The notes beneath the pieces were generated by a model. The model saw nothing but the letters and a program-made list of their open reading frames with translations, made no database searches and was not told the origin of the DNA. The translations under genes and the position numbers were made by a program. Shown piece after piece: positions 1 to 32,310 of a stretch of DNA of 32,310 nucleotides (its first letter is position 1; every line of letters begins with the position of its first letter). The DNA comes from Ruminococcus sp. (lineage in GTDB: Bacteria; Bacillota; Clostridia; Oscillospirales; Acutalibacteraceae). The stretch spans positions 1-32,310 of the forward strand of contig JAFTHZ010000011.1 in assembly GCA_017457155.1 (NCBI GenBank), read 5' to 3'.

Positions 1-25
1 AATTATATGAAAGGAGTTTCAGCAT

Positions 26-1435
26 ATGGGACTTATTAAAGCAGGATTAGGTGCATTAGGCGGCACACTGGCAGATCAGTGGAAAGAATTTTTCTACTGC
101 GAGTCACTGTCAAACGATGTACTGGTAGCAAAGGGCCAGAAGCGTATTTCAGGCCGTTCATCCAACACAAAGGGAAATGACAACATCATCAGTAATGGCT
201 CAGGAATCGCTGTTGCAGACGGACAGTGTATGATAATCGTTGAGCAGGGCAAGGTTGTAGAGGTATGTGCAGAGCCCGGAGAGTTTACATACGACTCATC
301 CACAGAGCCCTCCATCTTCTCAGGCAAGCTCGGCACAAGCATTATGGAGACCTTCAAGACAGTGGGTAAGCGCTTTACCTACGGTGGAGACACAGGCAAG
401 GACCAGAGAGTATACTACTTCAACACAAAGGAGATCCTGGACAACAAGTTCGGAACTCCCAACCCCATCCCCTTCAGAGTAGTTGACTCAAGAATCTTCC
501 TGGATATTGATGTATCCATCCGTTGCTCAGGTATCTACTCCTACACCATCGCAGACCCCCTGCTGTTCTATACAAAGGTCTGTGGCAACGTAGAGCAGGA
601 GTACACCCGTGACCAGATCGACAGTCAGCTGAAGACAGAGTTTGTCAGCGCTCTGGCTCCCGCATTCGGAAAGCTCTCAGAGATGGAGCTTCGTCCCAAC
701 CAGCTGGCAAATCACAACGACGATATCTGTACCGCAATGAACGACTCCCTCTCCAAGAAGTGGGGCGAGCTTCGCGGACTTAAGGTAGTATCCGTAGCCC
801 TCAACCCTGTTACACTTCCCCCCGAGGATGCAGAGATGCTCAAGCAGGCACAGTACACCGCAAGACTTCAGAATCCCGGACTTGCAGGCGCAGAGCTGGT
901 TGGTGCACAGGCAGATGCAATGCGCTCAGCAGCTTCCAATTCCGCAGGTGCTATGACAGGCTTCATGGGAATGGGCATGGCAATGAACGCAGGCGGCGGA
1001 ATGAACGCACAGAACTTCTTCCAGATGAATCAGCAGCAGGCTCAGCAGGCAGCACCTGCACCCGCACCCGCACCTGCTCAGGATGGCTGGAAGTGTGCAT
1101 GCGGCGCTATGGCAACAGGCAAGTTCTGTCCCGAGTGTGGAGCAAAGAAGCCCGAGCCCCAGGCAGCAAACAGCTGGAAGTGTGCATGTGGTGCTACAGC
1201 AACAGGTAAATTCTGTCCCGAGTGCGGAGCAAAGAAACCCGAGGCAAACGGCTGGACCTGCGCATGCGGCACAGTAGCACAGGGCAAGTTCTGCCCCGAG
1301 TGCGGCGCAAAGAAGCCTGCAGGCGCACCTCTTTACAAGTGCGACAAGTGTGGATGGACTCCCGAGGATCCCCACAATCCTCCCAAGTTCTGTCCCGAGT
1401 GCGGAGACACCTTTGACGAGGCTGACAAAACCTAA
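26..1435 (+). CDS. SPFH-domain protein with four C-terminal zinc ribbons (YdjI-like)
   Basis: A 469-residue protein whose opening (MGLIKAGLGALGGTLADQWK) matches my memory of the Bacillus YdjI family of SPFH / virion-core-like proteins. Residues about 40-285 form the SPFH-like body. A low-complexity Gln/Ala/Pro linker follows (about 335-352). The C-terminus (about 355-469) holds four Cys4 zinc ribbons: three nearly identical copies built on WKCACG...KFCPECGAKKP and a fourth, longer one beginning YKCDKCGW. There is no signal peptide or clear membrane helix. SPFH proteins assemble into membrane-associated rings, and in Bacillus the ydj genes belong to an envelope-stress operon; a similar role here is inferred. 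The AAGGAG site at 11-16 supports this start. The next gene begins 17 bp downstream with its own site, so the three genes at 26-2779 look like one operon that starts upstream of the window. Confidence 0.85.
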   Translation: MGLIKAGLGALGGTLADQWKEFFYCESLSNDVLVAKGQKRISGRSSNTKGNDNIISNGSGIAVADGQCMIIVEQGKVVEVCAEPGEFTYDSSTEPSIFSGKLGTSIMETFKTVGKRFTYGGDTGKDQRVYYFNTKEILDNKFGTPNPIPFRVVDSRIFLDIDVSIRCSGIYSYTIADPLLFYTKVCGNVEQEYTRDQIDSQLKTEFVSALAPAFGKLSEMELRPNQLANHNDDICTAMNDSLSKKWGELRGLKVVSVALNPVTLPPEDAEMLKQAQYTARLQNPGLAGAELVGAQADAMRSAASNSAGAMTGFMGMGMAMNAGGGMNAQNFFQMNQQQAQQAAPAPAPAPAQDGWKCACGAMATGKFCPECGAKKPEPQAANSWKCACGATATGKFCPECGAKKPEANGWTCACGTVAQGKFCPECGAKKPAGAPLYKCDKCGWTPEDPHNPPKFCPECGDTFDEADKT

Positions 1436-1452
1436 TCCCAAGGAGTAACCTC

Positions 1453-2550
1453 ATGGCAGTACTACAAGACTATAAATGCCCTTGCTGTGGCGGCTCCATA
1501 GAGTTCAACAGCCAAGTCCAGAAGATGAAGTGTCCCTACTGCGACACTGAGTTTGAGATGGACGCGCTGAAAGAATATGATCAGGATCTGAACAATGACG
1601 CTCAGAGCACGGATGACATGCAATGGGATACCGCCGCAGGCACAAGCTGGCAGGAGGGCGAGACAGACGGCATTAACGTCTATGTCTGCAAATCCTGTGG
1701 AGGCGAGATCATCGGCGACAATACCACCGCCGCCACCCAGTGTCCCTACTGCAACAACCCTGTTGTTATTATGGGACAGTTCTCGGGAGATCTCAGGCCT
1801 GACTACGTCATCCCCTTCAAGCTTACGAAAGAGGATGCAAAACAGGCTCTCTCCAATCACCTGAAGGGCAAGCTCCTGCTCCCCAAGGAGTTTAAGGACG
1901 AAAACAAAATCAATGAGATCAAGGGCGTGTATGTTCCCTTCTGGCTTTTTGATGCTGATGCAGATGCCCGCATAAGATACAAGGCTACCCGCGTCAGGAC
2001 CTGGAGCGACAGCAACTATATCTACACAAAGACCAGCCACTACTCTGCCACAAGAGCAGGCTCCGTGGGATATGAGAGAGTTCCCGTTGACGGATCCAGC
2101 AAAATGCCCGACGACCTGATGGAATCTATCGAGCCCTACGACTTCGGCGACGCGGTGGACTTTCAGACTGCGTATCTTGCAGGCTATGTAGCAGACAAGT
2201 ATGATGTCTCATCCGAGCAGAGCATCCAGCGTGCAAACGACAGGATCAAGCGCAGCACAGAAGAGACCTTCGCTGCCACCGTGCAGGGATATACCACAGT
2301 TAACACCGAGCACTCTGCCATAAAGCTCCACAACGGAAAAGCCAAGTACGCCCTCTACCCCGTATGGATACTCAACTCCACCTACAAGGACGAGAAGTTC
2401 ACCTTTGCCATGAACGGTCAGACAGGCAAGTTTGTCGGCGATCTGCCTATGGACATGGGCGCCTTCTGGAGATGGCTGGGAATCCTCACGGCAGCAGGTA
2501 CTGCCCTGGCACTTCTGGCAATAACACTCTATATGAATTTCGGAGGATGA
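1453..2550 (+). CDS. Zinc-ribbon membrane protein (YdjG-like)
   Basis: A 365-residue protein with two zinc ribbons at its N-terminus: CPCC...CPYC at residues 9-30 and CKSC...CPYC at about 80-101. A roughly 200-residue mixed domain follows (from about YVIPFKLTKEDAKQAL), then one C-terminal hydrophobic segment (about 335-362) that should anchor it in the membrane with the zinc ribbons in the cytoplasm. This order, and its place right after an SPFH/zinc-ribbon gene, match Bacillus YdjG, often annotated as a TFIIB-type zinc-ribbon protein. Its biochemical activity is not known to me; a structural or adaptor role beside the SPFH ring is inferred. An AAGGAG site at 1440-1445 sits 7 bases before the ATG. 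The stop overlaps the ribosome binding site of the next small gene, which implies translational coupling. Confidence 0.8.
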   Translation: MAVLQDYKCPCCGGSIEFNSQVQKMKCPYCDTEFEMDALKEYDQDLNNDAQSTDDMQWDTAAGTSWQEGETDGINVYVCKSCGGEIIGDNTTAATQCPYCNNPVVIMGQFSGDLRPDYVIPFKLTKEDAKQALSNHLKGKLLLPKEFKDENKINEIKGVYVPFWLFDADADARIRYKATRVRTWSDSNYIYTKTSHYSATRAGSVGYERVPVDGSSKMPDDLMESIEPYDFGDAVDFQTAYLAGYVADKYDVSSEQSIQRANDRIKRSTEETFAATVQGYTTVNTEHSAIKLHNGKAKYALYPVWILNSTYKDEKFTFAMNGQTGKFVGDLPMDMGAFWRWLGILTAAGTALALLAITLYMNFGG

Positions 2551-2554
2551 TGAT

Positions 2555-2779
2555 ATGGTATTTGACAATTCATGGATATTGATCGCCTTCGTGGCCGGTG
2601 TTATCATCGGGCTCATCGGAGTGTTCATCATGAAATCCCAGCTGAAGTCTGTCAGATTTCAGGCGGCTGCACATCACTATGAGAAGAAGGACACCTTCGT
2701 CCTCACAGAGCAGCGGGATGTGTATCTGTACTCCACAGTGACCAAGATCCCCAAGCCAAAGAACAACAGCAAGAAATAA
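2555..2779 (+). CDS. Small single-helix membrane protein resembling the C-terminal tail of TPM-domain (YdjH-like) proteins
   Basis: A 74-residue protein with one membrane segment at about residues 7-26, then a basic tail (KSQLKSVRFQAAAHHYEKKD, then LTEQRDVYLYSTVTKIPKPK). From memory this tail closely resembles the part after the transmembrane helix in clostridial TPM-domain proteins (YdjH type), in which a secreted TPM domain of about 150 residues comes first. That domain and its signal peptide are absent; the ATG lies just before the helix and has its own GGAGG at 2542-2546, overlapping the ydjG-like stop. So this is either a split protein, with the TPM part encoded elsewhere, or a shortened form that keeps only the membrane/cytoplasmic part. 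The gene ends just before a strong terminator and closes the operon. Confidence 0.65.
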   Translation: MVFDNSWILIAFVAGVIIGLIGVFIMKSQLKSVRFQAAAHHYEKKDTFVLTEQRDVYLYSTVTKIPKPKNNSKK

Positions 2780-2802
2780 TAGTTTTATTCTTGGATAAAC
2801 CT

Positions 2803-2835
2803 AAGCAGGCATAGTTTCTATGCCTGCTTTTTTTG
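2803..2835 (+). terminator. Rho-independent terminator of the SPFH operon
   Basis: A perfect 11-bp inverted repeat (2803-2813 with 2819-2829), loop GTTTC, followed by a T run to 2833. It lies 23 bp after the stop of the small membrane protein gene and separates this operon from the unknown two-gene operon. Confidence 0.85.
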
Positions 2836-2865
2836 TCAGCACAATCTCACGATCTGTATTTTGCC

Positions 2866-2895
2866 TTGTATTTCTTTGATCTGATATGCTATAAT
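2866..2895 (+). promoter_or_regulatory. Predicted promoter of the unknown two-gene operon
   Basis: A -35 of TTGTAT (2866-2871), an 18-bp spacer and a perfect -10 TATAAT (2890-2895) preceded by TGC, an extended -10. It lies between the upstream terminator and the gene at 2949, so the two-gene unit is transcribed independently with a leader of roughly 45-50 bases. Confidence 0.6.
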
Positions 2896-2948
2896 AATTT
2901 ACATAATTATACATATTTTGCAAGCTCATCGATCGTGAGGAAAAAACA

Positions 2949-4760
2949 ATGCCAACAAACGATAACTCTCTTTTCAGATTTGAAATCAACCAGGATAATC
3001 TTTGGGAACAGGAAAACCACAGAACTTCAGCCCAGACAGTAGAGGTTGAAGTCCTTCCTCCTGTGGATCTGAGCGACAAACTGAAAGTCGAAATATACAA
3101 GGGCATTACCGAAACGGACAAAAAGTTAAGTGCCATAAATGAACGTATCGAGGAGCTTAACTCCGAAATAGACAGCCTGACAAATCATGCAGATGGCCTG
3201 GACTATGCAGTAGCTGTGGCAAGCGGTATCCTGACAGGCATAGTCGACAGTATCTTTGTCGGTGAAATTGACATCAAAGGCGCAACCAAAGCCGCCGAAA
3301 AAGAAATATCAGACAAAGTAAAACAGAAAGCTCTGAAAGAAAAACAGGACGATACAGTAAAAAAAGCAATTGAAGGAGCAAAGAAAAAGGGCAAGCACCT
3401 GTCAAAAGAAGAGATAAATCAAATCCGGGAGCAAGTAAAGATCAAGTTCAATTCAGATCCCAACAATCTGGCTGACACAGATAAGGACCCGGTACTCAGA
3501 CGTGCTATAAAATATCTTGAGGATAAGCATCCCACTCCTCAGGATAACCTGTACAAGGGGACAGGCAGCAGCCCGTCCAATCATCATCTTGATGATATTG
3601 CTCATCATGCTTCTTTGGTAGGAATGATCGCATCAATTGTTGTTCAGTTCCTCAGGGTGGCAACCTTCGTCAACAATGAGGGAAAATGGCAACTGAAATT
3701 TGTCAAGACAGATCCCAAGGAGCTTGTCGAACTATGGTTGCCCATAGTAATCTCAGGACTGTTGAACTGGCTTGTATATATGGCAGAAAAAACCGAAGAT
3801 AATGAAGCAACCGAAAAAATACCTGAGCCAATTTTTAAGATCGCTCATCTGTTAGCAAGTGCACCTGCAATCATAAGTGTAATAAAGGCGATCAACAATT
3901 GGTGTATGCACCTCTATTCAGACGTTGCAGGTTCAGCAACCAGCAAGGGCAGAGGTGCCGGAATCCCGGGACTGTTTATTTCTATGCTCAAGGAAATCTC
4001 CAGCGTTCCGCCTCTGAATCGGACAGGATTGCCAAAGGTGGTTGATAATCTGTACACCACAAAGGGAATCGACCTGCGAACTGAGCTGGGAGTTATCAAA
4101 GAGCTTGGCAGACAGACTATTCCTGTAATTATCAATGAGCTCCTTGTACGTACATTTTATTTTATTCGTCGTTTAATCATTGAGTATAAGGAGCATGGAA
4201 GCTTCTCTGAAATCAACTGGCACAATGTTATCCCCATAGGCAATCGTACCGTAGAGCGGATGATGACTATTGCATCGGGTACTTTCACCGCCTTTGATAT
4301 TGCCGATGCTGCTATTCGTTCAGGAGGTTTCAATGCTTCCTGCATACTGAGAATAAACTTTGTCGGTGTCGGACGATTTGCTATTGCCATTGGCACCGAC
4401 ATAGGCATGGGCATCAAAAAAGCAAAGAAAGAACGCCTGCGCAGCGAGACGCTGAGCGAATATATCAATCTGTCCAAAATAAAAGTATACTACCGAAATG
4501 CCGACCTGTTGTGTTCGGAAGCAGAATTGTATGACAAGGAATCACAGATGCATTCAGCTGAGAAAGATGTCTGGAAAGAGCTCTGTTCCACAGAAGAATC
4601 AATACAGCAGCTGTATGAACAAATTAATATAGTCTGCCAATATCACATAAAGGCTATAGAAGAAATGAACGCCTGCTTAAATGATATAGAATTACTGATT
4701 CCCCATATAGACAAAAACAATCCGGGTTTAAGAGAAAAAATGCTTGAAAGGTTGAAATGA
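2949..4760 (+). CDS. Unknown 603-residue protein with several hydrophobic segments; first gene of a two-gene operon
   Basis: I cannot assign a function. A polar N-terminus (1-45) is followed by a short coiled coil (about 50-82), a hydrophobic stretch with DYAVAVASGILTGIVDSIFVG (85-105), and a highly charged Lys/Glu region (110-200). A His/Asp cluster HHLDDIAHH is at 212-220. Hydrophobic segments lie at about 222-240, 261-278, 296-316 and 391-410. A Gly-rich motif SDVAGSATSKGRGAGIPG is at 324-341 and a helix with ILRINFVGVGRFAIAIGTD at 466-484. The C-terminal 100 residues look helical. There is no signal peptide, so the protein is probably cytoplasmic or embedded in the inner face of the membrane. 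I recall similar unannotated proteins with the SKGRGxGIP motif in other gut Firmicutes (unverified). GAGG at 2937-2940 supports the ATG. Its stop overlaps the next start as ATGA. Heavy AAA/GAA use contrasts with the AAG/GAG-rich neighbours and suggests recent acquisition. Confidence 0.8.
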   Translation: MPTNDNSLFRFEINQDNLWEQENHRTSAQTVEVEVLPPVDLSDKLKVEIYKGITETDKKLSAINERIEELNSEIDSLTNHADGLDYAVAVASGILTGIVDSIFVGEIDIKGATKAAEKEISDKVKQKALKEKQDDTVKKAIEGAKKKGKHLSKEEINQIREQVKIKFNSDPNNLADTDKDPVLRRAIKYLEDKHPTPQDNLYKGTGSSPSNHHLDDIAHHASLVGMIASIVVQFLRVATFVNNEGKWQLKFVKTDPKELVELWLPIVISGLLNWLVYMAEKTEDNEATEKIPEPIFKIAHLLASAPAIISVIKAINNWCMHLYSDVAGSATSKGRGAGIPGLFISMLKEISSVPPLNRTGLPKVVDNLYTTKGIDLRTELGVIKELGRQTIPVIINELLVRTFYFIRRLIIEYKEHGSFSEINWHNVIPIGNRTVERMMTIASGTFTAFDIADAAIRSGGFNASCILRINFVGVGRFAIAIGTDIGMGIKKAKKERLRSETLSEYINLSKIKVYYRNADLLCSEAELYDKESQMHSAEKDVWKELCSTEESIQQLYEQINIVCQYHIKAIEEMNACLNDIELLIPHIDKNNPGLREKMLERLK

Positions 4761-6265
4761 AAATGAAAGACGAAATGATTGCTCAGCTCAACCCCACAAC
4801 AGAAAACCAACTGTCTTCCATTGATGAAGAAAGACTCCCTCAGATTTTTTCTGAACAAGTAGAGCTGTTGAAAGAAGCAAATAATGCATACAACGATGCA
4901 AAAGAAAAGGAAAAAGAAGCAAAAGATAAAGTTGAAACAGCACTATCAAATGCCTCCGCTCTGATTACCGCCGCAAAGAACGCAGGCGGCAACACAGCAA
5001 GCAAGAAAAAATTTTTGTGGGCAGAGTGGACCTCCAAAAAAGAAGAAATTGCAGTAATAAAACAAAACCTCATTGAAATCATAAAATACAACGAAAATAA
5101 CGCAGACGCACAAAAAAAGCTGGCCGAAGTTCAGTCTTCTTTGATGGAATCACAAACTGCCATACTTAAAGTCCAGGAAAAAAACATGGAATACCAGAGA
5201 AAGATCGCCGATGCTACTAAATTCGTCTTTGGACTTAGTGCATATAATATGGCAACAAGTCAATCTGTACTGGTCAAGTTGAGAGCAATCCTATCAGGAG
5301 CCAGCGAGGAGCAATTAGGCGAGCTTGCACAGCAGCAGCTATTCCTGGCGCTGGACCAGATAAAAAACCAGGAAAACATAATCACCCGTTTGAACGAAAG
5401 TGATAAGCTTATTAAAAAACTTAATGCTGAGATAGAAGAAAAGCAAAGAGAAATTGCTGAGATCGAGAAAAAGAACGAAGAGCAAAACCAACAGATATCA
5501 GAAAACACAAGCACATTAATCAAGCATGAGAATGCCCTTTCTGAACAGCAAAGCAAAAACAAGGAGCATGATTTGCTTATTGCCGCAGGAGCCGCAAAGG
5601 ATGTAGAGCAGGATGCTCTCATCTCTGCTATGGAGGAAAAGGACGCAGCACAGGATGCTCTCATCTCTGCTATGGAGGAGAAGGACACAGCACAGGATGC
5701 TCTCATCTCTGCTATGGAGGAAAAGGACACAGCACAGGACGCCCTCATCTCTGCTATGGAGGAAAAGGACACAGAGCAAGATAACAAAATTACCGACCTA
5801 AACTCCCAGGTTGACAAGCATGAAAACATCATCCAGGTACATTCCCGTCAGATTAAAGAATCAGAACTGAGAATTCAGGATGTTTCCCAAAGCATCGCCA
5901 ATGCAACTGCTGAACTAAAGGAAACCATATCCGAAAATGCAGAAACTGCAGACAACAAACTCCTGTCAATTGAGAGAAAAACCGAAGATCAGCTTGACAT
6001 TATGAGAGAGTATGTCAACGATTCCAACGACTCCCTCAAAAAACAGTTAGAAGAGATATCAACACAGCTCAAGGATTCCATCTCCGAACTCAAACATCAA
6101 CTGGATACTCAAAACAAAGAAATGAACAAAAAGATAGAGAGTCTGGAGGACAAAGCTTCTGCACTTAACGTTGCTGTCAGAAGAAAGATCTGGAAAATCA
6201 CTGTATCCGTCGTTGCAGGCACCTCTTTGGTTCTGACTATACTCAACATTCTGGGTATCATATAA
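4757..6265 (+). CDS. Tail-anchored coiled-coil protein with 14-residue repeats; second gene of the unknown operon
   Basis: A 502-residue protein that is almost wholly coiled coil, rich in Lys, Glu, Gln and Ala, with few prolines. Residues 286-341 are four tandem copies of a 14-residue unit (DALISAMEEKDTAQ type), preceded by one degraded copy at 272-285. Fourteen residues is exactly two heptads, so the repeats would lengthen the rod without changing register. The last 25 residues (about 478-502, ending in LVLTILNILGII) form one membrane helix after a basic RRKIWK patch. This gives a tail anchor with the long coiled coil in the cytoplasm. The start overlaps the stop of the upstream gene (ATGA at 4757-4760), with GAAAGG at 4746-4751, so the two products are probably made together and interact. 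Function unknown: a structural tether or partner of the 603-residue protein is inferred. Confidence 0.8.
   Translation: MKMKDEMIAQLNPTTENQLSSIDEERLPQIFSEQVELLKEANNAYNDAKEKEKEAKDKVETALSNASALITAAKNAGGNTASKKKFLWAEWTSKKEEIAVIKQNLIEIIKYNENNADAQKKLAEVQSSLMESQTAILKVQEKNMEYQRKIADATKFVFGLSAYNMATSQSVLVKLRAILSGASEEQLGELAQQQLFLALDQIKNQENIITRLNESDKLIKKLNAEIEEKQREIAEIEKKNEEQNQQISENTSTLIKHENALSEQQSKNKEHDLLIAAGAAKDVEQDALISAMEEKDAAQDALISAMEEKDTAQDALISAMEEKDTAQDALISAMEEKDTEQDNKITDLNSQVDKHENIIQVHSRQIKESELRIQDVSQSIANATAELKETISENAETADNKLLSIERKTEDQLDIMREYVNDSNDSLKKQLEEISTQLKDSISELKHQLDTQNKEMNKKIESLEDKASALNVAVRRKIWKITVSVVAGTSLVLTILNILGII
5570..5779 (+). repeat. Tandem 42-bp coding repeat
   Basis: Four near-identical 42-bp units at 5612-5653, 5654-5695, 5696-5737 and 5738-5779, plus one diverged unit at 5570-5611. 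They differ by only a few bases, mainly GCA/ACA and GAG/GAA changes. They stay in frame and encode two heptads each. The near identity implies recent duplication and possible copy-number variation between strains. Confidence 0.92.
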
Positions 6266-6291
6266 CTCTCTGGTTCAATTATGTAATGATC

Positions 6292-6327
6292 AAATCTCCT
6301 TATCGTAAGGTAAGGAGATTTAATTTT
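6292..6327 (+). terminator. Probable terminator of the unknown two-gene operon
   Basis: An 11-bp perfect inverted repeat (6292-6302 with 6311-6321), loop of 8 bases, followed by a short AATTTT tract, 26 bp after the coiled-coil gene. The T run is short, so termination may be partial. Confidence 0.6.
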
Positions 6328-6414
6328 GCGATGCAACATACTGTCAAGTACACTCCTTTTGTCTAACAAATTTTGATTTCCTGTTCCGCTTTTTGTGTTT
6401 TATCATTTTTCTTA

Positions 6415-6443
6415 TTGAGATTTGGTTTTCTCTGTGTTATTAT
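6415..6443 (+). promoter_or_regulatory. Predicted promoter of the dockerin metallophosphoesterase gene
   Basis: TTGAGA (6415-6420), 17-bp spacer, TATTAT (6438-6443). The downstream leader of about 50 bases carries AGGAGG at 6491-6496, 5 bases before the ATG at 6502. The region 6328-6414 is AT-rich and shows nothing else recognisable. Confidence 0.55.
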
Positions 6444-6501
6444 TAATTTGTAATATTGTACATTTGTACATTGTCGGAATTTTTTATCACAGGAGGTCAT
6501 T

Positions 6502-8757
6502 ATGAAAAGATCAAAGAGATTACTCTCTGCACTGCTTGCTCTGCTCATGGTAGTTTCTGTAATGCTTGTGGGCATGACAACTGCCACAGCCGCAACCGCA
6601 AGCATCAGCTACTCCTTCACCAAAACCACCGCAGGCTATGCTCAGGGTACAATCACCATCACCCCCACAGCAGGTAACTACGGAAAGTACTTCCTCTACT
6701 GGGCAAACGACACAAAAGCCCTGGAGGGCTACGGCGAGATTGGCTCTGTATCAATCTCCTCCGGCTCAGGTAAAGTAACAATGCCTGCTCAGACAGCAAT
6801 CCCTGCAGATGCCACCAAGGTCATCGCATTCAAGGCATCCAGCGAGCCTGCTGTATCAAGCCGCACAGTAGCCAACGCCTCTGCGGTTTATGCTATCCCC
6901 GCATCCCGTCAGCTCTCATTTGATTCTGCAGATGCACTCTACACCTTCGGCGCCATCAGCGATCCCCAGCTTGCAAATGACTCCTACGGCTCCGGCACCT
7001 ATCCCAACGACGAGACTCATCTGGCAGCTGCCTTTGAATCTCTTTCTAAACGTGAGGTTGACTTTATCGTTTCTTCAGGAGACACAGTAAACGACCAGGA
7101 TGGTAACAGAACCTACGCCGCAGAGTACAAGAGATACCAGAAGATTCTGGCTGACTCCTCCTACGCAAACCCCATCTATGAGGCAATCGGCAACCATGAC
7201 GTAGGCACCGTATGGAACAAGAACGGCGGCTACTACAATGCGAATGAGGCCTATATCAAGGGCACAGGTCTTGATTCCACCGCAGAAACCCTCAAAGCAG
7301 GCAAGCCCTACTTTGAGATTACAGAGCCCACCACAGGCGACCACTTCATCTTCATGGCACTTGAAGGCGGATTCTACACCGACAGAGGCACACAGTTCTC
7401 AAAGGCACAGCTGGACTGGCTTGAGGGACTGCTGAAGAAATACTACAACGACGGCAAAAACATCTTCATCATTGAGCACGCCAACGTTCAGGGTTGGGGC
7501 TCTGGCGACAAGCTGACCACCCCCTACTACTATGACCTGGGACTGAATCCTGCCAATGCAGATGTCAAGCGCTTTGTAACTCTTATGGAGACCTACAAGG
7601 AGTGTGTCATCATCACAGGTCACACACACCTGGAGCTCTCTGCACAGTACAACTACTCTGACAACAACGGCACCTCTGCTGTTATGATGCACAACTCCGC
7701 TATCGGCGGTGTACGTTGGATGGATAACGGATCCGTCAACAGAGACGATATCCTCGGACTTTCTGAGGGATATATCGTTGAGGTATATGAGGACTGCATC
7801 CTCTTCAACGGAGCAAACCTCTATTACAACGAGATCATGCCCACCTGCAGCTATATCATCCCCTTCTCTACCTTTGCTGATGAGAAAGTGACAGAGCCCA
7901 AGGAGACAACTACCGATGCTCCTATTCCCACAGTGACAGAGCCCAAGACAACTACCGCTCCCAAGGTAACAGACCCTGAGCCTACAACCATCCCCACCCC
8001 CACAGAGACTCAGCCTATCGACTACCTCTATGGCGATGCAGACCTGAACAAGAAGATCAACGTCAAGGACGCAACCCTGATTCAGAAGTACGCCGCAGAG
8101 CTTGAGCCCCTTGAGGGTATTGCATTCACTCAGGCAAACGTCAGCGGTGACAAGGCTGTCAACGTACGTGACGCAACATACATCCAGAAGTTCGTCGCAG
8201 GACTCATCGTTGCATTCCCCATCGAGCGCATTGATGACCTGGCAGATGTAGGTGCTGACGACAAGACCCTTGCAAAGTCCGCACTTGACAAGTACTATGA
8301 GTACAGCTCCTATGACCAGTACATGGCCCTGAAGAAGGCATACAAGTACAACATCATCCCCACAGGCGAGACCATCGCAACCCTGATTGCGGACCTGGAG
8401 GCAATTGTCAGCGCAGCAGGCGGTTCCACAGGTGGTTCATCCTCAGGCGGCGGTGACATCACAGTATACTTCACAAACAACGAGAACTGGTCCACCGTCA
8501 ATGCTTATGTCTGGGGTTCAGGCGGAACAATGTCATCATGGCCCGGCTCCCCCATGACCTACGTCAAGACCAACGACATGAACCAGAAGATATATTCTGT
8601 ATCATTCAGCTTCAGCGACTACCAGAACATTATCTTCAACAACGGCTCCACACAGACTGTGGATATCGCACTCTCAGGTAGTGACAACGTAGGCTATTAC
8701 ATCTCCGGAGAATCAGGCGGAAAGCTCACTTGTGAAACCTATACCTTCACAAACTAA
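6502..8757 (+). CDS. Secreted calcineurin-like metallophosphoesterase with dockerin and starch-binding module
   Basis: A 751-residue exported protein. A signal peptide (1-31, cleavage near ATA-A) is followed by a beta-rich N-terminal domain (about 32-135). A calcineurin-like phosphoesterase domain (about 145-455) shows the metal-ligand blocks: SDPQ (D154), GDTVND (D194), GNHD (N231, H232), EHAN (H326) and GHTH (373-376). The first block has Gln where the common DxH form has His, a variant seen in secreted members. A Thr/Pro-rich linker (460-506) leads to a dockerin (510-570) with two calcium-loop repeats, KDATLIQKY and RDATYIQKF. A helical spacer (575-640) and Ser/Gly linker precede a CBM26-type starch-binding module (654-751) with WSTVNAYVW and SWPGSPM. 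It should hydrolyse a phosphoester while docked on a cohesin scaffold and bound to starch; the substrate is unknown, with starch phosphate, phytate, nucleotides or teichoic acid possible. It has its own promoter and terminator. Confidence 0.88.
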   Translation: MKRSKRLLSALLALLMVVSVMLVGMTTATAATASISYSFTKTTAGYAQGTITITPTAGNYGKYFLYWANDTKALEGYGEIGSVSISSGSGKVTMPAQTAIPADATKVIAFKASSEPAVSSRTVANASAVYAIPASRQLSFDSADALYTFGAISDPQLANDSYGSGTYPNDETHLAAAFESLSKREVDFIVSSGDTVNDQDGNRTYAAEYKRYQKILADSSYANPIYEAIGNHDVGTVWNKNGGYYNANEAYIKGTGLDSTAETLKAGKPYFEITEPTTGDHFIFMALEGGFYTDRGTQFSKAQLDWLEGLLKKYYNDGKNIFIIEHANVQGWGSGDKLTTPYYYDLGLNPANADVKRFVTLMETYKECVIITGHTHLELSAQYNYSDNNGTSAVMMHNSAIGGVRWMDNGSVNRDDILGLSEGYIVEVYEDCILFNGANLYYNEIMPTCSYIIPFSTFADEKVTEPKETTTDAPIPTVTEPKTTTAPKVTDPEPTTIPTPTETQPIDYLYGDADLNKKINVKDATLIQKYAAELEPLEGIAFTQANVSGDKAVNVRDATYIQKFVAGLIVAFPIERIDDLADVGADDKTLAKSALDKYYEYSSYDQYMALKKAYKYNIIPTGETIATLIADLEAIVSAAGGSTGGSSSGGGDITVYFTNNENWSTVNAYVWGSGGTMSSWPGSPMTYVKTNDMNQKIYSVSFSFSDYQNIIFNNGSTQTVDIALSGSDNVGYYISGESGGKLTCETYTFTN

Positions 8758-8781
8758 CAACATAAACCTGATATATTAATC

Positions 8782-8818
8782 ACTCCCTGCCGATACAAGA
8801 ATCGGCAGGGAGTTTTTT
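8782..8818 (+). terminator. Rho-independent terminator after the metallophosphoesterase gene
   Basis: A perfect 13-bp stem (8782-8794 with 8801-8813), 6-base loop and a T run to 8818, starting 24 bp after the stop. Very strong intrinsic terminator. Confidence 0.92.
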
Positions 8819-8847
8819 CTATCTTCAAAAAAATTGTATACATAAAG

Positions 8848-8880
8848 AAAAAGGACACACAGAGAGTTTTCTGTGTGTCC
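8848..8880 (-). terminator. Rho-independent terminator of the small dockerin gene
   Basis: A 10-bp stem (8853-8862 with 8871-8880) followed, on the minus strand, by a T run (A8848-8852 on plus). It lies 27 bp past the minus-strand stop at 8907, giving back-to-back terminators between two convergent genes. Confidence 0.8.
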
Positions 8881-8906
8881 CTTTCTCTTCATATGTTTTG
8901 AAAATT

Positions 8907-9569
8907 TTAAAAAGCGAGTCCTACGATATGCTTCTGGATGGCGGTGGCGTCTTTGATGTTACGCTCCCCGTCGCGATTAAAATCAGAAATACACCGAGGA
9001 TCTCCTTCCTTATAGGTCACATATGGGATGCCGTCGTCTTTTATGGTATCGATGTCTGAAAGGGCCTTCTGAATCAATGTTGCATCCTTTATATTCAGAA
9101 CATCATCGTAGTTCACATCACCTATGCGCTCTCCTGTAAAATTCATGATTTCCTCTATTCGAGGAAGCTGTGCATCCCAAGCCTCCCTCAGAGTAAAGAC
9201 CGTGTTGTCTTTGGTAGAAAAAACAAAGAGAGCTATTTCGTATGGGCTGTTAATGCTATTAGAAATTACAACATAATCTCCGATTGCTTCAGCAGCATAA
9301 GCAAATGAGGAATCCCCCATAGTAAAATAACTCAGTATATAGTCGGGAGTTGCTTCGTCAGAGGTTTCGCTGCCGTCTGCGTTGTATTCAAGAATGTTAA
9401 TATATCGGCAATAGTCAAAATCCTCTTCCGATAATCCATATGCTAGGATAAACTCCATTTTATATTTCTGGCTTAGACCGTTTTGCGCGTAATTAAAGGC
9501 ACCTACAGTAACGGAACATAGCCCCATAACCATCAGGAGCACAAGTATTAGCGATATAATCCTTTTCAT
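8907..9569 (-). CDS. Secreted dockerin protein with unknown N-terminal domain
   Basis: A 220-residue exported protein. The signal peptide covers about 1-24 (MKRIISLILVLLMVMGLCSV, cleavage near VGA-F). Residues 25-149 form a domain I do not recognise, rich in Tyr, Asp and Glu, with no obvious catalytic motif. The dockerin takes up 150-220 and ends the protein, with two calcium-loop/helix repeats GDVNYDDVLNIKDATLIQK and SDFNRDGERNIKDATAIQKH. The two repeats are about 24 residues further apart than the closing loop of many dockerins needs, with an insert containing GIPYVTYKEGD. It would be brought to the cohesin scaffold on the cell surface. GAGGTG just before the ATG supports the start. It has its own promoter and terminator, so it is monocistronic. 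It could be a small accessory (substrate-binding, inhibitory or regulatory) subunit; function unknown. Confidence 0.85.
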   Translation of the reverse strand: MKRIISLILVLLMVMGLCSVTVGAFNYAQNGLSQKYKMEFILAYGLSEEDFDYCRYINILEYNADGSETSDEATPDYILSYFTMGDSSFAYAAEAIGDYVVISNSINSPYEIALFVFSTKDNTVFTLREAWDAQLPRIEEIMNFTGERIGDVNYDDVLNIKDATLIQKALSDIDTIKDDGIPYVTYKEGDPRCISDFNRDGERNIKDATAIQKHIVGLAF

Positions 9570-9652
9570 AGTATCACCTCGTAATTTATTCTATGTTACC
9601 GAGAAGTTTTTGGATATAAGTTGAATCTCTTACATTAACTGTCCTCAATGAA

Positions 9653-9682
9653 ATTATATCACGACAGAAAAGTGGGAGTCAA
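9653..9682 (-). promoter_or_regulatory. Predicted promoter of the small dockerin gene
   Basis: On the minus strand: TTGACT (9677-9682), 18-bp spacer, TATAAT (9653-9658). It leaves a leader of about 75 bases before the ATG at 9569. Confidence 0.65.
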
Positions 9683-9966
9683 TAAACTTTGAGCAAGCAG
9701 GTGAATTTTTGCCCTGTTGCACAAGGAGAGAAAGGTCTCTTTGTTTATTATGAACTAAAGGCTGTGCTTGCAGGCTATGCGTGCCACAAAATGTCTATTA
9801 ATACACAAGAAAATCCTTTGGTCAGCCATCTGTCAACCAAAGTGCAACCACCTGTGACAACCAACGGTCAACCATTGGGAGACCCAGGATAGGATAGGAT
9901 AGGTTAGGTAAGATAAGGTTAGGTTAAGTAAGGTTAGGTAAGGAAAATTAGGATAGAGATAGAAAG
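9683..9966. repeat. Non-coding stretch with CAACCA repeats and a pentanucleotide tandem repeat
   Basis: I see no convincing gene here. CAACCA occurs four times at 9834-9839, 9845-9850, 9858-9863 and 9869-9874, with 11-13 bp spacing. From 9886 to about 9945 there are twelve consecutive 5-bp units of AGGAT/AGGTT/AGGTA type, the first three identical, decaying into purine-rich sequence to 9966. On the minus strand this lies just beyond the guaB terminator. Confidence 0.7.
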
Positions 9967-10011
9967 AAAAAACGCTATGCAAGCGGTTGGCTCACATAGC
10001 GTCATTTTTTT
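9967..10011 (-). terminator. Terminator of guaB (potentially bidirectional)
   Basis: An 8-bp stem (9972-9979 with 9995-10002) with a 15-base loop. A T run follows on the minus strand (A9967-9972) and another on the plus strand (10005-10011). It lies about 30 bp after the guaB stop. Confidence 0.75.
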
Positions 10012-10030
10012 GATCAAAAACAAATATTAG

Positions 10031-11530
10031 TTAGTTGCTCTGTCCTGTCTTGAGGGTAACATCGTGATATCCGCCCTCGATGATGGATGTGGAAGAAACA
10101 ACAGTCAGCTTTGCGTTCTTCTGCAGGTCGGGGATGTTGGTGACACCGCAGTTGCACATTGTGGACTTAACCTTGTAGAGGCTCTTTGCAACGTTGTCCT
10201 TCAGAGGACCTGCATAGGTAACATAGGAGTCAACACCCTCCTCGAAGGAAAGCTTGGACTTGCCACCCAGGTCGTATCTCTGCCAGTTACGTGCACGGTT
10301 GGAACCCTCGCCCCAGTACTCCTTCACATAGGTGCCGTTGATGTTCAGCTTGTTTGTGGGAGACTCGTCAAAACGTGCAAAGTATCTGCCCAGCATCATG
10401 AAGTCAGCACCCATAGCAAGTGCCAGGGTCATGTGATAGTCATGAACGATACCGCCGTCAGAGCAGATGGGAACATAGATGCCTGTCTTCTCAAAGTACT
10501 CGTCTCTTGCAGCTGCAACCTCGATGAGAGCTGTTGCCTGGCCTCTGCCGATACCCTTGGTCTCACGGGTGATACAGATGGAACCGCCGCCGATACCAAC
10601 CTTGATAAAGTCTGCGCCTGCCTCTGCAAGGAACATAAAGCCATCGCGGTCAACTACGTTACCTGCGCCAACCTTGACGCTGTCGCCGTACTTGTCGCGG
10701 ATGAACTTCAGGGTCTTTGCCTGCCAGCAGGTGTAGCCCTCAGATGAGTCGATACAGAGCACATCGGCACCTGCCTCAACCAGTGCAGGGACTCTCTTCT
10801 CATAGTCGAGAGTGTTGATACCTGCGCCAACAACATATCTCTTCTGTGCGTCGAGAACCTCGTTGGGATTCTCCTTGTGCTGGGAGTAATCCTTGCGGAA
10901 TACAAGGTACAGCAACTCGCCCTTTGCGTTTACAATGGGCAGGGAGTTGAGCTTGTTGTCCCAGATAATATCGTTTGCCTCCTTGAGGGTTGTTGTCTCA
11001 GGAGCTGTGACAAGCTTCTCAAGAGGAGTCATAAACTCAGAAACAGGAATGTCAAAGGACATACGGCTGACACGATAGTCTCTGCCTGTAACAATACCCA
11101 GCAGCTTGCCGTTTGCAGTACCGTCCTCTGTGACAGCCATTGTGTTGTGGCCTGTTGCTTCATAAAGGTCCAGCACGTCGGCAAGTGTATCTGTGGGTCT
11201 GAGGTTAGAGTCGCTGACAACAAAGCCTGCCTTGTATGCCTTAACTCTTGCTACCATAGCGGCCTCATCCTCAATTGTCTGTGAGCCGTAGATAAAGGAC
11301 ACACCACCCTCTTTTGCCAGGGCGATAGCCATTGTATCGTTGGATACAGACTGCATGATTGCAGATACCATGGGAATGTTCAGCTTGATTGCAGACTCCT
11401 CGCCCTTCTTGAACTTAACGAGGGGTGTGCTCAGATTTACGTTTGCGGGAATGCACTCCTCAGATGTGTATCCGGGAATCAGAAGATACTCAGAGAATGT
11501 GCGTGAAGGCTCGTTGAAATAGTATGCCAT
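10031..11530 (-). CDS. guaB: IMP dehydrogenase
   Basis: A 499-residue IMP dehydrogenase, which oxidises IMP to XMP with NAD+, the committed step to GMP in the cytoplasm. The TIM-barrel catalytic domain is split by a pair of CBS domains at about 110-225, seen as TVTGRDY-like and [10 protein letters not shown] motifs. The active-site loop [17 protein letters not shown] is at 314-330 with the catalytic Cys at 319. DGGI (358-361) binds the phosphate, and the flap carries [10 protein letters not shown]. Length is typical. GGAGG 7 bases upstream fixes the start. It follows purL on the same strand but after a 131-bp gap with its own predicted promoter and a possible terminator. It is therefore probably expressed both alone and by read-through from the purine operon. 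Confidence 0.96.
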
Positions 11531-11577
11531 AATGTCCTCCTCTTTTCCATAATTATTAACTAATAAATATTTTAACT

Positions 11578-11606
11578 ATGCTACTACAAAAGACCTGAAA
11601 AGTCAA
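11578..11606 (-). promoter_or_regulatory. Possible guaB promoter
   Basis: On the minus strand: TTGACT (11601-11606), 17-bp spacer, TAGCAT (11578-11583), with about 45 bases of AT-rich leader before guaB. The -10 matches the consensus at only four of six positions. No purine riboswitch fold is visible in the leader. Confidence 0.4.
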
Positions 11607-11637
11607 GATTATTTTCTATGAATTTCTCAAGTCTTTT
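11588..11637 (-). terminator. Possible weak terminator after purL
   Basis: An 11-base inverted repeat (11627-11637 with 11588-11598), pairing fully on the minus strand with one G-U, ending in TTTT, but with a loop of 28 bases. It overlaps the predicted guaB promoter, so readthrough from purL into guaB is plausible. Confidence 0.35.
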
Positions 11638-11661
11638 GCAGTTAATTTGTGTAAGTTTCTA

Positions 11662-14600
11662 TTACTTGAAGTACTCAACAGCTGCGCGGAAAATGCCCAT
11701 GTCAGAGTTACCGGGTACATTCTTGTACAGACCGTTTCCGACTCTCTCGCAGTGGCCCATCTTGCCGAATACTCGGCCGTCGGGAGAGGTGATACCCTCG
11801 ATAGCGTATGCGGAGTTGTTGGGATTGTACTGGATGTCGGCGGTAGCGTTGCCGTCAAGGTCAACATACTGAGTAGCAACCTGACCATTCTTTATAAGCT
11901 TCTCAATGAGCTCATCGCTTGCAAGGAAGCGACCCTCACCATGAGAGATAGCTGTCAGGTAGGTCTCGCCTACGGGAGAATTCTTCAGCCAGGGAGACAG
12001 GTTGGATGCTACGCGGACATTGACAAGCTTTGACTGGTGGCGTCCGATGGTGTTATAGGTCAGGGTGGGACAATTCTCATCGGTATCGATAATCTCGCCG
12101 TAGGGTACCAGACCCAGCTTGATAAGTGCCTGGAAGCCGTTGCAGATACCGCACATAAGTCCGTCGCGGTTCTTCAGCAGCTCGTGAACCTGCTCTGTGA
12201 CAGCCTTGTTACGGAAGAATGCTGTGATGAACTTACCTGAACCATCAGGCTCGTCGCCGCCGGAGAATCCGCCGGGAATGAATACCATCTGAGCACTTCT
12301 CAGCTGGTTTGCAAAATAATCAACAGACTCTGTAACATCAGAGGGAGTCAGGTTCTTGATAACAATGATCTCTGCCTCGGCACCTGCGTCACGCATAACC
12401 TTTGCAGAATCATACTCACAGTTTGTGCCGGGGAATACGGGGATGAGCACCTTGGGACGTGCAACCTTGATTGCGGGTGCTGCTGCAATACACTTAGCAT
12501 CAGAGCTGATGGTGGGAATCTGACGGTTGCCCTGATCGATGTTGCAGGAGAATACATCCTCCAGCTTATCCTCGTAGAGCTTTGACAGATTGTCAAGAGC
12601 TACCTTCTCGTCGCCCAGAACGATAACAGCCTCCTCGGTGGTTGTACCGAGCTTTGTGCCGATGTTCTCATCCTGTGCAAGCTCAAGGATAAATGAGCCG
12701 TAGGAGCAATCGAAGATTTCCTCTGCGGATACGCCCTGTGCATACTCAAAGCCGATGCCGTTACCGATTGCCATCTTGTAGACAGCCTCTGCCACACCGC
12801 CAAATCCGGGGGTATATGCGGAGAGGACCTTGCCCTCGCGGATGAGCTTCTCGACATTATCAAACAGAGCCTTCTGGGACTCCTTGGTGGGAAGTCCGTG
12901 CTTGTTATATTCAGGGGTCAGGAACACTACTGTGCTGCCTGCCTTCTTAAACTCGGGGGATGTAACGGTATTTACGTTACCTGTTGTAACAGCAAAAGAA
13001 ACCAGTGTGGGAGGAACGTCGATATCCTCGAAGCTTCCGCTCATGGAGTCCTTGCCGCCGATGGATGCGATCTCAAAATCCAGCTGTGCGTCAAATGCGC
13101 CCAGAAGTGCTGACAGGGGCTTGCCCCAACGCTGTGCGTCGGTTCTGGGGCTCTCGAAGTACTCCTGGAAGGTAAGGTATGCGCCATCCATGGAGCCACC
13201 TGTTGCAACCAGCTTTGCAAGGGACTCAACTACTGCGAGATAAGCACCGTGGTAGGGGCTCTTCTCTGCAAGGTAGGGATTGAATCCCCAGGACATGAAG
13301 GAGACTGTATCGGTGTGCTTCTTCTCTACAGAAACCTTGTTTACCATGGCCTGAATGGGAGTACGCTGGTATTTTCCGCCGAAGGGCATCAGGACTGTGC
13401 CTGCGCCGATGGTGGAGTCAAATCTCTCTGAGAGACCTCTCTTGGAGCAGACGTTCAGGTCAGAGACCAGAGCCTGCATATTATCTGAGAAGCTGCCGCT
13501 CACCTGCTTTTTGTAAAGCTGGGGTGCTGCGGGAGCGATGTCAATGTGTTTCTCTGCGCCGTTGGAGTTGAGGAACTCTCTGGAAAGATCAACGATGTTC
13601 TTGCCGTTGTAGGTCATAACCAGTCTGGGTTCTTCGGTCACCTGTGCAACCAGAGTTGCCTCCAGGTTCTCCTGAGCAGCCAGCTCCTTGAAGCGGTCCA
13701 CATCCTGAGGCTCTACAACAACAGCCATTCTCTCCTGTGACTCGGAGATTGCAAGCTCTGTGCCGTCAAGTCCCTCGTACTTCTTGGGAACAGCATTCAG
13801 GTTGATGCAAAGACCATCAGCAAGCTCGCCGATAGCAACGGATACACCGCCTGCACCAAAGTCGTTACAACGCTTGATAAGGAGGGATGCCTCCTTGTTT
13901 CTGAAGAGTCTCTGGAGCTTTCTTTCCTCGGGAGCGTTACCCTTCTGAACCTCTGCAGAGCAGGTCTCGATGGAAGAAAGGGTGTGGGACTTGGAGGAAC
14001 CTGTTGCACCGCCGCAACCGTCACGACCGGTCTTTCCGCCAAGGAGAATAACCACATCTCCTGCCTGAGGAACCTCACGGCGGACATTCTCTGCGGGAGC
14101 TGCTGCGATAACAGCACCAATCTCCATACGCTTTGCCATATAGCCCTTGTGATAGAGCTCGTCAACAATACCTGTTGCCAGACCGATCTGGTTGCCGTAG
14201 GAGCTGTATCCTGCAGCAGCAGTGGTGACGATCTTTCTCTGGGAGAGCTTGCCCTCGATTGTATCTGCTACGGGGACTGTGGGATCAGCCGCACCGGTAA
14301 CACGCATAGCGGAATAAACATAAGAACGGCCTGAGAGGGGATCACGGATAGCACCGCCGATGCAGGTAGCCGCACCACCAAAAGGCTCGATCTCTGTGGG
14401 ATGGTTGTGAGTCTCGTTCTTGAACAGCAGGAGCCAGTCCTCCTCCTTGCCGTCAACCTCAACCTTGATTTTGACGGTACAGGCGTTGATCTCCTCGGAC
14501 TCATCCAGACCCTCAAGCTTGCCCTCGGCTCTGAGGAACTTTGCTGCCAGAGTAGCAATATCCATCAGGGTCTTAGGTTTCTCGGTCCTGCCGAGAGCCT

Positions 14601-15360
14601 CACGGGTCTGAAGATATCTGTTGTATGCACCTTCAAGAAGTTCGTCACAGAAGGTCACATTGTCAATATTTGTAAGGAATGTGGTGTGACGGCAGTGGTC
14701 AGACCAGTATGTATCGATCATTCTGATCTCAGTGATGGTGGGGTCTCTGTCCTCAGAGCGGAAGTAGTTCTGACAGAATGCAATATCGTCTGCATCCATA
14801 GCAAGTCCATACTTCTCTACAAAATCAGACAGACCCTGAACATCAAGCTGAAGGAAGCCTGTGAGGGTCTCTACGCCCTCGGGGATGTCACACTCAAATG
14901 CAAGGGAGTCATATGTTGCCAGCTGTGCCTCGCGGCTCTCAACCGGGTTGATGACAAACTCCTTGATTCTTGCAAGCTCCTCCTCTGTAACGTCGCCGTA
15001 CAGAAGGAAGACCTTTGCGGAGCGAACGGTGGGACGCTCGCACTGAGAGATAAGCTGGATACACTGTGCAGCAGAGTCTGCTCTCTGGTCAAACTGACCG
15101 GGCAGGTACTCTGTGGCAAAGACAATACAGTCGGATGTATCGGGCAGCTCATCGCTGATGTTATCCAGCTGAGGCTCGGAAAAAACAGTTGTCTTTGCAT
15201 AGTCAAAGAGATCCTTGTCTATATTCTCAACGTCATATCTGTTGATGACACGAAGCTCACTCAGAGACTTTATCATCAGAAGGTTATTAATCTCGTTTTT
15301 GAGTGACTGTGCCTCAGCGGTCAGTCCCTCTTTCTTCTCAACATATAATCTGTATACCAT
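11662..15360 (-). CDS. purL: Phosphoribosylformylglycinamidine synthase, single-chain clostridial type
   Basis: A 1232-residue enzyme making FGAM from FGAR, ATP and glutamine. It is the fused form, not the PurS/PurQ/PurL complex of Bacillus. The two AIR-synthase-like halves occupy roughly 30-960, with DTYWSDHCRHTTF and NETHNHPTEIEPFGGAATC as signatures. The glutaminase domain runs from about 968 to 1232, with nucleophile Cys1073 in GICNGFQ and the His/Glu pair in GHCERV (His1203, Glu1205). Length and sequence style fit the shorter clostridial branch rather than the roughly 1300-residue proteobacterial enzyme. The purD stop is one base before the ATG (TGATATG), so translation is coupled. It is the last gene of the purine operon. 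Confidence 0.96.
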   Translation of the reverse strand: MVYRLYVEKKEGLTAEAQSLKNEINNLLMIKSLSELRVINRYDVENIDKDLFDYAKTTVFSEPQLDNISDELPDTSDCIVFATEYLPGQFDQRADSAAQCIQLISQCERPTVRSAKVFLLYGDVTEEELARIKEFVINPVESREAQLATYDSLAFECDIPEGVETLTGFLQLDVQGLSDFVEKYGLAMDADDIAFCQNYFRSEDRDPTITEIRMIDTYWSDHCRHTTFLTNIDNVTFCDELLEGAYNRYLQTREALGRTEKPKTLMDIATLAAKFLRAEGKLEGLDESEEINACTVKIKVEVDGKEEDWLLLFKNETHNHPTEIEPFGGAATCIGGAIRDPLSGRSYVYSAMRVTGAADPTVPVADTIEGKLSQRKIVTTAAAGYSSYGNQIGLATGIVDELYHKGYMAKRMEIGAVIAAAPAENVRREVPQAGDVVILLGGKTGRDGCGGATGSSKSHTLSSIETCSAEVQKGNAPEERKLQRLFRNKEASLLIKRCNDFGAGGVSVAIGELADGLCINLNAVPKKYEGLDGTELAISESQERMAVVVEPQDVDRFKELAAQENLEATLVAQVTEEPRLVMTYNGKNIVDLSREFLNSNGAEKHIDIAPAAPQLYKKQVSGSFSDNMQALVSDLNVCSKRGLSERFDSTIGAGTVLMPFGGKYQRTPIQAMVNKVSVEKKHTDTVSFMSWGFNPYLAEKSPYHGAYLAVVESLAKLVATGGSMDGAYLTFQEYFESPRTDAQRWGKPLSALLGAFDAQLDFEIASIGGKDSMSGSFEDIDVPPTLVSFAVTTGNVNTVTSPEFKKAGSTVVFLTPEYNKHGLPTKESQKALFDNVEKLIREGKVLSAYTPGFGGVAEAVYKMAIGNGIGFEYAQGVSAEEIFDCSYGSFILELAQDENIGTKLGTTTEEAVIVLGDEKVALDNLSKLYEDKLEDVFSCNIDQGNRQIPTISSDAKCIAAAPAIKVARPKVLIPVFPGTNCEYDSAKVMRDAGAEAEIIVIKNLTPSDVTESVDYFANQLRSAQMVFIPGGFSGGDEPDGSGKFITAFFRNKAVTEQVHELLKNRDGLMCGICNGFQALIKLGLVPYGEIIDTDENCPTLTYNTIGRHQSKLVNVRVASNLSPWLKNSPVGETYLTAISHGEGRFLASDELIEKLIKNGQVATQYVDLDGNATADIQYNPNNSAYAIEGITSPDGRVFGKMGHCERVGNGLYKNVPGNSDMGIFRAAVEYFK

Positions 15361-15361
15361 A

Positions 15362-16636
15362 TCAGTTTTCCTCCAGAACCTTTAATGCCTTTGCTCCTAT
15401 ATCAGAGCGGTAGTAAGCATTGTCAAAATGTACCTTCTTTGCTTCACGGTAGGAGCTGTCCACAGCAGCCTTGAGGGTATCTGCTGTGCAGACAACACCC
15501 AACACTCTGCCGCCTGCGGTCAGAAGCTTTCCGTCTGAGTCAAGCTTGGCACCTGCAACGTAGATCTCTGCCTTCAGGTCATCGTCATAGGTGATCTCAA
15601 AGCCTGTGTCGTACTTCTTGGGATAGCCGTCGGATGCCATAACCAGACAGCAGGCTGACTCATCCCTGAACTTAACATCCAGCTCAGAGAGTCTCTCCTC
15701 CTCTACTGCCTGCATAATCTCAAACAGGTCAGTATCCAGCAGAGGAAGCACAACCTGAGTCTCGGGGTCGCCGAAGCGACAGTTGTACTCAATGACCTTG
15801 GGGCCATTCTCTGTTATCATAAGTCCGAAGTACAGGCAACCCTTGAAGGTTCTGCCCATTTTATTCATAGCCTCCATAGTAGGAAGGAAGATCTCCTTCA
15901 TACATCTGTCGGCGATTTCCTCTGTGTAGTAGGGATTGGGAGCTACTGTTCCCATTCCGCCTGTGTTGAGGCCTGTGTCACCGTCACCGATGCGCTTGTG
16001 GTCCATGGAGGATACCATGGGAACCACCACCTTGCCGTCTGTGAACGAAAGAACAGAAACCTCGGGACCTGTGAGGAATTCTTCGATAACAATATTGCTG
16101 CCGGAATCACCGAACACCTTGTCCTCCATCATCTCTCTGACAGCAGCCTTTGCCTCGTCACGGGTCATGGCAATAACAACGCCCTTGCCCAGTGCCAGGC
16201 CGTCTGCCTTGATAACAACGGGGATTGCACAGTCCTGAAGATACTCCAGAGCCTTATCCATATCGTCAAAGCTCTCGTACTGTGCGGTGGGGATACCGTT
16301 CTCTTTCATCATATCCTTGGAGAAAATCTTGCTTCCCTCAATGATGGCGGCCCTGCTCTCAGGACCGAAGCAGGGAATGCCTGCCTCATGCAGGGCATCA
16401 ACTGCGCCCAGCACCAGGGGATCATCGGGAGCCACAACTGCAAACTCGATGTTCTGCTCCTTGGCAAACTTAACTATTCCCTCAATATCCTTTGCGCCAA
16501 TGTTCACGCAGGTAGCAAGGGATGCGATGGCTCCGTTACCGGGCAGTGCAAAAATCTCTGTAACTTTCTCGCTTTCGCTGAGTTTCTTTATGATGGCGTG
16601 CTCTCTTCCGCCGCCACCGACTACCATTATCCTCAT
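15362..16636 (-). CDS. purD: Phosphoribosylamine-glycine ligase (GAR synthetase)
   Basis: A 424-residue ATP-grasp ligase joining phosphoribosylamine and glycine. The N-terminal nucleotide-binding turn GGGGREHAI is at 7-15. The ATP-grasp core includes KADGLALGKGVVIA and the metal/ATP region EYNCRFGDPETQ. The glycine/GAR loop is HKRIGDGDTGLNTGGMG. The length is that of the monofunctional bacterial enzyme. GAGGTGA supports the start. It lies between purH (23-bp gap) and purL (1-bp gap). Confidence 0.96.
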   Translation of the reverse strand: MRIMVVGGGGREHAIIKKLSESEKVTEIFALPGNGAIASLATCVNIGAKDIEGIVKFAKEQNIEFAVVAPDDPLVLGAVDALHEAGIPCFGPESRAAIIEGSKIFSKDMMKENGIPTAQYESFDDMDKALEYLQDCAIPVVIKADGLALGKGVVIAMTRDEAKAAVREMMEDKVFGDSGSNIVIEEFLTGPEVSVLSFTDGKVVVPMVSSMDHKRIGDGDTGLNTGGMGTVAPNPYYTEEIADRCMKEIFLPTMEAMNKMGRTFKGCLYFGLMITENGPKVIEYNCRFGDPETQVVLPLLDTDLFEIMQAVEEERLSELDVKFRDESACCLVMASDGYPKKYDTGFEITYDDDLKAEIYVAGAKLDSDGKLLTAGGRVLGVVCTADTLKAAVDSSYREAKKVHFDNAYYRSDIGAKALKVLEEN

Positions 16637-16659
16637 GGGTCACCTCATGCTAATCTGTA

Positions 16660-17844
16660 TTAGTGATGGAACAGTCTCATTCCTGTAAATGCCATTGCGA
16701 TTCCGTAGTTGTTGCAAGTCTCGATAACATTGTCATCACGGATAGAACCGCCGGGCTCTGCAATATAGGAAACGCCTGAGCGTCTTGCACGCTCGATGTT
16801 GTCGCCAAAGGGGAAGAACGCATCGCTGCCCAGAGCAACGCCTGTGATGGAGTCAAGGTACTCCTTCTTCTCCTGTGCTGTGAGCTCCTGGGGCTTCTCT
16901 GTAAAGATATTCTCCCAGTTGCCGTCAGCAAGAACATCCTCACTCTGGTCAGAGATATAAACGTCGATTGCGTTGTCTCTGTCGGGTCTGCCTACACTGT
17001 CCTTGAAGGGCAGAGCTAGCACCTTCGGATGCTGTCTCAGGTGCCAGATATCGGCCTTGTTGCCTGCCAGACGTGTGCAGTGGATTCTGGACTGCTGACC
17101 TGCGCCTACGCCGATAGCCTGACCGTCCTTTGCAAAGCAGACGGAGTTTGACTGAGTGTACTTGAGGGTGATGAGCGCAATGATCAGGTCGCGCTTTGCA
17201 TCCTCAGGAATATCCTTATTCTCTGTGACAACATTCTGAAGAAGTGCCTCGTTGATCTCAAAGTTATTTCTTCCCTGCTCAAAGGTGATGCCAAAAACTT
17301 CCTTTGTCTCTACGCTCTTGGGAACATAGTCGGGATCGATCTTGACGATGTTGTAGTTGCCCTTTCTCTTGGACTTGAGCAGCTCCAGAGCATCCTCGTC
17401 GTAACCGGGAGCAATGATACCATCAGAAACCTCACGCTTGATAAGCTCTGCGGTCTTCAGGTCACACACATCAGACAGTGCGATCCAATCACCGAAGGAG
17501 GACATTCTGTCGGTACCTCTTGCACGGGCATAGGCACATGCCAGAGGAGACTCGTCCAGACCCTCGATATCGTCTACAAAGCAAGCCTTCTTAAGCTCAG
17601 GTGACAGGGGCAGACCTACTGCTGCGGAGGTGGGGCTTACGTGCTTGAAGGAGGTGGCTGCTACCATACCTGTAGCCTCCTTGATCTCCTTGACAAGCTG
17701 CCAGCTGTTGAATGCATCAAGGAAATTGATGTATCCGGGACGACCGGAGAGAATCTCGATGGGGAGCTCCTTGCCGTCAGTCATATATATTTTTGCGGGT
17801 TTCTGATTAGGGTTACAACCGTACTTCAGTTCAAACTCTTTCAT
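16660..17844 (-). CDS. purH: Stand-alone AICAR transformylase (PurH C-terminal half only)
   Basis: A 394-residue protein that is only the formyltransferase half of PurH, converting AICAR and 10-formyl-THF to FAICAR. The Lys-His pair of the active site is in SFKHVSPTSAAVG (Lys67, His68). GQQSRIHCTRLAGNKAD and the C-terminal GMRLFHH are also typical. The roughly 200-residue N-terminal MGS-like IMP cyclohydrolase domain of ordinary PurH is missing. The protein begins directly at MKEFELKYGCNPNQ, with AAGGAG upstream and no in-frame upstream domain. The missing cyclization step is evidently done by the PurO-like product of the gene just upstream in the operon (32 bp away). Confidence 0.93.
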   Translation of the reverse strand: MKEFELKYGCNPNQKPAKIYMTDGKELPIEILSGRPGYINFLDAFNSWQLVKEIKEATGMVAATSFKHVSPTSAAVGLPLSPELKKACFVDDIEGLDESPLACAYARARGTDRMSSFGDWIALSDVCDLKTAELIKREVSDGIIAPGYDEDALELLKSKRKGNYNIVKIDPDYVPKSVETKEVFGITFEQGRNNFEINEALLQNVVTENKDIPEDAKRDLIIALITLKYTQSNSVCFAKDGQAIGVGAGQQSRIHCTRLAGNKADIWHLRQHPKVLALPFKDSVGRPDRDNAIDVYISDQSEDVLADGNWENIFTEKPQELTAQEKKEYLDSITGVALGSDAFFPFGDNIERARRSGVSYIAEPGGSIRDDNVIETCNNYGIAMAFTGMRLFHH

Positions 17845-17876
17845 GGTATATATTCTCCTTACTATGTGTTGTGAAA

Positions 17877-18596
17877 TCAGACGTTTTTGTTGATGAGTCT
17901 GTTCTCTGCCTCGCCTGTCTCAAGGTCAACAAAGCGGACATACAGAGATATCTTGTTCTGCTCGTTGAGAGAGTTCCAGATGCCCTGTGTGAACTCATCG
18001 ATATCGTCAATGATGCCGACTCTCTCGGGCTCACCCTGGAAGGTGGGGATGGGATTACCGTCGCATACATAGGTGTGGATAAAGTGACCTACACCTGCAA
18101 GAGATTTGTAGGAATAGCTGAAACGGTTGCAAGCTGTGCCCTCTGCGTCAGCGCTCTTGAGTATGCTCATTCTGTAGCTGAAGTCACCCTCATCAAAGGT
18201 GATCATACCGCTGATTCGGGGAGTGAAGTTGGGGGGATCAGGCTCGAATTCACGCTGGGTGAGAGCTTCCTCAAAGCTGATACCTGCCTTGAGTCCGTCA
18301 TAGATTGTATCGGTCTGGTCGCCGTTTGTAACGATCAGGTTGTTCTCAAATACTCTGATGGGAGCATAGATGATGAGAGAGGGATCCTCTACCTTTGATG
18401 CATCGAAGGGCTCTGTTCTGAGCTCCTCGCCCTGCTCTACGAATACTCTGTTGCGGCTGTTGTCACTTCTTCCCATGATGAAGTAGGCTGTGACTGCCTT
18501 CTTGCCGTCGGGGGTCTTGCCGATAACTATACCTCTGCCGGGATAGGTGTTATTCTCAAGTAACTCCTTGAGACAATAGCTCTTATACACGTCCAT
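17877..18596 (-). CDS. purO: PurO-like (archaeal-type) IMP cyclohydrolase
   Basis: A 239-residue protein of the IMP cyclohydrolase-like family typified by archaeal PurO, closing FAICAR to IMP, the last step of the pathway. Signatures include NTYPGRGIVIGKTPDGKK, AYFIMGRSDNSRNRVF near the N-terminus and FNRFSYSYK-like and YVCDGNPIPTF stretches further on. It is unrelated to the MGS-like cyclohydrolase of PurH. Its place between purN and the stand-alone transformylase gene fits the pathway. AAGGAG sits 8 bases before the ATG. Assignment rests on remembered family features and on context; the active residues were not checked one by one. Confidence 0.85.
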   Translation of the reverse strand: MDVYKSYCLKELLENNTYPGRGIVIGKTPDGKKAVTAYFIMGRSDNSRNRVFVEQGEELRTEPFDASKVEDPSLIIYAPIRVFENNLIVTNGDQTDTIYDGLKAGISFEEALTQREFEPDPPNFTPRISGMITFDEGDFSYRMSILKSADAEGTACNRFSYSYKSLAGVGHFIHTYVCDGNPIPTFQGEPERVGIIDDIDEFTQGIWNSLNEQNKISLYVRFVDLETGEAENRLINKNV

Positions 18597-18627
18597 TGTG
18601 ATTTCTCCTTATCCTTATGTAATTTGG

Positions 18628-19242
18628 TTAAATTTCTTTATTCTGAATCATTGTGCATACCTTCTCGGTAGCAAGAGGAAGTATCTTCCACTCTGCATTC
18701 TCAAGAATTCTGCTGCTGAGAGTCTCGGGGGTATCTCCCTCACAGACCTCCACAGCCTTCTGCATGATGATCTCGCCGCCGTCGGGAATCTCGTTGACAA
18801 AGTGTACCGTTGCACCGGACACCTTCACACCCTTCTCCAGAGCAGCCTTGTGGACTCTCAGTCCATAGAAACCCTCTCCGCAGAAGGAGGGAATCAGCGA
18901 CGGATGTACGTTGATAATTCTGTTCTTATATTTATCTGTGAAATCCTTGGAGAGTATGCACATAAATCCTGCCAGTACGATAAGCTCTATGTTGTTCTCC
19001 TCAAGGGTCTCTACTATCTTCTGCTCAAAGTTCTCCCCTGCTTCGGCTCTGGTGACTGCCACAGCCTTTATACCTGCGTTCTCTGCACGGGTCAGAGCAT
19101 AGGCATCAGCCTTGTTGGAAAGCACCAAGGTAATCTCGCCCTTGGTGATTATTCCGCTATGCTGGGAGTCGATGAGTGCCTGAAGGTTTGTACCGCCACC
19201 GGATACAAGGACAGCTATACGAACCTTTTCTGTGCTTACCAT
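18628..19242 (-). CDS. purN: Phosphoribosylglycinamide formyltransferase
   Basis: A 204-residue GAR transformylase using 10-formyl-THF to make FGAR. The N-terminal phosphate loop VLVSGGGTNLQ is at 11-21. The catalytic triad is present: Asn111 and His113 in IINVHPSLIPSF, and Asp154 in IPDGGEI. The length is normal. Its ATG lies inside the end of purM (7-bp overlap), so translation is coupled. Together with purH it makes the operon doubly dependent on 10-formyl-THF, which fits control by a ZTP riboswitch. Confidence 0.95.
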   Translation of the reverse strand: MVSTEKVRIAVLVSGGGTNLQALIDSQHSGIITKGEITLVLSNKADAYALTRAENAGIKAVAVTRAEAGENFEQKIVETLEENNIELIVLAGFMCILSKDFTDKYKNRIINVHPSLIPSFCGEGFYGLRVHKAALEKGVKVSGATVHFVNEIPDGGEIIMQKAVEVCEGDTPETLSSRILENAEWKILPLATEKVCTMIQNKEI

Positions 19243-20276
19243 AAGATAACACCCTCGTCAGACTTAACGATCTCGCCCAGGATGTATGCATCCTCCCCTG
19301 CAGCTTTGAGAACCTCAACTGCAGTCTCAGCTTCGTCCTTGCTGACTACAATGCTCATTCCAACACCCATATTGAATGTATTGAACATATCCCTCTCGGG
19401 TATGTTGCCTGTCTGCTGCAAAAGACTAAAGATAGGCAGAACCTGAACATCGTCCTTCTTTATCTTTGCGCTGAAGCCCTGGGGAAGGCTTCTGGGAATA
19501 TTCTCATAGAATCCGCCGCCTGTGATATGGGAGATAGCCTTGACCTGAACCTTCTCCATAAGGCTCAGTACGGGCTTGACGTAAATTTTGGTGGGAGTAA
19601 GCAGTGTCTCGCCCAGAGACTTACCGCCCAGCTCCTCGTATGTCTTGTGCAGATCAGCGTTGTCAACATCAAACACCTTTCTCACCAGAGAGAATCCGTT
19701 GGAATGAACACCGCTTGACTTGAGAGCAATGATAACGTCACCCTCCTGTACGGTGCTGTTGTCGATGATCTTCTTCTTGTCAACAATACCTACAGCGAAG
19801 CCTGCCAGGTCATAGTCCTCCACAGGCATCAGACCGGGATGCTCTGCGGTTTCACCGCCTATAAGAGCTGCACCGGACTGAACACAACCCTCAGCTACAC
19901 CACCTACGATGGTGGCGATCTTCTCGGGGAAGTTCTTTCCGCAAGCGATATAGTCAAGGAAGAAGAGGGGCTTTGCGCCACAGCAGATGATGTCGTTGAC
20001 ACACATTGCAACTGCGTCAATGCCGATGGTGTCGTGCTTGTCCATAAGGATTGCAAGCTTCACCTTGGTACCGCAACCGTCTGTACCTGAAACGAGCACA
20101 GGCTCTTCCATTCCTGTAGGAAGACCGAAGCAACCTCCAAAACCGCCAACATCGTCAAGACAGCCCTCGTTGCGGGTGCGCTTGATATGTGCTTTCATAA
20201 GCTCAACAGCCTTGTAACCTGCGGTGATATCTACACCGGCTGCTGCGTAACTCTCAGATCTTGAATTATTACTCAT
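19236..20276 (-). CDS. purM: Phosphoribosylformylglycinamidine cyclo-ligase (AIR synthetase)
   Basis: A 346-residue AIR synthetase, closing FGAM to AIR with ATP. Recognisable blocks are SYAAAGVDITAGYKAVELMK at the N-terminus, GGFGGCFGLP, VSGTDGCGTKVKLA, MCVNDIICCGAKPLFFLDY and HITGGGFYENIPR. Length is standard. GGAAAGGAA overlaps the purF stop region and places the ATG 6 bases after purF. It overlaps purN by 7 bp at its 3' end. Confidence 0.96.
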   Translation of the reverse strand: MSNNSRSESYAAAGVDITAGYKAVELMKAHIKRTRNEGCLDDVGGFGGCFGLPTGMEEPVLVSGTDGCGTKVKLAILMDKHDTIGIDAVAMCVNDIICCGAKPLFFLDYIACGKNFPEKIATIVGGVAEGCVQSGAALIGGETAEHPGLMPVEDYDLAGFAVGIVDKKKIIDNSTVQEGDVIIALKSSGVHSNGFSLVRKVFDVDNADLHKTYEELGGKSLGETLLTPTKIYVKPVLSLMEKVQVKAISHITGGGFYENIPRSLPQGFSAKIKKDDVQVLPIFSLLQQTGNIPERDMFNTFNMGVGMSIVVSKDEAETAVEVLKAAGEDAYILGEIVKSDEGVILW

Positions 20277-20282
20277 AGTCGA

Positions 20283-21707
20283 TTATTCCTTTCCGTTCCA
20301 ACAATATGTGCAGACACAATCTGCAGGGAGGCCGATTGCCTCTATCATACCATCCAGAGACTGAAACTCCAGAGATTTGAATCCTAGTTTTTCGCAGATA
20401 AGTCGACGCATGTTTCTGCCGCGCTCGGTGGTGCCGTCTGCGTACTCGTCTATATAATTAAATCCTTCTTCTCCCTCAAGCTCCACAATGATCCTTCTTG
20501 CAAGCAGGTCCATCTCTGACTTGCTGGAAGAGAAGTTCAGATACTTACATCCGTACATAATAGGAGGACAAGCAGAACGCATATGTACCTCCTCAGCACC
20601 ATTATCATAGAGGAAGTCAACCGTCTCTCTCAGCTGTGTGCCGCGGACGATGCTGTCGTCAACAAACAGAAGCTTCTTGTCCTTGATGAGCTCCTCAACA
20701 GGGATGAGCTTCATCTTTGCCACCTGGTTACGAATCTTCTGGTTCTTAGGCATAAAGCTGCGGGGCCAGGTGGGAGTATATTTGATAAAAGGACGGGCGA
20801 ATGTCTTTTTGCTGTAATTTGCATAGCCCATTGCGTGAGGAATACCCGAATCGGGAACACCGCACACAAAGTCCACGTCCTGATATGTGCCGTTCTTAAT
20901 TTCATCGCGAGCCATAATCTCGCCGTTTTTGTTACGCATAACCTCTACGTTGATGCCCTCATAGGTTGAGTTGGGATATCCGTAGTAGGTCCACAGGAAA
21001 GAGCATATCTTCATCTGATTCTGGGGAGCACGAAGTACCTGCTCGCTGTCTGCAGTAAGACGAACTATCTCTCCGGGGCCAAGTTCTCGCTCGGTGCTGT
21101 ATCCAAGCTTGCGGAATGCAAAGGACTCGAAGCTGACACAATGGCCATCCTCATCCTTGCCGATAACAACAGGTATACGACCCATGGCATCTCGTGCTAC
21201 GATGAGCCCGTCGTTTGCTGTCATAATAAGGATAGAAAGCGAACCCTTGATGCGGCTCTGTGCATAAGCAATACCCTCCGCAAAATCCTTCTTCTGGTCG
21301 ATAAGAGTGGCAACCAGCTCGGTTGAGTTTATGTTGCCGCCGCCCATAGCACCGAAGTGAACCTTGCCGCTGAGGAGAAGTTCCTGTGCAAGCTCTTCCT
21401 TGTTGTTGATTACACCTACGATGCTGATTGCGTAGATGCCGTTGTGTGAATATATGAGAAGAGGCTGAGGACCTGTGTCGCTGATACATCCGATACAGAT
21501 CTTGCCCTTCATTTTGTCCAGGTCACCTTCAAACTTTGTTCTGAAGGGAGTGTTCTCGATGTTGTGGATATGACGCTGGAAGCCGTCCTCCTCACAATAG
21601 CTGGCCATTCCCGCACGGGAAGTTCCCAGATGAGAGTGATAGTCAACACCGAAAAAAACATCAATAATACAGTCTCGTTTTGAGACTACTCCGAAAAAAC
21701 CGCCCAC
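20283..21707 (-). CDS. purF: Amidophosphoribosyltransferase (PurF-like) lacking the N-terminal nucleophile cysteine
   Basis: I place the start at a GTG (21705-21707), 7 bases after a perfect GGAGGTG. The 474-residue product begins MGGFFGVVSKRDC. In ordinary PurF the mature N-terminus is Cys followed by Gly-Val/Ile-Phe/Val-Gly; aligning FFGV with that leaves Gly where the glutamine-hydrolysing Cys should be. The rest is intact. It has a glutaminase-fold remnant (HSHLGTSRAGMA), the PRPP loop LLFVDDSIVRGTQ, and cysteines expected for the 4Fe-4S cluster (KICSFLWTYYGYP, MYGCKY, CVCTYC at the C-terminus). It should make phosphoribosylamine from PRPP, using ammonia or an outside ammonia donor if the glutaminase is dead. 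An in-frame TTG at 21761 exists but lies in a hairpin without a good ribosome binding site. Confidence 0.88.
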   Translation of the reverse strand: MGGFFGVVSKRDCIIDVFFGVDYHSHLGTSRAGMASYCEEDGFQRHIHNIENTPFRTKFEGDLDKMKGKICIGCISDTGPQPLLIYSHNGIYAISIVGVINNKEELAQELLLSGKVHFGAMGGGNINSTELVATLIDQKKDFAEGIAYAQSRIKGSLSILIMTANDGLIVARDAMGRIPVVIGKDEDGHCVSFESFAFRKLGYSTERELGPGEIVRLTADSEQVLRAPQNQMKICSFLWTYYGYPNSTYEGINVEVMRNKNGEIMARDEIKNGTYQDVDFVCGVPDSGIPHAMGYANYSKKTFARPFIKYTPTWPRSFMPKNQKIRNQVAKMKLIPVEELIKDKKLLFVDDSIVRGTQLRETVDFLYDNGAEEVHMRSACPPIMYGCKYLNFSSSKSEMDLLARRIIVELEGEEGFNYIDEYADGTTERGRNMRRLICEKLGFKSLEFQSLDGMIEAIGLPADCVCTYCWNGKE

Positions 21708-21745
21708 TAAAGAGCACCTCCGAGTAGAGCAAATAAAGTAGTAAT

Positions 21746-21794
21746 ATCCGAGCCACCTCAAAACAGGAGAAACCTGTCTTGAGGCAGTCCGGAT
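21746..21794 (-). other. Intercistronic hairpin between purC and purF
   Basis: A 12-bp stem (21773-21784 with 21756-21767) that is complete only on the minus strand, because it needs one G-U pair, with a 5-base loop. An outer 5-bp stem (21790-21794 with 21746-21750) extends it. No T run follows, so it is more likely a processing, stability or attenuation element than a terminator. Confidence 0.55.
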
Positions 21795-21814
21795 TCAAAG
21801 AAAGTCAGAATAAA

Positions 21815-22495
21815 TTATGCAAAGAAGATCTCAGACAGATCCATGGGAGCAACGTACTCGCCGTCCTTGTATACTCTCATATTGCCTGATGCGATCTCAT
21901 CAATGAGGAATACCTCATCGTCAACATAGCCGAACTCAAACTTGATATCATACAGAGCCATGCCGCGCTTCTTCATCTCATCATCAACGATGTCAGTGAT
22001 CTTCTGGGTCATTTCCTTAACAGCTGTGTACTGTGCAGGGGTCATAACGCCCAGTGCCTCCAGACCGTCGGGAGTAACCAGGGGATCGCCCTTCTCGTCA
22101 TTCTTGAAGGTCATCTCAACATAGTTGTTCAGGTCTGCACCCTCCTCGATATACTCGCTATAGCGACGAAGGAAGGAGCCTACTGCCTTCTTGCGGCAGA
22201 TAACCTCAAGACCCTTACCGAAGGGTTTTGCAGGAAGAACCTCCATAGTAACATCATCAAGGTTTGCAGATACGTAGTGAGTCTTGATGCCTGCAGCCTT
22301 ACAAAGCTCAAAGAAATAAACAGACATTCTCAGGTTTACCTTACCAACGCCCTCAATTGTCAGACCAACAGCGTTCTCGCCGGGATCAAAAACACCGTCT
22401 TTGCCGGTGCAGTCATCCTTGAACTTCAGCTCATAGTTGCCATTGTCAAGGGAAAATACGTCCTTTGTCTTACCTCTGTAAACAAGCTCTTTCAT
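21815..22495 (-). CDS. purC: SAICAR synthase
   Basis: A 226-residue phosphoribosylaminoimidazole-succinocarboxamide synthase, joining CAIR and aspartate with ATP. It starts [19 protein letters not shown], the usual PurC opening. [31 protein letters not shown] and [11 protein letters not shown] are characteristic. An in-frame upstream start would add 12 residues, but AGAGAGG 8 bases before this ATG and the family N-terminus favour the start given. It lies 32 bp after purE and is followed by a hairpin before purF. Confidence 0.95.
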
Positions 22496-22527
22496 AATAT
22501 TTACCTCTCTCTGTAAAATGGAATATA

Positions 22528-23022
22528 TCAAAGACCGAACTGTGCTTTGATAGTGCGGTCCTTTTCAAGCACTTTGCTTGTAGCCTCGGCTCTGTATGCA
22601 TCATACTTTTGGCGAAGCTCATCGTCATAAATAGCCAGCATCTGAATAGACAACAAGGCGGCGTTGGCAGCTCCGTCAATAGCAACAGTTGCAACAGGCA
22701 TACCTGTGGGCATCTGTACAGTAGACAGAAGTGCATCAACACCGTCAAGATACTTTGCTTTGATTGGAATGCCGATAACAGGCAGGGTGGTATTTGCCGC
22801 AAAAGCACCGGCAAGGTGCGCAGCCATACCGGCAGCAGCAATAATTACACCGAAGCCGTTATCTCTGGCCGAACGTGCAAACTCCTGTGCCTCAAGGGGT
22901 GTTCTGTGAGCAGAAAGGACTCTTACCTCAAAGGGCACTCCAAACTCCTCAAGAACGTCTGTTGCCTTTTTAACTACAGGCAGATCACTGTCGCTGCCCA
23001 TAACTACTGCAACTTTTTTCAT
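22528..23022 (-). CDS. purE: N5-CAIR mutase / AIR carboxylase
   Basis: A 164-residue PurE, forming [23 protein letters not shown] and [17 protein letters not shown] contain the phosphate-binding and SAHRTP motifs; the glycine-rich part reads [26 protein letters not shown] upstream of this ATG decides against the longer in-frame start at 23067, which would lie downstream of the terminator hairpin. It is the first gene of the operon and directly follows the ZTP riboswitch. No purK is seen in the operon, so either purK is elsewhere or this enzyme uses CO2 directly; I cannot tell which from sequence alone. Confidence 0.95.
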
Positions 23023-23059
23023 TACTATCCCTCCAATTGGTAGTTTGTACAAATAGGTT

Positions 23060-23102
23060 AAAAACAAAACCGGGCAGAGCTATAGTGTGTACAGCTCTGC
23101 CC
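23060..23102 (-). terminator. Intrinsic terminator of the purE riboswitch (expression platform)
   Basis: A perfect 10-bp stem (23093-23102 with 23072-23081), 11-base loop, followed on the minus strand by GGTTTTGTTTTT. Its 5' arm begins with the GGGC that also ends the riboswitch aptamer (23099-23102). Ligand-bound aptamer and terminator are therefore mutually exclusive, predicting an ON switch. Confidence 0.88.
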
Positions 23103-23175
23103 AGGCGGTCGACATAAAAACGGTTTCCTGCTCCCATGTGGTGCTCCACTTCTCCGCCAGTTACAGAAACCATTA
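23099..23175 (-). promoter_or_regulatory. ZTP/ZMP riboswitch (pfl motif) upstream of the purine operon
   Basis: Read on the minus strand, the leader holds a P1-type stem GGTTTC/GAAACC (23166-23171 with 23122-23127), CTGGCGG inside it, a GTGG/CCAC hairpin, GGGAGC, and the conserved 3' block CCGCCTGGGC (23099-23108). GGCGG and CCGCC can form the pseudoknot typical of this class. ZTP riboswitches sense ZMP/ZTP, which rises when 10-formyl-THF is short, and turn on purine and folate genes. Placement directly before purE and ahead of an overlapping terminator agrees with this. Identification is from remembered consensus, not a covariance search. Confidence 0.88.
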
Positions 23176-23185
23176 CAATATCGTA

Positions 23186-23215
23186 ATTATATCATCAAAC
23201 CCCCATCAAAGTCAA
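23186..23215 (-). promoter_or_regulatory. Promoter of the purine operon
   Basis: On the minus strand: TTGACT (23210-23215), 18-bp spacer, perfect TATAAT (23186-23191). Transcription would begin about 5-8 bases before the riboswitch aptamer. The stretch 23216-23330 upstream shows nothing else I can name. Confidence 0.75.
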
Positions 23216-23330
23216 TAAAACTACCATATATACGAGTGTAGATAATTTCGTAGTGTTTTCTGTAGCTTTTGTTAAAAATAACTACCAAATAAAAGCTTAT
23301 TATCGAGTCAGATTTTTATTTTTCTTGAGA

Positions 23331-23368
23331 AGAAAAACACCGCACAGGCAGAAACCTGTGCGGTGTTT
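23331..23368 (-). terminator. Rho-independent terminator of the DUF998 gene
   Basis: A perfect 14-bp stem (23335-23348 with 23355-23368), 6-base loop, with a minus-strand T-rich tail. It lies 37 bp beyond the stop at 23405 and isolates this gene from the purine operon downstream. Confidence 0.85.
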
Positions 23369-23404
23369 ATGTTCTGTCAGCGTATTTTTCTTCACAAACC
23401 CGCC

Positions 23405-24040
23405 TCATTTTAGATTATCTATTGCTATATACAGAAAGGGAACATACATAAAAAACAGACTCAACCTTTCCCATAGACCTTCATATGAAAATGCTGTGTC
23501 TTTAAAATTGTCTTTGTCTCCCATGATAAAAAATACAAAGAATAACATTGCCAACACAAATGCAATTGCGCAAACTGTGCCTTGTATAATATCATTACTC
23601 TTAAAAGCTAAAATGCACTGTAGCAAAGGGAAAAATAATAAGGTCATAAACCCAATAGCAGAGCCTGCACCATGGATTTTAGAGGCTATCGTAACCTTTT
23701 CTTTTGACTCATTTACGCTAAATATTCCCGACAGTATTCCTGCTCCTACTGCAAAAGCGGAAATCGAGATAAATGTTAATACTGCCAACACACTTGAAAC
23801 GGTGATATTGTTCTTAAAAATTACAGCTGAAGCAAGCAGCAAAAAAGCACCTAACCACACAAGCCAAGCATTGTAAATCCATCTTACAGGGCTTTCGGGA
23901 CTTCCTAAAACACTCATAACCATTGTTTTGCTGTTGTACCCTATATAAAAATGTTTCAAAATCCAAGGGAGGACAAACTCACCAAGTATGGTTATCAGTA
24001 AAAGAATATTGAAGATAAAGCTATCAATTAAACCAATCAT
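23405..24040 (-). CDS. DUF998-type membrane protein
   Basis: A 211-residue integral membrane protein with about six hydrophobic helices, for example at 8-29, 53-74, 79-102, 128-146 and 152-173. The pattern of helices with MSVLGSPESPVRWIYNAWLV (44-63), KIHGAGSAIGF and YEGLWERLSLF resembles DUF998 family proteins. No catalytic function is established that I know of. AAAGGAT lies 9 bases before the ATG. It has its own strong promoter and terminator. It is AT-rich relative to the purine operon, like the lipoprotein gene upstream, which hints that this segment is accessory. Confidence 0.75.
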   Translation of the reverse strand: MIGLIDSFIFNILLLITILGEFVLPWILKHFYIGYNSKTMVMSVLGSPESPVRWIYNAWLVWLGAFLLLASAVIFKNNITVSSVLAVLTFISISAFAVGAGILSGIFSVNESKEKVTIASKIHGAGSAIGFMTLLFFPLLQCILAFKSNDIIQGTVCAIAFVLAMLFFVFFIMGDKDNFKDTAFSYEGLWERLSLFFMYVPFLYIAIDNLK

Positions 24041-24084
24041 TTTAGGTATCCTTTCGGGTGGGCAAATTCTTGTTTATCGAACAG

Positions 24085-24113
24085 ATTATAGCACAAAATC
24101 ATAAATCTTTCAA
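24085..24113 (-). promoter_or_regulatory. Promoter of the DUF998 gene
   Basis: On the minus strand: TTGAAA (24108-24113), 17-bp spacer ending in TGC, TATAAT (24085-24090). This is an extended -10 promoter close to consensus. Confidence 0.75.
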
Positions 24114-24122
24114 ACAAACAGA

Positions 24123-24160
24123 AAACCTCTCTTGCCTTGGTAGACAAAAGAGGTTTCTTT
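24123..24160. terminator. Possible bidirectional terminator hairpin
   Basis: An 8-bp stem (24123-24130 with 24149-24156) and an 18-base loop, followed by CTTTT on plus and by TTTTC on minus. It is about 250 bp from the lipoprotein stop at 24413, so its assignment to that gene is uncertain. Confidence 0.35.
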
Positions 24161-24198
24161 TCTGTGTAAGCACCCTAATTTTGAAATGTTGCGCCCCC

Positions 24199-24272
24199 GG
24201 AGGTCGTTTTTTCAGTTAAGGGGGGTCGTTTTTTTGACCGAGAGGGGGTCGGAATTTTCAAAGAGGGGGTCG
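24199..24272 (+). repeat. Four phased GGGGGTCG-type direct repeats, possible IS21-type end
   Basis: GGTCG within a G-rich unit recurs at 24202, 24224, 24247 and 24268, that is every 21-23 bp, each followed by a T-rich run. The rest of 24161-24412 holds no gene I can support. Multiple short repeats of about 20 bp near one end are typical of IS21-family termini, where they bind the transposase. No istA/istB gene is present here, so this would be a remnant. Confidence 0.5.
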
Positions 24273-24412
24273 TTTTATTTTATGCCAATTAACACGCAGA
24301 ACTGTCCGCTGTGTTATGTGCCTAAAGCCCTTGATATATCAACGATATTTATGTTCTAATGTTGAAATAACCAATTTAATAACCAAATTTTGATTTTAAG
24401 GGATGTTATTAC

Positions 24413-25030
24413 TTAGTCATTGCCCATTTTGAGCATAAACTCATAACCTTTGGTTTCGCTACCTAACAAGAGCAGACCGAGGTCAGCATAATAATATCCG
24501 TTTGCGGTCTTATTTTCATTGATGTAATCAATGGCTTTCTGTATCTCTGCAGAATCAATATCGTGGTCCATTATGGGCGATACATACTTGACCATTTCTG
24601 TGCATTGTTCAAGGGTTGCACCGTCCATATATACACGGATGGTAATGCTACCAGACCAACTCTGCTTGCCGACAATATCGACCACGGTTTCACCGTACTT
24701 GTAGGACTTGCCAATTGCATCTGCAAATGCGGTTAGTCTAAACTCGGTTCGATAATGGGAACTGGAATTATCAGATGGTGTGAAATCCTCAGCGAATACC
24801 AACTGCACCGCACTGTTTGCATTAAACGATTCGACCAACGCGAGCATTTCGCTTTCAACCGTAGGTTCAGTGACGGTTTCAGATGTTTCGGGGATTTCTT
24901 CAGTTGACGGTGTGCCAGTAGTTTCGGCGTTCGGTTTTTCAGATGTTTCAGGAGTGCTGGTCACATCTCCACCGCAACCGGACAACACGATGCAGAGTAA
25001 TAGCAAAATGCTTATGAGTGATTTTTTCAT
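24413..25030 (-). CDS. Small secreted lipoprotein of unknown function
   Basis: A 205-residue lipoprotein. The signal peptide ends in a clear lipobox, LSGC, with Cys19 as the lipidated residue. A Thr/Glu/Pro/Ser-rich linker follows (about 20-58), then a compact domain of about 145 residues with no motif I recognise. That domain contains AEDFTPSDNSSSHYRTEFRL near its start and GYYYADLGLLLLG near the end. It should sit on the outer face of the membrane. GAGGAG before the ATG supports the start, and a promoter lies just upstream. It is monocistronic and flanked on both sides by phased direct repeats, so it could be cargo of a decayed mobile element. Confidence 0.75.
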   Translation of the reverse strand: MKKSLISILLLLCIVLSGCGGDVTSTPETSEKPNAETTGTPSTEEIPETSETVTEPTVESEMLALVESFNANSAVQLVFAEDFTPSDNSSSHYRTEFRLTAFADAIGKSYKYGETVVDIVGKQSWSGSITIRVYMDGATLEQCTEMVKYVSPIMDHDIDSAEIQKAIDYINENKTANGYYYADLGLLLLGSETKGYEFMLKMGND

Positions 25031-25064
25031 TGTAAATTCTCCTCACGACGATGTATCTTATTAG

Positions 25065-25093
25065 ATTATACTACAGAGAGGTCAAGTTTTCAA
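25065..25093 (-). promoter_or_regulatory. Promoter of the lipoprotein gene
   Basis: On the minus strand: TTGAAA (25088-25093), 17-bp spacer, TATAAT (25065-25070), about 35 bases before the ATG. Confidence 0.7.
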
Positions 25094-25154
25094 GCCACTG
25101 GCGAAATTCGTAGCACAGGGGACAGCTCTATGTGTTTGTGAGATATTGTTTCTC

Positions 25155-25230
25155 ATAAATCCAACGATTACCTACAATTCTAGCGATCATCCACAAATCC
25201 AACGATACCCCCACAATTCCAACGATTTGT
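25155..25230. repeat. Four phased AACGAT-type direct repeats, possible IS21-type end
   Basis: A 19-20 bp unit (ACAAATCCAACGAT type) occurs four times, with the AACGAT core at 25163, 25182 (as AGCGAT), 25201 and 25221. Spacing of 19-20 bp keeps the sites on one face of the helix. It contains no ORF. With the GGGGGTCG repeats at 24199-24272 it brackets the lipoprotein gene. Confidence 0.55.
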
Positions 25231-25297
25231 AGTGGGAAATCGCCTTAAAAATGCAGAATGCCCAACCGGGAAATGGATCTCGATTAGGCATCTTTTA

Positions 25298-25455
25298 ATG
25301 AAATCCTTGCTTGCGCAAGGATGAAATCTGCTGTGCAGATGAAATCCAAGCCAATGGCTTGGATGAAATTAAATCCACCCGCCCGCCGTCAAGGCGGATT
25401 TCATCCCCGTAGGGGATTTCAAGATGATTTATTCCACCCGGCAGGGTGGATTTAG
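25298..25455. repeat. Array of modular hairpins joined by a constant TGAAAT spacer
   Basis: A run of consecutive perfect palindromes with different stems but common flanks. Stems: 25303-25310 with 25315-25322; 25326-25331 with 25335-25340; 25344-25352 with 25356-25364; 25383-25387 with 25393-25397; 25403-25408 with 25412-25417; and 25433-25439 with 25444-25450. The last arm can also pair with 25371-25380 to close a larger structure. GGATGAAAT or its complement joins several of them. It looks like a non-autonomous repeat element lying just beyond the tRNA terminator. Confidence 0.7.
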
Positions 25456-25457
25456 TT

Positions 25458-25496
25458 GAAAAGAACGGTAATCGTATCACGATTACCGTTCTTTTC
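25458..25496 (-). terminator. Terminator of the tRNA-Val gene
   Basis: An 18-bp perfect stem (25458-25475 with 25479-25496) with a 3-base loop, ending in TTCTTTTC on the minus strand. It starts immediately after the encoded CCA of the tRNA. Confidence 0.88.
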
Positions 25497-25573
25497 TGGT
25501 GTGGATGAATGGACTTGAACCATCGACCCCTTGCATGTCAAGCAAGTACTCTAACCAGCTGAGCTACACCCAC
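25497..25573 (-). tRNA. tRNA-Val (anticodon GAC)
   Basis: On the minus strand a full cloverleaf of 77 nt. The acceptor GTGGGTG pairs with CATCCAC (one G-U), followed by TAGCTCAGCTGGTTAGAG as the D arm. The anticodon stem is CTTGC/GCAAG with loop TTGACAT, so the anticodon is GAC (25537-25539 on plus). The T arm contains GTTCAAGTC. CCA is encoded at the 3' end (25497-25499). Confidence 0.95.
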
Positions 25574-25605
25574 ATTTTTTTGAAAGCTTTTTTGAAAGCT
25601 TAATG

Positions 25606-25634
25606 ATTATAGCACAGAGGATATGGAAAGTCCA
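25606..25634 (-). promoter_or_regulatory. Promoter of the tRNA-Val gene
   Basis: On the minus strand: TGGACT (25629-25634), 17-bp spacer ending in TGC, TATAAT (25606-25611), about 30 bases before the tRNA 5' end. A short direct repeat TTTTGAAAGCTT lies between promoter and tRNA. Confidence 0.6.
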
Positions 25635-25679
25635 GTATTTTTTTATTTTTCTTCTGAAAAACAGTTTTATCTTTTATTA

Positions 25680-26567
25680 TCAGGCTTTGTCTGACAGCTC
25701 CCAGAGCATCTGATGCCCCTCAAAGTGATAGTCAACTTCTCCCCTATGTCGCAGGTAGGTCAGGTGACCTCTCACACCTGAGAGAGTCATAACATACTGG
25801 CCGTAGGTATCCGCAAGCTCCCACTCACAGGTCAGAGATGCTGTCAACCCCTCCAGAGTTTCTGGGGTTCTCAGAAGATCTCTGAGGCGGCTGTTCACCT
25901 TATCCAGAGCCTCCCTGTTCTTCTCCGCAAGGCAGGCGATGTCCTTTGTGGGCGCTGCGTGGGAGGGCACACAAAGCTTGCCCTGATACTTCTTCAGCAT
26001 ATCCAGAGTTCTGTACTGGCTCTCAATGTCAAATATATAGCTCATGGGACATTTCGTGAGGGTCTCGGCGGCAATAACGCTGTCCGCCATAAAATACACA
26101 TCGTCAGGAGTCCTGACTCCTATCATATCCGCAAAGTGTCCCGGAAGATGAATAAGCTCCATTCCCATAGGAAGCTGAAGCTCACAAATATCCCTGACAG
26201 GACAGGCGGGGGTGTTCATAAACTTTCCTCTGAAATCTCTGCAGGGAAAAGCTCCGTAGACCATGGCAGGCTCCAGATCGGGATTCTCTACGAAGATCCG
26301 CTCTGCGGCGGTGGCATAGGCTTTGCAGCCTGTTGTCTCAGTAATATATCTGCAGCCGCCTGCATGGTCGGTATGGGCATGAGTCAGAATCACTGCCTCA
26401 ACCGTCCAGCCATGCTCCTCAATCACAGAGAGAATGCGTTTTCCCGAACGCTCATTGACGCCCGTATCTATGATGTACACCCTGTTGTCAGCCCTTCTGT
26501 ATATACCCACATTTGTAGGCATAGTGTAGCAGTAGGTATTATCCCCCAACTTTATAAGTTCAAACAT
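25680..26567 (-). CDS. MBL-fold metallohydrolase
   Basis: A 295-residue metallo-beta-lactamase-fold protein without a signal peptide. The zinc motif THAHTDHAG places ligands at His63, His65, Asp67 and His68. Further ligands are His144 (LPGHFADM), Asp162 (FMADS) and His203 (PSHAAP), so both metal sites are complete. The C-terminal 80 residues (from about 215) form a helical/winged region often seen in hydrolases of this fold. This family covers glyoxalase II-like thioesterases, lactonases and others; the substrate cannot be told from sequence. GATGAG and GAGAG precede the ATG. Its promoter overlaps the terminator of the amylase gene upstream, and no strong terminator follows it. Confidence 0.88.
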   Translation of the reverse strand: MFELIKLGDNTYCYTMPTNVGIYRRADNRVYIIDTGVNERSGKRILSVIEEHGWTVEAVILTHAHTDHAGGCRYITETTGCKAYATAAERIFVENPDLEPAMVYGAFPCRDFRGKFMNTPACPVRDICELQLPMGMELIHLPGHFADMIGVRTPDDVYFMADSVIAAETLTKCPMSYIFDIESQYRTLDMLKKYQGKLCVPSHAAPTKDIACLAEKNREALDKVNSRLRDLLRTPETLEGLTASLTCEWELADTYGQYVMTLSGVRGHLTYLRHRGEVDYHFEGHQMLWELSDKA

Positions 26568-26599
26568 CTTCTCATCTCTCTCAGAAAAAAATCAGTAAT

Positions 26600-26627
26600 A
26601 TTATACCACCAAAACTCACAAAATCAA
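26600..26627 (-). promoter_or_regulatory. Predicted promoter of the MBL hydrolase gene
   Basis: On the minus strand: TTGATT (26622-26627), 16-bp spacer, TATAAT (26600-26605). The -35 abuts the amylase terminator hairpin. Confidence 0.6.
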
Positions 26628-26654
26628 CAGACCCCCGAAAACTCGGAGGTCTGT
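26627..26654 (-). terminator. Terminator of the amylase gene
   Basis: A 12-bp stem (26643-26654 with 26627-26638) with one wobble that pairs only on the minus strand, loop of 4 bases, then a short T-rich tail, 18 bp past the amylase stop. Confidence 0.65.
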
Positions 26655-26672
26655 AATTCATTACATATTATA

Positions 26673-29555
26673 TTATGACCAGCCCTGATTGTAGGTATAC
26701 GTACCGCCGTTTTTGGGCATATCAAAATGCTGGCTCCACTGGTTATCACAGGTGAAGTAAATCTTGTCATAATCCGGAGAAACCGAGATAGAGAAGGTGT
26801 TGTTGCCGACAGACTGCATAGTGAACTCATCCTTGTTGGAGGCGTTGTTCTTCCAGCAGATGATTCTGACGGTGCCCCAGTTGTTGGTATCAACAAATCT
26901 GATGGTAACGTTTCCGCTTGTTGTTCCGCCTGATGTGCTGCCACCTGAGGATGAGCCACCTGAGGTGTTTCCTCCTGCGGTATACACAGGCCATGAGCCG
27001 CTTGAGTAATCATAGATATATCCGTTGCCGGGGATTGTCAGGTCCTTTGTCTGATTATTGCCGCTTGTGGAGAAGATAATCATATCGTACTTTTTGTCCA
27101 GCTCGATCTTGAAGATATTGCCTGATACACAGGTCATCTGTGTGCCGGGCCATGCAGCAAGCTCGCCGCCTGCTGAGCTCCATACATAAGCATGGACAGC
27201 GCCCCAGTTAGAGGTATTCTTGAAGTATACCACGTTCTTGTTGCTGGGCACAATAACAGGCTGAGTGGGTGTGGGCACAGGTGTGGGCTCCACAGGCTCT
27301 GTGGGCTCAACCACGGTGCCTGAGGTACTTACCTTGGAACCGATTTTATATGGGTTGTCAATTCCTGCCACGTACTTCTGAATAAGAGAAGCGTCCTTTA
27401 CGTTAACAGCAGTGCTGTTGTCTACGTTTGCTGCCTTCAATGCCAGCCCTGTGATAGACTCCAAAGAAGCCAGGTGCTTCTGTATAGCAGAGGCATCCTT
27501 GATATTTACAACGCCGGACAGGTCTGCGTCACCGCGCAGATACCAGTCAGTATCCGGATCAGGAGTGGGATCTGGAGTGATGACAGGCTCTGTCACCTTC
27601 TGGGTGGGGATTACAACAAGAGGAGCATAATCCTGCCAGCTGTTGTTCTTGTAAACCTTGGGTGTTCCTGTGTATGCAAGTCCGGGCTCGTTGGCTCCGG
27701 GAATCTGATTGCCGTTGTTGTCTGTGAACAGAACGCTGCAGTTCTCATATCCTGCGGGAACATCCATAAACCACATGTTGCTGCCCTGACTTGTCATCTT
27801 TGTGCCGGGCCACTCTGCAGGAGCAGTACTGCCGTCCTTGTAGATGTAGCAGTATACCTGACTCCATCTTGTAGAGCTGTTATCAAAGTAGATTCCTGAT
27901 GCATTGGGATCTACCTTGGTATACTTGTAGGTGTTTATGTCAGAAGCGGTGGAGCCGTTGAGCGCCTTTACAGATACGGTGGTTGTAGCTCCGTAAGCAA
28001 CGCCTGAACCGATTGTGATGGTCTGGCCGTTTGTGAAAGAGGTATAGGCACCGCCGTTGATAGAATACTGACCGCTTGTAGCGTTTGAGAAGTTGAGTGT
28101 GAGCTTGAGTGTATCGGTTCTGTAACTCTGAGAACCGGGAGTAACTGTGGCCTCAGGGCCATCAGGCTGGGGATTGTAGATAACTGCAATACCTGAGGAA
28201 CCGATTGTACCTGAGATTGTGGAGGAGGTTACTGTCCACTTGTTGCCTGTAATCTCATCAGTATAGGTACCGGGTTTGGTTGTGGAACCGCCGTTGGGGA
28301 CGTTGACGCTGAAGTTTCCGCCGCTGCCCGCTACGATAACAGCACCGCCCTCACGGCAGATTACTGCACAGTTGTTGCCTGTTGTGTAGTAATCCTTCTG
28401 ACCGATCATCTCGTTATGGAAATGGTTTACAGCAGCAACCTCGGGGCTTGTGAAGTGGGTGCTTCCCTTCTGACCTGAATGGATGCTGGATTTGTTGGAG
28501 GATGAGGGTCTTGAGAAATACAAAGCGCTGGCACCGTTACGGCTTGCAGCAACTGCGTATGCTCTGTCGATAACGTTCTGATTCATACCGTTGGAGTAGC
28601 CCCAATCCTGACCATTGGACCATGTGTCGTGGCTCTCACCCCAGTAGATGAGCTTGTTTGCAGCTACACCTCTGTTGCACCAGTTTCCGTAGGACTCGGG
28701 CACACGGCCTGAGTTGAAGCTTTCGCGCAGGGTCATGCCATAGCTGCTGTCTGTAACTGTCATATATTTTGTATATTCAACCATCAGGTGCTCGTTGCCT
28801 GAACCTCTGTCATCAGGACCAACCAGAATCTCACCGTAGTGATAGAGTCCGTTGTTGGTAACTGCAGGCCAGAAGTTACATCCCTCACTGGGAAGTCCGA
28901 TGTGCTTTGCAGCATCCCATCTGATTCCGTCAACGCCGATACCCTTCAGCTCGTTGATATACTGAGAAACCTTCTGCTGAACGTATGAGTGCTCGGAGTT
29001 CAGGTCACGCATACCGATTTCGCCCATAATTACCTGATAGCGATCAGCCCAGTTGCTGACGCCACCGTGGTTGTGCCAGTACTGACCGTCACGCAGGTCT
29101 TCCTGAACTCTGCCTGTATCACCATTGAGGTGGTTGGCAACTACGTCTACGATAACCTTGATTCCGTATTTGTCTGCCTCAGTACAAAGAGCCTGAAGCT
29201 CTGACTTGGAGCCCAGAGCATTGCTTCCGCAAGAGAAACCATAGGGCTGATACAGCCAGTACCACTCGCCTGAGCCTGCAGGCTGTGCGGGAGAGGTCTG
29301 GACAGAAGTGAATCCTGCAGCAGCAATATTCTTGAGCTCTGCTTTGATATCGTTATATTTCCAGTCGAAGCAGTGAAGAACTGTTCCGTCCTGGATGTTC
29401 TTTGCAAGTCCGTAGCTGGCACTTACCTCAGCAATATCCTCCACTGCAGCCACAGGTGCAACATCTGTCTGTGCAGCGGATACTGTGAACGCCATAAACG
29501 ACGAGCACACTATGCAAAGTGCGAGCAACAGGCTCATAAATTTCTTTAAGGACAT
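26673..29555 (-). CDS. Dockerin-bearing AmyE-like alpha-amylase (GH13) with starch-binding modules
   Basis: A 960-residue secreted alpha-amylase, cleaving internal alpha-1,4 bonds of starch. Signal peptide 1-28. GH13 domain about 45-460, close in style to Bacillus AmyE (GH13_28): DVVANH 137-142, GIRWDAAKH 210-218 with nucleophile Asp214, HYGEIL with acid/base Glu242, and GESHDT with Asp310. Next comes an Ig/chitobiase-C-like domain (about 466-548), a CBM26-type module (553-645, with EWPGTKM), a dockerin (673-735, repeats KDASAIQKH and KDASLIQKY), a Pro/Thr/Val/Glu linker, a second CBM26 (775-858, AWPGTQM), a Ser/Gly linker, and a third related module (883-960) lacking the WPG motif. The dockerin is internal. 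GGAGGAGG 9 bases before this ATG rules out a start 45 bases upstream. Inferred role: amylosome enzyme bound to cohesin scaffold and starch granules. Confidence 0.95.
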   Translation of the reverse strand: MSLKKFMSLLLALCIVCSSFMAFTVSAAQTDVAPVAAVEDIAEVSASYGLAKNIQDGTVLHCFDWKYNDIKAELKNIAAAGFTSVQTSPAQPAGSGEWYWLYQPYGFSCGSNALGSKSELQALCTEADKYGIKVIVDVVANHLNGDTGRVQEDLRDGQYWHNHGGVSNWADRYQVIMGEIGMRDLNSEHSYVQQKVSQYINELKGIGVDGIRWDAAKHIGLPSEGCNFWPAVTNNGLYHYGEILVGPDDRGSGNEHLMVEYTKYMTVTDSSYGMTLRESFNSGRVPESYGNWCNRGVAANKLIYWGESHDTWSNGQDWGYSNGMNQNVIDRAYAVAASRNGASALYFSRPSSSNKSSIHSGQKGSTHFTSPEVAAVNHFHNEMIGQKDYYTTGNNCAVICREGGAVIVAGSGGNFSVNVPNGGSTTKPGTYTDEITGNKWTVTSSTISGTIGSSGIAVIYNPQPDGPEATVTPGSQSYRTDTLKLTLNFSNATSGQYSINGGAYTSFTNGQTITIGSGVAYGATTTVSVKALNGSTASDINTYKYTKVDPNASGIYFDNSSTRWSQVYCYIYKDGSTAPAEWPGTKMTSQGSNMWFMDVPAGYENCSVLFTDNNGNQIPGANEPGLAYTGTPKVYKNNSWQDYAPLVVIPTQKVTEPVITPDPTPDPDTDWYLRGDADLSGVVNIKDASAIQKHLASLESITGLALKAANVDNSTAVNVKDASLIQKYVAGIDNPYKIGSKVSTSGTVVEPTEPVEPTPVPTPTQPVIVPSNKNVVYFKNTSNWGAVHAYVWSSAGGELAAWPGTQMTCVSGNIFKIELDKKYDMIIFSTSGNNQTKDLTIPGNGYIYDYSSGSWPVYTAGGNTSGGSSSGGSTSGGTTSGNVTIRFVDTNNWGTVRIICWKNNASNKDEFTMQSVGNNTFSISVSPDYDKIYFTCDNQWSQHFDMPKNGGTYTYNQGWS

Positions 29556-29590
29556 AATAAATGCCTCCTCCGATAGTAGGTTACGAGAGA

Positions 29591-29620
29591 ATATTATCAC
29601 AAAAAAAACATATCAAGCAA
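29591..29620 (-). promoter_or_regulatory. Predicted promoter of the amylase gene
   Basis: On the minus strand: TTGCTT (29615-29620), 18-bp spacer, TAATAT (29591-29596) preceded by TGA (extended -10). No catabolite-repression site was recognised in the short leader. Confidence 0.5.
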
Positions 29621-29718
29621 CCACTTTCCTATTTTTTTCACTTGAAATTATAGCCAATTTTTAGCTTCTTATTTCTCCGGGAAGGAGGAGGATAAAAAAT
29701 CGCCAAACAAAAAGCAAA

Positions 29719-29744
29719 AGACCGACAAACTCAGTTGTCGGTCT
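29719..29744 (-). terminator. Terminator overlapping the end of the S24/S26 peptidase gene
   Basis: A 10-bp perfect stem (29735-29744 with 29719-29728), 6-base loop, then TTTTGCTTTTTG on the minus strand. The 5' arm encodes the last codons and the stop (29731-29733) falls in the loop, so translation ends within the terminator. Confidence 0.75.
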
Positions 29745-30246
29745 CTGTTTCTTTCCGGTCTTTTTCTTTGAGATAATGATTCTTGCCCTTTGTGAGCCTC
29801 AGATAATAATCCCTGAGAAGATTCTTGAGTCTTCTGTACTTTCGGACTATGACGATGATGGGTTTGCGCATAAACACAAGACCAACCCATATTTTGACAT
29901 ACAGCATATATCCGCGGGATGTGCAGGGAATATACTTCTCCTTCCTGAAGAAGCCCCTGACAACTCCCAGAATGTTCTCGTCTGTTATATCGTACTCTTT
30001 CTCAAACAGTCCGTCGCCCAGTATCACATAGCCTGTGTCTGTCACCTCTATGATGCGGTGTACAACATACCTTCCCAGCCTGTCCTTATAAAGAGGAATA
30101 TCATATTTTTCGCATCTGCCCTGTACAGGCTCGATAAGCACTGTGTCGATTCCGTTTCTTATCATAGGCCACATACTCACTCCGTGAGGATGAATGACAA
30201 AATTGCCCTTTTGTACTGCCTGCTCTATGGAAATATCTTCTATCAA
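29731..30246 (-). CDS. S24/S26-family peptidase (signal peptidase-like)
   Basis: A 171-residue protein if started at the TTG (30244-30246), which has GGGAGG 8 bases upstream; a longer in-frame TTG at 30288 lacks a ribosome binding site. HPHGVSMWPMI (19-29) is the S26 box with Ser24 as nucleophile. The second block YVVHRIIEV...GDGLFEKE replaces the Lys-containing box of standard signal peptidases, as in related S24/S26 proteins of Firmicutes. A hydrophobic stretch near YMLYVKIWVGLVFMRKPIIV may associate with the membrane, and the tail is strongly basic/charged. Such proteins are often found near secreted or post-translationally modified peptides. Here the downstream neighbour is the amylase, separated by terminator and promoter, so no operon link is seen. 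Substrate unknown. Confidence 0.75.
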   Translation of the reverse strand: MIEDISIEQAVQKGNFVIHPHGVSMWPMIRNGIDTVLIEPVQGRCEKYDIPLYKDRLGRYVVHRIIEVTDTGYVILGDGLFEKEYDITDENILGVVRGFFRKEKYIPCTSRGYMLYVKIWVGLVFMRKPIIVIVRKYRRLKNLLRDYYLRLTKGKNHYLKEKDRKETETDN

Positions 30247-30391
30247 AGCTCTGACCTCCCTTGCAGGATTGCTTATTAATTCAGACAAATAGCATTTTAC
30301 TATAAAGTGAAGCTTTTTTCAATATCTTTTTCGTCACCTCATAAGGTTAATTTATACCTATGTTTTATTCCAATATAGATAAGTTATGGTG

Positions 30392-30465
30392 TTGATTATT
30401 ATCTTTCCTGTATGTTATGATAATCATGTGTAATCACAAATTACAGGAAAGACAGGTGACTTTGT
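30392..30465 (+). promoter_or_regulatory. Promoter and nested inverted repeats before the LRR gene
   Basis: TTGATT (30392-30397), 18-bp spacer, TATGAT (30416-30421). A 9-bp perfect inverted repeat TTTCCTGTA/TACAGGAAA (30404-30412 and 30442-30450) brackets the -10 and start region. Inside it lie ATGATAATCAT (30417-30427) and TGTGTAATCACA (30427-30438), both palindromic. AGGTGA (30454-30459) is the ribosome binding site. The repeats could be operator sites. Confidence 0.5.
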
Positions 30466-32310
30466 ATGAAAACAACCTCCAGGCTCCTTTGTTTTGTGCT
30501 GGTCCTGCTGACAGCATTCAGCTGTACATCCCTATTATCAATCTCCGCAGAGACCTACATTGTGGACAAAAACTTCAAGCTCACACGAAACGCAAACAAC
30601 GAAATAACGGTATGCGGATACGAAGGAAGCGATACCAGTATCGCTGTACCCTCCTCACTCATCGGCTATGACGTAAAGTACATAGGAGATCACGCATTCT
30701 ACAACGAGACCACCCTCACTGACATCTCCCTGCCCAACACCCTGACAGGTATGGGTATGGGCGCATTCTATGGTTGTTCATCCCTTGAGAGCATCTCAAT
30801 CCCCACCCAGTGCATCAACCTGGGTCCTCATCTATTCTACGGATGCTCATCTCTGAAGAATGTTACCCTGTCCTCTGTCACTGTGGATATCCCCAGATAC
30901 TGCTTCAGCTTCTGTGGCTCACTTGAGGAAATCACTCTCCCCTCCACCACAAAGACCATAGGAGAGTATGCCTTTGCAAACTGCTCCAACCTGAAGTCAG
31001 TACATTTTGACAGATACGTCGAGAGCATAAGCCCCAACGCGTTCCAGAACTCAACCCATGTTGTCATCTACGGATACAAGAACACCTACGTTGAGACCTA
31101 TGCCAGAGAGCAGAACATCGCCTTCTGCGCTCTGGATCAGGACATAGTCACACATCAGGTCATCTTCTACAACTACGACGGCAGTGTTTACTATATGACC
31201 AGTGTAGAAGAAGGCAAGACCGCAATTATGCCCATCAAACCTCCCACAAAGCCCTCCACAGATACCCACTACTATGTATTCAAAAGTTGGAAGGGTAACA
31301 TAGTAAATATTCAGCAGACCGAGCACATCTATCCTGTGTTCACTGAGTACGAGCTTGTGGAGAAAGAGGACTATTTCGTAATATTCCTCAATGGTGACGG
31401 AACCATCCTCAGCTCACAGACAGTCGGCGCAGGAGAGGACGCGACTCCTCCCGCCGCCCCCACAAAGGCCGAGAGTGCAAGCACTCGCTACACCTTCACA
31501 GGCTGGGATAAATCCTATACGGACATCCGCAGCGATATGATAATCTCTCCTGTTTTCTCTTCACAGACAAAGACCTTCACTGTTGAGTTTCTTAACACCG
31601 ACGGAACAACGCTGGAGACATTTACAGTATCCTACGGAGAAAGCTGTCCCATCCCTGAGACAACTCCCGAAAAAGCTGCTGATGACAAGTACACCTACAC
31701 CTTCACAGGCTGGGACCAGGACCTGTCTGTTATCACCTCTGACCTGAATGTGTCCCCTGTGTTTGAGGCCAAAAGCACCGCTGCTCCCGTACTTCCCGAC
31801 ACCACCAACGGTACCCTCAAGGTAGACATGGTAGGCGGCTCGGGCTTCACAATCAGCATTGACGACGGCGCATCCAGACCTCAGGGCTCTGTGTATGTAA
31901 ACAGAAAAATTCCCGTAGGTGTAGCGGTAACCGTCACTGCCACCTCCAGCAGCAACAGCGAATTCATCGGATGGATCGACCCTGCAACAGGCAAGGTACT
32001 CTCCACTGACTACACATACTCCTTCTACACCTCAGGTAACGATTACCTGCGAGCTATGTATAAGACCGACTCTGACGGAGTCAATATGGTAGTGTTCTAT
32101 CATGACAAGGGCAACCAGTACTGGGATATCCAGTATTATGCACCCACAGACGAAATCTCCTTCCCCGATGGTCCCATGCATGCAGGCTTTGACTTCATGG
32201 GTTGGGATCACACCGCCGAGGAAATTCAGGCAAAGCTCGCCGCCGGAGAGGATGTCACAGTGCTCCCCGTTTGGGAGAGACAGCTGGTATACGTATCCAT
32301 CACAGTAAAC
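30466..32310 (+). CDS. Secreted BspA-type leucine-rich-repeat protein with InlB-like repeats, cut by the window edge
   Basis: An open frame of 615 codons without a stop up to the window end, so the 3' part is missing. Signal peptide 1-28 (MKTTSRLLCFVLVLLTAFSC, cleavage near ISA-E). Residues about 68-200 are LRR_5 (BspA-type) repeats, recognisable by AFYGCSSLESISIP, LFYGCSSLKNVTL, CFSFCGSLEEITLP and AFANCSNLKSVHF. After YKNTYVETYAREQNI come repeats of the InlB B / Listeria-Bacteroides type, each about 65-70 residues: QVIFYNYDGS, VIFLNGDGT, VEFLNTDGT, with YTFTGWD near the ends. A BACON-like stretch and at least one more related repeat (FDFMGWDH) follow. Such proteins are surface adhesins or binding proteins. 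A dockerin or cell-wall anchor might lie in the missing C-terminus. AGGTGA precedes the ATG. Confidence 0.88.
   Translation, partial: MKTTSRLLCFVLVLLTAFSCTSLLSISAETYIVDKNFKLTRNANNEITVCGYEGSDTSIAVPSSLIGYDVKYIGDHAFYNETTLTDISLPNTLTGMGMGAFYGCSSLESISIPTQCINLGPHLFYGCSSLKNVTLSSVTVDIPRYCFSFCGSLEEITLPSTTKTIGEYAFANCSNLKSVHFDRYVESISPNAFQNSTHVVIYGYKNTYVETYAREQNIAFCALDQDIVTHQVIFYNYDGSVYYMTSVEEGKTAIMPIKPPTKPSTDTHYYVFKSWKGNIVNIQQTEHIYPVFTEYELVEKEDYFVIFLNGDGTILSSQTVGAGEDATPPAAPTKAESASTRYTFTGWDKSYTDIRSDMIISPVFSSQTKTFTVEFLNTDGTTLETFTVSYGESCPIPETTPEKAADDKYTYTFTGWDQDLSVITSDLNVSPVFEAKSTAAPVLPDTTNGTLKVDMVGGSGFTISIDDGASRPQGSVYVNRKIPVGVAVTVTATSSSNSEFIGWIDPATGKVLSTDYTYSFYTSGNDYLRAMYKTDSDGVNMVVFYHDKGNQYWDIQYYAPTDEISFPDGPMHAGFDFMGWDHTAEEIQAKLAAGEDVTVLPVWERQLVYVSITVN

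Follow-up and report, generated by a model that had tools for sequence, protein, structure and literature searches.

The two-gene operon at positions 2949 to 6265 of the window, by which we mean the whole analysed stretch of 32,310 nucleotides of Ruminococcus sp. DNA, is probably a horizontally acquired anti-phage system of the Bunzi kind with a BnzB core, in which an unrelated tail-anchored coiled-coil protein replaces BnzA. Bunzi, reportedly described by Millman and colleagues in 2022, is said to consist of BnzA and BnzB. That the operon is a BnzB-family variant with a substituted partner is very probable; a role in anti-phage defence, to which homology and mobility point, is quite likely, and we favour the inner membrane as the site of action with somewhat less assurance. 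The BnzB-family core gene (2949..4760, 603 aa; open reading frame and PADLOC match) and the partner gene (4757..6265, 502 aa) overlap as ATGA and lie, like all features given below, on the forward strand, just as the first-pass annotation, made from the sequence alone, had described them.

The PADLOC profile of BnzB matched residues 65-507 of the 603-aa product (about 3141-4469; E 2.2e-54, 183 bits), covering profile positions 149-499 of 504 and leaving the first 148 positions unmatched. The relationship is remote, as a protein of the Lactococcus plasmid pJM1B reaches 504 bits with the same profile. Because that protein follows a full-length BnzA (421 bits), the profile marks the canonical pair. 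It matched all 50 members of alignment A5, which comprises the window protein and 49 relatives. Pfam, NCBIfam and PHROGs yielded nothing near cut-off for either product, so the earlier statement that neither carries a recognised domain holds for these three collections and fails for PADLOC. A match of the 603-residue protein to a housekeeping family, which had been named as evidence against an accessory role, was absent from Pfam/PHROGs-type profile scans, and a PDB sequence search with BnzB returned no relative (best E 0.33).

Both motifs quoted in the first-pass annotation are present, at residues 212-220 and 324-341. In the first, HHLDDIAHH (3582..3608), H212 and H219 are invariant in all 98 aligned BnzB proteins; the second, delimited from the BnzB alignment as H321 to G341 (HLYSDVAGSATSKGRGAGIPG; 3909..3971), contains H321, D325 and G338, which are invariant in the same 98/98. 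Judging from conservation, D199, H212, H219, H321 and D325 may form a putative metal site, a possibility that amounts to a guess. A metal-hydrolase family for BnzB (Zn-dependent phospholipase or HD-like), an idea based on motifs of such enzymes, was supported by no search, and we regard it as possible, if rather doubtful, that BnzB is the catalytic part of the system. Segment prediction and alignment place a hydrophobic segment at residues 87-105 (3207..3263). Among tail-type BnzB proteins, hydrophobicity is a regular feature of one stretch only, at about residues 80-110, which reaches the threshold in 86% of 50 proteins. Two of the four hydrophobic segments of the window protein (residues 259-277 and 294-312) fall inside an insertion (3723..3884) that is shared by 10 of the 51 tail-type rows, each of them from the subclade of the window, and the protein's earlier description as a multi-segment membrane protein is therefore doubtful.

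The second product belongs to an unnamed family with a conserved N-terminal domain, a coiled coil of variable length and a C-terminal membrane anchor. The N-terminal region (residues 1-235, 4757..5461) defines the family. As had been proposed, the protein is a long coiled coil with a terminal anchor: its single hydrophobic segment follows the coiled coil at the extreme C-terminus (residues 484-502, 6206..6262) and is preceded by RRKIWK. In 36 of 41 partners the N-side of the anchor, i.e. the side towards the coiled coil, is the more positive one. The coiled-coil stalk includes four 42-bp tandem repeats (5609..5774), each encoding 14 aa or two heptads. Tandem-repeat arrays were found in 24 of 52 partner genes versus 3 of 54 BnzB genes, and the period was a multiple of 21 bp in 34 of the 36 reported array rows, a count that enters overlapping rows of a single array separately. 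PDB sequence searches returned coiled-coil look-alikes for the whole partner, designed helical proteins (E 0.01-0.02) and one unrelated enzyme (E 0.32) for its N-terminal domain, and no informative relative for the partner type of 340 aa. ZorA of Zorya and LmuB of Lamassu, both proteins of defence systems, are likewise long coiled coils. Few partners matched their models, and weakly (LmuB in 3/41, ZorA in 1/41), which we read as coiled-coil composition; unlike these systems, the window products contained no ATPase or stator domain in Pfam scans.

The partner is paired with BnzB. An alignment scan of genome_contigs, the sole scan yielding relatives there, detected 209 relatives, of which the best 80 were kept; these span five phyla. 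Single-sequence scans of viral_contigs and genome_contigs and an alignment scan of viral_contigs found no relatives. Within this best 80 of 209, the tail-anchored partner stood beside BnzB in 51 of 79 loci, again from five phyla, lying directly downstream in 47, after one intervening ORF in 2 and directly upstream in 2. A profile of the partner N-terminal domain, to whose construction 40 of the 51 loci contributed and the remaining 11 did not, gave 54 matches, all adjoining BnzB (the 51 loci, the window and two class-genome loci), and no match elsewhere in the 79 loci. The window partner itself, whose sequence is in the training set, scored E 1.2e-42; with its N-terminal domain adjoining BnzB and its anchor at 484-502 it belongs to the BnzB plus tail-anchored type. 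In a class-wide search with a query alignment that included the own and G549 sequences, three of the 391 genomes held the domain (own, G418 and G549), each time next to BnzB. Homologues that never co-occur with the coiled-coil gene had been named as counting against a joint system; the pairing in these loci and genomes is the opposite. In addition, BnzB and partner co-diverge (Mantel r 0.716 for 40 pairs, 0 of 2000 permutations being as high).

The operon was gained at a site that is empty in congeners, probably by horizontal acquisition. Five congeners have the empty site. A 74-aa remnant (2555..2779), flanking the operon and lying outside the system, matches the C-terminal part of a longer gene that seems to be intact in five congeners. 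None of the direct repeats within 2750-6500 could be recognised as a target-site duplication around the insertion. The codon use had been described as A-rich and foreign compared with both flanks, and the fractions agree: when the operon genes are set against nine other genes of the window, AAA/(AAA+AAG) is 0.58 and 0.61 versus 0.03-0.32, GAA/(GAA+GAG) is 0.65 and 0.63 versus 0.03-0.21, and GC3 is 0.44 versus 0.55-0.65. The family is patchy. The BnzB profile was present in 21 of 391 class genomes and relatives of the 603-aa product in 5 of 161 genus genomes, the own genome included in both counts, and among these 161 the tail-type pair occurred in this genome only. The BnzB tree has 14 phylum changes as a raw count. 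Furthermore, BnzB relatives are found in 23 plasmid records and one phage record; in the three plasmid or phage regions that were opened the partners were BnzA or PDC-M09A, i.e. other partner types.

Patchiness, foreign codons, empty sites and the spread over five phyla, together with homology to BnzB, support the earlier proposal of an accessory system, for example in phage defence, though not at the level of activity. The first four features would be unusual for an envelope function, which makes it improbable that the pair is a non-immune accessory module for membrane stress, envelope or cell division sharing the BnzB fold, as does the pairing of other BnzB branches with BnzA or PDC-M09A, which includes plasmid-borne cases and one phage-borne case. 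A BnzB with a hydrophobic segment and a coiled-coil membrane partner would nonetheless suit an envelope scaffold, and the surroundings fit such a module: no defence gene was seen among the window neighbours (four scanned with PADLOC, six with Pfam), and PADLOC tallies of 129 neighbour proteins were not distinct from those of 108 control proteins (25 most frequent families listed each), because the 12 control regions contained type I restriction genes; as a sign of a defence island the tallies were therefore set aside. WYL regulators are a class reported to adjoin defence systems (PMC9122601). In 6 of 80 loci such a regulator is found upstream of BnzB at a distance of no more than 100 bp, and 4 of these loci have the tail-anchored partner. 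The test loci gave 12 WYL genes over 1129 kb and the control none over 144 kb; since about 1.5 would be expected in the control, the overall rate proves nothing, and only adjacency to BnzB was used.

Slightly less probable still is a role in interbacterial conflict or as a toxin-antitoxin pair, with the tail-anchored protein as a membrane toxin that BnzB would neutralise. Overlapping genes, a membrane-anchored second product and mobility would suit this arrangement, but BnzB persists in the company of several unrelated partners and also in fused form, no secretion component was found among eight window products scanned with Pfam, and the partner differs from small membrane toxins in being an extended coiled coil with a single anchor. 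That the operon is an ordinary Bunzi system with a BnzA diverged past recognition is very improbable: the BnzB homologue as first gene, the adjacent two-gene plan and a membrane-associated partner are shared with Bunzi, but hhalign of the partner family against six BnzA-like upstream partners gave probabilities of 0.7 and 0.3 percent, the BnzA model matched neither the 502-aa product nor any of 41 partners at E 0.01, the gene order is reversed, with BnzA upstream and the window partner downstream of BnzB, and in the aligned tail-type partners no Gly-rich membrane segment was seen of the kind that BnzA-like and PDC-M09A-like partners have, the window protein having in its place a coiled coil with a single anchor at its C-terminus. 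BnzA was also absent from the own genome (E 0.001). A TerB domain is listed for Bunzi in PMC10952713. A Pfam scan admitting matches with E up to 1 found it in neither operon product; L176, whose BnzA is canonical, has no TerB match in that protein either (E 0.001), so this test discriminates little.

We return to a BnzB variant with a substituted partner, for which other branches of the family, with BnzA, PDC-M09A-like proteins or a fused Gly-rich domain as partner, offer comparisons. PDC-M09, a PADLOC phage-defence candidate, likewise has the BnzB core first and its partner downstream; a 369-aa PDC-M09A protein directly follows BnzB on a plasmid of Lactiplantibacillus as well as in phage NatCom_3357. 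Unlike the window protein, PDC-M09A-type partners carry a Gly-rich membrane domain. The PDC-M09A model matched neither the 502-aa product nor the 41 partners, and alignments A9 and A10, which compare the window-type partner with the PDC-M09A type, did not match. We found no literature on PDC-M09; passages of PMC11514479 on PADLOC candidate naming do not mention it. Single-gene long forms of BnzB (about 730-895 aa; L048, L063, L065, L128 and others) share the core and are nested in the same clade, but have a fused C-terminal Gly-rich membrane domain, which seems to take the partner role, and no tail-anchored partner match alongside. L048, the one long form scanned, showed weak PDC-M09A and LeoBC matches.

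In a working model, the C-terminal anchor would hold the partner in the inner membrane, while its coiled coil and N-terminal domain would lie in the cytoplasm, where the N-terminal domain might bind and cluster BnzB. BnzB with its putative metal site would provide the conserved sensing or catalytic core, and infection would trigger the complex at the membrane and stop phage production, perhaps via cell killing. A more speculative reading, with low odds in its favour, sees a modular platform for membrane immunity: BnzB could be its unchanging core, around which membrane partners are exchanged (BnzA, PDC-M09A-like, fused Gly-rich domain, tail-anchored coiled coil). The partner found in the branch of the window would then be a stalk rooted in the membrane, with a length fixed in steps of one heptad. 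As an adjustable arm or ruler, the stalk would set the distance between BnzB and the membrane or cluster BnzB around an injecting phage. Such length dependence is directly testable with the heptad-stepped stalk.

Literature searches found no paper on the mechanism of Bunzi, BnzA or BnzB and none joining phage defense, tail-anchored and coiled-coil, looser matches concerning other systems; a 2026 review (PMC12926258) places Bunzi among largely uncharacterised systems. A widespread branch that keeps BnzB and replaces its partner suggests which half is the core, and branches with different partners are natural swaps for tests of partner roles. Searches that require BnzA would miss loci of the BnzB plus tail-anchored type.

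As to the flanking signals, a shared promoter had been proposed at 2866..2895. Read by eye, TTGTAT (3/6 matches), an 18-nt spacer and TATAAT (6/6) preceded by TGC form a plausible promoter of the extended -10 type, although its -35 hexamer is poor. The site is missing from a promoter scan demanding at least 4/6 per hexamer and is unconfirmed; promoter-like sites in the region showed no clear excess (11 versus 7.2 +/- 2.9 in shuffles). The hairpin reported 3′ of the operon at 6292-6327 was found at 6289..6324. Its T tail is weak, which explains its absence from the terminator scan, and its arms (6289-6302 and 6311-6324) form a 13-pair stem of -20.2 kcal/mol (z -5.3).

The first product of the operon (2949-4760; 603 residues) is a homologue of BnzB, which together with BnzA makes up the anti-phage system Bunzi. 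The first-pass annotation had found no recognised domain in either product. This holds for Pfam, NCBIfam and PHROGs, scans of which gave no match to the first product, but PADLOC assigns that protein to BnzB (E 2.2e-54, residues 65-507). A Lactococcus plasmid protein encoded after full-length BnzA (421 bits) scores 504 bits against the profile, which fixes the meaning of the PADLOC model. The profile also matches all 50 members of an alignment comprising the window protein and 49 of its 54 full-length relatives (L102, L104, L113, L119 and L120 were left out). Seven residues (D199, H212, H219, G225, H321, D325 and G338) are invariant in an alignment of 98 BnzB proteins that covers every partner type and was made without L066, L095 and L133, whose rows were partial or odd. 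A hydrophobic insertion in BnzB (window 3723-3884) is common to L070-L075, L081, L098 and L117, all from the window's subclade.

Neither the second product (4757-6265; 502 residues) nor its genome gave a BnzA match. Two open reading frames overlapping as ATGA had been described as a self-contained pair; their positions and the overlap were borne out, and the pair recurs in homologues. We inspected the loci of the best 80 of 209 genome_contigs relatives, 79 of which were usable (L126 had no clear BnzB ORF), with a profile built from the N-terminal regions of 41 partner proteins. It matched 54 ORFs, every one beside BnzB: in 51 of the 79 loci, in the window and in two class-genome loci (L060 and L062, taken to be identical with L100 and L118). 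Since 40 of the 51 loci had gone into the profile, the remaining 11 and a class-wide search provide the cleaner tests; that search, whose query alignment included the sequences of the window and of genome G549, detected the partner domain in three of 391 genomes, with BnzB alongside in all three. All 51 loci fall among the 58 best-ranked ones (L070-L127 without L126, plus L145). The other seven are L076 and L119, where the contig ends, and five loci with other neighbours (L104, L107, L113, L120, L125), and the profile search found the tail-anchored partner in none of the 21 lower-ranked loci. BnzB and partner have diverged together (Mantel r 0.716 over 40 pairs; none of 2000 permutations as high).

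The ORF immediately downstream of BnzB ends in a membrane segment in 40 of the 58 loci. In 36 of 41 partners the anchor has its more positive flank towards the coiled coil, which is thus predicted to be cytoplasmic. Tandem-repeat arrays occur in 24 of 52 partner genes versus three of 54 BnzB genes, with a period that is a multiple of 21 bp, one heptad, in 34 of 36 reported array rows. As a coiled coil favours such periods, the repeats show how stalk length changes and not that length matters.

Other BnzB branches carry other partners. Some have a BnzA-like gene upstream, some a downstream gene of 366-374 codons whose plasmid and phage counterparts match PDC-M09A, the protein of a PADLOC defence candidate, and some a pair of 250 and 340 residues, the 340-residue member of which also matches PDC-M09A in L130. 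In L048, L063, L065, L128, L131 and others, BnzB is a long single-gene form whose C-terminus is a Gly-rich membrane domain. In L113 (9410-11215) the BnzB partner has about 600 residues (600-601), of which 463-559 match the N-terminal start of BnzA. The 366-374 and 340 residue partners are related (hhalign 99 percent); the BnzA-like and 366-374 residue partners reach only 38 percent over 41 columns. In profile-profile comparison with two of these types, the window partner resembled neither. On the tree, an 85-row clade (support 0.96) has the tail-anchored type as its background state, with the long forms and the 340-residue type nested inside. The seven partner states require six changes, the minimum possible; support for inner branches of this tree is often weak, and the labels were taken from ORF length, hydropathy and profile matches. 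A canonical BnzA-BnzB pair lies near lactose genes on the Lactococcus cremoris plasmid pJM1B (L176, 3871-7071), and a BnzB relative is present on 12 Lactococcus plasmid records. Towards the end of its record, phage NatCom_3357 encodes BnzB and then a PDC-M09A protein (L175, 3294-5847).

A defence role is inferred from the homology to BnzB, from mobility, from the occurrence of other BnzB types on plasmids and in phage, and from nearby WYL regulators. Published papers report WYL regulators adjacent to defence systems (PMC9122601), count Bunzi among largely uncharacterised systems (PMC12926258) and describe it as often plasmid-borne in Salmonella (PMC11305592). Among the loci of the best 80 of 209 relatives, six (L105, L077, L078, L087, L107, L113) have a WYL-type regulator gene within 100 bp upstream of BnzB, at spacings of 2-94 bp; the six proteins from which the WYL profile was built lie above the Pfam WYL cut-off. 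The regulator may be an optional third member of the operon; L107 and L113 have it without a tail-anchored gene. Among neighbours, BrxP (L089) and a TIR-like protein (L111) are single cases, and the other eight of the ten proteins in the same scan gave no match. A PADLOC tally of BnzB-neighbour proteins did not stand out from its control, because the control regions contained type I restriction genes. In the most economical model, the partner, placed at the membrane by its C-terminal anchor, would tether and cluster BnzB at the inner membrane, where BnzB, as the conserved sensing or catalytic core, would be triggered by infection. We infer the binding, the trigger and the outcome.

The operon appears to be an insertion. 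Five congeners (G113, G118, G105, G045 and G028) have the upstream zinc-ribbon gene next to the downstream metallophosphoesterase/dockerin gene with no operon between, the match edges of the two flanking genes being 915-1453 bases apart versus 3955 in the window. As both flanks match congeners, they belong to the genus. Relatives of the first product occur in five of 161 genomes of the genus, its own included and none of the empty-site congeners among them. Judged from the neighbours and the length of the ORF, the other four carry different BnzB types: long single-gene forms in G012, G017 and G098, and in G124 a BnzB with a 368-residue two-segment partner. The operon occupies the gap between the preceding gene's terminator-like hairpin (2803-2829) and the following gene's promoter-like site (6415-6443). 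The preceding gene, which we take to encode a TPM-domain protein, appears whole in the five congeners; in the window a 74-residue C-terminal remnant is left just upstream of the operon (2555-2779), its N-terminal part missing. Tail-type pairs are found in Bacillota, Bacteroidota, Spirochaetota, Pseudomonadota and Verrucomicrobiota, according to record titles of the best 80 of 209 relatives, and most of the window's nearest tree rows are Clostridia, Bacteroidota and Treponema of gut and rumen. Fitting phyla to the tree takes 14 changes, a raw count over 100 rows of which 25 lack a phylum, with the window scored as Bacillota.

The A-rich codon use noted at first reading stands out against nine other window genes: the AAA share is 0.58 and 0.61 in the two genes versus 0.03-0.32, the GAA share 0.65 and 0.63 versus 0.03-0.21, and GC3 0.44 versus 0.55-0.65. 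The hairpin after the operon (6289-6324; first placed at 6292-6327) beats all 200 shuffles but has a weak T tail. The putative promoter (2866-2895) has a perfect TATAAT preceded by TG, but a poor -35 element (3/6), and is absent from the promoter scan output. Elsewhere, the window contains a ZMP/ZTP riboswitch (23092-23174, minus strand) and a Gut-1 RNA (25296-25374, plus strand), both above the Rfam gathering score, and a tRNA-Val (25497-25573).
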